Shown piece after piece: positions 1 through 47,234 of a stretch of 47,234 nt of DNA; positions within the stretch are counted from its first letter, which is position 1; each line of letters begins with the position of its first letter. The DNA is taken from positions 1 through 47,234 of IMG/VR virus record IMGVR_UViG_3300049207_000052; one strand, 5' to 3'. The notes below the pieces were generated by a model, which searched no databases, had not been told where the DNA came from, and worked only from the letters and a program-made list of their open reading frames with translations. Both the position numbers and the translations under genes were made by a program. Source of the DNA: a virus.

Positions 1-48
1 ACCTTGACATGGTGGGGGTCGTTGGTTCGAGTCCAATCGCGCCTACCA
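1..48 (+). tRNA. tRNA-Val (anticodon GAC), 3' part only
   Basis: The anticodon arm is visible from its 5' side: a loop TTGACAT with anticodon GAC and a GGTGG 3' stem. The T arm follows, with loop TTCGAGT between GTTGG and CCAAT (one G-U pair). The acceptor 3' strand CGCGCCT, discriminator A and an encoded CCA complete the gene. The 5' half lies outside the window. The integrase gene lies just downstream and runs toward the tRNA, which is the usual layout when a phage uses the tRNA 3' end as its attachment site. Confidence 0.9.
1..48. other. Probable prophage attachment site (attL) in the tRNA-Val 3' end
   Basis: Tyrosine-recombinase phages commonly integrate in the 3' half of a tRNA gene and restore it with their own copy. 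Here the integrase stop lies about 110 bp from the CCA end. The exact core cannot be defined because the second copy (attR) is outside the window. A direct repeat of part of this tRNA end at the far prophage boundary would confirm it. Confidence 0.55.
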
Positions 49-79
49 AACAAAATCCGCTCTGCTGGGCGGTCTAGAA

Positions 80-107
80 GGGCTCACCGAAAGGTGGGCC
101 CTTTTTT
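80..107 (+). terminator. Intrinsic terminator after tRNA-Val
   Basis: GGGCTCACC (80-88) pairs with GGTGGGCCC (93-101), with one G-U pair and a GAAA loop, followed by six T. It sits 31 bp after the tRNA and ends tRNA transcription before the phage genes. Confidence 0.85.
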
Positions 108-118
108 GTTGGATGCGA

Positions 119-150
119 TTTGCAAAACTTTTGCAAAACTTTTGCAAAAC
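119..150. repeat. Three tandem TTTGCAAAAC(T) repeats beside att
   Basis: Two exact 11-bp units (119-129, 130-140) are followed by a 10-bp third copy (141-150). Each junction creates the palindrome TTTTGCAAAA. The array lies between the tRNA terminator and the integrase stop codon. Tandem repeats beside a lambda-type att site are often arm-type integrase or accessory-protein sites, which is the inference here; no binding data support it. Confidence 0.7.
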
Positions 151-157
151 CCCCACT

Positions 158-1294
158 TCAGAACGCCAATTCGGCGCCCACCTCGACGTACTCAATTGTC
201 TTGTTGCCGTGTCCCTCCTGGTAGTGCCTGGTCATCTTCTCATCCGCATGGCCAAGCAGCGCCTGGATATATTCTTGTGGGAAATTCTGCTGCTCGTACA
301 GCCATGCACCCAAAGCGCGGATCTCGTGAAAAGTGGGGCGCTCGCCGGCCGGCACATGGTCGTAGGCGTGTGCCGCGTCTCGGGCCTTGCTGAACTCCTT
401 GGTCAGGTAATCCGGTGTCACCGACGTCCAATGGTCCTTTGCGTCGATCTGCTCCCGCCGCCGCGCCTTGGGCTTGTAGTGGATCAGGTAAGGCGAAGCC
501 AGAGGTGAGCGCAGGCACTCGCCAACTACCTCGCGGAGTGCGGCGCCCATCTTGATTTTCAGGTGGACGGGGTTGTCATAACCCTGCGTCTTGCCTGGCG
601 ATACCGTCAGAGTGTTTTTCTCCATGTCGGCAGCTGATTTCAGCCATGTCACGATATCCTCGCGGCGCTGTAGGCTGGTCAGCGCCAGGCGAATTGCTCG
701 CTTCAGCCAGGGTGGCGTGGTGACCGCGTCGATAATCGACTTCAACCCCTCGAGCGTGTGCCGCTGCCGCTTCTTCTCCGCCTCCTTCTTCACCAGGGTC
801 AGCTCGGCGTTATTTCGCTCGGCCAGGCCTTTGGCCACGGCAAACGCGAATATCTGCACCCACAATCCCCGGTGCTTGGTGTAGGCGTTGTTGCTGAACT
901 GGTCCAGATATTCGGCCATAGCCAGCACGTCCATCTGCCCGATGAGCCTATCTCCAAGGTCCTGCCGGTATCGCTCGATCTTGAATTTGATCTCTTCCAG
1001 GGTGCGAGCGGCATAGCCCTTATCCACCAGCCATTCATCGTGGAAGCGCTGGAGCAGGTTACCGACAGTCGGCAGGCGATCACCCGTCAGCAGGGTGAGC
1101 AGCGCGCCATCGTCGACAACGAGCGCCGCCAGTTTCAAATTCGCCGCCCGGGCTAGTTTTATTGCCTCCTCTATAGGGCGGTTGATGCTCGTCATCAGGC
1201 CGGTGATTGGATTGCGGTACCGCCAATACTTCCCGTTAGGGTAGAGGTTCGGCGGCAATTTCCTGTTCTTCAGTGTGCGCGGCCGGGCAGCCAT
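158..1294 (-). CDS. int: Phage tyrosine recombinase (integrase)
   Basis: This 378-residue protein catalyses site-specific integration and, with a directionality factor, excision. The N-terminus (to about residue 65) resembles the lambda Int arm-binding domain, with a YPNGKYWRYR element. A core-binding domain spans about 75-175 and the catalytic domain 180-370. Visible catalytic residues are Arg210 or Arg211, Lys235, HEIR at 323-326, His349 in LLGHAD and the nucleophile Tyr358. Length is normal for the family. The start codon overlaps the xis stop as TGATG, so translation is coupled to xis. The gene runs toward the tRNA-Val att site. Confidence 0.95.
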   Translation of the reverse strand: MAARPRTLKNRKLPPNLYPNGKYWRYRNPITGLMTSINRPIEEAIKLARAANLKLAALVVDDGALLTLLTGDRLPTVGNLLQRFHDEWLVDKGYAARTLEEIKFKIERYRQDLGDRLIGQMDVLAMAEYLDQFSNNAYTKHRGLWVQIFAFAVAKGLAERNNAELTLVKKEAEKKRQRHTLEGLKSIIDAVTTPPWLKRAIRLALTSLQRREDIVTWLKSAADMEKNTLTVSPGKTQGYDNPVHLKIKMGAALREVVGECLRSPLASPYLIHYKPKARRREQIDAKDHWTSVTPDYLTKEFSKARDAAHAYDHVPAGERPTFHEIRALGAWLYEQQNFPQEYIQALLGHADEKMTRHYQEGHGNKTIEYVEVGAELAF

Positions 1295-1527
1295 CAGCCG
1301 ATCTCCATCATTTGGGCCAGCAGTGGATTAGTAGAGCCCATCACTGCGGCCTGGACGTCCACAAAATACATCCCGCCTTTCACCTCTCCTGCCACCTCGC
1401 CTTCCTCAATCCATTTCTTTAGCTGCTGCACGCTCGGCTTTCCCCCGACGTAGCGCAGCTTCCTGTATTCGCTCACCTCCATAAGTCGGGGGAGCTTTAT
1501 CGTCATTTGTGCAATGACTTTCGCCAT
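1294..1527 (-). CDS. xis: Excisionase-like recombination directionality factor
   Basis: A 77-residue basic protein directly upstream of int and coupled to it by a TGATG junction. The middle contains a winged-helix-like stretch (EVSEYRKLRY, then QQLKKWIEEGEVAG and a hydrophobic GMYFVDV strand), as in small phage excisionases that bend att DNA and bias integrase toward excision. An upstream ATG would give 105 residues, but GGAG lies about 9 bases before the chosen start and the extra N-terminus is low in structure. A 39-bp repeated element lies just upstream (1573-1611). The role rests on position, size and fold impression. Confidence 0.7.
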   Translation of the reverse strand: MAKVIAQMTIKLPRLMEVSEYRKLRYVGGKPSVQQLKKWIEEGEVAGEVKGGMYFVDVQAAVMGSTNPLLAQMMEIG

Positions 1528-1572
1528 GATGATGCTCCGGGCCGTGCTTGGCCCTATCTTCGGATTTGTCTT

Positions 1573-1611
1573 GCGACACGTTTTGGGTATTCGCGATTTG
1601 TGTCGCGTCAC
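1573..1611 (+). repeat. 39-bp repeated element, copy A
   Basis: It starts GCGACACGTTT and ends TTGTGTCGCGTCAC. It has exactly the same length as copies at 10337-10375 (inverted) and 21145-21183, with 31 of 39 positions equal to the latter by eye. It fills most of the gap between the 109-residue gene and xis. GCGACAC and GTGTCGC arms are separated by 20 bases. Confidence 0.8.
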
Positions 1612-1937
1612 GGTCTGTTCGCCACGCGAAGCGGGAACGCCTCACCCTCCCATTTGCCCGGCTGACCGCGTATATCGCCGTACTGTCCGTACTGATGAGG
1701 CTTCTTGCTCAAGAACAGTTTCTCGCATGCCTCGAATCTGCCCCGATCGGTATCGAGTGCGACCAGTTCCTGACCCGCCAACGAGCCGACCTGAATCCAC
1801 CCGAGTTTGTCCCGCCCGTAGTTATCGGTCTTGAACAAGCGGTACCGGTTTCTGTGTCCGGTACCTGGGGAAGAGGATTCGGTGTTCAGGTAAAACGATA
1901 TGGCGTCCAATCGGACACGCAGGACAGTTTTAGCCAT
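1608..1937 (-). CDS. Hypothetical phage protein, 109 aa
   Basis: Not recognised. The product is soluble, with mixed charge and no membrane segment or cysteine pair. The N-terminus (MAKTVLRVRLDAISFYLN) suggests a beta strand followed by a helix. The start has a strong GGAGGGG ribosome binding site and overlaps the preceding gene by 8 bases, so it belongs to the leftward xis-int operon. Genes here in related phages are often small regulators or accessory proteins, but nothing in the sequence assigns a role. It is separated from xis by about 80 bp holding a 39-bp repeated element. Confidence 0.7.
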   Translation of the reverse strand: MAKTVLRVRLDAISFYLNTESSSPGTGHRNRYRLFKTDNYGRDKLGWIQVGSLAGQELVALDTDRGRFEACEKLFLSKKPHQYGQYGDIRGQPGKWEGEAFPLRVANRP

Positions 1938-2130
1938 CTGATCGCCCCTCCGATTCAGCCGCCATACGCAGCTTGAGGTTGATCCCGCAGGCCTGGGCCA
2001 ACTGCGTCAGTTCGCTGACCGTGGTGCTTGGCTCTTGCATGGCTTGGCCGAACCTAACCAGGCGGGTGCCGAGCTGGCTGAACTCGTTCTGGAGAGCAAT
2101 CCGGCCGTCACTGGGTGTTGTGGCTGTCAT
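1930..2130 (-). CDS. Hypothetical phage protein, 66 aa
   Basis: A short, probably mostly helical protein (EFSQLGTRLVRFGQAM, then SELTQLAQACGI) of unknown function. GGAGG precedes the ATG at good distance. The start overlaps the stop of the Arc-like gene as ATGA, and its own end overlaps the next gene by 8 bases, so it is translated within the leftward operon. The overlaps and codon pattern make it a real gene; no family is recognised. Confidence 0.7.
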   Translation of the reverse strand: MTATTPSDGRIALQNEFSQLGTRLVRFGQAMQEPSTTVSELTQLAQACGINLKLRMAAESEGRSDG

Positions 2131-2432
2131 GGCTGCGCCTCCGTTTCTTTGACGAAGGAGTCGACAGGGTTGACCTTAGTAAATAGGTTGCGCGTATCTG
2201 TGCCGGGGTTGTTCCTTTCCTGTCCTGGAGCGGCCCGCTCAAGTGCATCGGCCAGCACATCCAGTATCAGTGCTTGGCGTCGATTGCAGTCGAGGTGGTT
2301 TCGGATCGCCTGGACAATCACGCTGTTCATGCTGCGGTCTTCGAAGACAGCTAGGGCCTCGACATCGGCTCGCATGTCGTCTGGTAGGCGCACCACGAAT
2401 TTATCTGCGGTGCGGGAGTCGTACCGCTTCAT
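2127..2432 (-). CDS. Arc-family ribbon-helix-helix DNA-binding protein
   Basis: A 101-residue protein. Residues about 8-47 form a ribbon-helix-helix motif: a beta strand DKFVVRLPDDM, helix A with DVEALAVFEDRS, and helix B with MNSVIVQAIRNHL. This matches the Arc/Mnt class that dimerises and binds operators through the paired strands. The C-terminal 50 residues are variable and may mediate oligomer contacts. GGAGA precedes the chosen ATG; an upstream ATG gives 26 more residues without a ribosome site. It sits second in the leftward operon, so it may autoregulate the operon or control xis/int. Target unknown. Confidence 0.85.
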   Translation of the reverse strand: MKRYDSRTADKFVVRLPDDMRADVEALAVFEDRSMNSVIVQAIRNHLDCNRRQALILDVLADALERAAPGQERNNPGTDTRNLFTKVNPVDSFVKETEAQP

Positions 2433-2671
2433 GGTTGCTTCTCCGTGGTTTTGCCTGAGTTCCATTTGTTGAGGATGTGGATGGCGATACAGGCTGTGCA
2501 GATAAGCCACAGGACCGAGCCTGCGAACCCAACAAGGACGGCGCTGGTGGAGGGGCTGCTGACCATTTCCGGCGTAGCAAAGCCAAACCAGGCAACCGTG
2601 AGCGCGACGTAGACGAACATGAACATCAGCACCTCAAACAGGCGCATCGCTGATAAGCGTTTAGGGGGCAT
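2429..2671 (-). CDS. Small two-helix membrane protein
   Basis: An 80-residue protein with two hydrophobic segments, about residues 10-31 (FEVLMFMFVYVALTVAW) and 44-66 (AVLVGFAGSVLWLICTACIAI), and a polar C-terminus, so an inner-membrane hairpin is likely. GGAG lies 6 bases before the ATG at 2671; a GTG one codon upstream is also possible. The stop overlaps the Arc-like start as ATGA. It is the first gene of the leftward operon. Small membrane proteins here can act in superinfection exclusion, but that is only a possibility. Confidence 0.75.
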   Translation of the reverse strand: MPPKRLSAMRLFEVLMFMFVYVALTVAWFGFATPEMVSSPSTSAVLVGFAGSVLWLICTACIAIHILNKWNSGKTTEKQP

Positions 2672-2769
2672 CACTTTCTCCAGGCCGAACGAATCCCGGC
2701 CGCGTAATAGGCGTTTGCGAAAAGATAGATAGGTGTCTCAATCACCTGAGCGGTGAGGGAGTGGAATAC

Positions 2770-2798
2770 AAATTAGCAAAAGCTAAATAACAAATCAA
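2770..2798 (-). promoter_or_regulatory. Leftward promoter candidate for the xis-int operon
   Basis: On the minus strand TTGATT (2798-2793) and TAATTT (2775-2770) are separated by 17 bases, about 100 bp upstream of the first gene at 2671. An inverted repeat TTAGC-AAAA-GCTAA (2773-2786) overlaps the -10 and spacer, so a repressor there would block RNA polymerase. Confidence 0.5.
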
Positions 2799-2884
2799 TA
2801 CATTTTGCTAAATGGTGGATTGCTAACCTTCGTAAGAAGGCAGGGGCTACCTTCAGACTCGTAGTGGCGAATTAATGGTGCTAA
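2773..2884. promoter_or_regulatory. Cluster of GCTAA/TTAGC operator-like half-sites
   Basis: Five half-sites occur within 112 bp: TTAGC 2773-2777, then GCTAA at 2782-2786, 2807-2811, 2822-2826 and 2880-2884. Three carry the longer form TTAGCAA on one strand. The same TTAGCAA core recurs in the second repressor switch (11975-12028). The cluster lies between the leftward operon and the rightward gene at 2928, as a lambda OL-type region would. Function is inferred from repetition and position. Confidence 0.5.
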
Positions 2885-2927
2885 ATTCTGCGCATCAGTC
2901 AAAGGAAACCATCACAGGAAGTGGGCT

Positions 2928-3059
2928 ATGAAAATCATCACCCTTGTACTGGCCGCAGTTCTCGCGATCGCCTCCGTATCTGCAATCGCTCACGGTGGCC
3001 GTACGGACAGCCAGGGCTGTCATAACGACAAGAAAGCTGGAACACGCCACTGCCACTGA
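2928..3059 (+). CDS. Small secreted HGGRT...HCH (YHYH-type) protein, 43 aa
   Basis: The product has a signal peptide of about 21 residues (MKIITLVLAAVLAIASVSAIA) followed by a short mature peptide beginning HGGRTDSQGCH and ending RHCH. This pattern of HGGRT, GCH and HCH is a recurrent small periplasmic family of phages and proteobacteria, plausibly metal binding or disulfide bonded through its two cysteines. AGGAAG lies about 9 bases before the ATG. It is monocistronic or first in a short rightward group. No experimental role is known to me for the family. Confidence 0.75.
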   Translation: MKIITLVLAAVLAIASVSAIAHGGRTDSQGCHNDKKAGTRHCH

Positions 3060-3064
3060 TCCGA

Positions 3065-3241
3065 TTGAATTGGCAACTGTGCCAGGACCTGAAAGAGGCG
3101 GCAGCACTGCTCCAATGGCTAGGCAACGTCCAGCTCAGCATGATCTTGGATAACACTCTCCATCCGGCCAAGACGGTCCACGCAGATGAAACCTACGTCT
3201 AGGCGCGGGTGCTTCTGGCGTGGAATGCGCACTTGGTCTGA
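3065..3241 (+). pseudogene. Remnant of a small helical phage protein with in-frame amber stop
   Basis: One frame reads convincingly as protein from a TTG at 3065 (NWQLCQDLKEAAALLQWLG and onward to ADETYV), meets TAG at 3200-3202, then continues ARVLLAWNAHLV to TGA at 3239. The peptide on both sides of the amber looks continuous and amphipathic. There is no ATG and no ribosome binding site before the TTG, so the start may have decayed as well. It could also be a suppressed or leaky gene; a pseudogene is the simpler reading. Confidence 0.4.
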
Positions 3242-3304
3242 CTAACGCCTCACCCCCTACATAACCCCTGATATTTCGTAGGGCTATCTGCTAAAGGAGC
3301 CACG

Positions 3305-3661
3305 ATGGCTGAGAATGAAAAAAAACCGCTACGCCGCTTGACTATGCACGCAGTCGATTCGGATGACTTCATTCGATTTCTGTCCGCCAAGGCTGGCGAC
3401 ACAGATCCCTGCTGGGTCTGTAAAGCTGATGATTGGATGATCATGAGCCCAGATGAAGGTCCTACTTATCGTTTTGGCATACCTGCCCGAAACGTCGAGA
3501 AAGTCTTTTATGCCTCAGTCTTCCTGTACTACTGCGTCAATTGCGGATTCATGCGTCAGCACTCATCAAAGGTCGTACACGACTGGGTCCAGGAAAATCA
3601 ATTGGAATTGGATCTTGATGAGCAATCGACCGCAGAACGAGAGGATGAGGAGGATGTCTAA
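3305..3661 (+). CDS. Hypothetical zinc-ribbon-like protein, 118 aa
   Basis: Two cysteine pairs, CWVC (residues 36-39) and CVNC (76-79), with intervening strands fit a zinc ribbon. The C-terminal 25 residues are highly acidic (LDLDEQSTAEREDEEDV). AAAGGAG precedes the ATG at ideal spacing. The stop lies 8 bases into the next gene, so the two are co-translated. No family is recognised; a DNA- or protein-binding role would be a guess from the ribbon alone. Confidence 0.75.
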   Translation: MAENEKKPLRRLTMHAVDSDDFIRFLSAKAGDTDPCWVCKADDWMIMSPDEGPTYRFGIPARNVEKVFYASVFLYYCVNCGFMRQHSSKVVHDWVQENQLELDLDEQSTAEREDEEDV

Positions 3662-4223
3662 AAAAACGGACGGGGAAAATCCCCTGAGGCTAGTAGGGCC
3701 AAATGGTACATACCAGAAGGGATTGGACACAGCTGAAGTGGATTTTCGTGATGACAGAGCTCAAAAAGGACGCAATACTCCAAGCATGAATGACATCACC
3801 CGCGAAGAATTCAATGCGAAGCTCGAAACCATTGAGGCGCGAATGGACGCTCGAGTAGAGTCTGTTTCCTCAAAAATCGATGCATTTCTCGCCACTCAGT
3901 CGGCTGTTCAAATTGAGCGCGATAAAGCTCAGGCTGAACGCGACAAGCGGCTTGACGGCATCCTTGCTCAAATTGGAAAAGACCAGAGCGACACTAAATC
4001 AAGCATCAGCTCTATGAAGACAACTCTCATAGTCACGGCTGTGTCGACTGTTTTGGCTATCGTACTTGGAGTTGCATCGTTCAATACCGCCCTCACCGCA
4101 AATATGATGTCTGCATTCCAGCTCGGTAAGGGCGATTCGACAGCTAATGCTTCTGCGCAAACTGCTCCCAAGCCAGCTTCGGTCCCTGAAAAGCCAGCTA
4201 CTAATGGCTCCGAACAGAAGTAA
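3654..4223 (+). CDS. Coiled-coil membrane protein, 189 aa
   Basis: Residues about 45-120 form a long charged helical region (EEFNAKLETIEARMDARVES... ERDKAQAERDKRLDGI) predicted to be a coiled coil. One hydrophobic segment follows at about 122-143 (TLIVTAVSTVLAIVLGVASF), and the tail is low-complexity Ala/Pro/Ser. This resembles small phage membrane-anchored coiled-coil proteins, but no named family is recognised. The start overlaps the previous stop by 8 bases and has GAGGAGG before it. A much longer frame from 3453 is open but has no ribosome site. Confidence 0.75.
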   Translation: MSKKTDGENPLRLVGPNGTYQKGLDTAEVDFRDDRAQKGRNTPSMNDITREEFNAKLETIEARMDARVESVSSKIDAFLATQSAVQIERDKAQAERDKRLDGILAQIGKDQSDTKSSISSMKTTLIVTAVSTVLAIVLGVASFNTALTANMMSAFQLGKGDSTANASAQTAPKPASVPEKPATNGSEQK

Positions 4224-4253
4224 TTTAACCCTGCGTATCGCCGGGCTTCTTGC

Positions 4254-4281
4254 AATGGTCATCAGGCATTTGATGACCATT
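4254..4281. terminator. Inverted repeat between convergent genes
   Basis: AATGGTCATCA (4254-4264) and TGATGACCATT (4271-4281) form a perfect 11-bp stem around GGCATT. It lies between the ends of the rightward gene at 4223 and the leftward gene ending at 4297, where a shared terminator is expected. There is no long T run, so termination strength is uncertain. Confidence 0.55.
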
Positions 4282-4296
4282 TAGCCTCCTCACAGA

Positions 4297-5529
4297 TCAC
4301 CGGGTTGCGGGGAGGGTGGCGATCAGCTCTTCGAAGCCTGCTTGATCCTTTTCCAGATAAACGGCCCCTTTATGAGTCAGCGCATGCTGGTCGCGGCCGA
4401 CCTCCACTACGTCGACCAGGCCGAGGAGGGCGAGCAGGTCGTGTCCCTCAGCCCTAGCGATCTCCAGCTTCCCTAAGCCATCCTCGTCCGCAAACTGAAC
4501 GGCGAGGTGTTGCGCATCCTCGTGGGTCTCGAGTAATTCTATAGCTACGGGAGGCCAGTACCTGGAGTGATCGCAGTAGGTAATTGTGTCTGGCTGCCCC
4601 GAGCTAGTCAGATAAAACGCGTGTTTCCCCTCGAATGCTATGCGGTGTGGATGTTTTGGTCCGCGGCGAATGACCCATGCGCCGTTTGGCCCTCTGCCGC
4701 TGATGTGAGGGATCAAGATCAGTTGGCGTACCCAAGGCGCATAGTCGAAGAAACTGATGGGTAGGGCGGGGCGACCGAAGTAGATCTCAGATCCTCCGCA
4801 TCTGAAGTTCGACCGATGACTATTTGAAGAGGACCACGAACCGAATGGCTCCTGTGCTCTCATCAACCTGATAATCGCCGGTACCAGCTCCTGCGATTTG
4901 CGCCCCATCATCGGTTTGCATCGCTTGAAATACGCCACATCCTCAGCGCCGTCTTCAATCGGGAGAGGGGCAAGCATTCCCTTCCCGATTTCTATGAGCT
5001 CCCACTCCCAGAGACCGTCACGCTGCATATCGACTGCTGCGTGATACTCATTATTGTAGGTGCGCAGTTGTTCGTCCCTGAGCGGGATGAAATCCGTCTC
5101 ACGCGCCGCTCTACCGGCGCTGGGATCCGCCTTGATTGAAGCACTCGCTGCGCTCCAATCACATCCGACGCCTGACCAGATCAAGACTGCCTCGGGGAAC
5201 GGGACGCCTGAGGCGTTCTCGGCTGGATCACCTGGGTAGTACCGCACGAGCGAAGGAGAGCCAAAAAATGCCCTGGCCCAGACCCTGGTTGAGGGTAGGG
5301 CTCCTTTGGTTTGCACGCCTATGACCATGTCCAGATCGCCACAGGTCATCGCACCGCGGGCATAGGACCCCACGACCCAGATCGATGTGATTTTGATCTC
5401 GCCAGTGAACTCACCGTAGATGTCTTTGTGCGTGATGGTGCGGGCAGAACATTCGTCGAGCCTCTGGCATATTCGGATCAGCTTCTTGGTGAATGATTCG
5501 CGGGGATACCGTTTCTCAGATGCGGACAT
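4297..5529 (-). CDS. Nucleotidyltransferase-fold protein (pol-beta type), 410 aa
   Basis: Near the N-terminus the strand WVVGSYARG with Gly54-Ser55, followed by Asp65-Leu-Asp67, fits the GS...DxD motif of the DNA polymerase beta nucleotidyltransferase superfamily. These enzymes transfer nucleotides to tRNA, proteins, antibiotics or other small molecules. Asp127 in GCDW could be the third metal ligand. The remaining 280 residues match nothing I recognise; the distal part may be a separate module. The gene runs against its neighbours between two rightward groups, which marks it as cargo. Roles in phage defence, toxin action or RNA modification are all possible. The ribosome site is weak. Confidence 0.75.
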   Translation of the reverse strand: MSASEKRYPRESFTKKLIRICQRLDECSARTITHKDIYGEFTGEIKITSIWVVGSYARGAMTCGDLDMVIGVQTKGALPSTRVWARAFFGSPSLVRYYPGDPAENASGVPFPEAVLIWSGVGCDWSAASASIKADPSAGRAARETDFIPLRDEQLRTYNNEYHAAVDMQRDGLWEWELIEIGKGMLAPLPIEDGAEDVAYFKRCKPMMGRKSQELVPAIIRLMRAQEPFGSWSSSNSHRSNFRCGGSEIYFGRPALPISFFDYAPWVRQLILIPHISGRGPNGAWVIRRGPKHPHRIAFEGKHAFYLTSSGQPDTITYCDHSRYWPPVAIELLETHEDAQHLAVQFADEDGLGKLEIARAEGHDLLALLGLVDVVEVGRDQHALTHKGAVYLEKDQAGFEELIATLPATR

Positions 5530-5721
5530 GCGCTGGTCTCAGCAGGGCGGTCGGGGGACCGAACGTATCACTCCTGACATTCAAATCACCATTAGCAACA
5601 GGTACAGAGTCTTGTCTGATGGGATAAGGCGTAGCGGTTGATATTCACCCGAGAGGAGTGGCCGAGCACTCCACGAGATCACAGGCCGGCATTGAGGCCA
5701 GTAGAACTGAAGGAGCAGGCC

Positions 5722-5910
5722 ATGGCCGACGCAGCAACCAACGGAGGAAGCGCTCAAGCAGCGCCGAAAGCGCCAGAAGGCAGCGACGAAAGTAGTCGCC
5801 CTGGGCAACGAGAAGTTCACGGTTGAAGTGGCCGGCTGTTTAAGTCGGACTTGAAGCAGGTCATGAAAACCCACGGCATCAAGGTCACGCTCTCGGGCGC
5901 CCAGCCATGA
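5722..5910 (+). pseudogene. Small phage gene broken by two frameshifts
   Basis: From ATG 5722 (AAGGAG before it) the frame reads MADAATNGG... to a stop at 5824-5826. The next frame carries the protein-like KVVALGNEKFTVEVAG (about 5790-5836). The first frame then resumes with LFKSDLKQVMKTHGIKVTLSG to TGA 5908-5910. Joined, the pieces give one plausible protein of about 63 residues, so two single-base changes are suspected, including a lost C near 5836. The final stop overlaps the next start as ATGA, as expected for the intact gene. Confidence 0.55.
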
Positions 5911-6248
5911 TCGGCGAGCCAATGCCCAACCCGCAGGATGCAATCATCCAGGACCTGAGCCAGAAGCTGGAACAGTTCTTTGGGAGCGGGAAGATAATTC
6001 AGAAAATCGAAAGCGGAGTGAGTGCGGAGGCGCCCTTCTTCGGCACTACCGCGCACCACGCGAAACTCCGGGCTGACCGCGACAAGTTCGCGCCCCAGGT
6101 GCGGGAGCTGGCCGAGGCTGGAAAGACTGCAAGCCAGATCGCTGTTGACCTGAAGGTGCACCTCAAGCGAGTCCAACTGATCGGGCGGGAGAATGGGTTC
6201 AGGTTCGCCGAGCCGTCATGTGGCGAAACCAGAGCTGGAACTGTCTGA
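5907..6248 (+). CDS. Hypothetical protein with HTH-like C-terminal half, 113 aa
   Basis: The N-terminal half holds helical DAIIQDLSQKLEQFFGSGKIIQ. The second half contains VRELAEAGKTASQIAVDLKVHLKRVQLIGRENGF, which reads like a helix-turn-helix for DNA binding. The start overlaps the preceding frameshifted gene's stop as ATGA, so it was translated with it; an internal ATG five codons later is an alternative. Its last 33 bases overlap the end of the convergent HNH gene. Its C-terminus may have been changed by that gene's arrival. Function unknown. Confidence 0.65.
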   Translation: MIGEPMPNPQDAIIQDLSQKLEQFFGSGKIIQKIESGVSAEAPFFGTTAHHAKLRADRDKFAPQVRELAEAGKTASQIAVDLKVHLKRVQLIGRENGFRFAEPSCGETRAGTV

Positions 6249-6998
6249 TTCGGGTGAGAATAAATTCACGGCGACATCGTAGCCATAGGCTACGTTACCC
6301 TGATGGTGAACGCGCAATCCTCCAGCATCATGCACCTGCAAAACCTCTTCGTTTCCTAAGAGGTAGTACCCCTCTATTTCCATCTGTATTTTTTGAATAC
6401 TTATCGAACAAGGCGGATCCATTTTAATCTGCAATGCAATATCGTTTGGCGCACGAAATATAGTTGTAATTCGTCCAACCACCTCTACATCCCAATTGTC
6501 ATCACCAGCAGTCCACACGTTGTCTTCAATTTTTAAGGTCGTCGCTCCGGTGATATCAGAAAACAAGCCACTCAGAAGCATTGGCTCGCCTGCTGCATCA
6601 GGCTTCCGGATGGACAAAACGTCAACTCCAGCGATCCTAAGGATAACTCGACAGTTAAAGTATTTCGAGCCGGCAAAATTAACCGTAATTCCATTGGGAC
6701 CAAAATCAAATGACTCGGAAGCAAAACCATCTTGCTTGCATCTTGGGTTTTTGTCTGCCCGAGCAACAGTTTCAGCAGATAAAGTTCCTCTAGCACGCTT
6801 TTGGTTACACTGCATGCACAATAGTGTTATCCCATTCGGGTCATGCCTTAAAGCATCTTTGAAATCTGGATCAAAATGCTCAAAGTCATAATAAGCTAAT
6901 CCGCATCTCACACAGCCAAAACCACATCGCTGCCGAACCTCACGCCTAACTTCTTTAGGTACGTAGCGAGCTAATCCGTGCCGATTCCGCTCTCCCAT
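6216..6998 (-). CDS. HNH endonuclease-domain protein with unknown C-terminal domain, 260 aa
   Basis: Residues 15-75 form an HNH/zinc module: CVRC (29-32), FEHFDP with His41, NGITLLC with Asn55, and CMQCN (61-65). These are the metal and catalytic positions of HNH nucleases that cut DNA or RNA. The C-terminal 170 residues look beta-rich and match no family I recall. GAGG precedes this ATG; an earlier start at 7121 would add 41 residues. The gene is clearly more AT-rich than its neighbours and points against the phage genes, indicating recent transfer. Phage cargo, defence nuclease or homing-type enzyme are all possible. Confidence 0.75.
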   Translation of the reverse strand: MGERNRHGLARYVPKEVRREVRQRCGFGCVRCGLAYYDFEHFDPDFKDALRHDPNGITLLCMQCNQKRARGTLSAETVARADKNPRCKQDGFASESFDFGPNGITVNFAGSKYFNCRVILRIAGVDVLSIRKPDAAGEPMLLSGLFSDITGATTLKIEDNVWTAGDDNWDVEVVGRITTIFRAPNDIALQIKMDPPCSISIQKIQMEIEGYYLLGNEEVLQVHDAGGLRVHHQGNVAYGYDVAVNLFSPESDSSSSGFAT

Positions 6999-7107
6999 GT
7001 AATAGCCTCGATTCGTTATGTGCCGGTCGCCTGTAATACCCCAACCCAAACCAAATTGCCACCACCGGTCACAGAGGGCGGCGCCTGACTGGCACGCAAG
7101 CCTGATT

Positions 7108-7365
7108 TCACTCTGGGACAATCGTCATGTGTGCGACATGAGCCGTATCCACGACCATGGCGCGACCACCTTCCGTTTCGAAGATGGTGCCAATGTATCT
7201 GGCGTTTGGGCCTGTTTCGTATACCTGATCGTCATCAATGCGGTACAGCAATTCGCTCGATTTTCCTCGAATGAATTCGTCTTCATCGATGCGGCCAATT
7301 AGCTCACCCAGCGGCCCACGCCCGGCGTATACGTTGTATCGACCTTTCGTGAAGTCAGTAGCCAT
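7108..7365 (-). CDS. Small repeat-strand protein (beta-flower-like), 85 aa
   Basis: The sequence is a series of short strands with turns (YNVYAGRGPLGELIGRI, LLYRIDDDQVYETGPN, ARYIGTIFE), each pairing a G-rich turn with a tyrosine or isoleucine strand. This resembles the four-fold beta-flower family seen in phages and bacteria, but the match is from memory and weak. AAGGAG lies before the ATG. The gene is upstream of the HNH gene on the same strand and could be transcribed with it. Its base composition is like the phage, unlike the AT-rich HNH gene. Function unknown. Confidence 0.65.
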   Translation of the reverse strand: MATDFTKGRYNVYAGRGPLGELIGRIDEDEFIRGKSSELLYRIDDDQVYETGPNARYIGTIFETEGGRAMVVDTAHVAHMTIVPE

Positions 7366-7478
7366 TTGAATCTCCTTGATCCGGCCTCATGCCGGGCCAT
7401 CAACCAATAGCCCACAAACTCGTATCATGCCAGCCCCCGAAGCCAGTGGTGTGATGGATCAATAGCCATGCTTTTGAT

Positions 7479-7952
7479 TCAAAGGGGATCCGGGGAAAGG
7501 CCCTTCGGGAACTGGTCGTAACCCTCAAGTCGAATAGACCGAAGGAGCGTTCTCATTAGCGATCTAGACGCTTCCTGAGCATGCGGAAAACCTCTTCCGA
7601 GCTGTCGCCACATATCTCTCGCTAGGGGCCTCAGTTCGAGTCGGGCACCCACTCTCGCCGTATGAAGCCAAACCATTACAGCTGCGGCATCCTGCAGTTT
7701 ACCCTCAGCTTGCAGGCTCCGAATCATGCCATTTAGCGCGGCAGGCGTTTCCGGCTTGAGGGTATGGGCACCAATTGGATCGTTCAAAATGAACCCTGCC
7801 TCTTCTAGGCGGTTTCGAGCATCCGTCGCCAGGGCCACGACCATACCAATTTCATCGGCATCCATCTGCCTGAGCTGAGCAGTGAAAGAGGACATTTCTC
7901 CTTCCTGAATCCGGAGGTATCGAGCTAGCTTCCATTTCGTGAACAGGCCCAT
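7479..7952 (-). CDS. Hypothetical helical protein, 157 aa
   Basis: The product is predicted to be largely helical (MSSFTAQLRQMDADEIGMVVALATDARNRL; RPLARDMWRQLGRGF) with no membrane segment or cysteine motif. AAGGATGAAAG precedes the ATG. It is separated by about 110 bp from the 85-residue gene on the same strand. Codon use resembles the host and phage core. Not recognised; it is counted as cargo because it faces the surrounding rightward genes. Confidence 0.7.
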   Translation of the reverse strand: MGLFTKWKLARYLRIQEGEMSSFTAQLRQMDADEIGMVVALATDARNRLEEAGFILNDPIGAHTLKPETPAALNGMIRSLQAEGKLQDAAAVMVWLHTARVGARLELRPLARDMWRQLGRGFPHAQEASRSLMRTLLRSIRLEGYDQFPKGLSPDPL

Positions 7953-8098
7953 CTTTCATCCTTGGCAGGTCTAGTGATTGTTTTCATCACGATACGCCCG
8001 TTACAGCTGAGGTGTATCCGTACATGCTCGGGCATTTGTAGAATTTGATCGCCGAGCTGTCCAGGCCGGTACTGTCGTAGTCGCCGAAAGGAGCGCAG

Positions 8099-8416
8099 GT
8101 GACTCGCTCTAACTCTCCAGAGGCCAGGAAGGTCGACCCGCCAACTGATCAATCTCTCCATACTCCCACGCCAACAGGCTCATCCCAGCAACGATTAGCC
8201 GCAATACCCAGCGCAGTGCGATCATCATCTTTCCATGATTCAGGTGGTAGGGTGTCGACGCTAGCAACGCCGAGCTCAGGTTCAACGGGCGTCACCACGA
8301 CCGTTCGGATTGTGTGCCTAGATAGGCGCTTCGACTATTACATTTTGCTAACTGGCGATAGACTGGATGCTATTGCGCGCTCCCGTAATAGGCGAAATGG
8401 AGGAAAAGGCGAATGA
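8099..8416 (+). CDS. Hypothetical protein, GTG start, 105 aa (uncertain)
   Basis: AAAGGAG lies 5 bases before GTG 8099, and the stop overlaps the next start as ATGA, which favours a real gene coupled to the 214-residue protein. The first 70 residues are Ser/Thr/Pro-rich and low in structure; the end (IVCLDRRFDYYILLTGDRLDAIARSRNRR) is more protein-like. No family is recognised. A TTAGCAA-type site lies inside it at 8345-8351, so part of this stretch might instead be promoter DNA for the next gene. Confidence 0.45.
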   Translation: MTRSNSPEARKVDPPTDQSLHTPTPTGSSQQRLAAIPSAVRSSSFHDSGGRVSTLATPSSGSTGVTTTVRIVCLDRRFDYYILLTGDRLDAIARSRNRRNGGKGE

Positions 8417-9057
8417 GCGAGAATTTTTCGAAAATTCGTGAGCTGTTTATCAGCGCAGCAGAGGATTTTACCGATGCATCTAAGGAGTATGATTTCCTTA
8501 GTGATGACTTTTTAAGGGTTCAAAATGAGGTTGTCGGATTACTTGCAATGATCTCAGCTGTGGGTTTGTCGCGTAAATTTAAATCGGAGGAGGAGCTTCT
8601 TAATCTAGCTTTAGATCTCGGTGGATTTGTTCTTGGCCCCTTGAATAAAATTCAAGAACACTTGATTGACGTTTCAGATCGACGTCCGGAAGCCGTGGAA
8701 GATTTCACCGAGTTTATGTTTAGCATTGCGCAGTTGTTTTTTATACCCTCTCGAAATCTCAAAAGCCGTTATAGATCAGAAAGTGCTGCATTTAGCTCGT
8801 CGCTTGCGGTTGTCAACGAGATAAAAGATGCTGTTAAAGAGAGAGCTAGGGTTATCGCAAACGAGAAATGGAAATCAGATGCGACAAAAAAAGAATATCC
8901 CCGTCTTTCGGATATGGCTGTGTACGTTAGGACTCGGTTAGAAACTGAAGGGTGGGCTGAGGATATGCCCAAAACTATCGAAACGGTTAAGGGCTGGCTA
9001 AGACCGATCGCCCCTGCATACGCAAAGCAGCCCGGGCGCTCACCTAAATCATCTTGA
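8413..9057 (+). CDS. Hypothetical AT-rich cargo protein, 214 aa
   Basis: A predominantly helical soluble protein with hydrophobic stretches too short for clear membrane spans (VVGLLAMISAVGL; FMFSIAQLFFIP). Third codon positions are unusually AT-rich compared with the replication and structural genes, suggesting recent acquisition. GGAGGAAAAGG precedes the ATG, which overlaps the previous stop. It is the last rightward gene before the first repressor gene, a place where exclusion or defence genes are often carried. No domain is recognised. Confidence 0.7.
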   Translation: MSENFSKIRELFISAAEDFTDASKEYDFLSDDFLRVQNEVVGLLAMISAVGLSRKFKSEEELLNLALDLGGFVLGPLNKIQEHLIDVSDRRPEAVEDFTEFMFSIAQLFFIPSRNLKSRYRSESAAFSSSLAVVNEIKDAVKERARVIANEKWKSDATKKEYPRLSDMAVYVRTRLETEGWAEDMPKTIETVKGWLRPIAPAYAKQPGRSPKSS

Positions 9058-9070
9058 GCGCTACGCTTAA

Positions 9071-9095
9071 GGGGTTTTACGCTTGAGTAAACCCC
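9071..9095. terminator. Weak bidirectional hairpin between convergent genes
   Basis: GGGGTTT (9071-9077) pairs with AAACCCC (9089-9095) between the end of the rightward gene at 9057 and the leftward repressor ending at 9164. A second small palindrome follows near 9101-9115. There is no clean T run, so this is tentative. Confidence 0.4.
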
Positions 9096-9163
9096 CGTCA
9101 ACGTTACGTACGTTATGTTTTTCTCTGCATTTTTTTCGAGTCAAATGCACGCTCATACTTTGA

Positions 9164-9622
9164 CTAAGAGTTAGGAGCGTTTCCGATTTCCTGTTCGCCG
9201 TCGTCGTCAAGAGCGTCAATTCGATCCAGTAGGCCTGGTGCTTCTGTGTCGATCATCTTGCGCATCTCAGGATCTTTGGAGCGCTCCCTCAAACCGAGCA
9301 TGGTTAGCTTACGCACCAACTCTTCAGTGGATATTCCGAGACTAGCCGCTGTGGAGTCGAGGAATTGCGCTTCTTCAGAGGAAAATTCAATTTCAATTTC
9401 GTGAGTGGTTTTCCGCAGCTCCGGCATCAAATCATACGCATCCATTTTGAGGACGCGGGCCAGTTTCAGCGCCCCGCCGAGACGTGGTTTAGATCGACCA
9501 GCCTCATATCGTACGATTTGCGGGAGGCTGATACCGCTCTTCTCCGAGAGTTCTTTTTGAGTCAATCCTGCTTCAGATCTGGCCCATAAAAGGCGCTCAG
9601 AGAAGGGTCTGGAGTCGGTCAT
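9164..9622 (-). CDS. Xre-family repressor of the first switch, 152 aa
   Basis: An N-terminal Cro/CI-type helix-turn-helix spans about residues 7-62 (LTQKELSEKSGISLPQIVRYEAGRSKP). A second segment (about 75-115, EIEFSSEEAQFLDSTAASLGISTEELVRKL) looks like a ribbon-helix-helix-type dimerisation region. There is no S24/LexA autocleavage domain, so RecA-triggered self-cleavage is not expected. It is divergent from the Arc-size gene at 9764, with TGATC repeats between them. It probably represses that rightward promoter and may control its own. The ribosome site AAGG is distant from the start. Confidence 0.85.
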   Translation of the reverse strand: MTDSRPFSERLLWARSEAGLTQKELSEKSGISLPQIVRYEAGRSKPRLGGALKLARVLKMDAYDLMPELRKTTHEIEIEFSSEEAQFLDSTAASLGISTEELVRKLTMLGLRERSKDPEMRKMIDTEAPGLLDRIDALDDDGEQEIGNAPNS

Positions 9623-9677
9623 CAGAAATAGCTGCCTTTCGAATACACGGTTTCATATCACTATACCAGACAAGAAA

Positions 9678-9734
9678 TGATCTCCTATGATCGGTATTGA
9701 CAGGTGATCACAAGAGGTATCAAATGATCACAAG
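9678..9734. promoter_or_regulatory. Operator array of the first switch (TGATC/TGATCACAAG)
   Basis: TGATC occurs at 9678, 9688, 9705 and 9725. The last two are embedded in identical TGATCACAAG decamers (9705-9714, 9725-9734) spaced 20 bp apart, about two helical turns. They lie in the spacer and just after the -10 of the rightward promoter, between divergent regulator genes. Binding by the repressor or the Arc-like protein is inferred. Confidence 0.65.
9697..9725 (+). promoter_or_regulatory. Rightward promoter of the first switch
   Basis: A perfect TTGACA (9697-9702) is followed after 17 bases by TCAAAT (9720-9725). The predicted start of transcription is near 9732, about 30 bases before the GTG at 9764. 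The operator decamer at 9705-9714 lies within the spacer. Confidence 0.65.
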
Positions 9735-9763
9735 TGATTATCTCGGCTAAGCCCGGAGGCAAA

Positions 9764-9925
9764 GTGAAGCAAGAGAAAAGTCCGCTGTTGATCCGATTAC
9801 CGGCGCAGCTCAGAGAGTGGTTGGACGCGCAGTCGGCGGTAAACGGGAGGTCAACGAACGGGGAGGTGGTTTTCCGCCTAAGAAAAATGATGGAGCAGGA
9901 GTTAGATGAAAACCAACGGGCATGA
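9764..9925 (+). CDS. Arc-size ribbon-helix-helix regulator, 53 aa
   Basis: A 53-residue protein with an Arc-type fold: strand SPLLIRLPAQL, helix A REWLDAQSAVNGRS and helix B NGEVVFRLRKMMEQEL. The length equals phage P22 Arc. It occupies the Cro position of the first switch, so it may oppose or modulate the divergent repressor. GGAGG precedes GTG 9764; a GTG at 9734 would lie almost at the predicted transcription start and on the operator, so the shorter form is preferred. The stop overlaps an ATG of a 12-codon frame as ATGA. Confidence 0.8.
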   Translation: MKQEKSPLLIRLPAQLREWLDAQSAVNGRSTNGEVVFRLRKMMEQELDENQRA

Positions 9926-9991
9926 AAAAGCCCCAAGCGCGCCAACGCTTGAGGCCATGAAGCAGAACGTCAATCTCTTAGGAAAAACGTC

Positions 9992-10303
9992 ATGGACAAG
10001 CATACCGAAGTAAACGAAAAACTCAATGCTGGCGCTGTTAAAGGGCCCGTAACAGAGGAGCTTCTTTTCGGCTTTTGCAATGTCGAACGGCAGGGGCTGT
10101 TTGCCGTTCGGCCTGGCATTCCCGCCGAGGACGCGCTTGATGAGGTGATTTGCATTCTGGCGGAGGTGAGATCTTCGCTGGAAGGAGCAGGCACAGGGCA
10201 GGAGGGCATTTCGCCAAGCCAGACTTGGGGTCTGTTTCGATCGTTGGGAATGGCGATGGCCATCGTGGAATCCACAAACCTGGGCTTGGAGAAATTCTCA
10301 TGA
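9992..10303 (+). CDS. DUF3077 family protein, 103 aa
   Basis: The segment LFAVRPGIPAEDALDEVICILAEV is typical of DUF3077, a small Pseudomonas family often found beside phage regulators and of unknown function. The rest is probably helical. AGGA lies about 10 bases before the ATG. The stop overlaps the following Rha/KilAC start as ATGA, so the two are coupled. Position in the first switch operon suggests an accessory regulatory role, but that is inference. Confidence 0.8.
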   Translation: MDKHTEVNEKLNAGAVKGPVTEELLFGFCNVERQGLFAVRPGIPAEDALDEVICILAEVRSSLEGAGTGQEGISPSQTWGLFRSLGMAMAIVESTNLGLEKFS

Positions 10304-11151
10304 ATATCTTATCCAGCGAACCAGGCCTGCGAGCAGGTGTCGCGACACAATATGTCGAAGCGCCAAACGTGTCGCGCGCTGAAATTGTCAGTCTTGTAGA
10401 TGGCGAAGCGGTGACCTCCACTCTCGCTATCGCAGCCGGGTGCGAAGTCGACCATGCCAGTGTCATTAAGCTGGTGCGTACCTACCGGGCTGATCTTGAG
10501 GAGTTTGGCCCTTTCGGATTTGAAATCCAGAAGGGTTCCTCTCTTCCTCAGGGCGGCTTCGCTAAGGCAACCGAGTACGCAGTGCTCAATGAGCAGCAGT
10601 CCACACTGCTCCTTACCTATATGCGCAACAGTGCGATCGTCCGCGACTTCAAAAAACGGCTGGTCAAAGGGTTTTGGCGGATGGCGCACGCCAAGCCCGC
10701 CTTCGACATCGCCAGCCTCAACGACCCGAAAGTCCTCCTGGCCCTGCTAACCGACAACGTGCGCAAGGTCGTCACCTTGGAGGCCGACAACACCGAATTG
10801 ACCAAAGAGAACTATCTCTTGGAAGTGAAGGTGGAGCAAGACGCTCCCAAGGTTGCCTTTCACGACATGGTCACGGTATCCCACAAGACGTACAACGCCG
10901 CCCAGGCCGCGAAGATCATTGGTACCGGCCGCACCAGACTGCTGCAGTTCATGAGGCAGAAGGGGTGGGTGACCAGAACCAACGAGCCCTACCAGGCGAA
11001 GATTGAGGCCGGCCTGCTCGATGTGAAGCTAGGCACCTTCGAGCACCCAATCGACGGCACGGTGCCAACGTGCTCGACGCTGATCACTGGTAAGGGGCTG
11101 ACCAAGCTTCAGGCGATGTGGCAGAGCAGGGAAGAGGACTTGCTGTCATAG
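10300..11151 (+). CDS. Rha-family regulator with C-terminal KilAC antirepressor domain
   Basis: A 283-residue protein. Residues about 20-110 fit the Rha domain (VIKLVRTYRADLEEFG, a GGFAKATEYAVLNEQQSTLLLTY stretch). Residues about 175-275 match the phage antirepressor KilAC domain (SHKTYNAAQAAKIIGTGRTRLLQFMRQKGW). Such proteins commonly interfere with repressors or regulate phage development. Because neither repressor in this prophage has a cleavage domain, an antirepressor could be the route to induction. GGAG precedes the ATG. A 39-bp repeated element lies inside the first codons (10337-10375). Confidence 0.9.
   Translation: MNILSSEPGLRAGVATQYVEAPNVSRAEIVSLVDGEAVTSTLAIAAGCEVDHASVIKLVRTYRADLEEFGPFGFEIQKGSSLPQGGFAKATEYAVLNEQQSTLLLTYMRNSAIVRDFKKRLVKGFWRMAHAKPAFDIASLNDPKVLLALLTDNVRKVVTLEADNTELTKENYLLEVKVEQDAPKVAFHDMVTVSHKTYNAAQAAKIIGTGRTRLLQFMRQKGWVTRTNEPYQAKIEAGLLDVKLGTFEHPIDGTVPTCSTLITGKGLTKLQAMWQSREEDLLS
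10337..10375 (-). repeat. 39-bp repeated element, copy B (inverted)
   Basis: On the minus strand it starts GCGACACGTTT and ends TTGTGTCGCGACAC. It has the same 39-base length as copies A and C, and 5 to 6 differences from copy C by eye. It includes the perfect palindrome GTGTCGCGACAC at 10337-10348. It lies inside the Rha/KilAC gene about 37 bases after its ATG. Confidence 0.8.
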
Positions 11152-11162
11152 CAGTGAACAGA

Positions 11163-11185
11163 GCCCGGCCTAGTGCCGGGCTTTT
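11163..11185 (+). terminator. Intrinsic terminator after the Rha/KilAC gene
   Basis: GCCCGGC (11163-11169) pairs with GCCGGGC (11175-11181), followed by four T. It ends the first switch operon 12 bases after its last stop codon. The leftward gene ending at 11193 lies just beyond. Confidence 0.8.
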
Positions 11186-11192
11186 CGTTCGA

Positions 11193-11441
11193 TCACTGCT
11201 TGAGAATTTGTTCGAGGCGCTGCAATCCCGCAGGGGTGATTCTGTTGGTTAGCGTCCAACGGATCCGTAGGTTGCCGGCCACCATCCTTGTCGCATGGCA
11301 ATTTACTAAGCCGCGAGCAGCCAGACTTGCTACCAGCTCTTTGGATTCTTGGTCATTGTTAAGCAGATAGTTTTCCGCGCCTTCGTTGAAATGTTTGTGA
11401 ATCTGAAGCAGTGCAGCGTCCAGCTTCGATTGGTCGGTCAT
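11193..11441 (-). CDS. Hypothetical protein, 82 aa
   Basis: The product begins with helical LDAALLQIHKHFNEGAENYLLNND and continues with a segment (ELVASLAARGLVNCHATRMVAGNLRIRWTLTNRITPAGLQRLEQIL) that resembles a small winged-helix-like fold with a beta hairpin. AAAGGATGAAAG precedes the ATG. It lies downstream of the second repressor on the same strand and may be co-expressed in the lysogen. No family is assigned. Confidence 0.7.
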   Translation of the reverse strand: MTDQSKLDAALLQIHKHFNEGAENYLLNNDQESKELVASLAARGLVNCHATRMVAGNLRIRWTLTNRITPAGLQRLEQILKQ

Positions 11442-11528
11442 CTTTCATCCTTTCAAAATGCCGGAGTGGCTAGCGGAGCCTAAGCTAGGCGGCTGACTAG
11501 CGCTACTACCAGGCCCCGGCGACTGGAC

Positions 11529-11954
11529 TCAAGGTTTTTCGGCGTTGGCCTTCTCAAGCAGAGCGGCGATGCCCTCCAAGAGCACTAGGTCCGACTCCTT
11601 GAGCCTTCCCTTCGCCGCGGCTCTGGCCAGCTTCTCGATGACTGCAATCGCCTTGGGCGAAGCGGTCTGTTGCATGGCCTGATAGGCCGGTGACTGGTCA
11701 CGCACAACGTCGTGGCGAGTGAACTCACCTTCAATGACGTTCGAACCGTACCCACCCGGGTTGACCAGAACGCCTGGAGCCAGCCCGATCTTTTTCTCGA
11801 GGTTGAGCGCCGCTTTCTCGCCCAGGCCTCGATGCCCATTGAGGATTTGGGACAAATAGGATGCGTCCAGATCGTGCTGGTCGGCGAATTCTTTCTGACT
11901 GAGTTGGCCGATTACACGCCGCAGCGCTTCGACCCGAAGGGTTTTCATGTCCAT
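11529..11954 (-). CDS. CI-like Xre repressor of the second switch, 141 aa, no cleavage domain
   Basis: Residues about 5-60 form a helix-turn-helix (IGQLSQKEFADQHDLDASYLSQILNGHRGLGEKAALNLEKKIG), matching phage CI repressors and ending with the usual GVLVNPGG linker. The remaining 75 residues are helical and replace the expected S24 peptidase domain, so the protein is not a LexA-type cleavable repressor. Several starts are possible (TTG 11981, ATG 11975, 11954, 11948); none has a strong ribosome site and 11954 is a compromise. It is divergent from the YdaS/Cro-like gene with shared operators between them. Confidence 0.8.
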   Translation of the reverse strand: MDMKTLRVEALRRVIGQLSQKEFADQHDLDASYLSQILNGHRGLGEKAALNLEKKIGLAPGVLVNPGGYGSNVIEGEFTRHDVVRDQSPAYQAMQQTASPKAIAVIEKLARAAAKGRLKESDLVLLEGIAALLEKANAEKP

Positions 11955-11974
11955 CAGCGAATAGTGTCCGTGCA

Positions 11975-12028
11975 TTAGCAATCTGTAAATTATAAAACGC
12001 TATTGCTATTTAATTTAGCAATATGTAA
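11975..12028. promoter_or_regulatory. Operator region of the second switch (TTAGCAAT repeats)
   Basis: Two direct copies of TTAGCAATNTGTAA lie at 11975-11988 and 12015-12028, 40 bp apart, with an inverted ATTGCTA at 12002-12008 between them. A perfect TATAAT for leftward transcription lies at 11994-11989 on the minus strand, flanked by these sites. The copies share TTAGCAA with the cluster at 2773-2884. Control of both divergent genes is inferred. Confidence 0.6.
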
Positions 12029-12053
12029 TGTGAAGCCTCTTAGGAGGAAAACC

Positions 12054-12299
12054 ATGACGCTAATTGAACACATGCGCTCCCTGGACGCTGTTTCGCTGGA
12101 CTCCCTGGCTAAGCATTGCGACACCAGCGTGGGCCAACTCAGACAGGTCGCTCTCGGCTTTCGCCGTGCCAACCCCGCCCTTGCTATCAAGCTTGAGCGC
12201 GAGACGAAGAGGGTGGTGGTCTGTGAAGACCTTCGACCGGATATCGATTGGGCATACCTGCGTAATTCATCCGCTAGCTCCGAGCAATCTGTCGCCTGA
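12054..12299 (+). CDS. YdaS/Cro-like DNA-binding protein, 81 aa
   Basis: The sequence LAKHCDTSVGQLRQVALGFRRANPALAIKLERETKRVVVCEDLRPDIDWAYLR matches the YdaS/Cro-like family of phage and prophage regulators, with its conserved CEDLRPDIDW end. It occupies the Cro position opposite the second repressor. AGGAGG lies 6 bases before the ATG; the longer frame from 12003 would start inside the operator. In lambda terms it would repress the repressor promoter and favour lytic growth. Confidence 0.85.
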   Translation: MTLIEHMRSLDAVSLDSLAKHCDTSVGQLRQVALGFRRANPALAIKLERETKRVVVCEDLRPDIDWAYLRNSSASSEQSVA

Positions 12300-12366
12300 T
12301 CCAATGAGCAAAGTTTCGCTCGTTGCCAGGATGTGCCGCCACGACAACCGCCAAGAGGTTTCCCGA

Positions 12367-12789
12367 ATGGAACAAGTACATCGCGCAATCCACGAGGCAG
12401 TCCTCGAGGCGGGGCCAAAGCAGCTGGCTCACCTGATGGGGATGAGTCACACCGCGCTGCTCAACCGAAGTAACCCAAACGACGATTCGCATCGGCTGAA
12501 TCTGGAGCAATTTTTACAAATATTGGTGCATAGCAAGAACCCTGAACCGCTGCAGCTACTGGCAAGTGCTCTGGGTTATTCGCTGGTGCCTCAGGTTAAA
12601 CCGGATGGGGTCAGCCTGGTTCAAGCGCTAGTGCATCTAGCAGCTGAGTCAGGTGATGTCTCTCGTGCTGTTCACGACGCCATGGCAGATGGGCGTGTAA
12701 CGCAGATCGAGAAAGCAGGAATCCAACGTGAAGTCAGCCATGTGCGGCAGAGCTTGCTGGTGTTGGAGGAGTCGGTGAAAGCGGCGTGA
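12367..12789 (+). CDS. Phage regulatory protein CII (CP76 family), 140 aa
   Basis: The stretch AGPKQLAHLMGMSHTALLNRSNPNDDSHRLNLEQFLQIL is the recognisable helix-turn-helix of the Phage_CP76 CII-like family, followed by LLASALGYSLVP and a helical C-terminus. Proteins of this family are thought to steer the lysis-lysogeny decision as lambda CII does. AAGAGG lies 8 bases before the ATG at 12367; an upstream ATG at 12304 has no ribosome site. It follows the Cro-like gene in the rightward early operon. Confidence 0.85.
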   Translation: MEQVHRAIHEAVLEAGPKQLAHLMGMSHTALLNRSNPNDDSHRLNLEQFLQILVHSKNPEPLQLLASALGYSLVPQVKPDGVSLVQALVHLAAESGDVSRAVHDAMADGRVTQIEKAGIQREVSHVRQSLLVLEESVKAA

Positions 12790-12829
12790 ATGGCCGGCGA
12801 ATTAATTTTGCTCGGCCCAAAAAGCAATA

Positions 12830-12849
12830 AACCCGGCGGGAACCGGGTT
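12830..12849 (+). terminator. Hairpin after the CII gene
   Basis: AACCCGG (12830-12836) pairs with CCGGGTT (12843-12849) around a six-base loop, between the CII gene and the 145-residue gene. No T run follows, so it is a weak or antitermination-sensitive terminator, or only an mRNA-stabilising structure. Confidence 0.4.
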
Positions 12850-12900
12850 CATCAATCGTCCTGTGCGACCAGGACAACACATCTCAAAGAGGTACTAATC

Positions 12901-13338
12901 ATGGCACATGCAATCCGTAATGAACAAGCTCGTTCGAATGCGAGCGTCTTCGGGACGCTGCAGGCTCAAGCGTATCCGATTGATGAAGTGGGCTTCGATA
13001 TCGGGTGCATCGGTTTCTGCATCGAAGGTTTTCATCGTGAGCGCGGTATCAAGCGCTTTATGACTCATGAAATGGCGCGAACTGACGCAGAAATGGCTCT
13101 GGAGTTCCTGACTCCTGAAGTCCCAGAGGCAGAGCTGTCCCTTTCCGCGAAAGGATTTTTCAGCCAGGAAGTACCTGAGTTTGAAAGGACTGCCTCGATT
13201 ATGCGTGCCATCGTTAGGTCGGCCAAATATGAGGCGCGGCCGGGCCGTTTCATTCTTGAGGCGGTGGGTTGGTACGGTCAAGCTGCCAAAGAGATGGCTC
13301 AGCCGATTTGGATGCCTACCTGGAGGGCCGAACAATGA
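12901..13338 (+). CDS. Hypothetical early phage protein, 145 aa
   Basis: Not recognised. It has a hydrophobic central stretch (VGFDIGCIGFCIEGF) with two cysteines, then mixed helical segments (MARTDAEMALEFL; ERTASIMRAIVRSAKYEARPGRF). AGAGG lies 8 bases before the ATG. It starts a chain of overlapping early genes leading to replication; its stop overlaps the next start as ATGA. The start at 12901 is preferred over an upstream frame with no ribosome site. Confidence 0.7.
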   Translation: MAHAIRNEQARSNASVFGTLQAQAYPIDEVGFDIGCIGFCIEGFHRERGIKRFMTHEMARTDAEMALEFLTPEVPEAELSLSAKGFFSQEVPEFERTASIMRAIVRSAKYEARPGRFILEAVGWYGQAAKEMAQPIWMPTWRAEQ

Positions 13339-13808
13339 ATATCGCCCTCAAACACGACTTTCAGGTAGCAGAGCCAAGGGCATGCTTGGTGGGTTGCCCG
13401 AAATTTTACTTGATCGAGGTCTTCGACGGCCGCGGCTCCTATGGTTTCGGCTTTGGGCTGACAGATGAGCAAGTAGCTCGCGATCTATTCGAAATTTTTG
13501 GAAGGGATCTGCTGGGCAGAGTTTCGAAGCTCTACTCATTGGAGGAACCTCCGAGGGAAGCGCGGGGCGAGGAAAACCTTCGTCGTTTTTCAGCCCAAAC
13601 TCAGCGAATCAAGTCGCTGTTGAACCGCTGCATTGATGAGCCTTCACCTGGTCGCGCCTTCCTGGTTGCCTTCGTTCAAGCGCATAGAGCATCAATGCCG
13701 CTCAGCCATGTCGCGTCCATGTTGGAACACGCCAAATACGAACCAGATTTCGATGAATTCACTTTCATCCCCCTGCATCAGTCAGCTATCGGGCGGGCTT
13801 ACCCATGA
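13335..13808 (+). CDS. Hypothetical early phage protein, 157 aa
   Basis: No family is recognised. It contains a YGFGFGLTDEQVARDLFEIFGRDLLGRVSKLYSLEE segment and a basic, helical middle. ATGA overlaps at both ends show translational coupling with its neighbours. The strongly coupled context suggests a role in early takeover or replication, which is inference from position only. Confidence 0.7.
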   Translation: MNIALKHDFQVAEPRACLVGCPKFYLIEVFDGRGSYGFGFGLTDEQVARDLFEIFGRDLLGRVSKLYSLEEPPREARGEENLRRFSAQTQRIKSLLNRCIDEPSPGRAFLVAFVQAHRASMPLSHVASMLEHAKYEPDFDEFTFIPLHQSAIGRAYP

Positions 13809-14386
13809 GCGATATTCACCAAGAGATGCCAGTTACTGTCATCGACGAAGCCCACTTCGAAAATTACTCCGACGCAGCCCTGTTGCTGAAGTGCTTCGAG
13901 GTCGTCAAGGACGCCCTGGATGTTATCGACGAGCCTGAATATTCCATTGAAAAGGAGGATGACACGCACATTGATCTGTATCGCGCCTATTACGCACTCA
14001 TGGTGCTGTTCAGGCGCAGGACCGGCCACGATGCGAGGGAAGTTGCTCAAGATCACTGGGAGGCAATGACCCGCCACCTGCTGGCGGGTGAGCCGCGCCC
14101 TGAAAACAAAATCCCCGTCGTCGTGTACCCGGTCGAGTGCCTGCCTGATGAAGCGTTCGAAGGCCTGACTGACCAACAGCTGGCTTGCGCAGCGTTCAAC
14201 TACAGCGATCGCGTTCGAATCTTGATCATGAACCACTCCCCGCGGGCCTTGGCGCTGGATGAGGCTCGCACTTTTTCAATTGATGCCACAACCGCTCTGC
14301 GCAGACTTGTGCTGCGTCTGTTTGGTGGCTCTGTGGAGTTCATGGGCGCCCAGATTAGTCGCAAACCAGGGGAGACCCTGCAATGA
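13805..14386 (+). CDS. Hypothetical early phage protein, 193 aa
   Basis: A soluble acidic protein with helices such as DAALLLKCFEVVKDALDVIDEPEY and DLYRAYYALMVLFRRRTGHDAREVAQDHWEAM. No known motif is seen. It overlaps both neighbours by ATGA and so is part of the early replication operon. No ribosome site is needed beyond coupling. Function unknown. Confidence 0.7.
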   Translation: MSDIHQEMPVTVIDEAHFENYSDAALLLKCFEVVKDALDVIDEPEYSIEKEDDTHIDLYRAYYALMVLFRRRTGHDAREVAQDHWEAMTRHLLAGEPRPENKIPVVVYPVECLPDEAFEGLTDQQLACAAFNYSDRVRILIMNHSPRALALDEARTFSIDATTALRRLVLRLFGGSVEFMGAQISRKPGETLQ

Positions 14387-14607
14387 ATACGCATCCGAGA
14401 ACGTTATCTGCCGAGAAGGGGCCTGCGTCGGTAATTGCCGGTCCTTGGCCCAGCTATGCCTCGTTCAGCACGCTTCCAGAGCGAGAGCGCTGGGTGCTGT
14501 ATGGCAGCGCCAAAGCGTACCGTGAAGCGCTTGAGAACCAAGGCCTGATCATGGCTGAGGGTTACGACGATTTCATCCGTCGTGTGACCGGGGAGCTTGA
14601 CCTATGA
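14383..14607 (+). CDS. Hypothetical small early protein, 74 aa
   Basis: A short protein with helical LPERERWVLYGSAKAYREALENQGLIMAEGYDDFIRRVTGEL. The start overlaps the previous stop as ATGA and its own stop overlaps the replication initiator start as ATGA. Small proteins directly before an O-like gene are common in Pseudomonas lambdoid phages, but I cannot name a function. Confidence 0.7.
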   Translation: MNTHPRTLSAEKGPASVIAGPWPSYASFSTLPERERWVLYGSAKAYREALENQGLIMAEGYDDFIRRVTGELDL

Positions 14608-15332
14608 GCATGGAATTAATGGTCAAGGCCATGAAAACCAAAGTGGGAAATCCGCTGCGCAAGTTGGTACTGGTCAAGCTGGCGGATAACGCCAGCGATC
14701 AGGGTGAGTGCTGGCCGTCGTACCAGCATATTGCCGACCAGTGCGAGATCGGACGATCCACCGTGAAGCTGCATATCCGCGAGTTGGAAAAGGCGGGATT
14801 TCTTCGTCGAGAGTACCGTCGAAAGGGCGAGTTGAATCAGTCGAACGTTTTTCACTTGTCGCTTGATGGTGGGGCAGCATCTGCCCCAGGGGGTGGGGCA
14901 AGAGATAACCCACCTGGGGCAGGAGATAACCCAGGGGGTGGGGCAGGAGCTGCCCCCAGAACCAGTCACTCTTATGAACCAGTCAAGGAACCTAAACCTA
15001 CGGTCATTCCAGATACGGCAGAGGGATTTGAGCAGTTCTGGAAGTTGTACCCAAAAAAGAAAGGGCGCAAGGACGCTGTCAAAGCCTGGGCGAGGCTGAA
15101 ACCGAACGATGAGCTGCGCCAGACCCTGATCACCGCCCTGGGCAGTCACTGCCTTTCCGAAGACTGGACCAAAGACGGCGGGCGGTACATCCCGAACGCT
15201 TCAACCTGGCTGAACGGAGAGCGATGGACCGATGAGTTGAAGCCCGCAATGCCCACCAAGCAATCAGCCTACACCGGCCTGCCAAACCACACCCTCGAAT
15301 ACCCGGAGGTAGCACATGGCTCGAACTTCTAA
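14604..15332 (+). CDS. O-like phage replication initiator with helix-turn-helix, 242 aa
   Basis: The N-terminal 85 residues carry a winged-helix DNA-binding domain (NASDQGECWPSYQHIADQCEIGRSTVKLHIRELEKAGFLRR), as in phage replication protein O and HTH_36 proteins. A Gly/Pro/Ala-rich linker (about 88-118) is encoded by GGGGCA repeats that may be the origin. The C-terminal 80 residues (FEQFWKLYPKKKGRKDAVKAW...NASTWLNGERW) are typical of phage replication proteins and likely contact the helicase loader. It is followed at once by DnaC-like and DnaB-like genes. Confidence 0.88.
   Translation: MSMELMVKAMKTKVGNPLRKLVLVKLADNASDQGECWPSYQHIADQCEIGRSTVKLHIRELEKAGFLRREYRRKGELNQSNVFHLSLDGGAASAPGGGARDNPPGAGDNPGGGAGAAPRTSHSYEPVKEPKPTVIPDTAEGFEQFWKLYPKKKGRKDAVKAWARLKPNDELRQTLITALGSHCLSEDWTKDGGRYIPNASTWLNGERWTDELKPAMPTKQSAYTGLPNHTLEYPEVAHGSNF
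14871..14959 (+). repeat. Iteron-like repeats inside the initiator gene (candidate replication origin)
   Basis: Four imperfect units each begin GGGGCA: 14871-14894, 14895-14915, 14916-14939 and 14940-14959. Units two and three share AGATAACCCA; units one and four carry TGCCCC, giving inverted symmetry with the GGGGCA starts. Unit length is 20 to 24 bases. In lambda the origin lies as iterons within gene O, so an origin bound by this protein's own helix-turn-helix is plausible. It may also be simple low-complexity linker coding. Confidence 0.55.
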
Positions 15333-16119
15333 TTTCTGCCCCCAGCCGCGTGTCCGCTTCTTCGACATCGAATGCTCGAAGCATGGCCAAGTCAGCAGTT
15401 CAGAGACCGAGCAGTTCGACGGCTCCATGCTTGCTCGCGGGTGCAAAAGTTGCCACTGGGAGGCGTTGAACATCGCTCCTGCCGAGAGCGAGGAACATAT
15501 CCAGGCTCGTGATCGAAAAAAGGCAGAGGAGCTGAACAAACTGCTCGTAGGTTCGGGAATCACGCCTCGGTTCAGCAACTGCACCTTCAGCAACTACAGA
15601 ACCTCCGGCGGTGTGAGCGCCATGGCGAAAGCCCTGAAGCTTTGCGAGGGTTACGTTGATCAGTTCCACGAGAACTATGAGGCCGGCCGCTCATTGATCC
15701 TCTCCGGAAACGTGGGTAACGGGAAAACACATCTGGCATGCGCGATAGTCCAGGCCGTGATACGGGTACACCGGGCCAAGGCCGTGATCGTGTCTGCAGC
15801 CGAAATAATCCGGGTGTTCAAAGGCGCTATGGACCGTGGTGCTGAATACACCGATAGGGACGTTTTGAGCGAGCTTGCCAGTTTCGATTTGTTGGTCGTC
15901 GATGAGGTCGGAGCACAGGCCGGTACCGCCTACGAACTGGGTGTGCTCCATGAGGTAATTGATCGGCGATACCAGCTCGTTTTGCCTACCGTGGTGGTGT
16001 CGAATCTGGCGGCAGCGGACCTGGGGCGCTACATCGGAGATCGCGCGCTGGATCGACTTCGTGAGGGCGGAGGTCAGGCTGTTGGGTTCGGTTGGGCCTC
16101 GGCGAGAGGTGCCGTATGA
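15316..16119 (+). CDS. DnaC-like helicase loader ATPase, 267 aa
   Basis: An AAA+ ATPase with Walker A GNVGNGKTH (131-139) and Walker B LLVVDEVG about 65 residues later, then a sensor-like TVVVSNL. The N-terminus has paired cysteines (CKSC at 43-46 plus upstream Cys and His) suggesting a zinc finger. It resembles phage DnaC homologues that load replicative helicase at the origin opened by the initiator. It overlaps the initiator gene by 17 bases and the helicase gene by ATGA. Confidence 0.9.
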   Translation: MARTSNFCPQPRVRFFDIECSKHGQVSSSETEQFDGSMLARGCKSCHWEALNIAPAESEEHIQARDRKKAEELNKLLVGSGITPRFSNCTFSNYRTSGGVSAMAKALKLCEGYVDQFHENYEAGRSLILSGNVGNGKTHLACAIVQAVIRVHRAKAVIVSAAEIIRVFKGAMDRGAEYTDRDVLSELASFDLLVVDEVGAQAGTAYELGVLHEVIDRRYQLVLPTVVVSNLAAADLGRYIGDRALDRLREGGGQAVGFGWASARGAV

Positions 16120-17492
16120 ACGACTATCGCGAGCTGTACAGCGATGAGGCCGAACAGGCACTGCTGGGCGCGTTGATGCTGAATGGCGACCTGATCGACC
16201 CCATCAGCGGTCGTGTCACGCCAGCGGACTTCCATGATCCTGAAAATGCTGCCTTGTTTCAGACCATAGTGGAATGCCACGCAGGCGGCGCCCCGATCGA
16301 CCCTGTGACGCTGGGCGACTTCCGGCCCTATCTGCCCAGCCAAACGCGAACCATGGCCTACGCAGGGGAGTTGGCAGCGAACACGCCCAGTACCGCCAAC
16401 TGGGAGGCCTATGCCAAGGTTGTGATTGAGCGGGCTGTTCTGCGCCGCTTAGTGACTGCCGCTGATGCAGTGCGCGAATCAGCCAGTGTGAATCGGCCGG
16501 TGGCTGAGATCATCGCCGAAGCGCAACAGGCAATGGCGGATCTTCGCGACCTGCAAACCGGTGAACCCGACTACAAGCGGATGGATGCGGTAGTCGCTAA
16601 AAACATCGACGTCATCGATGCGAAGTTCAACGGCGCTGTGCAGTCGGGCTTGTCCACCGGTCTGGTTGATCTGGACAAGTTGATCAGGGGGCTGCGCAAG
16701 AAGACCGTGACCATCGTTGCCGGCCTGCCTGGTAGCGGGAAGACCACATTGGGTCTGCAAATTTCCCAGCACATTGCGTGCAGCGGCGCCGGGGTAGGGA
16801 TGGTGTTTTCGCTGGAGATGCCCGAGGAGGAGTTGGGTAACCGTGCGCTAGCATCCCTTGGCGGCGTTGACCTCAAGCGGCTGGACGATGGCAGCTTGAA
16901 GGATGAGGACTGGCCACGGCTCACTTCAGCGGTCAATCGAATCAATAACGCACCACTGTTCGTCTGTGATCGATCGGGCCTGACGGTGGCGCGGATTCGC
17001 AGCATTGCTCGACAGGTTCAGAGGGCTCACGGCCTCGACGTAGTGGTCATCGACTACATCGGGTTGATCGGATCTGACGGGAAGGCCTTTAACCGCGTAT
17101 CGGAGCTCGGCAAGATTTCGACAGGCATCGTAAACATCGCGAAAGAACTCGAAGTGCCGGTCATCCTGCTGGCGCAGCTCAACCGCGACTCAACCAAACG
17201 TCCGGGGAAAAAGCCGATCGCGTCAGACCTTCGTGACTCGGGCCAGATTGAAGCGGATGCCCATTGCATCATCCTGGTCCATCGCGACATGGATTCGGAA
17301 GAAGGCCAGAACGGCGTCACTGAACTGCTGATGCCCAAGTGCAGGCACGCGCCCGTCGGCTCCTGTTTGGTCCAGCAGCAGGGTCAGTTCGCCCGGTTCG
17401 TCAACTTTGCAGGCCGCGAGCCAACGCAGGAGGAGGTCGAAGCAAATCGCCCCTTCGCTGGCCGCATCAAGGGGAGAGCAAACCATGAGTAA
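16116..17492 (+). CDS. DnaB-like replicative helicase, 458 aa
   Basis: The N-terminal domain (EAEQALLGALMLNGD...DFHDPENAALFQTI) and the RecA-like C-terminal domain match DnaB. Walker A is GLPGSGKTT, Walker B is VVVIDYIGLI, and the family motifs FSLEMPEEEL and LLAQLNR are present. It unwinds the fork as a hexamer and is presumably loaded by the adjacent DnaC-like protein. Length is close to bacterial DnaB. The ATG overlaps the loader stop as ATGA; 24 further bases upstream are open but have no separate start signal. Confidence 0.95.
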   Translation: MNDYRELYSDEAEQALLGALMLNGDLIDPISGRVTPADFHDPENAALFQTIVECHAGGAPIDPVTLGDFRPYLPSQTRTMAYAGELAANTPSTANWEAYAKVVIERAVLRRLVTAADAVRESASVNRPVAEIIAEAQQAMADLRDLQTGEPDYKRMDAVVAKNIDVIDAKFNGAVQSGLSTGLVDLDKLIRGLRKKTVTIVAGLPGSGKTTLGLQISQHIACSGAGVGMVFSLEMPEEELGNRALASLGGVDLKRLDDGSLKDEDWPRLTSAVNRINNAPLFVCDRSGLTVARIRSIARQVQRAHGLDVVVIDYIGLIGSDGKAFNRVSELGKISTGIVNIAKELEVPVILLAQLNRDSTKRPGKKPIASDLRDSGQIEADAHCIILVHRDMDSEEGQNGVTELLMPKCRHAPVGSCLVQQQGQFARFVNFAGREPTQEEVEANRPFAGRIKGRANHE

Positions 17493-17772
17493 CGTCAGAG
17501 CGGCACTGCCGCGCAAAGCTATGAGCGACGTCGAGTGCCAGTTCCTGAAAATCGCCGGCGAGGAGTTGGCCAAGGTCAAAATGGGCGGCCCGGCCGCGTT
17601 GGCAGCTCTATTGGATATGGTCGCCAGTTGGCACTCGAGTCGGTTGCAGATCGGCTTTCATGATTACGGCCAGCGTTGGCTTCTTGAAGGTAATGCAAAG
17701 AAGACAGCTGCTGATCGGTTGCTTCGAGATCTGTTTGGCCTGAGTGATCCTGACCCGAGGAAAGCAGCATGA
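17485..17772 (+). CDS. Hypothetical protein, 95 aa
   Basis: A small, probably helical protein (VECQFLKIAGEELAKVKMGGPAALAALLDMVASWHSSRL) found between helicase and Q genes. The start overlaps the helicase gene by 8 bases and the end overlaps the Q start, so it is translated in the early operon. No motif is recognised; in other phages this spot holds nin-type accessory genes. Confidence 0.7.
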   Translation: MSNVRAALPRKAMSDVECQFLKIAGEELAKVKMGGPAALAALLDMVASWHSSRLQIGFHDYGQRWLLEGNAKKTAADRLLRDLFGLSDPDPRKAA

Positions 17773-18152
17773 TGATTCGCAAGCCATTGCAGCGCCCCCT
17801 GGGCGACACCGAGTACATGCTGGAGCAATGGGGCTGGTGGCGCATGGATGGGATGGGTATTCCCTGCTACGCCTCGCCGATGATGGCGATCATGCGGGAA
17901 GTTATACCGTCCACCACCAAGTCCTATGTCATCACGGACGAACTTGCCGGCGTGGTGGATGGAGCAGTGGCCAGGCTCTGTAAGCGAGATCAGCAGATGG
18001 GCGACATGATCTGGCTGTACTACGGCGCGAAGTGGGCGGCGGTGCGTGTTGGGCGGCACTATGGCGTGAGTGAAGGCAAGGCCCGCGAGCTGATCAAGGC
18101 CGGCGTCGCTTGGGTGGATTGCGTCCTGGAGCGGGTGAGGGAGGCCGCATGA
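17769..18152 (+). CDS. Antitermination protein Q family, 127 aa
   Basis: The pattern MLEQWGWWRMDGMGIPCYASP...ITDELAGVVDGAVARLCKRD...WLYYGAKWAAVRVGRHYGVSEGKARELIKAGVAWVD matches the Phage_antitermQ family. Q proteins load on RNA polymerase at the late promoter and let it pass terminators. GAGGA lies 7 bases before this ATG; the next codon is also ATG. It is the last early gene and is followed at once by a promoter and terminator candidate, the lambda arrangement. Confidence 0.88.
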   Translation: MMIRKPLQRPLGDTEYMLEQWGWWRMDGMGIPCYASPMMAIMREVIPSTTKSYVITDELAGVVDGAVARLCKRDQQMGDMIWLYYGAKWAAVRVGRHYGVSEGKARELIKAGVAWVDCVLERVREAA

Positions 18153-18161
18153 AAAAAAGAG

Positions 18162-18190
18162 TTGTCCATATGGAATAGCTCTGTTTTCAT
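18162..18190 (+). promoter_or_regulatory. Late promoter candidate after Q
   Basis: TTGTCC (18162-18167) and TTTCAT (18185-18190) are 17 bases apart, each matching the sigma-70 consensus at four of six positions. It lies 10 bp after the Q stop codon and about 40 bases before a strong terminator, like lambda pR' and tR'. Confidence 0.45.
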
Positions 18191-18227
18191 AGCACCGTGT
18201 TCAGCTTTCAAGCGCGACACCACAGAG

Positions 18228-18257
18228 AAAGCCCGGCCATTGCGCTGGGCTTTTTTT
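18228..18257 (+). terminator. Strong terminator (tR'-like) upstream of late genes
   Basis: AAAGCCC (18228-18234) pairs with GGGCTTT (18247-18253), leading into a run of seven T. It follows the late promoter candidate closely, so Q would be needed to pass it. A related but degenerate copy lies at 18581-18612. Confidence 0.8.
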
Positions 18258-18346
18258 CGTCCGCTCGTCGAGTTCGTTGCACTTCCTGTCGAAGCTGGCT
18301 CTCCCACGTATATGCGCAGATGTGCGCCTCAGAAAGGAGAGATGCC

Positions 18347-18559
18347 ATGGTAGACAACAACGGCCCGCAAGCTCCATACCCCGGGCCAGACGAAGATGCG
18401 CCTGATACAGGTGAGAGTCATGGTTCCGGCCTTGAACAGGCCGAGTCAGAGCCTCAGCAGGGAACGGCCGAGAGGCGCGTAGATTGGGACCCTCCGCCCG
18501 GTAATCCTGGATCTGATCAGGAAGCTCAGACGAATCGCGGGAACGGCGGCGCGAAGTAG
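18347..18559 (+). CDS. Hypothetical acidic Pro/Gly-rich protein, 70 aa
   Basis: A low-complexity, probably disordered protein rich in Pro, Gly, Asp, Glu and Gln (APYPGPDEDAPDTGESHGSG). AAAGGAG lies 8 bases before the ATG. A much longer upstream frame is open but crosses the terminator. The gene is bracketed by two similar terminator-like sequences (18222-18257 and 18581-18612), as expected of an independently inserted late cargo gene. Function unknown. Confidence 0.6.
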   Translation: MVDNNGPQAPYPGPDEDAPDTGESHGSGLEQAESEPQQGTAERRVDWDPPPGNPGSDQEAQTNRGNGGAK

Positions 18560-18580
18560 GCTGCTGGACAGCATGACTTC

Positions 18581-18612
18581 ACAGAAAACCCGGCCATTGC
18601 GTCGGCTTTTTG
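18581..18612 (+). terminator. Degenerate copy of the tR'-like terminator
   Basis: ACAGAAAACCCGGCCATTGCG closely matches ACAGAGAAAGCCCGGCCATTGCG at 18223-18245 and is followed by TCGGCTTTTTG. The stem is weakened by changes, but the T run remains. The duplication brackets the 70-residue gene. Confidence 0.5.
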
Positions 18613-18710
18613 TACCTCCGAGGAAAGCCACTACCCAAGTGGACGCTTTCCCGGATGTAGCTCTATGTGACGGCTGTACCTGGATCTGAAGGAACCGGTG
18701 CTGATCGTCG

Positions 18711-19091
18711 CTATTTGTTTACCTCAAACCCGGCAATCACCCAGCGAAGCACCCAGATACCTAACAGCAGCATAATGCAGCAGGCTATCCAACCTCCCAA
18801 GTACTCTAGGCTGTGCTCCAGTTTTCGCTGGTTGTGAATTTTTACGATTGCGCTCAAGGATGCGCTAAGAGCGTCGATGTCTTGTTGGATATTTTCAGCA
18901 GGACGAGTTGGGGTTCGTCCCTCTACCGCAGCCATCTTCTCTATAAGAAGTGGGCCGATTCTTGAGCTGTGGTAGTCAAGAGCATCGTAGGGATATGCCG
19001 GAAGGTTTTCGTTTCCTACCCAGGCGAAGCCAATACCCAGCAGTACAAAGCCAACGACCCATACTCGCCACCATCCATTTATTTTGGCCAT
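18711..19091 (-). CDS. Membrane protein with two transmembrane segments, 126 aa
   Basis: Hydrophobic segments lie at about residues 9-25 (VWVVGFVLLGIGFAWVG) and 99-118 (WIACCIMLLLGIWVLRWVI), separated by a polar helical domain of about 75 residues (NIQQDIDALSASLSAIVKIHNQRKLEHSL). AAGGA is 7 bases before the ATG at 19091; earlier frames lack a signal. The gene faces the late transcript, so it is cargo likely expressed in the lysogen. Superinfection exclusion is a possible but unproven role. Confidence 0.7.
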   Translation of the reverse strand: MAKINGWWRVWVVGFVLLGIGFAWVGNENLPAYPYDALDYHSSRIGPLLIEKMAAVEGRTPTRPAENIQQDIDALSASLSAIVKIHNQRKLEHSLEYLGGWIACCIMLLLGIWVLRWVIAGFEVNK

Positions 19092-19166
19092 CTGCCGATC
19101 CTTGGAAAAAGCGAGAGTATCGCGGTTTGACGGTAGGAGGGGATAGCCCCTTATACCTATTTCAAG

Positions 19167-19192
19167 ACCTCGCCATCGTGCGGGGTTTTTTT
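19167..19192 (+). terminator. Intrinsic terminator, rightward
   Basis: ACCTCGC (19167-19173) pairs with GCGGGGT (19180-19186) with one G-U pair, followed by seven T. It faces the direction of late transcription in a region whose genes all point the other way, so it may protect them from read-through unless Q acts. Confidence 0.75.
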
Positions 19193-19288
19193 CGTTTTCA
19201 GCTCCCACACCCATTGCCCCGAGCTGGGAGTGCTGCTGGAGCCGATTCAATTGCATGGGCTGGGCAGACACAGACAATCGGCACGCGC

Positions 19289-20026
19289 TTAGATGAGCGC
19301 TAGGCTATCGACCTCTCGCGCTGTTGCTGGGTCGACCATTCGGGATCGACGAAATACACCCGTTGCCACAAGGGCATCTATGACCGGAACGGTAGCTTGT
19401 CGAGTGTTGCGACTGGCAGGGTGTGCAAAATCACGCAAAATGAAGTCGACGCTGTAATCCTTGATTTCATCTTTGTTGGCATTGGATTTACCGACCACCA
19501 GTTCACGATTTTCGCCAAAGGCTTCGACAAGTTGTCGCACAGCAAACCGGGCAGAAATTCGCGATTCTGGAAGGTTTATCCAGATATCGAGCGGGTCAAC
19601 GATCATCTCTTGAGTCAATCGAAGCTTGACATTCAGCGCATACAGAGCAGCCTCCAGTTGCTCCATCTTCGATGTGTGCAGGAAATCCACAAGGCGATCG
19701 CCCTGGGCCTGGTGCACACCGAGCAGGCGGCACAGGTCAGCCTTGCGCATATCCCGCTCCATCATGGCGTTCCACAGCGCGATCTTCGCCACGGTCACCG
19801 CTGGCAGATGAACGACGTGTTCGCCATCCAGAGGAGCGGACGCCGGCGGAATGGCACGGCGCGCGTCCACGTAGATGGAGAGGGCGCTTTCGATCCCGTC
19901 CAGGGCCTCACGGATAGCGTGCTCCTGGTCATCCCCATAGCTGTTGAGCTCTGGTAGGTCACGGCAGAACACGGCAACGCCTGGAGCGCTACCGTCCTTT
20001 TCAAAGCGGATTGCATAGTCGTACAT
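19289..20026 (-). CDS. hicB: HicB-type antitoxin with unusual C-terminal extension, 245 aa
   Basis: The first 60 residues fit the HicB RNase H-like fold (YDYAIRFEKDG...VAVFCRDLPELNSYGDDQEHAIREALDGIESAL). A helix-turn-helix follows at about 75-130 (MMERDMRKADLCRLLGVHQAQGDRLVDF). HicB normally ends near 130-140 residues, but here about 110 residues continue in frame (IWINLPESRISARFAVRQL... to the end) with no family I recognise. AAGGAG precedes the ATG. HicB neutralises HicA and represses the operon; two 10-bp repeats lie at the promoter upstream of hicA. Confidence 0.85.
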   Translation of the reverse strand: MYDYAIRFEKDGSAPGVAVFCRDLPELNSYGDDQEHAIREALDGIESALSIYVDARRAIPPASAPLDGEHVVHLPAVTVAKIALWNAMMERDMRKADLCRLLGVHQAQGDRLVDFLHTSKMEQLEAALYALNVKLRLTQEMIVDPLDIWINLPESRISARFAVRQLVEAFGENRELVVGKSNANKDEIKDYSVDFILRDFAHPASRNTRQATVPVIDALVATGVFRRSRMVDPATAREVDSLALI

Positions 20027-20077
20027 GGTCACTCCTTGGAGGTGATCGCTCAGCATTCAGAGGCGGTGAAGGGGCTC

Positions 20078-20257
20078 TCAGAGCCCCAGTTGTTTAATGA
20101 TCGCCTTGCGGGTCGGTTCCGGCATTTCCTTGGATCCGTGGTCCGCGAAGGTTGTCTTATTGCCGTTTGGGGCGGTGACTTTGAAGTGGCTTCCTTTGCC
20201 GGCTTCGAAGGTCACCCCTTGGGCCTTCAACCATCGTCTGAACTCGCTGAACTTCAT
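20078..20257 (-). CDS. hicA: HicA-type mRNA interferase toxin, 59 aa
   Basis: The sequence MKFSEFRRWLKAQGVTFEAGKGSHFKVTAPNGN, with the conserved GxGSHxK catalytic histidine region, is a typical HicA double-stranded RNA-binding fold toxin that cleaves mRNA and stops translation. Length is normal for the family. The start at 20257 follows GAGG; an upstream frame adds 10 residues without improvement. It precedes hicB on the same strand, as usual for the pair, and sits in a cargo island of the late region. Confidence 0.92.
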   Translation of the reverse strand: MKFSEFRRWLKAQGVTFEAGKGSHFKVTAPNGNKTTFADHGSKEMPEPTRKAIIKQLGL

Positions 20258-20285
20258 CACCTCGCCTCGTTGTTTGGATGAGTCC

Positions 20286-20325
20286 ACTCTACAACACTTT
20301 TGTTTTAATACAACACTTATGTGTT
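20286..20325 (-). promoter_or_regulatory. hicAB promoter and operator repeats
   Basis: On the minus strand TTGTAT (20313-20308) and TAGAGT (20291-20286) are 16 bases apart. Two identical TACAACACTT decamers (plus strand 20290-20299 and 20309-20318) lie 19 bp apart, overlapping the -10 and -35. The second also forms the palindrome AACAC-TTAT-GTGTT (20312-20325). HicB autoregulation is the expected use. Confidence 0.6.
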
Positions 20326-20382
20326 ATTTATTTTTGGGCATTGCCCGGGCCGACGTAGGCCTTTTATCCCACGGTACCGCCC

Positions 20383-20700
20383 ATGACTGAAGTCTCGCGC
20401 ATTGCAGACAGCACGACATTCAAGGTCGTCGTCCCGATCCTGCAAACGATCTTGTCGGCCGGTGCCATTGGTGCGTTCGTCTACGTGGTCGGTTCGCTCG
20501 GATCGCTCCAGATGCAGCTCGCCGCCTACCAAACCAACCAGGCCCTAATCGGGCAAAGGGTGGATTCTTTGGAGCGGTCCAGGGAGTCGACGGACAAGTT
20601 GGTCGATTCCCTTCGCGTGAACACCCAGCGCCAGGAGTTCAAGATCGACCAGGTGGGGGAGAGCCTGAAGGCCCTCGTCCAAACAGGTAGACCTAAGTGA
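20383..20700 (+). CDS. Membrane-anchored coiled-coil protein, i-spanin-like, 105 aa
   Basis: One transmembrane segment at about residues 15-38 (VVVPILQTILSAGAIGAFVYVVGSL) is followed by a helical, heptad-like region (LIGQRVDSLERSRESTDKLVDSLRV). An inner-membrane anchor with a periplasmic coiled coil fits the i-spanin that links to the outer-membrane lipoprotein encoded next. The stop overlaps the lipoprotein start as GTGA. No clear ribosome site is seen before the ATG. The spanin call rests on topology and position; a holin-associated protein is an alternative. Confidence 0.55.
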   Translation: MTEVSRIADSTTFKVVVPILQTILSAGAIGAFVYVVGSLGSLQMQLAAYQTNQALIGQRVDSLERSRESTDKLVDSLRVNTQRQEFKIDQVGESLKALVQTGRPK

Positions 20701-20933
20701 ATCGCCTGCTGATCGTCCTCATTCTGCTCACTGGCTGTGCGCACAAGGAAGCGATCCAGGAACCGCCGAAGGTTCAACGCGTCACCGTGCACCGATATGT
20801 CAGCGAACAATGCCAGCCAGGCCAAGAAGAGCGCCTACGCGAGGCCCTGAAAAGTGCCCGAGAGTGGAAGCGCTATGCCGAAAGCCTGGAAAAACTGCCA
20901 GCAGCGAAGATGACCCATGAAGTTGATCCCTGA
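20697..20933 (+). CDS. Small lipoprotein, Rz1/o-spanin-like, 78 aa
   Basis: A short signal sequence ends in the lipobox LTGC with Cys13 (MNRLLIVLILLTGCAHK), so the mature protein should be lipidated and sorted to the outer membrane. The rest is partly proline-bearing and then helical (EERLREALKSAREWKRYAESLEKL). Together with the preceding membrane protein it fits a two-component spanin that fuses the membranes at lysis. It starts with GTG overlapping the previous stop and its end overlaps the holin gene. Confidence 0.65.
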   Translation: MNRLLIVLILLTGCAHKEAIQEPPKVQRVTVHRYVSEQCQPGQEERLREALKSAREWKRYAESLEKLPAAKMTHEVDP

Positions 20934-21141
20934 ATGGCGGAAGGCCTGGCGCATGACGAGCGTGCAATTGGCGATTGTCGGTGTGGCGCTCAATGCGGCC
21001 GCAACGGGCTGGTCATCGTTCCAGGGGCATGTGGACCCCATGGTCTATGCCATCGTGAACATGGTGCTCGGCATCTCGGTTGCGGTGTCCCGGGTCATCA
21101 AGCAGCCAAAGCTCGCCGAGCAGCCGGATCAGCCTGAGTAA
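20917..21141 (+). CDS. Phage holin, two transmembrane segments, 74 aa
   Basis: Two hydrophobic segments at about residues 15-33 (VQLAIVGVALNAAATGW) and 42-60 (MVYAIVNMVLGISVAVSRVI), with a polar C-terminus, match a common class of small Pseudomonas phage holins that open the inner membrane at lysis. The start lies within the end of the lipoprotein gene. No endolysin gene is seen nearby; in related phages it can lie after the tail genes, beyond this window. Confidence 0.8.
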   Translation: MKLIPEWRKAWRMTSVQLAIVGVALNAAATGWSSFQGHVDPMVYAIVNMVLGISVAVSRVIKQPKLAEQPDQPE

Positions 21142-21144
21142 CGC

Positions 21145-21183
21145 GCGACACGTTTCGCGCATCAGCAAATTGTGTCGCGACAC
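21145..21183 (+). repeat. 39-bp repeated element, copy C
   Basis: It begins GCGACACGTTT and ends TTGTGTCGCGACAC, with the perfect palindrome GTGTCGCGACAC at 21172-21183. It starts 4 bases after the holin stop and ends 17 bases before the next start, filling the gap. It matches copies A and B in length and ends. Confidence 0.8.
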
Positions 21184-21200
21184 CAACCGAGAGGACCTCC

Positions 21201-21509
21201 ATGGCCTATTACCCGAACGGCTCAACCCTTTATCTGGCCGAGCGCATCACTCGATTGTCTTCCCGCAAGGGTGAGCATGGGTACCGTCAATGGCTGATGC
21301 TCAACGAGCGTCAGCGCCAGGCTATTGTGGTGAAGGTGGACGGCAAGGTGATCAGCCGCCGCATCTCTGTTGATGCGAAAGCCGGTTGGGTCGACTTCGG
21401 CGCTCGCCGAAATGGTCAGTACATCGTCAACAAATTCAAGGATGCGGTGGTCATCCATCGGCTCTATGGTCGAGTAGAGATCGCCTTCAACTCTGCGGAG
21501 GGCGCATGA
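21201..21509 (+). CDS. Hypothetical phage protein, 102 aa
   Basis: A basic, strand-rich protein (WLMLNERQRQAIVVKVDGKVISRRISVD; GWVDFGARRNGQYIVNKFKDAVVIHRLYG). No known motif is seen. A purine-rich GAGAGGA lies before the ATG. It starts a short group between lysis and terminase genes, directly after a 39-bp repeated element, and its stop overlaps the next start as ATGA. Function unknown. Confidence 0.7.
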   Translation: MAYYPNGSTLYLAERITRLSSRKGEHGYRQWLMLNERQRQAIVVKVDGKVISRRISVDAKAGWVDFGARRNGQYIVNKFKDAVVIHRLYGRVEIAFNSAEGA

Positions 21510-21683
21510 CCAACGTAACCCGCCTTCGCCACGCTCTCCCTATGAGCCAGGATATCAACAAGGCCCTGACTGACCTGGATAGCGCCATTGCCAAGGCGGT
21601 GGACGGCCGGTCTTCCCCAGGGCCTGATCGTCGCTGAGCTACACGGGCACGCTCATGCACAGACGCACATCATGGTGACCTGA
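21506..21683 (+). pseudogene. Small phage gene with a single-base frameshift
   Basis: From ATG 21506 the frame reads MTNVTRLRHALPMSQDINKA...AIAKAVDG and then stops at 21637 after an atypical end. One frame over, the text continues LPQGLIVAELHGHAHAQTHIMVT to TGA 21681-21683, directly abutting the next ATG at 21684. Removing one G from GGACGGCCGG near 21601-21610 restores a continuous reading of about 58 residues. This pattern (a helical N-terminus, then AGLPQGLIV) is what I recall from similar small Pseudomonas phage proteins. A sequencing error is possible. Confidence 0.6.
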
Positions 21684-21989
21684 ATGACCGTCAAGGTGCT
21701 GGAGTTCAAGCGTCCCGATGCGCCGCACTCAGCCGGTGAGGCCGTTTGCACCTACTGCAAGCATGAGTGGGTGGCAGTTGCGCCGGCGGGCCAGAGAAAT
21801 CTGGAGTGTCCGGCCTGTAGTTCGCACCGGGGCGTGTTCAAGTGGCCCTATGGCCCATCCGAAGGCGATGAGGGCTACAAGTGCAATTGCGGCTCCGACG
21901 ATTTCTTCATCATGCGCCGGGGCAAGCAGGCCAATGGTGCCGTGTACTGCCGAGGTTGCGGTACAGAAGCCACTGGCTGGTTCCAATAA
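21684..21989 (+). CDS. Zinc-ribbon protein, 101 aa
   Basis: Several cysteine pairs are present: CTYC (22-25) with CPAC (42-45), and CNC (67-69) with CRGC (89-92). This suggests one or two zinc ribbons for nucleic-acid or protein binding. The ATG directly abuts the restored stop of the frameshifted gene. It lies in the group before the small terminase gene. No named family is recognised. Confidence 0.75.
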   Translation: MTVKVLEFKRPDAPHSAGEAVCTYCKHEWVAVAPAGQRNLECPACSSHRGVFKWPYGPSEGDEGYKCNCGSDDFFIMRRGKQANGAVYCRGCGTEATGWFQ

Positions 21990-22002
21990 ATCAGGATCCC
22001 CC

Positions 22003-22434
22003 ATGACAACCATTGCCTACAAAGACGGCGTGATCGCCTATGACGCTCGCCAGACCAGAAGCGGCGCCATCGTTTCTGACGATTGCTCGAAGTGCCAGGT
22101 TGTCGATGGGGTCAGCTTCCTCTTGGCGGGCACCGTGTGCGATGAGAAGGCTTTGATCGCGGCCTACTTCGGGACATCTTCCAAGGTCCCAGTGGATTGC
22201 TCAGGCTACGTTGTCGATGGCGGCAAGCTGATGATGGTCGGCCATGACGACGAGACGGGCATCTGGAAGCAGGATCTCGATCCGGCCAACCCTGACGCGA
22301 TTGGCAGTGGTGCACCGTACGCTCTGGCTGCAATGGATATGGGCGCAAGCGCGGAAGAAGCAGTACGCGCAGCCATGAAGCGAGACATCTACACGGGCGG
22401 CACGGTTCGCACTATGACCATCAAGCAAGACTAA
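22003..22434 (+). CDS. Proteasome/HslV-like Ntn-hydrolase candidate, 143 aa
   Basis: The N-terminus MTTIAYKDGVIAYDARQTRSG resembles HslV and proteasome beta subunits, which after Met removal use Thr as nucleophile (TTIVxxxxGxVxAxDxR/Q). Later features fit: GVSFLLAGTVCDEKAL, YAALAAM-type alanine helix (YALAAMDMGASAEEAVRAAMKRD) and a final GGTVRTMTI strand. Length is shorter than HslV (about 175), so the fold is compact. Its place just before terminase suggests a role in head maturation or proteolysis, but a capsid protease has not been shown for it. AGGA lies before the ATG. Confidence 0.65.
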   Translation: MTTIAYKDGVIAYDARQTRSGAIVSDDCSKCQVVDGVSFLLAGTVCDEKALIAAYFGTSSKVPVDCSGYVVDGGKLMMVGHDDETGIWKQDLDPANPDAIGSGAPYALAAMDMGASAEEAVRAAMKRDIYTGGTVRTMTIKQD

Positions 22435-22443
22435 GGATTCCCC

Positions 22444-23043
22444 ATGACAGCCAAGCAGCCCGACTGGGAGGCGATCGAACGAGCCTACCGGGCTGGGTCG
22501 CTTTCCATCCGAACCATCGCTGAGCGCCAAGGTGTGAGCGATACCGCAATCAGGAAGAAGGCCAAGGCCCTTGGATGGGCGAGAGACCTTTCTGACCAGG
22601 TACGCAAAGAGGTTCGCAGCAAGTTGGTTCGCGGAGAGGTTCGCAACGACCAAGGCGCGAACTGCGAACTGGATGCTGAGATCATCGAAGAGGCTGCCGA
22701 GGAAGGCGCCCGGGTGGTTCGCAGCCACCGGCGAGACATTCGCAAGGCGACGAATCTTGCGAACCTGTTGATGGACGATCTGCTGTCGACCATCCAGCGC
22801 CGCGAAGAGATCGAAGAAGACATCGAGGCCGAGACCTCCGAAGACAACAACGGTATGCGCCGCGCCTCGATGCTCGCCGCCGTCTCGCTGCCCAGCAATT
22901 CCAAAACACTGTTCCAGCTTTCCTCTGCAATGAAGAACCTGCAGGTTCTGGAGCGTCAGGCATACAGCCTGGACGAGAAGGAGAAGACGGACGAAGCTGA
23001 CGAACTCTCGAAGATGATGGACGAACTATCGAAGGACGCCTGA
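22444..23043 (+). CDS. Terminase small subunit, 199 aa
   Basis: The N-terminal helix-turn-helix (WEAIERAYRAGSLSIRTIAERQGVSDTAIRKKAKALGW) is typical of phage small terminase subunits that recognise the packaging site. A helical, acidic middle (RREEIEEDIEAETSEDNN) and C-terminus (SKTLFQLSSAMKNLQVLERQAYSLDE) follow. AAGGA precedes the ATG. It lies directly before the large subunit, with one base between stop and start. Packaging type (cos or headful) cannot be told from the sequence. Confidence 0.9.
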   Translation: MTAKQPDWEAIERAYRAGSLSIRTIAERQGVSDTAIRKKAKALGWARDLSDQVRKEVRSKLVRGEVRNDQGANCELDAEIIEEAAEEGARVVRSHRRDIRKATNLANLLMDDLLSTIQRREEIEEDIEAETSEDNNGMRRASMLAAVSLPSNSKTLFQLSSAMKNLQVLERQAYSLDEKEKTDEADELSKMMDELSKDA

Positions 23044-23044
23044 C

Positions 23045-24532
23045 ATGAAGCCCGAGCACATGAAGCTGCTCCGGGATAAGCGTTGGCGGTTGAACAATCT
23101 CTACTTCATCACCGACAAGCAGGGCAAAAAAGTCCGCTTCCGGATGACGGACGAGCAGATTGAATACTTCGATGGGATGCATACCCGCAACATCATCCTG
23201 AAGGCTCGGCAGCTCGGCTTCACCACTGAGTGCTGCATCATCCAGCTGGACGCCGCTCTGTTTGAGTCGGCCAAGTGCGCACTGATCGCCCACACCCTGA
23301 ACGATGCCAAGCGCCTGTTCCGGGAAAAGGTGAAGTACGCCTACGACAACCTGCCGAAAGAGATCCGCGCCGCCAACCCAGCGAGCAACGATGCCGCCGG
23401 CGAACTGGTATTCAGCAAGGGCGGCTCGCTCTATGTCAGTACTTCCTTCCGGGGCGGCACGCTGCGTTACCTGCACGTCTCCGAGTTCGGGAAGATTTGC
23501 GCCAAGTTTCCGCACAAGGCGCGCGAGATCGTCACCGGTGCTTTCGAGGCGGTGGCCACAGACTGTTTCGTTACGATTGAATCGACGGCTGAAGGCCGGG
23601 CCGGCTACTTCTTCGATTACTCACAGAGCGCCGAGAAGCAGCAGTTGTCAGGCGCGCCGCTCGGCAAGCTGGACTGGAAGTTCTTCTTCTTTAGCTGGTG
23701 GAAAAACAAGGCCTACTGGCTCGACCCGGCCGAAGCGATCATCCCGCAGCGGCTGGCCGACTACTTCAACGAGCTGTTCGCCAAGTACGGCATCGACACC
23801 AACCCAGGCCAGCGAGCTTGGTACGCCGCCAAGGAAAAGACCCTCGGCGACGACATGAAGCGGGAATACCCCTCCATCCCTGTCGAGGCCTTCCAGCAGT
23901 CGATCGAGGGCGCGTATTACGCCAGGCAGTTCGCCAAGCTCTACGGCGCGCAGCGCATCGGCACGTTGCCAGACAACAGCCACCTGCCGGTGATGACCTT
24001 CTGGGACATCGGCGTCGGCGACTCCACGGCCATCTGGTTCGTGCGTCAGGTCGGTACCGAGTTCCACGTCATCGACTTCTACCAGAACAGCGGAGAGGGC
24101 CTGCGGCACTACATGAAGGTGCTGAAGGACAAGGGTTACACCTACTCCGAACACTGGGGGCCGCACGACATCGACAACCGTGAGTTCGGTAGCGATGCCA
24201 AGACCCGCCGGGAAATGGCGCGCGAAGGTTATGAGATCGACGGCCAACGCTACAGCATGACGTTCCAGGTCGTGCCGAAGATCGGTGTGGACGATGGCAT
24301 CGATCAAGTCCGCGAGATATTGGCCCATTGCGCCTTTGACGAATCGAAGTGCGAAGAGGGCATCACCGCGCTCGAGAACTACCGCAAAGAGTGGGACGAC
24401 AAGAAGGGCTGCTGGAAAGACAAGCCGCTCCATGACTGGGCGTCTCACTCGTCCGATGCATTCCGGTACTTCGCCGTCGCTAAGAGCGCCAGGAAGCCGG
24501 TTAAATCAATCAAAATGGGATTCGCACGCTAA
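23045..24532 (+). CDS. Terminase large subunit, 495 aa
   Basis: The N-terminal ATPase has a deviant Walker A KARQLGFTT (53-61) and a Walker B-like hydrophobic strand ending in VSEFGK near 145. The C-terminal RNase H-like nuclease begins with TFWDIGVGDSTAIWF, carrying a catalytic Asp, and has further acidic residues later (HDWASHSSDAFRY). The protein cuts concatemeric phage DNA and drives it into the prohead through the portal encoded next. Length is normal. The stop overlaps the portal start as TAATG. Confidence 0.95.
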   Translation: MKPEHMKLLRDKRWRLNNLYFITDKQGKKVRFRMTDEQIEYFDGMHTRNIILKARQLGFTTECCIIQLDAALFESAKCALIAHTLNDAKRLFREKVKYAYDNLPKEIRAANPASNDAAGELVFSKGGSLYVSTSFRGGTLRYLHVSEFGKICAKFPHKAREIVTGAFEAVATDCFVTIESTAEGRAGYFFDYSQSAEKQQLSGAPLGKLDWKFFFFSWWKNKAYWLDPAEAIIPQRLADYFNELFAKYGIDTNPGQRAWYAAKEKTLGDDMKREYPSIPVEAFQQSIEGAYYARQFAKLYGAQRIGTLPDNSHLPVMTFWDIGVGDSTAIWFVRQVGTEFHVIDFYQNSGEGLRHYMKVLKDKGYTYSEHWGPHDIDNREFGSDAKTRREMAREGYEIDGQRYSMTFQVVPKIGVDDGIDQVREILAHCAFDESKCEEGITALENYRKEWDDKKGCWKDKPLHDWASHSSDAFRYFAVAKSARKPVKSIKMGFAR

Positions 24533-25992
24533 TGGCAGACGTCACATACACCCGCCCGGAGTACGACGCGGCACAGTCCCGTTGGCGGCTGGTGCGCGAC
24601 GTGTGCAAAGGCTCCGAGACGGTAAAGGGCCGCGGAGATGTTTACCTGCCCAGGCCCAACAAGCACGACACCAGCCCTGAGAACCTTGAACGGTACAAGT
24701 CGTACAAGCAGCGCGCCGTGTTCTACAACGCCACCGGCCGCACCAAGCACAGCCTGGTCGGCGCAGTATTCCGCACCTGGCCCACCCTTACCGTCCCTGG
24801 AGCACTTGATTACGTTGCCACGGACATCGACGGGCAGGGCGTGAGCGTTTATCAGCAGTCGCAGTCGGTCATCGGGCATCTGCTCGAGGTTGGTCGGCAC
24901 GGCTTGCTGGTGGACTACGCCGCGGTGCAAGCCGGCACGGTGAGCAAGGCGGACGAACAGGCGGGTCGCGCTCGGGCGAGTGTTGCTAGCTACCCAGCGG
25001 AGTCGATCAGGAACTGGAAGACACGTAAGGTCGGCGGCCAGCACCTGCTGAGCCTGGTAGTGCTACAGGAATCCGTGGATGTCGACACCGATGATGGCTT
25101 CGGCAGCGAAAAGGTTGCCCAATACAGGGTCCTGCGTCTGGACGATACCGGCGTGTATACCCAGGAGGTATGGGAAGAGGGAGTAAGCCAGACGGCTTTG
25201 ATCATCCCGCCGTTCACCCCGCTGAGTGGCACGGGCCAGCCATGGCGGATCATCCCGTTCCACTTCCTGGGTAGTGAGAACAACGACACCAGTATTGACG
25301 ACGCGCCGCTGTACGACATGGCTGTGCTGAACATCGGTCACTACTGCAACAGCGCGGACTATGAGGACTCAGTCTGGTTCTCGGGTCAGCCGCAGTTCTG
25401 GATTTCCGGGCTCGATGAGGCTTGGCGCGACCACCTTGAAGCCAATGGCATTTATGTCGGCTCCAGGGCCCCCTTGACGCTTCCTGCCAATGGGGCGTGC
25501 GGGTTTGCTCAGCCAGAGCCGAACACGCTTGTGAAAGAGGCCATGGACGCAAAGAAGCAGGACATGGTGTCTCTCGGCGCCAGGCTGATCGAGCGGGGCA
25601 GCGCGGTGAAGACCGCAACCCAGGCCGATAACGACAGCGCGGCAGAGCACAGCGTTCTCTCCTTGGTGGTGAGCAATGTCAGTGAGGCCTACAGCCAATG
25701 TCTTGTCTGGATGGCTGAGTTCGTGAATGCCACGGGCGAAACGTTCTACAAGCTCAACCAGGACTTCAGCCAGATCAGCCTTGACGCGACGATCCTAGCG
25801 GCGCTGTTCAACGCGGTGCAGGGCGGCAAGCTACCGGAGGGAGACTTCTGGCAGTACCTGCGTGATCGCGGCGTGATCAACCCAGAAAAGACGGACGACG
25901 ACATTCGGGGCGAGCTTGAAACGCAAAGCGCTGGGCCTGACCTGGATGATGACGAGGCGAACCTAAATGGCGGCAAACCAAGCAATCCTTGA
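24532..25992 (+). CDS. Phage portal protein (DUF4055), 486 aa
   Basis: It resembles DUF4055 proteins, which act as portals: an N-terminal part with YKQRAVFYNATGRTKHSLVGAVFR, a central strand-rich region (QSVIGHLLEVGRHGLLVDY) and a helical C-terminal part with a long alpha segment (SAVKTATQADNDSAAEHSVLSLVV). The portal forms the dodecameric DNA entry ring at one capsid vertex. It is placed between terminase and the MuF-like gene and overlaps the latter by 26 bases. Confidence 0.85.
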   Translation: MADVTYTRPEYDAAQSRWRLVRDVCKGSETVKGRGDVYLPRPNKHDTSPENLERYKSYKQRAVFYNATGRTKHSLVGAVFRTWPTLTVPGALDYVATDIDGQGVSVYQQSQSVIGHLLEVGRHGLLVDYAAVQAGTVSKADEQAGRARASVASYPAESIRNWKTRKVGGQHLLSLVVLQESVDVDTDDGFGSEKVAQYRVLRLDDTGVYTQEVWEEGVSQTALIIPPFTPLSGTGQPWRIIPFHFLGSENNDTSIDDAPLYDMAVLNIGHYCNSADYEDSVWFSGQPQFWISGLDEAWRDHLEANGIYVGSRAPLTLPANGACGFAQPEPNTLVKEAMDAKKQDMVSLGARLIERGSAVKTATQADNDSAAEHSVLSLVVSNVSEAYSQCLVWMAEFVNATGETFYKLNQDFSQISLDATILAALFNAVQGGKLPEGDFWQYLRDRGVINPEKTDDDIRGELETQSAGPDLDDDEANLNGGKPSNP

Positions 25993-27052
25993 CGCCACCA
26001 TCCGGCATGCTGTCTTCCTTGAGCAACTGAAGTCGGGCGAGGTGAAGAAGTTCGCACCCTTCCTCAGAGAGATCGACCGCTCGATTCGTGAGCGGCTGAC
26101 CCGGGCGGATTGGACGGATTACACTGTCGCCCGCTTGGAGCGGCTGCTGAGCGAAGTCGACAGCATGCTCCTGGGCATCTTCGATCGGTACAGCGAGAAG
26201 CTGAACCTCGACCTGGTGGACATCGCCAACTACGAGGCCGAGTTTGAGGCAATCAGCCTGACCCGGGCGGCGCCGGTAGGTGTGTCGTTCGATGCAGCGG
26301 TGCCAGGTGCTGCGGCAATCAGGGCGGCAATCCTCACAAACCCGCTCAGCGTGCGAGGCGCGGACGGCGGTAAGCTGCTCAAGTCGTTCATTGATGGCTT
26401 CACCGCGACCGAGCGGCAACGCCTCACAGGCGCGATCCGGCAGGGCTTCTTCGAAGGCCAAACCAACTTCCAGATCATTAAAAACATCCGCGGTACCAAG
26501 GCACTCAAGTACAACGACGGCATCCTGGCTACGACCAACCGCAATGCCGGAGCCATCGTCCGGACAGCGGTGCAGCACGTCGCCACGCAGGCGCGCATGG
26601 AGACGCTGAAGGAAAACGGCGACGTCGTGCAGTCGGTGGAGTGGGTAAGCACCCTGGATTCGAAGACCACCAGCCAGTGCCGTACGCTGGATAAGCGCCG
26701 GTTCAAGCTGACTGAGGGGCCCAGGCCGCCGATCCACATCAACTGTCGCTCGACGGTGGTTGCGGTGACCCGCTTCAGCGCCCTGTTCGCCAAGGACGCC
26801 ACCCGGGCATCTATCGGCGACGGCGGCGCCCAGCAGGTGAGGGCAGACCTCAGCTATTACGACTGGCTCAGGCAGCAGCCGGCGGCGTTTCAGGACAAGG
26901 CTATCGGCCCGGTCCGAGCGAAGTTGTTCCGCGAGGGTGGGCTGAGTGTTGAGCGCTTCGCCGAGCTGCAGCTTGATCGCAGCTTTTCACCCCTGACGCT
27001 TGTGCAGATGAAGGCTATTGAGCCTCTGGCGTTCGAGCTGGCGGGCATTTGA
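25967..27052 (+). CDS. MuF-like phage head morphogenesis protein, 361 aa
   Basis: The C-terminal two thirds contain the phage Mu F-type domain (TNRNAGAIVRTAVQHVATQARMETLKENG...VEWVSTLDSKTTSQCRTLDKRRF...PPIHINCRSTVV), with conserved Cys and the HxNCR signature. These minor capsid proteins are found near the portal and help early head assembly or are injected. The start overlaps the portal gene. It is followed by a cargo gene and a terminator before scaffold and capsid. Confidence 0.92.
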   Translation: MAANQAILDATIRHAVFLEQLKSGEVKKFAPFLREIDRSIRERLTRADWTDYTVARLERLLSEVDSMLLGIFDRYSEKLNLDLVDIANYEAEFEAISLTRAAPVGVSFDAAVPGAAAIRAAILTNPLSVRGADGGKLLKSFIDGFTATERQRLTGAIRQGFFEGQTNFQIIKNIRGTKALKYNDGILATTNRNAGAIVRTAVQHVATQARMETLKENGDVVQSVEWVSTLDSKTTSQCRTLDKRRFKLTEGPRPPIHINCRSTVVAVTRFSALFAKDATRASIGDGGAQQVRADLSYYDWLRQQPAAFQDKAIGPVRAKLFREGGLSVERFAELQLDRSFSPLTLVQMKAIEPLAFELAGI

Positions 27053-27108
27053 CCTCCTCGATCTAAACGTGTATTCGTTGGGATCCATAGACAAAGGAGT
27101 GTTCCTAG

Positions 27109-27474
27109 ATGGGGCAGAAAGCTGTAAGCATCGACAAATTGGACGGTTGGCTTATTGACTATGTGGTGGGACAGCAAGTATGTGATCGCAAGCCACACAT
27201 TTTCTGGACTGCTGGAGGTCCTGGAATAATCAGCCTTAAATTCCAAGAGCGTGGCGGCGAAGCGGTAGAGTTTTTCCCAAGCAGTAACTGGGCAGACTGC
27301 GGGCCTCTTCTTGAGCAATTCAACATATCCTTGAAGTGCGATGGGATCTCTGGTTGGACGGCCAGCGTAGATGGTGGGAAAAGTTGGTCAGATTTGCACC
27401 CCCTACGTGCAGCAATGCTTGCCTTGATCGCCTCAAGGATTGACGGTGACTGCTACATACCAACCTACAAGTAA
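27109..27474 (+). CDS. DUF2591 (NinX-like) family cargo protein, 121 aa
   Basis: The segments VEFFPSSNWADCGPLLEQFNISLK and HPLRAAMLALIASRIDGD fit DUF2591, a family of small phage proteins related to NinX of lambdoid phages, of unknown function. AAAGGAG lies about 8 bases before the ATG. It sits between the MuF-like and scaffold genes, where structural phages normally have nothing, and is followed by its own strong terminator. That marks it as a late-region insertion. Confidence 0.75.
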   Translation: MGQKAVSIDKLDGWLIDYVVGQQVCDRKPHIFWTAGGPGIISLKFQERGGEAVEFFPSSNWADCGPLLEQFNISLKCDGISGWTASVDGGKSWSDLHPLRAAMLALIASRIDGDCYIPTYK

Positions 27475-27489
27475 CAGCGTTTTTTATGA

Positions 27490-27515
27490 AACCCCGCTTG
27501 GTGCGGGGTTTTTTT
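27490..27515 (+). terminator. Strong intrinsic terminator after the DUF2591 gene
   Basis: AACCCCGC (27490-27497) pairs with GCGGGGTT (27503-27510) around TTGGT, followed by a T run to 27515. It lies within the late operon, so scaffold and capsid expression needs antitermination or a local promoter. Confidence 0.88.
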
Positions 27516-27560
27516 ATGCCCGCAGGCAGGGCCTGCACCAAGGTCTCTGGGAGACAACCA

Positions 27561-28268
27561 ATGCTGAAATTCCAACTGGATACCCTGGAAGGGGTAGATG
27601 AAGCCGTGCGCGCTCTTTACACCGAGAAGGACGGCAAGTTCGTGCTCGGCATTGAAGGTCTGCCGCAGCAAGAAGATGTATCCGGCCTGAAGGCCAAGGT
27701 TGATGAGCTGCTCGGCGAGAAAAAACTGGCCGAGAAGAAGGCGCGCGAGGCTGAAGAAGCAGCGCGCCTGGAGCGTGAAGAAGCTGCTCGCAAATCCGGA
27801 AACGTCGAAGAGCTCGAACGTTCCTGGTCTGAGAAATACAACCGCCGCGAAGCTGAGCTGAACGGCATGCTGGAACAGGAGCGTGGAACGCTGAGCGGGC
27901 AGATCCGGGATCTGACTGTCGGCCGTACCGCTACTGATATCGCCTCTGCACTGGCAGTACAAGGCAGCGCGAAAGCCCTGTTGCCGCACATCGAACGCCG
28001 TCTGAGCGTCGAGCAGCGCGACGGGAAGCCTGTTGTGGTCGTCCTCGACGCACAGGGCAAGCTCTCTGCGGCAACGCTGGACGAGCTGAAAGCGGAAATC
28101 GCAAACGATACGGCCTTTGCGCCGTTGATCGCGGGTAGTAAGGCATCTGGTGGCGGGGCCAGCGGTGCTGGAGGTGGCGGCGGGGCCGCAAAAGGAAAAA
28201 TCGGCGGCACCAAAGAGGAACGACAGGCAGCAATTGCGAGCCGGTTCCCGGATCTCCCTCAATCGTAA
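27561..28268 (+). CDS. Capsid scaffolding protein, 235 aa
   Basis: The protein is dominated by a charged coiled coil (about residues 45-110: LKAKVDELLGEKKLAEKKAREAEEAARLEREEAARK). It has a GGG-rich flexible C-terminal region before a helical end. This composition, and its position directly before the major capsid gene, is typical of scaffolding proteins that template prohead assembly and leave before packaging. GGGAG lies before the ATG; the longer frame from 27486 overlaps the terminator. Confidence 0.82.
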   Translation: MLKFQLDTLEGVDEAVRALYTEKDGKFVLGIEGLPQQEDVSGLKAKVDELLGEKKLAEKKAREAEEAARLEREEAARKSGNVEELERSWSEKYNRREAELNGMLEQERGTLSGQIRDLTVGRTATDIASALAVQGSAKALLPHIERRLSVEQRDGKPVVVVLDAQGKLSAATLDELKAEIANDTAFAPLIAGSKASGGGASGAGGGGGAAKGKIGGTKEERQAAIASRFPDLPQS

Positions 28269-28278
28269 GGAATAACTC

Positions 28279-29247
28279 ATGTCCCTGTCGCAAATGCAGG
28301 TCTTCAACCAGTACATCATGCCGGCTACTCTCGAGACGCTGGATCAGTATCTGGCCGCTTTCAACGCCGCAAGTCGTGGCGCGATCGTGCTGTCTCCGGA
28401 CGGTTTCACTGGTGACTTCTTGCAAGAGTCGTTCTTCCAGACCCTGGCTGCTGCCCAGCGCCGTGTCGATCGCTACAGTGCCAACGCCGCTGTTGCTGCG
28501 ACCGATTTGACCGAGCTGAAGAATACTTCGGTCAAGGTTGCAGGTGGTTTCGGTCCGATCCGATACGAGCCGTCGCAAATGACCTGGCTGGAGCGCCCAA
28601 CCACGCAAGGCATCGAGGTTGCGAGCCGCGCGTTCGCTGAAATCCTGCTGAAGGATCAACTGAACACTGCGATCGCCGCCCTGGTCGCTGCTATCACCGC
28701 CCAGGCTGCTGCCGTCAACGATGTGTCTGCTACCGCTGGCATCACCTACGCCGGCCTGAACAACGCCCACGCGAAGTTCGGCGACGCAAGCCAGAACTTG
28801 GTCACCCAAGTGATGCAGGGCACCAGCTACCACAAGTTAGTCGGCCAGAACCTGGCGAACCAGCAGCAGCTGTTCCAGGCCGGCAACGTCCGCGTGGTGG
28901 ACATCCTTGGAAAAATCTCCGTTGTGACGGATGCCCCTGCACTGATGCAGGCAGGTACGCCGAACAAGGAAATCATCCTGTCCCTGGTCCAAGGCGCCGC
29001 TCTGGTTCACGACGGCCGCGACATTGTCAGCAACGTCGAAACCACCAACGGCAAGGAGCGCATCGAGACCACCCTCCAGACCGACTACACCTTCGGCTTG
29101 GGCCTCAAGGGGTATACCTGGGACACCACCGCCGGCGGCAAGTCTCCAACCGACGCCGAGCTGTCTACCGGCACCAACTGGGACAAGACCGCCACCAGCA
29201 TCAAGCACACCGCCGGTGTTGCACTGATCGGTGACGCCTCCAAGTAA
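28279..29247 (+). CDS. Major capsid protein, 322 aa
   Basis: An alanine-rich shell protein expressed after scaffold. Features include FNAASRGAIVLSPDGFTGDFLQESFF near the N-terminus, a helix-rich middle (LKDQLNTAIAALVAAITAQAAAVNDVSAT) and a strand-rich C-terminal region (TLQTDYTFGLGLKGYTWD). Placement between scaffold and head-completion genes and the strong AAGGAA ribosome site support major capsid identity. A HK97-like fold is expected for this phage type but is not proven here. Confidence 0.9.
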   Translation: MSLSQMQVFNQYIMPATLETLDQYLAAFNAASRGAIVLSPDGFTGDFLQESFFQTLAAAQRRVDRYSANAAVAATDLTELKNTSVKVAGGFGPIRYEPSQMTWLERPTTQGIEVASRAFAEILLKDQLNTAIAALVAAITAQAAAVNDVSATAGITYAGLNNAHAKFGDASQNLVTQVMQGTSYHKLVGQNLANQQQLFQAGNVRVVDILGKISVVTDAPALMQAGTPNKEIILSLVQGAALVHDGRDIVSNVETTNGKERIETTLQTDYTFGLGLKGYTWDTTAGGKSPTDAELSTGTNWDKTATSIKHTAGVALIGDASK

Positions 29248-29259
29248 CCCTTCATAGCT

Positions 29260-29282
29260 GAGCCGAGCGTTTCGCCCGGCTC
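29260..29282 (+). terminator. Hairpin after the major capsid gene
   Basis: GAGCCG (29260-29265) pairs with CGGCTC (29277-29282), with further pairing inward. No T run follows. It may protect the abundant capsid mRNA or reduce downstream expression rather than stop transcription. Confidence 0.5.
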
Positions 29283-29297
29283 GGTGAGGGCATGATC

Positions 29298-29864
29298 ATG
29301 AGCAACAAAAATGTCTGGTATCTGCCGGGCCCGTTTCATCAGTACCAAGAAGATGTGAAAGCCCTGGCGAAAAAGTCCGGGCTTCGCATCATTGACGCGA
29401 ACGTCACCGAAAGCCGTGAAGATGAGGCTGAGGACACTCCGGAGGTAACGATCCGGGAAGTGGCGCAGCCGTTGACGCTGGTTGTTGATCAGGGCGAGCA
29501 AGTCGACCATGCCGAGCTGGTGGCCCAGCTTCGAGGCATTGCTGGCCTCATCGATGCCGCCGAGGGCTTGGCGCCGCTGGACCACCCTGGCGCCGGTGAA
29601 CTGGCTATCCGCCTGTTCGACGTGCTGAAGGGTATCAGTGAAGGCATGAACGAACTGGAGGGACTGCGTAGCACTCTGGCGCAGGAAAACGAAGCGTTGC
29701 GGGTCGAGATCGAAGCACTCAAGGCGGCAGCCGACCAGTCGATGGCCGAGCATGACAAGGCTTCAGCTCTCAAGGCCAAACTCGACGACGCGGGCGTTTC
29801 CTACCGCTCCAATGCTTCGATTGAATCGCTGGAAAAGGCTGTCGCTGAGCTGTCCAAGGACTGA
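29298..29864 (+). CDS. Virion-associated protein with C-terminal HeH/LEM-like motif, 188 aa
   Basis: The N-terminus (NVWYLPGPFHQYQEDVKALAKKSGLRIIDAN) precedes helical regions. The end (KASALKAKLDDAGVSYRSNASIESLEKAVAEL) fits a HeH/LEM-like helix-extended-loop-helix found in small phage structural proteins. GAGGG lies 7 bases before the ATG at 29298; an ATG at 29292 is too close to it. It lies between capsid and head-completion genes and so is probably a head or connector component. Confidence 0.7.
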   Translation: MSNKNVWYLPGPFHQYQEDVKALAKKSGLRIIDANVTESREDEAEDTPEVTIREVAQPLTLVVDQGEQVDHAELVAQLRGIAGLIDAAEGLAPLDHPGAGELAIRLFDVLKGISEGMNELEGLRSTLAQENEALRVEIEALKAAADQSMAEHDKASALKAKLDDAGVSYRSNASIESLEKAVAELSKD

Positions 29865-29905
29865 TACTTCGGTCGATCATCAAACTCAAAACTGCGAGTC
29901 ACCGC

Positions 29906-30409
29906 ATGACACTCATCATCGAGGACGGCACCGGCAAGCCGGACGCCGAAAGCTATGCGAGCGCCGAGGATCTGGCGCTGTATGCCGTGAAGTTCGGCGT
30001 CGTCATTCCTGTTGACGTTCCCACGCAAGAGGCCCTGCTTCGCCGGTCCGCCTTGGCGATGGATGGCATGACTTGGAAAGGGCGGAAGATGGGTAGCGAT
30101 CAGGCGCTGGCTTGGCCGCGCCGAGGTATTGAATTGGACTGCGAGATCAAGCCGGACAACTATCTGCCGGCGCGCATCCAGTACGGCCAGATGGCCTTGG
30201 CTGCCGAGATTCACCGGGACGACATCGACCCGGTGGAGAGCAGAAAGGGTGCGGTTACGCTGGAGCGTGTCGAAGGGGCGGTAACTCGCGAGTACGCGAC
30301 GATTTCCAACACCAGCGGCCGACTGTTGCCGGCGGCGCCGGACCGGCCGAGCGCAACGCAGTTTGCTGATTACTTGCAGAGACGTGGGCTATTCGCTGTT
30401 CGGGCGTAA
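29906..30409 (+). CDS. Head completion/connector protein (DnaT-like family), 167 aa
   Basis: The pattern DAESYASAEDLALYAVKFGV...LLRRSALAMDGMTWKGRKMGSDQALAWPRRGI fits the phage family labelled DnaT-like ssDNA-binding, which in tailed phages occupies the head-tail adaptor position after the capsid gene. It probably docks on the portal and helps close the head. There is only a weak ribosome site. Identity is fairly clear from sequence and synteny; the DnaT name should not be taken as function. Confidence 0.8.
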   Translation: MTLIIEDGTGKPDAESYASAEDLALYAVKFGVVIPVDVPTQEALLRRSALAMDGMTWKGRKMGSDQALAWPRRGIELDCEIKPDNYLPARIQYGQMALAAEIHRDDIDPVESRKGAVTLERVEGAVTREYATISNTSGRLLPAAPDRPSATQFADYLQRRGLFAVRA

Positions 30410-30411
30410 CG

Positions 30412-30717
30412 CTACATCCCGAGTTCATGCTCAAGCAGCTCAGCTTTAAAAATTTTGACAAGTGATTCTTCGCTACTCCCTTTGATAGCGGCAGCCAGTA
30501 CCGTTATGGAGACAGGAGAGAAATCCCCAACTGTGGGCACATATTTGTCTTGAATATCCTTTGTTAAGCATTCAGCTCTGGTGCCGAGCAGTACGAGTCG
30601 TATCCGTTCCCGCAACGACATCCTATACGGGTACTCCGCAAAGCGACCCTGGTCAATCGACCTTTCGAGATGAGAGATTGCCTCCAACAAATAGGTGCCT
30701 TTTTCTTGATTGTTCAT
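30412..30717 (-). CDS. Leftward cargo protein, 101 aa
   Basis: A helical soluble protein (TYLLEAISHLERSIDQGRFAEYPYRMSLRERIRLVLLG) with AT-richer codons than its neighbours. AAGGAA lies about 6 bases before the ATG at 30717. It is inserted against the late operon between the head connector and the next head-tail gene, so it is a moron probably expressed from its own promoter in the lysogen. No family is recognised. Confidence 0.65.
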   Translation of the reverse strand: MNNQEKGTYLLEAISHLERSIDQGRFAEYPYRMSLRERIRLVLLGTRAECLTKDIQDKYVPTVGDFSPVSITVLAAAIKGSSEESLVKIFKAELLEHELGM

Positions 30718-30739
30718 CCGAATTCCTTGGGTAATTTCC

Positions 30740-31108
30740 ATGACCTTCTACGAAGAAATGGCCGTGATGGCTCTGGACATGATCACAGAGTTCGGTCAGC
30801 CCGTAATCATCCGGGATATCAAGTTAGGTGAGTACGACCCTGGCACAGGCACCGTGCCACCGGATACCGTCGTTGAACAGACCGCCCAGGGCATTCTGCT
30901 CGACTTCACCGGGCAAGAATTCCAAGCCAACAGCCTCATCAAGGTTGGCGACAAAAAGCTCAAGATCGCTGCGCAGGGCCTGGATTGGCCTCCGAGCCTT
31001 CTGAACAAAATCATCGTTCAGGGGCGCATATGGTCGATCATTCCGCCGCTGAAAGAGATCAACCCGGCCGGCACGCCGATTCTTTATGAACTGCAGGTGA
31101 GGTCATGA
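30740..31108 (+). CDS. Head-tail joining (neck) protein, 122 aa
   Basis: A strand-rich protein (GQPVIIRDIKLGEYDPGTGTV; QGILLDFTGQEFQANSLIKVGDKKLKIAAQG) with the profile of phage head-closure proteins that sit under the connector. It is followed by tail-completion-like genes with ATGA overlaps. The ribosome site is weak. The assignment rests on position and fold impression. Confidence 0.72.
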   Translation: MTFYEEMAVMALDMITEFGQPVIIRDIKLGEYDPGTGTVPPDTVVEQTAQGILLDFTGQEFQANSLIKVGDKKLKIAAQGLDWPPSLLNKIIVQGRIWSIIPPLKEINPAGTPILYELQVRS

Positions 31109-31701
31109 GCATGGCAGGCGCCGGGCAATCTGGCAGCTTCACGCTGAGCCTGGCCGAGTTCGCTCAACAAGCCACGGAAGCCATCGACGCGAGTCTGCGC
31201 GAGATAATCATCGAGGTTGGCAGCAGCGTCATACGCATGTCACCGGTGGGGAATCCCGAGATCTGGGCACAGAACACCGTGGCTCGCGAGTACAACAAGG
31301 CCGTCGACGACCATAACAGCGCGCTACGCAGCGACCCAGCCAATCTGACCAAGGCCGGACGGCTGAAGGCTGGACGGAAGCTGAACGATGGCATGGATAT
31401 CATCGCACCGGAAGGTTATGTGGGCGGGCGGTTTCGGGCCAACTGGCACCTTTCGATCAATGTCGTTGAAAACGTCACGTTTGACGAGGTTGATCCTGGC
31501 GGGCAGGTGACGATAGCTGCGCTGGTCTCGGCGGTCAGTGATTTCACGGCGGGCCAGACAGCCTACCTCATCAATAACCTTCCATACGCCATCCCGCTGG
31601 AGTTTGGGCATTCGACCCAGGCGCCTGGCGGCATGGTTCGTATCACCGTGGCCCGCTTCCAGCAGATCGTGCAGGAGGCCATCAGGAATAACCAGGTATG
31701 A
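31105..31701 (+). CDS. HK97 gp10-like neck/tail completion protein, 198 aa
   Basis: The segment SLREIIIEVGSSVIRMSPVGNPEIW, the GGRFRANWHLS block and LPYAIPLEFGHSTQAPGGMVRITVARFQQIV match the HK97 gp10-like family, whose members cap or complete the tail end that meets the head. ATGA overlaps on both sides put it in the neck module. Confidence 0.82.
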   Translation: MSMAGAGQSGSFTLSLAEFAQQATEAIDASLREIIIEVGSSVIRMSPVGNPEIWAQNTVAREYNKAVDDHNSALRSDPANLTKAGRLKAGRKLNDGMDIIAPEGYVGGRFRANWHLSINVVENVTFDEVDPGGQVTIAALVSAVSDFTAGQTAYLINNLPYAIPLEFGHSTQAPGGMVRITVARFQQIVQEAIRNNQV

Positions 31702-32114
31702 GCCACAAGATCATCCGCTCGCTGCTGGAGTCTCGCCTGAGCGCCTGGGCGAGCGATCGAACGCCCCCGTTGCGCATCGCGTACCAGAACGTTGCGTTCA
31801 CCCCGAACAACGGCGAGACGTACCTGCGAGCGTTTCTTCTGCCAGCAGGTACCGACAGCAACGACCTGGCCGGTGCGCACCGGCTGTACACCGGCGTATT
31901 TCAAATCACCATCGTGACACCGACAGGCAATGGCCCCTCGGGTGCAGAGACGATCGCTGACGAACTCGCAGCGCTATACCCCCTCAACGACCGGTTGATT
32001 CGCAACGGCCTCACAGCCCTGATCATGACTCCGGTTGAGCCAGGTCCCGAACAAACTGAGAACACCGCGTTCGCCTTGCCCGTCTCGTTCCAGTACCGAG
32101 CCGACACCACTTAA
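31698..32114 (+). CDS. Tail terminator protein (DUF4128-like), 138 aa
   Basis: The pattern RSLLESRLSAWASDRTPPLRIAYQNVAFTP...YLRAFLLPAGT...GAHRLYTGVFQITIVTP fits the DUF4128/lambda gpU-type tail terminator, which stops tail polymerisation and joins head to tail. It starts with an ATGA overlap and is followed by a hairpin before the major tail gene. Confidence 0.82.
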   Translation: MSHKIIRSLLESRLSAWASDRTPPLRIAYQNVAFTPNNGETYLRAFLLPAGTDSNDLAGAHRLYTGVFQITIVTPTGNGPSGAETIADELAALYPLNDRLIRNGLTALIMTPVEPGPEQTENTAFALPVSFQYRADTT

Positions 32115-32136
32115 TCCGCCCGTTGGGCAACCCAGG

Positions 32137-32156
32137 AACCCGCCATCGAGCGGGTT
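32137..32156 (+). terminator. Hairpin before the major tail protein gene
   Basis: AACCCGC (32137-32143) pairs with GCGGGTT (32150-32156) around CATCGA, with only a few T after it. It separates the neck genes from the highly expressed tail tube gene and may adjust transcript levels. Confidence 0.5.
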
Positions 32157-32183
32157 TCGTCATTTCTGCACAGAGGAAAACCC

Positions 32184-32831
32184 ATGAGCGTCTCTATTCC
32201 CAACGGCACTACCTTCGAAATCGCCAGCGTCATGAGCGCTGCGAAGCCGTTCACTGCAATTTCCAACGCCAATCCGGCTGTCTTGACCGCAGCGGCCCAT
32301 GGCCTGGCCGATGGCGACATCATCGTCATTGACTCGGGCTGGGCGAAACTCAACGGTCGTCCGTCTCGGGTGATTGACTCCGATGTCGGCGACTTCGCCG
32401 CGGAAGGGATCAACACTACCAGCGTCAAGAGTTTCCCGGCTGGTTCTGGGGCAGGCTCTGTCCGAGCCGCCTCCAGTTTCATTCAAATTTCCCAGATCAC
32501 TGAGCCGGCCGCCAACGGCGGTGAGCAGCAGTTCCTGACCTACGGGTTTCTGGAAGATGACGACGACCGTCAACTCCCGACCACCAAATCGGCCAGCAGC
32601 ATGACGCTGCCGGTGGCAGATGATCCCAATCAACCGTTCGTTGCGGTCGTTGAGGCTGCGGACGAAGACAAGGAGCCGCGGCTGATTCGCGCAAATCTCC
32701 CGTCTGGCTCGACCATCCTCTACTACGCCTACGTGTCGATCACTGCGACGCCGACGCTGAGCCGGAACAATATCATGACCCGGACCATCACCCTGTCGTT
32801 CGCGTCCCGTCCAACTCGCTACAACGCCTAA
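32184..32831 (+). CDS. Major tail tube protein, 215 aa
   Basis: The product resembles lambda gpV-type tube proteins: strands throughout (TTFEIASVMSAAKPFTAISNANPAVLTAAAHGLADGDIIVID) and a C-terminal block (STILYYAYVSITATPTLSRNNIMTRTITLSF). It precedes the tail chaperone pair and tape measure as expected. GAGGAAAA lies before the ATG. Copies stack to form the tube of the long tail. Confidence 0.88.
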   Translation: MSVSIPNGTTFEIASVMSAAKPFTAISNANPAVLTAAAHGLADGDIIVIDSGWAKLNGRPSRVIDSDVGDFAAEGINTTSVKSFPAGSGAGSVRAASSFIQISQITEPAANGGEQQFLTYGFLEDDDDRQLPTTKSASSMTLPVADDPNQPFVAVVEAADEDKEPRLIRANLPSGSTILYYAYVSITATPTLSRNNIMTRTITLSFASRPTRYNA

Positions 32832-32840
32832 GGAGGCCTC

Positions 32841-33224
32841 ATGGCAAAGTTTTCAATCGCGCCGAAGCCGACCTTTACGGTCGACGTAGCGATACCCCAG
32901 GTTGGCGGCAAGCCGGTCATGGTCCCGTTCACGTTTCAATACCGCGACCGCACCGCCCTGGCTGAGCTGTTTGACGCTTGGAGTGCAAAGGCTGAAGCCT
33001 TGAACGAACGTTTCAAAGGCACTGAGCCAACCATCTCTGATATCACCCAGGCGGAAGTCGAGCAGGGTGTCGAGCAGGTTCGGGATCTGGTCGTGGCCTG
33101 GGGTTTCAGCGACAAGCTGAACGACGAATCCATCACCGCGCTGGTGAAGAGCTGCATCGGTGTTTCGGATGCTGTTGTGAAGGCGTACAGCGACGCCTTC
33201 GGCAAGGCCCGCCTGGGAAACTGA
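32841..33224 (+). CDS. Tail assembly chaperone G-like, 127 aa
   Basis: It resembles lambda gpG-type tail assembly chaperones: FTFQYRDRTALAELFDAWSAKAEAL near the middle, a helical C-terminus (VEQVRDLVVAWGFSDKLNDESITALVKSCIG). It coats and organises the tape measure before tube assembly. Just before its stop lies GGGAAAC (33215-33221), a canonical -1 slippery site, so a fraction of ribosomes makes the longer GT product. Confidence 0.88.
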   Translation: MAKFSIAPKPTFTVDVAIPQVGGKPVMVPFTFQYRDRTALAELFDAWSAKAEALNERFKGTEPTISDITQAEVEQGVEQVRDLVVAWGFSDKLNDESITALVKSCIGVSDAVVKAYSDAFGKARLGN

Positions 33225-33544
33225 CCGCCGCCGCCCGGGCGCTCTACGAGCCAGCCGCAACCGCCGAGCAATTGGCGGTATTCGGATTCTCCCCTGAAGA
33301 CTATGACGAGACGTTCGAAGTCTGGCCGGACGCCTGGTCTTCGTTCCTCGTCATGGACGCAATGGGAACGCAGTGGCGTACCGGCGCGTGCGGCGCTACC
33401 GGTCTTGATTATGCCGTGCTGCCCAGCGTGATGCGCCTTATCGGCGTGCCTGCAAAGGATCGGCCGATAGTTTTCCAGGACATTCGTGTGATGGAGTCGG
33501 AAGCGATCGCCGTAATGGCTGAGTTACGCGATAACCGCCCGTGA
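32841..33544 (+). CDS. Tail assembly chaperone GT fusion by -1 frameshift, 234 aa
   Basis: After AAC at 33219-33221 a one-base backward slip re-reads C33221 as the first base of CTG. The new frame continues LTAAARALYEPAATAEQLAVFGFSPEDYDETFEVWPD to the stop at 33544. The added part is a DUF1799-like T domain. No usable start with a ribosome site exists for that domain on its own. Lambda makes gpGT the same way with GGGAAAG, and the ratio of G to GT matters for tail assembly. Translation of this region as join(32841..33221, 33221..33544) is therefore preferred. Confidence 0.85.
33215..33221 (+). promoter_or_regulatory. Programmed -1 frameshift slippery site GGGAAAC
   Basis: The heptamer is placed as G GGA AAC in the zero frame, two codons before the TGA at 33222-33224. 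It has the XXXYYYZ pattern used by lambda G/GT. GC-rich sequence follows. Confidence 0.85.
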
Positions 33545-33571
33545 GAACGGGCACCTATTCAAGGTGAGTCG

Positions 33572-36500
33572 ATGAACATTGCAGAACTCGGCGTCAAAAT
33601 CGACTCGGCCGATGCAATCCAGGCTAAGACGAGCCTGGATGAAATGGCGAAGGCCGGCGGCCGGGCCGAGCAATCTGCTGTTTCGCTGATGAACGAAATG
33701 CAGGCCCTGGAGAAGTCGCTGTCCACCGGTGCAAAAACCACCCAGGACCTAGCAAAGCAGAGAGACGCTCTCACCAAACTGACCAAGACCGGGGCCTATG
33801 GCGAGGCTGAATTCACCAAGATTACCGCTCAGCTCGACAAGCAACAGGTAGCCCTTGCGAAATCCACCATGGATGAGCAGAAGGCCCTGAACAGCCTCCT
33901 GGGCGCCATTGACCCGGCCCGCGCGGCACTGGCGAAGCTGGACAAGCAAGTTGAGGATTTGGGCAGGCATCTGGACGCCGGTCGGATCAGTCAGGATGAG
34001 TTCAATTCCTCGCTGAGCAAGATCGACAACGACTACGCGAAGCTCGAAAAGACCGCCACCGGATTCGACAAGCTGCGCCTTGGCACCCGCCAAGCCCAGG
34101 AAAACGTCGTTCAACTGGGTAATGCGCTGTCCTCGGGTGACTGGGGCAGCGGCGTGCGCGCTGTCGCCCAGCTGGGAGCGGGCGCTGGCGCTTCGGCTGC
34201 CGGCCTCCTTGCCATCTTGGCCCCGATCGCTCTTGCTACTGCCGCGGTTGGCGCGCTCGGGGTGGCCTACTACAAGGGTAGCGAAGAGCAGGATAGCTTC
34301 AACAAGTCGCTGATACTGACCGGCAACTATGCGGGCGTGAGCGCTGGGCAGCTTGGGAATTTGGCGCGCCAGGTGGGCGCTACAGTCGGCACAACCGGGC
34401 AGGCCGCCGAAGTTCTGGCGCTGCTGGCGGGGAACGGCAAGATCGCTGGCGAAAGCTTCCTGGGCGTAACCCAGGCCGCTGTGTCGATGCGGGAAGCCAC
34501 CGGCAAAGCAGTCAAGGAGACGGTAGCCGAGTTCGAAAAGATCGCCGATGAGCCGGTGAAGGCCTCGGCTGCGCTCAATGAGCAATACCACTATCTGACG
34601 GCCTCGGTTTATTCGCAGATCATTGCGCTCGAGAAACAGGGCGACCATGCCGGCGCGGTGAAGCTGGCAACCGAGCAGTACGCCGACGCTATCAACGAGC
34701 GGACTCCGAGAATTCTGGAGAACCTGAGCTTCTGGGAGAAGGGGTACAACGCGGTAGCTCGGGCAGCGGATGGCCTGAAGAACCTGGGGCGTCCCGATAT
34801 CGATGCTGACATCGACCAGGCCCGACGAAACCTGGAGCAGGCCCAGTCAGGGAATGTCGGGGCGTTCCAGAACCAGAAGGAAATGGTTGAGCTCTATGGC
34901 AACCAGCTCAACATGCTCGAGGATCAGAAGGCTGCGGCGGAGGACATCGCCAAGTGGGAAGGTGAGCAGGCCAAAGCTCAGCGGAATGCTGTCACGGCGA
35001 TGGGCAAAGTTGATGCCTTGAGCAAGTCCGCCTGGACGAATGAGCAAAAGCGCGCCGACGCACTGAAGGAGTACAAGCGGCAGCTCGACGATATTCGCAA
35101 AGTCAGCCCCAACGATGCGCGTCTGAATCAGGCCGTGGTCGATAAGAACATTGCGAATATCAACGACCAGTTCAAGGATCCAAAGGCGGCTGCAGGTGCT
35201 GTCGACCTGACCAGCTTCAACAACTCGAAAAACGCGCTCAACGAAATTCTGTCCGATTACAAAAACGCCCAAAAGGAACTGGACGCAGCCCAAAAAGCTG
35301 GTCTTGTCTCGCAGTCTGACTATCTGCTGAAACGCCAGGCGATGATCGGCAATCAGCGCGACGAAGTAACCGCCGCTTACGAGGCGGAAATCTCGGCGCT
35401 TGAGGCGACCAAGGGTAAAGCCGGTACGTCAGCCGCCCAGCGTATCCAGTTGGACCAGAAGATTGCTGACGCGCGCTCGGCGATGGTCAAGGCTCAGAAG
35501 GAATCCGATTCTGAGCTGGCCGTGCTGTCCGCGAACGAAGAGGGCCGCCTAAAGAAACAGGCCCTGGCCGTCAACACTTATACCGGGGCACTGCAACGCC
35601 AAGTTGAAACGCTTCGAGAGCAGGGGATTCGAGCAGCATCCGGCCTGGGTCAGGGTGATCGGCAACGTGGGCTGACAGATCAGCAGAACGGCATCGACGA
35701 TCGCATCAACCAGCAGCGGCTCGAACTGGCGAATCAGTACGGCGACGGCTCGCGCGGCATGAGCCTCGACGAGTACACGCAGAAGCTCAACGCACTGAAA
35801 GCCACGCAGCAGGATCTGCACGACACAGTGCAGGCCAACTACGACGATATGACCGCAGCCCAGGGCAGCTGGAGCGCTGGAGCATCGTCGGCCTGGCAGA
35901 ACTACCTGGAGTCGGCGCGGGACGTGGCCGGACAGACGAAAAGTCTGTTCACCAATGCCTTCAGCTCGATGGAGGATGCCATCGTCAACTTCGCCATGAC
36001 CGGGAAGTTGTCCTTTGCGGATTTTACCAAGTCCATCCTGGCGGACATGACGCGTATTGCGACCCGGGCCGCGGCGTCCTCAGCAATGGAGGCTCTGTTC
36101 GGCCTTGCAGCCTCTGCCGCCGGCTCGTATTTCGGTGGAGGCACAACATCTGCGGGCTCAACCCAGGCCGGGTACTCCGGCGACCTGTCAGGCTTCACCC
36201 CGAATAGCGTCCAGGCCAAGGGCGGCGCCTGGTCGGGCGGCGTGCAGATGTTCGCCAATGGCGCAGCCTTCACCAACTCCATCGTCAGCAAACCGACCGC
36301 GTTCGGCATGTCCGGCGGCGGTATTGGGGTGATGGGCGAGGCCGGGGAAGAGGCGATCATGCCGCTGACCCGCACGGCTGGCGGCCAACTGGGCGTTCGC
36401 GCTATCTCGGGTGGCGGTAGCGGTGGCGGGAACGTTTACAACTTCCCCGTCGCCGTCTCCGTGCAAACCACCGGTGATGGTGGCGCAACTACCACGGAAG

Positions 36501-36619
36501 ACACCACGCAGCTGGGTAGGGGCATCCAGCAAGCGGCCAAGACCGAAGCCGAAACAGCAATTGCCAGGGGCTTGCAGCCAGGCGGCGCCATCTGGCGCGT
36601 TATCAATGGGAGGGGCTGA
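33572..36619 (+). CDS. Tail length tape measure protein, 1015 aa
   Basis: A long, mainly helical protein with early coiled coils, a hydrophobic alanine-rich segment at about residues 200-235 (AGLLAILAPIALATAAVGALGVAYY), further coils, and a glycine-rich C-terminus with the typical GVMGEAGEEAIMPLTR motif. Its length sets tail length during assembly and it may be injected with the DNA. It follows the frameshifted chaperone genes exactly as in lambda. The stop overlaps the minor tail M start. Confidence 0.95.
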   Translation: MNIAELGVKIDSADAIQAKTSLDEMAKAGGRAEQSAVSLMNEMQALEKSLSTGAKTTQDLAKQRDALTKLTKTGAYGEAEFTKITAQLDKQQVALAKSTMDEQKALNSLLGAIDPARAALAKLDKQVEDLGRHLDAGRISQDEFNSSLSKIDNDYAKLEKTATGFDKLRLGTRQAQENVVQLGNALSSGDWGSGVRAVAQLGAGAGASAAGLLAILAPIALATAAVGALGVAYYKGSEEQDSFNKSLILTGNYAGVSAGQLGNLARQVGATVGTTGQAAEVLALLAGNGKIAGESFLGVTQAAVSMREATGKAVKETVAEFEKIADEPVKASAALNEQYHYLTASVYSQIIALEKQGDHAGAVKLATEQYADAINERTPRILENLSFWEKGYNAVARAADGLKNLGRPDIDADIDQARRNLEQAQSGNVGAFQNQKEMVELYGNQLNMLEDQKAAAEDIAKWEGEQAKAQRNAVTAMGKVDALSKSAWTNEQKRADALKEYKRQLDDIRKVSPNDARLNQAVVDKNIANINDQFKDPKAAAGAVDLTSFNNSKNALNEILSDYKNAQKELDAAQKAGLVSQSDYLLKRQAMIGNQRDEVTAAYEAEISALEATKGKAGTSAAQRIQLDQKIADARSAMVKAQKESDSELAVLSANEEGRLKKQALAVNTYTGALQRQVETLREQGIRAASGLGQGDRQRGLTDQQNGIDDRINQQRLELANQYGDGSRGMSLDEYTQKLNALKATQQDLHDTVQANYDDMTAAQGSWSAGASSAWQNYLESARDVAGQTKSLFTNAFSSMEDAIVNFAMTGKLSFADFTKSILADMTRIATRAAASSAMEALFGLAASAAGSYFGGGTTSAGSTQAGYSGDLSGFTPNSVQAKGGAWSGGVQMFANGAAFTNSIVSKPTAFGMSGGGIGVMGEAGEEAIMPLTRTAGGQLGVRAISGGGSGGGNVYNFPVAVSVQTTGDGGATTTEDTTQLGRGIQQAAKTEAETAIARGLQPGGAIWRVINGRG

Positions 36620-36957
36620 TGGCTATCGAAACATTCACCTGGCCCACCCAACACGGAGATGCGCCCGAGATTAACTTTCGGGTGCGCACCTCCAGGTTCG
36701 GCGGTGGTTACAGGCAGGAAGTGGGAGACGGACCAAACAACAAGGAAGACTCATACCCCATCACCCATACCGGTCCGGAAGCGAGGGTGCAGCAGATCGT
36801 GGACTTCCTCGACAGGCACGCCGGCGCGAAGGCCTTTCTTTGGACAACGCCGCTCGGCCAGCTCGGGCTGTTTTCCTGCAAGAGCTACGTGCCCACGCCT
36901 GCGGGCGGCGGCGCTTTCAAACTAACGGCCACATTTGAACGGGCCTACCATCCATAA
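36619..36957 (+). CDS. Minor tail protein M, 112 aa
   Basis: It matches lambda gpM-type proteins: ETFTWPTQHGDAPEINFRVRTSRFGGGYRQEVGDGPNN at the N-terminus and KAFLWTTPLGQLGLFSCKSY towards the end. It is part of the tail tip hub that is built with L, K, I and J. The start overlaps the tape measure stop as TGATG. Confidence 0.9.
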   Translation: MAIETFTWPTQHGDAPEINFRVRTSRFGGGYRQEVGDGPNNKEDSYPITHTGPEARVQQIVDFLDRHAGAKAFLWTTPLGQLGLFSCKSYVPTPAGGGAFKLTATFERAYHP

Positions 36958-36966
36958 GGGGCAACA

Positions 36967-37716
36967 ATGCCGCTGATCAGTGAAATCCAGGTCCTCGAGC
37001 CTGGCAGCGAAGCGCTGCTCTTTGAATTGGACGGCTCCGACTATGGTGCCGATATCCTGCGCTTCCATGGGCACGCGATTCCGCATACACCTGCCGAGTT
37101 GATCGCCGCCGGCGCCGCGGCCGATGAGCTGCCGGCCAAGCCGATCTACTGGCAGGGCAACGAGTACAGCGCCTGGCCGATGCAGATCGACGGCATCGAA
37201 TCCAACGGCGACGGTACGGCGGTTCGCCCCACGCTATCGGTGGGCAACGTCAATGGCCGGATCACAGCTCTGTGCCTGGCCTTCGACGACCTGCTTGAGT
37301 TCAAGTTGACCATGCGGCACACGCTGGGCACATACCTGGACGCCGCGAACTTCCCCGGCGGCAACCCAACGGCAGACCCAACCCAGGAGACGATCGAGGT
37401 CTGGTACATCGACCAGAAGACGAACGAGGATGGAGAGACGGTCACCTGGGAGCTTGCCAGCCCGGGCGACGTCGGCGGCGAGTCCATCGGTCGCCAGGCC
37501 ACAACGCTCTGCCACTGGTGCCTCACCGGCGGCTACCGTGGGCCGAACTGCGGCTACACCGGCCCCTACGTGACAAAGGACGGGGTGGCCACGGACAACC
37601 CCGAGCTGGACGAATGCGATGCCACGTTGGGCCGGGGCTGCATTCCGCGCTTTGGCGAAGGTAACCCGCTGCCCTTTGGTGGCTTCCCCGCTGTCTCCCT
37701 GATCGCCCGGAGCTGA
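36967..37716 (+). CDS. Minor tail protein L, 249 aa
   Basis: It resembles lambda gpL: an N-terminal beta domain (LISEIQVLEPGSEALLFELDG) and a C-terminal part with conserved cysteines (TTLCHWCLTGGYRGPNCGYTG; CDATLGRGC) that in the family can bind an iron-sulfur cluster. It forms the hub at the tail tip together with M, I and J. Cys positions look complete. The next gene begins two bases after the stop. Confidence 0.92.
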   Translation: MPLISEIQVLEPGSEALLFELDGSDYGADILRFHGHAIPHTPAELIAAGAAADELPAKPIYWQGNEYSAWPMQIDGIESNGDGTAVRPTLSVGNVNGRITALCLAFDDLLEFKLTMRHTLGTYLDAANFPGGNPTADPTQETIEVWYIDQKTNEDGETVTWELASPGDVGGESIGRQATTLCHWCLTGGYRGPNCGYTGPYVTKDGVATDNPELDECDATLGRGCIPRFGEGNPLPFGGFPAVSLIARS

Positions 37717-37718
37717 CC

Positions 37719-38483
37719 ATGCGCAAACACATCTTGAGCGCGATCCAGGAGCACGCGGCGACCGAGTACCCGAAAGAGTGCTGCGGGCTTCTGCTGGCCA
37801 TGGGCCGAAAGCAGCAGTACTTCCCCTGCAAGAACACCTCGACCGAACCCAGCGAGGAGTTTTGCATCGCTCCAGAGGATTACGCTGCGGCGGAGGACTT
37901 GGGCGAGGTGATCGGGATCGTTCACTCTCACCCGGACGCCACCAGCCGGCCGTCACCGCGAGACCTGGCGATGTGCGAAGCCACGGCCATGCCCTGGCAC
38001 ATCCTGAGCTGGCCGGAAGGCGACCTGCGGACGGTGGTGCCCACTGGCGAGACGCCGCTGCTGAAGCGCCCATTCGTCCATGGTATCTGGGACTGCTGGG
38101 AGGTTTGCGCCGATTGGTACAAGCGTGAGTGGGGCCTGGAGTTCGAGGCCTTCAAGCGCGCCGACGGCTGGTGGGAAAGCAAGGACAACACCAGTCTGTA
38201 TGAGGCGAACTACGAGGCGGCAGGCTTCTACCGGGTCGATCAGCCGCAGCGCGGCGACATGATCGTCATGGAGGTAGGTCGGACGGTTCACCCGAACCAT
38301 GCCGGAATTTTCCTCGGTGCCGATCCGACTCTGCCTGGCGAGGATGCCGATACCTTCGGCCCCGGGCCGTTTCTGCTGCACCACCTGTATGGGCGCCCGA
38401 GCGAAATCATCGTCTTCGGTGGACCCTGGCTCGACCGAACACGCCTGATCCTCAGGCACAAAGATGCACGACCAACCACATGA
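37719..38483 (+). CDS. Tail tip peptidase K (JAB/MPN plus NlpC/P60 domains), 254 aa
   Basis: The N-terminal JAMM metallopeptidase domain shows Glu20 and HSHP (69-72) with RPSPRDLA carrying Ser79 and Asp82. The C-terminal NlpC/P60 domain has Cys126 in GIWDCWEV and His in VHPNHAGIF. The protein processes tail components or cuts peptidoglycan during assembly or entry, as lambda gpK. Both catalytic sets appear intact. Order L, K then I is as in lambda, but several cargo genes separate K from I. Confidence 0.92.
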   Translation: MRKHILSAIQEHAATEYPKECCGLLLAMGRKQQYFPCKNTSTEPSEEFCIAPEDYAAAEDLGEVIGIVHSHPDATSRPSPRDLAMCEATAMPWHILSWPEGDLRTVVPTGETPLLKRPFVHGIWDCWEVCADWYKREWGLEFEAFKRADGWWESKDNTSLYEANYEAAGFYRVDQPQRGDMIVMEVGRTVHPNHAGIFLGADPTLPGEDADTFGPGPFLLHHLYGRPSEIIVFGGPWLDRTRLILRHKDARPTT

Positions 38484-38508
38484 CGCGGCGGGGCCGCAGG
38501 AGACCGAA

Positions 38509-38670
38509 ATGGATCAAATGAAGATCGATTTGCTCAAATGCCTGGACTCGATGGCGCTCTCACTGGCAGAACACGATCATGAGTGGAGCCATGAACAGCG
38601 CCAGGCATATGAATCAAGCGTTGCTCAACTTACTTCTGACGATTGTAAGGCGACTGGTTCGTTGGCTTAA
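38509..38670 (+). CDS. Small hypothetical protein, 53 aa
   Basis: A short acidic helical protein (KIDLLKCLDSMALSLAEHDHEWSHEQRQAYESSVAQL). AGGAG lies 7 bases before the ATG at 38509; an ATG at 38464 inside the K gene has no comparable signal. Its end overlaps the convergent Myb/SANT-like gene by 41 bases. Function unknown. Confidence 0.6.
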   Translation: MDQMKIDLLKCLDSMALSLAEHDHEWSHEQRQAYESSVAQLTSDDCKATGSLA

Positions 38671-38833
38671 GGCTCACATTCTCATCCGCGGCTTTCGAGT
38701 AGATGGAGTCTTCAGATCGGCCAAGTTTCAGCCCTATCACGCGGGTTGGAGTGTTTTCCTTGGCCAGTTTCTTTAGCTCGGCAACTTCTGCCGCTGTCCA
38801 GGCTTTTCCTGCATTTTCGGGTTGTTTTGCCAT
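38630..38833 (-). CDS. Small SANT/Myb-like helix-turn-helix protein, 67 aa
   Basis: The segment AWTAAEVAELKKLAKENTPTRVIGLKLGRSEDSIYSKA is a three-helix, Trp-started motif like small SANT/Myb-type or helix-turn-helix DNA-binding proteins that are frequent in Pseudomonas. GGAGG lies 7 bases before the ATG at 38833. It is part of a leftward cargo cluster between K and I. It may be a regulator, or may bind DNA nonspecifically. Confidence 0.75.
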   Translation of the reverse strand: MAKQPENAGKAWTAAEVAELKKLAKENTPTRVIGLKLGRSEDSIYSKAADENVSLKPTNQSPYNRQK

Positions 38834-38873
38834 TTTTGACCTCCAGGTCATAAACGCGCCGAAATTGGCGCAA

Positions 38874-38908
38874 TCCCAGTCCTTTGGCTTGCAGGCGAAG
38901 GACTGGGA
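38874..38908. terminator. Inverted repeat between leftward cargo genes
   Basis: TCCCAGTCCTT (38874-38884) and AAGGACTGGGA (38898-38908) form a perfect 11-bp stem 7 bases after the stop of the 85-residue leftward gene. No clear T run follows on the minus strand, but position favours termination. Confidence 0.55.
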
Positions 38909-38914
38909 AATCCG

Positions 38915-39172
38915 TTAGCCTTTTGTTTGGGTCTCGACGATCAAGCGCCAGCCAATTGTCTTAGACGAACCAGGGTGTTGGTGTTTGTTCTGTGGCGGAA
39001 ATTCAGTGTCTTTGTTGGACGTGATTTCATCGCCGCAACCCTCGCACCGATAGATTCCAGATACTGGAACGATGCCGCCAATGGGATGTACGGTATCCCA
39101 CACCGCCCCGCCAAGAATGGTGGTCGATGTCTTCTTAAGGTATTGCTCGGTTGCTTGTATGTAGCGCGCCAT
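38915..39172 (-). CDS. Small zinc-finger-like cargo protein (Pseudomonas 'protein L'-type), 85 aa
   Basis: The protein contains GGAVWDTVHPIGGIVPVSGIYRCEGCGDEITSNKDTEFPPQNKHQH, with a CxxC pair and HxH that could bind zinc. I recall close relatives annotated in many Pseudomonas genomes as protein L, with no established function. AGGGATGAG precedes the ATG. It lies in the leftward cargo cluster, upstream of the Myb-like gene. Confidence 0.7.
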   Translation of the reverse strand: MARYIQATEQYLKKTSTTILGGAVWDTVHPIGGIVPVSGIYRCEGCGDEITSNKDTEFPPQNKHQHPGSSKTIGWRLIVETQTKG

Positions 39173-39328
39173 TGCTCATCCCTGCTCGTAGATTCGTTGG
39201 AGGCACAACGCTACTATGATGGGATCCAATCCAGTTACTGGGCTTTCGTCCATGCTGGATGTCCAGCCAGCTTGGCGAAAAGACGAATAGGTCTATGATG
39301 GCTTTTCGCTTTCTCAAGGAATTGAGCC

Positions 39329-39610
39329 ATGGCCTTTCGCATTCGGAAAAGCTTCAAAATCGCCCCCGGCATACGCCTCAATGTCAGCAAGAGTGGGCTG
39401 AGTACGTCGGTTGGCGGAAAGGGTACGACGGTAAATTTGAGTAAGCGGGGCACGAAGGTCACAAGTAGCATTCCTGGGACGGGGATTTCCTCCTCAAAGT
39501 TATTTCGTGGATCGAAGATCGGAGCCGTCAAAGCCGCGCCAACACCCATGTGGGCGCACATAGTCACATGGCTGATAATCGCCGCTGTGCTTTGGGCAAT
39601 CTTCAGTTGA
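39329..39610 (+). CDS. DUF4236 protein with C-terminal membrane segment, 93 aa
   Basis: The sequence AFRIRKSFKIAPGIRLNVSKSGLSTSVGGKGTTVNLSKRGTKVTSSIPGTGIS is the standard DUF4236 domain. A C-terminal hydrophobic segment (about 75-92, HIVTWLIIAAVLWAIF) anchors it in the membrane. AAGGA lies before the ATG. It is a rightward cargo gene followed by its own hairpin. The function of DUF4236 is not known to me. Confidence 0.85.
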   Translation: MAFRIRKSFKIAPGIRLNVSKSGLSTSVGGKGTTVNLSKRGTKVTSSIPGTGISSSKLFRGSKIGAVKAAPTPMWAHIVTWLIIAAVLWAIFS

Positions 39611-39612
39611 AA

Positions 39613-39641
39613 CAAAGCCCAGGCCGTCCGCTGGGGCTTTG
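39613..39641 (+). terminator. Hairpin after the DUF4236 gene
   Basis: CAAAGCCCAG (39613-39622) pairs with CTGGGGCTTTG (39631-39641), with one extra base on the 3' side. It lies directly after the stop codon at 39610. The following bases are not a pure T run, so strength is uncertain. Confidence 0.55.
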
Positions 39642-39677
39642 CCCTTCTGGCTGGCGGTGAGCGGGCAGTCAGGATCA

Positions 39678-40271
39678 CTAATTTGCTTGGAAGTCTTTCA
39701 GGCCACAGCTATTGTCGATTTGGCATTTGTTGACCGGTACCAACGGGCCGCTTGGCTTGACAGCATCGAGCCTATGCATCGTTAGGACGCCGGCGTGGTA
39801 ACTACCAGGTACACCTGGAAAGCCTTTTTTCTCTCCATCCTTGAAGCGCCCATCATAGAGTTTCACGATGTCACCACTCTGCGGGGCGAGGCCTATAGAG
39901 ACACGTCCTGACGGTCTGCAATGAATCATCATCACTGCGTTCGTGCGATGCCCGTTGGGAGATTCATCAAAAACACGAACAATATCGTGGCCGCCCGGCT
40001 CGCGGCAGCTCTTTGCTGGGATGGAGGCTGATACCCCTTCCGCCCAAGGTTGATCAGGGGATGTGGCTGGCATATAGAACATAAGGTTGATACCAATCAG
40101 GGCGTCGGACGGAAGCGGAGCGAGCCAGTCTTCGACAGTATTCCTAACGCTCACGAGCGCCGGTTCGAAGTTCTTCTTGATCAGGTCGGTCGTTGCTTCT
40201 ACGGCGCCTCCGCCAATTGCAGCGATTATTGCAATCAGTCCTTTTGAAAGATGTGTTTTCAAGACAGTCAT
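39678..40271 (-). CDS. Leftward cargo protein with N-terminal hydrophobic segment, 197 aa
   Basis: The N-terminus (KTHLSKGLIAIIAAIGGGAVEA) looks like a signal anchor. The rest is a soluble, probably exported domain with cysteines (SCREPGGHD; HCRPSGRV; KCQIDNSCGL) that could form disulfides. AAGGA lies 11 bases before the ATG. It is divergent from the lipoprotein gene at 40373. No family is recognised. Envelope location fits a lysogenic conversion or exclusion role, which is only inferred. Confidence 0.65.
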   Translation of the reverse strand: MTVLKTHLSKGLIAIIAAIGGGAVEATTDLIKKNFEPALVSVRNTVEDWLAPLPSDALIGINLMFYMPATSPDQPWAEGVSASIPAKSCREPGGHDIVRVFDESPNGHRTNAVMMIHCRPSGRVSIGLAPQSGDIVKLYDGRFKDGEKKGFPGVPGSYHAGVLTMHRLDAVKPSGPLVPVNKCQIDNSCGLKDFQAN

Positions 40272-40372
40272 CGTGCGCGGTCCTTGGAGTGGGGAGGGAG
40301 TGGCCTTTTAGTCAATGGACTAGTAAGTCGTCAGCAATGATATCTTGGGCCATCTTCCACAGGAGTGACCAC

Positions 40373-40954
40373 ATGAGATTGTTCGTAGGCGCGGTTTTGG
40401 CACTGTCCCTTGTTGGGTGCCTGGATCAGGGCAAGCCGCAGGCGTTGGTAAAAGCTACAAAGGATGTGGAGAGCATAGAGGTGACTGCGAATTCACCGGA
40501 TGCTGCAATCAAATCCTGGTGGTCGGTCAAGGATGCCGGCATCCGACTGGATCGAGAGCTTTGCGCTGAGTACACGAAGTCGACTGCGCCAGTGAATGAC
40601 AAGCTGCGCGGCCTTGCGTCGGAATCTTTCCCCTTTGGTGAAAAGTGCTCGGCTACTCATGCCTACGAAAGAAAGATTGCCAAAGTTGAAGTCGAGTCCG
40701 AAACCCGAGCCATCGTCAACGCAGTTATCAAGAACGTTGAACCGCCGGAGCCTGGCGCCGAGTACGATGATGCTGCCCGGAAAGCTAAGGAATCAGGCGA
40801 AAGATTCCGATATACGCTTGAGCGGCAAAAAGCGACAGATGGCTGGCGGATCTCGTCGATAGAACATTTCCCGTCCTACGCTCGCGACTGGGAAGAAGCT
40901 TATTCGAAACGAAAGCCTTCCAATAATCGGTATATTTATGAGCAGTTTCAGTGA
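40373..40954 (+). CDS. Phage-encoded lipoprotein, 193 aa
   Basis: A signal peptide ends in the lipobox LVGC with Cys16 (MRLFVGAVLALSLVGCLDQ), so it should be membrane anchored. The mature domain contains SPDAAIKSWWSVKDAGI and an end (GERFRYTLERQKATDGWRISSIEHF) typical of NTF2-like or DUF4878-like small lipoproteins. GGAG lies about 9 bases before the ATG. With the next lipoprotein it forms a two-gene cargo unit before a terminator. Host-surface change or exclusion is plausible but unproven. Confidence 0.75.
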   Translation: MRLFVGAVLALSLVGCLDQGKPQALVKATKDVESIEVTANSPDAAIKSWWSVKDAGIRLDRELCAEYTKSTAPVNDKLRGLASESFPFGEKCSATHAYERKIAKVEVESETRAIVNAVIKNVEPPEPGAEYDDAARKAKESGERFRYTLERQKATDGWRISSIEHFPSYARDWEEAYSKRKPSNNRYIYEQFQ

Positions 40955-40962
40955 GGACGGCG

Positions 40963-41364
40963 ATGATAAAAGCTTCTATTTTGGTCATGAGCCTGTCGTT
41001 GGTGGCAGGGTGCGCAACCTCTCCAATTCCATCCAGCGAAGCTGATCCGGTTCCACCGTCCAGGTTGTTTGCCTTTCAAAATCTATCTCAGGGTGATTCA
41101 GCGCTTATCGTCACTCGCGACAAAGGTTTTGTTGGTGGAGGGTGCAACACAACTGTGAACATCGACGGCCGCCTGGCGGCAGAAATCGGATCAGGCGAGA
41201 CCGCGAAGTTCCGTGTCGCTCCAGGTGAGCACATTGTCTCAGCGTCATCCTGTGGTAGCGGCTTGAAGGAACGGGGAACCAACATCAAGGCCGGCAGCAC
41301 CAAGAAATTCAGGATATCCATAGACTCATCGATGAGCATGGATTTATCACCCACCCTGCAATGA
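40963..41364 (+). CDS. Second phage-encoded lipoprotein, 133 aa
   Basis: The lipobox LVAGC with Cys17 (MIKASILVMSLSLVAGCATS) predicts a lipoprotein. The mature part (LFAFQNLSQGDSALIVTRDKGFVGGGCNTTVNIDGRLAAEIGSGETAKFRVAPGEHIVSASSCG) resembles small beta-sandwich DUF2846-like lipoproteins and has a cysteine pair. It begins 8 bases after the previous stop, with GAGGA before the ATG. A terminator follows at 41373. Confidence 0.75.
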   Translation: MIKASILVMSLSLVAGCATSPIPSSEADPVPPSRLFAFQNLSQGDSALIVTRDKGFVGGGCNTTVNIDGRLAAEIGSGETAKFRVAPGEHIVSASSCGSGLKERGTNIKAGSTKKFRISIDSSMSMDLSPTLQ

Positions 41365-41372
41365 AAAATTAG

Positions 41373-41393
41373 CCGCCTCCGGGCGGTTTTTTT
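41373..41393 (+). terminator. Intrinsic terminator after the lipoprotein pair
   Basis: CCGCC (41373-41377) pairs with GGCGG (41382-41386) around TCCG, followed by seven T. It lies between cargo and the gpI-like gene. A similar one follows gpI at 42020, so the I gene is bracketed by terminators. Confidence 0.85.
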
Positions 41394-41409
41394 ACGACCG
41401 GAGAAAGCT

Positions 41410-42000
41410 GTGGCACCAACCCTCAGCAACAACCCAGCCATGACCACCATTCTTCTTTCTGGCCCGCTCATCAAGCTGTTCGGCCGGGTCCACTATCGTG
41501 AGCTCGGCAGCAGATCCGTGGGCGAGGCCTTCAAGGCGCTCAAGTGCACCTTGGAAGGATTCGAGTTGGCGATCAGAGATCTTGAGCGCAAAGGGATGCG
41601 TTTTGCGATCTTCAGGAACCGGAAAAATGTTGCCGAGAAGGATTTTGGCCTCGGCGGCGCGCAAGAGATTCGCATCGTCCCGGTCGTGTCCGGGAGCAAG
41701 CGGGCTGGTCTGCTCCAGACGATTATAGGTGCCGTGCTGATCGTCGCCGGCTCCTACTTCGGGCAGACCTGGGCCGTACAACTTGGCGTCGGCCTCGTCG
41801 CCGGCGGTGTCATCCAGATGCTCAGCCCCCAAGCCTCCGGGCTCAAGCAGAGTGCAGGACCGGAGAACGCCCCGTCCTATGCCTTCGGCAGCGCCAAGAA
41901 CACCACGGCCAGCGGCTACCCCGTGCCGATCCCCATCGGCGACCGCCGGTGGGGCGGCATGATCATTTCCGCATCGATCTACGCCGAAGACAAAACGTAA
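41410..42000 (+). CDS. Tail tip assembly protein I, 196 aa
   Basis: It resembles lambda gpI: FGRVHYRELGSRSVGEAFKALKCTLEGFELAIRDLERKGMRFAIF, then a hydrophobic glycine-rich segment (LLQTIIGAVLIVAGSYFGQTWAVQLGVGLVAGGVIQML) and a polar end. It helps assemble the tail tip with J, L and K. The start is GTG at 41410 with GGAG 6 bases before it; an ATG 10 codons later is less well placed. Confidence 0.9.
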   Translation: MAPTLSNNPAMTTILLSGPLIKLFGRVHYRELGSRSVGEAFKALKCTLEGFELAIRDLERKGMRFAIFRNRKNVAEKDFGLGGAQEIRIVPVVSGSKRAGLLQTIIGAVLIVAGSYFGQTWAVQLGVGLVAGGVIQMLSPQASGLKQSAGPENAPSYAFGSAKNTTASGYPVPIPIGDRRWGGMIISASIYAEDKT

Positions 42001-42019
42001 CCCGACCGCAGCAAGCAGG

Positions 42020-42042
42020 CCGCCCATGAGGCGGTTTTTTTT
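42020..42042 (+). terminator. Intrinsic terminator between I and J genes
   Basis: CCGCC (42020-42024) pairs with GGCGG (42030-42034) around CATGA, followed by eight T. A strong terminator directly before the essential J gene implies antitermination during late expression. Confidence 0.85.
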
Positions 42043-42057
42043 CGCCTGGAGGAAAGC

Positions 42058-45000
42058 ATGGGCGCAGCACGCAAGATCGATATTCACGGCGCGAAAGGCG
42101 GAGACAAAAAGCCTAAGTCCCCGACCGAGGCCAGCGACAATCTGCGCTCCACGAACATTGCCAAGCTGCTGATCGCCGTGGGCGAGGGCGAGTTTGAGGA
42201 GTCTCCCACTGCGGCGACCATCTTCCTCGACAACACGCCAATCAACGATGCCAGCGGCAACGTCAACTTCCCCAACGTGAAGTGGGAGTGGCGCTCCGGG
42301 TCTGTCGATCAAACCTACATCCCCGGCATTCCATCTGTCGAGAACGAGACATCGCTGAACATCGAGCTGCGCAGCGATTCGGCTTGGGTCCGATCTGTCA
42401 CGAACACTCAGCTGTCGGCCGTGCGCCTGCGCTTTGCCTGGCCCGCGCTCCAGCGCCAGGACGACCAGGGCAACATTGGCGGCTATCGCATCGAGTACGC
42501 AATCGATGTGGCTACCGATGGCGGGGCCTATCAGCAGGTCCTGATCGATGCCGTAGACGGCAAGACCACCACCCGCTACGAGCGCTCCAGGCGTGTCGAC
42601 CTGCCAGAGGCAACAACCGGCTGGCAGATCCGCGTCCGCCGCATCACGCCGAACCAGAACAGCAACAAGATCGTCGACACCATGCTGATTGCCGGTTTCA
42701 CCGAGGTAATCGACGCGAAGCTGCGTTACCCGAACACCGCGCTGCTGTACATCGAATTCGACGCCGAGCAGTTCACCAACATCCCGTCTGTCACTGTGAA
42801 ATGCAAGGCCCGAAAGTGGCAGGTGCCGAGCAACTACGACCCCATCGCCCGGACCTACACCGGCACCTGGGATGGCAGCCTGAAGCTGGCCTGGACCAAT
42901 AACCCGGCCTGGATCACGTACGGCATTTGCACCGAGGAGCGTTTCGGCCTGGGTAAGCGCATCAAGCCGTTCATGGTCGACAAGTGGGAGCTGTACCGGA
43001 TCGCCCAGTACTGCGACCAGCTTGTGCCCGATGGCCTGGGCGGCACCGAGCCGCGCTTCCTCTGCGACATGAACCTGCAAGGCAAGGCTGATGCCTGGAC
43101 GCTGCTGCGGGACATCTCCGGCATCTACCGAGGGATGACCTACTGGGCTCAGGGCCAGTTGATCATGCAGGCCGACATGCCGCGTGCGCAGGACTTCGAC
43201 TACGTCTTCACCCGGGCCAACGTTATTGATGGAAAATTCTCCTACGGCAGCGCCTCGGCGAAGACCCGGTACACCCGGGCCCTGGTCAGCTACGACAACC
43301 CGGCGAACAACTACGACACCGACGTCATTCCGTTTTCTGACCTGAGCCTTCAGCGCCGCTATGGGGACCGTCCAACCGAGCTGAGCGCCATTGGCTGCAC
43401 GCGCGCCTCTGAGGCCCAGCGCCGGGGTAAGTGGGCGATCCTGAGCAACAACCTGGACCGTACCGTCGCCTTCAAGACCGGCATGGAGGGTGTAATCCCG
43501 CTCCCGGGCCACATCATCCCGGTGGCCGACTCGCTGCTGGCCGGCCGGGAGATTGGCGGGCGTATCTCAGCCGTGGCCGGTCGCGTGGTAACTCTGGACC
43601 GTGACACCCAGGCGAAGGCCGGGGACCGATTGATCATCAACCTGCCCGGCGGGCGCGCAGAAGGGCGCACCGTACAGAGTGTCGCTGGCCGTGCCGTGAC
43701 CGTGACTGTCGCCTACAGCGAGTCTCCACGGGCGCAGCTTCAGTGGGCGCTGGATGCTGATGATCTGGCGATCCCGCTGTACCGGGTACTGCGGACCAAG
43801 CGCACCACCGAGGGCGATTTCGAAATCAGTGCCCTGCAGTACGAACCAAGCAAGTTCGCTTTCATCGACACCGGCGCACGTCTGGAAGACCGGCCAATCA
43901 GCGTGATCCCGATCACGGTCGTTCCGGCGCCTGCCAGCGTCACGCTGACGGCGAACTCGGTCGTTTCCCAGGGCATAGCCGTAGCCACGATGACTATCAC
44001 CTGGCCTCCCGTTGAAGGAGCTGTGGCGTACGACGTGGAGTGGCGCAAGGACAGCGGCAACTGGATCAAGGTGCAACGCACCGGCTCGACCAACGTGGAT
44101 GTAGTGGGCATCTATGCAGGCGCCTACGTGGCCCGCGTCCGCGCGGTGAGTGCATTCGACATCTCGTCGATCTGGCGTAACACCGTGCTGACCGAGCTCA
44201 AGGGCAAGGAAGGCCTGCCGCCGGCGGTGTCGTTCCTGACGGCGACCTCACTGCTGTTCGGCATCGGCCTCAAGTTGGGCTTCCCTGCTGGCGCCGAGGA
44301 CACCCAGCGGACAGAAATCTGGTACGGCCCAAGCAACGTTCTGGAAAACGCAACCAAGCTGGCCGACCTGGCTTACCCCCAGAGCGACTACAACCTGCAA
44401 AGCCTGCTGGCCGGGGCCACGTTCTTTTTCTGGGCGCGCCTGGTGGACCGCACCGGGAATATCGGGCCATGGCACCCAGTCGGCAACGGGGTGCTGGGCC
44501 AGGCCAGTTCGAACGCCGGACCGATCCTTGATTTGATCAAGGGGCAGATCGGCCGCACCGAACTGGGCCAGGATATCGTCGATGAAATTGACAAGATCCC
44601 TGGTCTCCAGGACCAGATCGACGCGCTTGACGACATCCTGCTCTATGACCCGGCCAAGACCTATATCAAAAACGACATCGTTCGTCAGGGACAGCGGCTG
44701 TACCAGGCCAAGGGGCCCGTGCCGATTAACAAGCCGCCGCCAAACACCACCTACTGGCTCGATGTGGGGCAGTCGGTCGAGACGGCCAATGGCCTGGCGC
44801 AGCAGGTGGCGACCAATACCGCTGACATCACCGAGATCGACGGCGTGGTCACGGCTCAGGCCACGGCCTTCGAAGCCTTGCGGGCAGCGTATCGGGACGA
44901 CAACGGGGAAGGGGAGCTGGCCGATGCAATTAAGGGGTGGACCAGCACCGCGGCTATAGCCTCGGAGAGCAGCGTTCGAGCCTCTGAAAACGAAGCCTCG

Positions 45001-45627
45001 GCCCGGCGCCTAACCACTTTGGATGCCCAGGTGGCCGGCAACGCGGCTAACGTCACCCTGCTGGAACAGGCGGTCGTCACCAATCAGCAGGCCACGGCGC
45101 AGCAGCTTTCCCAGATCAGTACCACCGTTGGCCAGCAACAAACCGCTATCCAGCAGAACACGTCGATCATCAACGACGTGAACGGGAAGGTGAACACGAG
45201 CTGGTCCGTGAAGATGCAGTACAACTCCGGAACAGGGCAATACATCACCGCAGGCGTTGCCTTGGGCATCGAGAACGGCCCGGCCGGCCTGCAAAGCCAG
45301 TTCCTCGTGAGTGCTGACCGGTTCGCGATTGTGAACACCATCGCTGGCGGCGCCGTGTCGGTTCCGTTTGCGGTCCAGGGCGGCCAGGTGTTCATGAACT
45401 CGGCCTTCATCCAAGACGGCAGCATCACGATGCTGAAGATCGGCCAGTACCTGCAATCGGATAACTACGTTGCCGGCTCGCAGGGCTGGCGCTTGGATAA
45501 AGCCGGAAACCTGGAGTTCAACGGTCCAGCACCTGGCGGTGGGCGCCTGACCATGACCAATCGCGCGATCAAGGTCTACGACGAAAACGGCGTGAAGCGC
45601 GTGCAACTTGGAGATCTTTCGGCATGA
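42058..45627 (+). CDS. Host specificity / tail tip protein J, 1189 aa
   Basis: The N-terminal 600 residues are typical of lambda gpJ (SPTEASDNLRSTNIAKLLIAVGEGE; TYGICTEERFGLG). A fibronectin-like region follows (about 625-715: PAPASVTLTANSV...YDVEWRKDSGNW), then helical repeats and a C-terminal DUF1983-like domain ending in IKVYDENGVKRVQLG. J forms the central fibre and contacts the receptor. Length is near lambda gpJ (1132). GGAGGAAA lies before the ATG and the end overlaps the next gene as ATGA. Confidence 0.95.
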   Translation: MGAARKIDIHGAKGGDKKPKSPTEASDNLRSTNIAKLLIAVGEGEFEESPTAATIFLDNTPINDASGNVNFPNVKWEWRSGSVDQTYIPGIPSVENETSLNIELRSDSAWVRSVTNTQLSAVRLRFAWPALQRQDDQGNIGGYRIEYAIDVATDGGAYQQVLIDAVDGKTTTRYERSRRVDLPEATTGWQIRVRRITPNQNSNKIVDTMLIAGFTEVIDAKLRYPNTALLYIEFDAEQFTNIPSVTVKCKARKWQVPSNYDPIARTYTGTWDGSLKLAWTNNPAWITYGICTEERFGLGKRIKPFMVDKWELYRIAQYCDQLVPDGLGGTEPRFLCDMNLQGKADAWTLLRDISGIYRGMTYWAQGQLIMQADMPRAQDFDYVFTRANVIDGKFSYGSASAKTRYTRALVSYDNPANNYDTDVIPFSDLSLQRRYGDRPTELSAIGCTRASEAQRRGKWAILSNNLDRTVAFKTGMEGVIPLPGHIIPVADSLLAGREIGGRISAVAGRVVTLDRDTQAKAGDRLIINLPGGRAEGRTVQSVAGRAVTVTVAYSESPRAQLQWALDADDLAIPLYRVLRTKRTTEGDFEISALQYEPSKFAFIDTGARLEDRPISVIPITVVPAPASVTLTANSVVSQGIAVATMTITWPPVEGAVAYDVEWRKDSGNWIKVQRTGSTNVDVVGIYAGAYVARVRAVSAFDISSIWRNTVLTELKGKEGLPPAVSFLTATSLLFGIGLKLGFPAGAEDTQRTEIWYGPSNVLENATKLADLAYPQSDYNLQSLLAGATFFFWARLVDRTGNIGPWHPVGNGVLGQASSNAGPILDLIKGQIGRTELGQDIVDEIDKIPGLQDQIDALDDILLYDPAKTYIKNDIVRQGQRLYQAKGPVPINKPPPNTTYWLDVGQSVETANGLAQQVATNTADITEIDGVVTAQATAFEALRAAYRDDNGEGELADAIKGWTSTAAIASESSVRASENEASARRLTTLDAQVAGNAANVTLLEQAVVTNQQATAQQLSQISTTVGQQQTAIQQNTSIINDVNGKVNTSWSVKMQYNSGTGQYITAGVALGIENGPAGLQSQFLVSADRFAIVNTIAGGAVSVPFAVQGGQVFMNSAFIQDGSITMLKIGQYLQSDNYVAGSQGWRLDKAGNLEFNGPAPGGGRLTMTNRAIKVYDENGVKRVQLGDLSA

Positions 45628-45947
45628 GTTACGGGCTGGAAATCCGGGATGAGAACGGCAACGTCACGCTCGATCCATCGTCGTTCACGATGAGAGTTGT
45701 GTATAGCGGTGTAGTCACTGGAAGTAACTCAAAAAACTTCCAAACTATATCTGTACCCGGGCTGACACCAACCAACGGGACTGCCTTTGTAGTCCCGATT
45801 GGGAGTTACGATATTAATCTGGCTTCGCAGCTTGAAACGGAAGTTATAACCGATGCTGTCCGCGTTTATAGCTATGTTCGTGGTCGCGAGCAGTACAGTA
45901 GTACCACTGGCGTAACAATGCGTCTAATCGCCATAAGGTTTTCCTAA
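45624..45947 (+). CDS. Tail tip accessory protein, 107 aa
   Basis: The start MSYGLEIRDENGNVTLDPSSFT is shared in pattern with the next gene (MSFGLEFKNDSNVVTVDSEFT), so the two are probably related. The rest is strand-rich (MRVVYSGVVTGS; VRVYSYVRGREQYSS). It is coupled to J by ATGA and to the next gene by a one-base overlap (TAATG). Codons become AT-richer from here. Probably a virion surface or fibre-associated protein; no name is assigned. Confidence 0.7.
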   Translation: MSYGLEIRDENGNVTLDPSSFTMRVVYSGVVTGSNSKNFQTISVPGLTPTNGTAFVVPIGSYDINLASQLETEVITDAVRVYSYVRGREQYSSTTGVTMRLIAIRFS

Positions 45948-46621
45948 TGTCTTTCGGACTAGAATTCAAAAACGATAGCAATGTCGTGACTGTAGATTCC
46001 GAGTTCACTCGACTCGTTGTTTTGGCGAAGGGTACTTATTCGCCGACACAAGAGTCTGGGCTAGGGTCTGTAACATCGTTCCCACGAACCATTACCAGCC
46101 AGGAACCGCCGTTAGTATTTGTCCGTCCTGCCGGAAGTAGCGGCATAGCTGGTCTGTGCTTGATGCGGGTAATCGGATCCCCCGGCGCTTGGACCGGCTT
46201 TTACGTACGGGCCTACAACGAAAATACCTTGCAACCAAACGGTTCATACTTTGCTTGCGGGTTTGCAGCCACTGCACTTGCAGATTTTGGAATGAGGATT
46301 TGGGATGGTGGCTCAAAGCTTTTGTTTGATAGCGGCACCCCATATGCTAGATTTACAAGGTCTTTCCAGAACTGGACATATATAAAAAGTGATAACACCT
46401 CCCAGGGGGTGACCCGAAGTTATTATCGGGTCAATTTTGATTTCCCGGTCGGTGAATACATGCTCATCAACACGTTTAGCATGCATATGCTGGCTGATGA
46501 CGGACTCAATCGGGCGTTATATTGTTGGTGGGATTTTTCTGGCGGAAATCTCTACGCGATAACGGTTGGGCCGTCCAATCCAATTGTATTCTTCCTGCCC
46601 GCTGTATTTGCGAAACTATAA
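45947..46621 (+). CDS. Tail tip/fibre-associated protein, 224 aa
   Basis: The N-terminus is related to the preceding protein. The longer remainder is strand-rich with aromatics and glycine (GAWTGFYVRAYNENTLQPNGSYFACGFA; LYCWWDFSGGNLYAITVG), as in phage surface proteins that decorate or follow J. AT-rich codons contrast with J and suggest exchange in this host-range region. It overlaps the preceding gene by one base. No family is assigned with confidence. Confidence 0.7.
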   Translation: MSFGLEFKNDSNVVTVDSEFTRLVVLAKGTYSPTQESGLGSVTSFPRTITSQEPPLVFVRPAGSSGIAGLCLMRVIGSPGAWTGFYVRAYNENTLQPNGSYFACGFAATALADFGMRIWDGGSKLLFDSGTPYARFTRSFQNWTYIKSDNTSQGVTRSYYRVNFDFPVGEYMLINTFSMHMLADDGLNRALYCWWDFSGGNLYAITVGPSNPIVFFLPAVFAKL

Positions 46622-46633
46622 AGGAAATTTTAT

Positions 46634-47234
46634 ATGTCCTGGTATAAAGCGGGGACGGTCAACGTTACCCTGAATTCCAATGCCGTTACAGGCACTGGCA
46701 CCGCCTTCATCGTAAACAGCCGGGTCGGTGACGCATTTCGTGGGCCGGATGGCCGGTGGTATGAAGTCACGAATGTGGCGAGCAATACGGCCATCGCCAT
46801 CGATCCGCCTTACCTCGGACCAACTGCGGCCGGCGGCGGGTATGCGCTGGCGCCCATGCAAGGCTATCAGAAAGGCTTGGCGGATCAGGTGCGCGACTGG
46901 GTAAACGCCTACGGTCCGAAGATGGCGGCGCTGGGCACGACCGGCAACTACGATGTGCTGCCGCTCAACAATGGTGGTACTGGCGGTACGGATCTCCAAA
47001 CCGCACGCGAAGGTCTGGGGCTTGGGACGGCCGCAACAGCCACGCTGACTACCTCCGCGGCTGATTCAACAGTCGGTCGCGTCCTCAAGGTCGGTGACCA
47101 CGGTATTGGTGCTGAATCGTTGAATAGCGTGGCCGGGACCACTATCGATGCTCTCAGGTCCAATGGGTTCTATTATGTTGCGTCAGGCGCAAACCAGGGC
47201 AGCGCCCCTTCCTCTACTAACGGTTACCTTTGGA
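46634..47234 (+). CDS. Tail fibre protein, 5' part (runs off the window)
   Basis: The readable 200 residues begin MSWYKAGTVNVTLNSNAVTGTGTAF, followed by VGDAFRGPDGRWYEVTNVASNTAIAIDPPYLGP. This is the usual N-terminal virion-attachment domain of many Pseudomonas tail fibres. Then LPLNNGGTGGTDLQTAREGLGLGTAATA, a common fibre-shaft repeat motif, appears. AAGGA lies 8 bases before the ATG. There is no stop before the window end. The missing C-terminus should hold the receptor-binding part. Confidence 0.88.
   Translation, partial: MSWYKAGTVNVTLNSNAVTGTGTAFIVNSRVGDAFRGPDGRWYEVTNVASNTAIAIDPPYLGPTAAGGGYALAPMQGYQKGLADQVRDWVNAYGPKMAALGTTGNYDVLPLNNGGTGGTDLQTAREGLGLGTAATATLTTSAADSTVGRVLKVGDHGIGAESLNSVAGTTIDALRSNGFYYVASGANQGSAPSSTNGYLW

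Follow-up and report, generated by a model that had tools for sequence, protein, structure and literature searches.

Why should a phage encode a protein of only 143 residues resembling HslV and the proteasome, and why next to its terminase genes? The locus lies in a virus record of 47,234 bases, analysed over its whole length and called the window here. The window carries an integrase and is therefore probably a temperate phage, with Pseudomonas or a near relative as the probable host. A preliminary description of the gene had proposed that its product matures head proteins, degrades host factors or is a catalytically changed structural protein. The observation itself was confirmed and its interpretation partly supported, neither of the outcomes named there as refuting it (a fold unlike Ntn hydrolases, or no conservation of Thr2 and a catalytic Lys among homologues) having been found; of the three roles, the one that survives is action on host factors inside the cell. 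Our best explanation, to which we give a probability of about 0.62, is that the protein, a member of the PPH family, is a non-structural, accessory threonine hydrolase that works without an unfoldase in the infected cell, a host or defence protein being the likeliest target. Five computational observations enter into it: the fold, the conservation of catalytic residues, purifying selection, optional presence and a natural deletion. The features of the window that bear on the question are given in Table 1.

Table 1. Coordinates of the PPH gene, its predicted active-site codons and neighbouring genes in the window
Feature	Position	Strand	Evidence
Holin, upstream context	20917..21141	+	PHROG 1356 holin, 6.2e-21
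Small zinc-ribbon-like gene adjoining PPH upstream	21684..21989	+	Weak Pfam matches; adjoins PPH in none of 77 close loci
Shine-Dalgarno-like AGGA, 6 nt 5' of the PPH ATG	21993..21996	+	By eye
PPH gene, 143 aa, predicted proteasome-beta/HslV fold	22003..22434	+	Translation, PHROG, PDB profile search, model
Thr2 codon, predicted nucleophile (Thr1 once Met is removed)	22006..22008	+	124/124 distinct relatives; at residue 1 of E. coli HslV
Asp14 codon, Asp17 counterpart	22042..22044	+	121/124
Lys30 codon, Lys33 counterpart	22090..22092	+	118/124 in the exact column; 124/124 within 4 columns
Gly43 codon, likely oxyanion-hole glycine, Gly47 counterpart	22129..22131	+	124/124
Gly-Ser-Gly 101-103, counterpart of the proteasome GSG near Ser129	22303..22311	+	Ser102 119/124; aligned with beta-8 GSG
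Asp128-Ile-Tyr-Thr131, D166xxS169 counterpart	22384..22395	+	Asp128 124/124; Thr/Ser131 in 55/57 representatives
Terminase small subunit (terS)	22444..23043	+	PHROG 1206, 8.3e-67
Terminase large subunit (terL)	23045..24532	+	PHROG 2, 1.2e-38
Head scaffold (27486-28268) and separate major capsid protein (28279-29247)	27486..29247	+	PHROG 206, 2e-57; PHROG 247, 1.9e-72

The reading frame is genuine, and its translation agrees with the peptide features noted earlier: the product begins MTTIAYKDG, DAR occupies residues 14-16 and GGTVRTM residues 132-138. Of the 124 distinct relatives, counting the window itself, 121 have ATG at the start aligned with position 22003, and the other three read TTG, GTG and ACG; the ACG stems from sequence extraction in our analysis, the annotated start of that relative being a GTG one codon upstream. 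A longer in-frame reading frame from 21718 overlaps a gene in a different frame and finds no support among the relatives, given their aligned ATG.

The resemblance of the product to HslV and the proteasome is above chance. PHROG 1040, 'peptidase HslV family', matched residues 1-142 (E 1.4e-38), a label that is also the RefSeq annotation in KPP10, PAK_P3, AG11 and CcrPW, and a profile built from 55 relatives matched proteasome beta-8/beta-5 in the PDB at 1.8e-12 and HslV at 5.4e-8. As a single sequence, the protein scored E 0.012 with Pfam PF00227 (15.7 bits, gathering cut-off 22.4) and E 1.2e-5 with the archaeal proteasome beta model of NCBIfam, TIGR03634 (25 bits, cut-off 224); both scores are below the cut-offs, and thus neither collection claims it.

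The AlphaFold2 model of the monomer, made with 45 aligned sequences (mean pLDDT 95.8, pTM 0.88), has the predicted fold of HslV and the proteasome beta subunits, as had been supposed from the sequence. The top match by VIA-align was E. coli HslV (4g4e_A; Z 16.3, rmsd 2.7, 137 aligned residues, 24% identity), and residue 2 of the model superposes on residue 1 of that chain. All 50 matches listed are HslV, proteasome beta subunits or BPH, those less than 1 Z unit apart being counted as tied, and Foldseek was concordant (best 5.2e-8). Since the fold is common to HslV and the proteasome, the structural match does not pick one over the other. The only helices of the predicted model are residues 45-55, 104-112 and 117-125; a counterpart of H2 is absent and H1 is short.

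Alignment to the proteasome gives T2, D14, K30 and G43 as the counterparts of Thr1, Asp17, Lys33 and Gly47. Lys30 sits 16 residues past Asp14, as in the proteasome, and this spacing is kept in 116 of the 118 sequences whose Lys aligns exactly. The same alignment pairs Ser102, Asp128 and Thr131 with Ser129, Asp166 and Ser169 of the proteasome site. The preliminary description had named the Thr after Met as the nucleophile, and both this Thr2 and the catalytic Lys are kept in every relative, although the conservation counts are biased upward, since some motifs of the three pattern scans used span Thr2 or Lys30. The 124 distinct sequences, window included, remained from 159 loci after removal of copies of the window (L003, L004), partial or masked loci (L060, L115, L118, L144, L159) and sequences containing X; clustering at 80% gave the 57 representatives. 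In 15 phage sequences taken from tblastn matches, neither Thr2 nor Asp14 varies, and at least 90% have Lys30. Across 1108 non-independent pairs (dS 0.1-1), the median dN/dS (omega) was 0.087, indicating purifying selection. The gene is kept, and judging from these alignments the catalytic site looks alive. Two of the representatives differ at the Asp14 place, which is N in L156:7251-7688 and E in L110:4001-4444; these relatives are possibly inactive or altered enzymes.

On our best reading, the protein is a minimal single-domain proteasome-like N-terminal-nucleophile hydrolase. Threonine is a permissive second residue for methionine aminopeptidase, and the host enzyme would strip Met1 and leave Thr2 as the nucleophile Thr1, making a propeptide unnecessary. 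Lys30 and Asp14 would activate the threonine, Gly43 would provide the oxyanion hole, and Ser102, Asp128 and Thr131 would support the site.

Such proteins were described as PPH (Fuchs, Alva and Lupas 2021; PMC8665760): about 140 residues, found in Caudovirales phages and their hosts, without propeptide and without H2. The available text of that paper asks for experiments and reports none on PPH. The window protein belongs to this family, in which it was placed by the published description rather than by alignment to the family's representative. It has 143 residues and comes from a virus record, its predicted model lacks H2, and Thr directly follows Met (in all 124 relatives, with the aligned ATG in 121); the conserved Thr, Asp and Lys and the oxyanion glycine are likewise those of PPH as described. 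The fold and the Thr1/Asp17/Lys33/Gly47 counterparts also place it among the proteasome-like Ntn hydrolases at large. A literature search, which extended neither to bioRxiv preprints nor to the majority of subscription journals, found no papers on PPH activity. We know of no enzyme activity for any PPH. The window protein is a confirmed member of a known family; the new points, set out below, are the case against its serving in the head and the natural pairs of phages with and without the gene.

The label HslV is too narrow for this protein. The earlier identification with HslV (ClpQ) holds for the fold, the threonine nucleophile and the positions of Asp and Lys, whereas some 30 residues and, in the predicted model, H2 of the H1 and H2 pair are missing from PPH, and the phage encodes no HslU-like partner. 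PHROG 1040, some members of which bear C-terminal extensions, says HslV as well, yet the window protein is without H2. Proteasome beta subunits (beta-5, beta-8, archaeal beta) are the closest PDB profile relatives and share the GSG and RDxYS/TGG motifs, but PPH has neither their propeptide nor H2 and as a single sequence stays below the Pfam and NCBIfam cut-offs. A phage-encoded HslU was sought and rejected: no HslU-like AAA_2 domain exceeded the cut-off in any of 14 phage records (phage genomes only; controls were detected in 14 of 14), with three sub-threshold matches in TM39, 2L372D and nepoznato. Because both H2 and a phage-encoded HslU-like unfoldase are missing, PPH would most likely act independently of ATP, as a small or unusual oligomer whose substrates are peptides, unfolded stretches or a single specific protein.

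The catalytic layout, as far as it can be read from residues, would fit a protease, a ligase or another amide-transfer enzyme alike. PPH might then be a specific protein ligase of the connectase kind, or another amide-transfer enzyme, rather than a general protease. Connectase is a monomeric proteasome-like ligase that likewise has no surface helices H1-H2 (PMC8665760, in the text available), and small size and the lack of an unfoldase would suit action at one defined site. However, the two-helix insertion of connectase is missing from the PPH model, and PPH has no known substrate or recognition motif, so that we regard this alternative as rather unlikely. BPH, the other proteasome-like relative described there as not known to employ an unfoldase, has the full H1-H4, whereas PPH is without H2.

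We think it unlikely that PPH mimics HslV by joining the host HslV/HslU, either to turn the host unfoldase towards other substrates or to poison HslUV. Ranked by Z, the best-matching solved folds are HslV chains, and the 14 phage records encode no unfoldase of their own; against this, subunits of HslV and of proteasomes touch one another through H1-H4 according to the available text of PMC8665760, while the model has no H2 and a short H1. The identity to E. coli HslV in the structural alignment is just 24%, and PPH phages infect very different hosts.

This spread of hosts was apparent from tblastn: at E <=0.01 it matched 549 of the 50,697 phage records searched, and in 185 the match spanned 80% or more of the query. 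In IMG/VR, 318 of 344 candidate stretches from a pattern scan were confirmed as relatives, the best 80 of which were used; for GTDB genomes the corresponding figure was 41 of 371, Pseudomonas being the main source. Mixed alignments for wider viral motif scans yielded no conserved stretch.

The position just before terminase is correct for the window but does not hold as a general rule. PPH lies immediately 5' of holins in Jerseyvirus AG11 and Kagunavirus Bas73, amid helicase, DprA-like and endolysin genes in KPP10 and PAK_P3, and ahead of a PhageMetallopep gene and then terminase in AH14a; in Vibrio phage L1 it is directly 5' of the gene preceding the major capsid gene. With relatives adjoining lysis, DNA-metabolism or tail genes, the placement beside packaging genes, pointed out earlier, is incidental. 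The early genes of PAK_P3 are given as gp74-gp112 in the available text, and its PPH, gp143, is outside that block. A PHROG scan of 84 upstream and 90 downstream proteins, pooled from the window and 36 representative loci (longest-ORF gene calls, cut from 108 and 111, with the window holin added upstream), found no partner gene recurring beside PPH, nor any recurring unfoldase or inhibitor. Terminase large subunit came up most often, at 9 of the 90 downstream proteins; among the 84 upstream proteins, no family accounted for more than 2. A downstream gene was called in 74 close loci; it is a terS of the window type in 26 of these and in 34 belongs to the PF18894 PhageMetallopep cluster, which was defined by blastp with PF18894 tested on a representative only. 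Examples of the latter directly 3' of PPH are L009:6854-7459 and its relatives and p59 of AH14a (L085:8437-9057), where two putative peptidase genes stand side by side.

In Kagunavirus the gene is present in some phages and absent from others. The gene order of Bas73 is a 97-aa gene, PPH and holin; K1H has the 97-aa gene (94.8% identical to that of Bas73) followed by the holin (82% identical), without PPH. Compared with Bas73, K1H has a gap of 421 bases at the junction and retains the final 18 bases of the PPH frame, and K1G and Bas74 have this same deletion junction with few base changes. PPH of Jerseyvirus AG11 has a similar end and is at the same place, so that loss in Kagunavirus is the simpler reading. 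The K1H junction used as a query matched 121 records. Of the 60 listed, 39 matched in one piece (no PPH), 16 in two pieces separated by a gap the size of PPH (PPH present) and 5 partially; 55 were thus fully covered, GenBank and RefSeq copies of one phage being counted twice. As Kagunavirus phages without PPH grow, the gene is dispensable there. On this evidence, PPH is an optional tool, not a head-building part.

The idea of a head maturation protease, one that would break down the scaffold or trim the capsid protein as proheads assemble, is accordingly disfavoured, and we hold it very unlikely, because most of the capsid-sharing phages searched lack PPH, two published virion proteomes do not name it and its neighbours vary. 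Gene position speaks for such a role in places: PPH is only 9 bases 5' of terS in the window, precedes the gene before the major capsid protein in Vibrio phage L1, and is shortly 3' of the capsid gene in Gungnir39 and Vibrio 1.131.O. The scaffold gene of the window is also separate, and no stand-alone protease was found among the head proteins scanned. A head protease should nevertheless be needed wherever the same head is built and keep a fixed place in the head cluster. Ten records picked from 327 with a related capsid protein (major capsid protein 54-65% identical) were searched with PHROG 1040, which found 15 of 15 known PPH carriers in a control. It was absent from seven (Pkon1, R656, PS-1, Tsm2, K1H, LP.2 and 242E40-1) and found in Gungnir39 and Vibrio 1.131.O, with a weak partial match in TCUAN1 (7.3e-4). 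Jerseyvirus, KPP10-like and jumbo phages carry PPH apart from recognisable head genes, and Kagunavirus has lost it. The 25 virion proteins of PAK_P3 comprise 21 from the structural region, two encoded nearby (gp160, gp166) and gp72 (PMC4309531); the available text covers 24 of the 25 and does not name gp143. AH14a particles, which are tailless heads, contained p62, p63, p66 and p68, and the PPH protein p58 is not among the proteins identified in the available text (PMC4936722), where the capsid protein, with 92% of its sequence covered, gives no hint of large-scale trimming. A catalytically dead structural or regulatory protein retaining only the fold, much as had also been suggested, is most improbable, for although 2 of 57 representatives have E or N at Asp14, Thr2 and Lys are present in all 124 distinct relatives and the available accounts of the PAK_P3 and AH14a virion proteomes do not name PPH.

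The preferred reading is then an accessory hydrolase made in the infected cell and dispensable to the phage, which most likely would target host or defence proteins. That it is catalytic, independent of ATP and directed at this class of target is what we infer, host or defence proteins being the likeliest target by elimination. The BASEL Kagunavirus phages offer no support for such a target in the available text. Bas73 carries PPH, and Bas70, 71, 74 and 75 are without it; Bas70-73 and Bas74-76 are described as much alike in behaviour, being highly sensitive to restriction and variably sensitive to Old (PMC11990801), so that no counter-defence benefit of PPH is visible there, and the words protease and proteasome are absent from the main text of that paper. 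These natural plus/minus pairs (Bas73 with PPH, Bas74 without; BASEL) allow a direct test of its role. Hundreds of phages carry PPH, and the field is narrowed to an apparently live enzyme that two virion proteomes do not name, that this head type does not require and that has been cleanly deleted in close relatives. It is possible, if doubtful, that PPH is among the smallest working proteasome-fold enzymes, an unfoldase-independent threonine hydrolase or ligase acting as a monomer or non-ring oligomer on a specific host or defence protein, retained by phages where that target is present and cleanly dropped where it is missing, for example in Kagunavirus.

Some relatives depart from the single short gene. 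Aeromonas phage 2L372D (W21) has three PPH-like genes (119602-120492, 119027-119599 and 82259-82852), two of them in tandem, and the upstream tandem copy retains Thr, Asp and Lys but has lost the GSG and RDxYTGG motifs; the tandem copies might form a mixed oligomer. An alpha/beta-like tandem pair as the rule was rejected, since among 25 records searched multiple PPH-like places occur only in this phage. In L095 (Phapecoctavirus nepoznato) and L091 (2L372D gp211) the PPH domain is followed by a long acidic C-terminal extension, for totals of 230 and 294 aa, and these proteins resemble the RPC class as described in the available text of PMC8665760. In the window itself, the minus strand at 19289-20287 holds a HicA toxin gene (PF07927, 1.9e-12, over the cut-off) and, adjoining it, a HicB-like antitoxin gene (PF15970, 1.6e-6, slightly below the cut-off).
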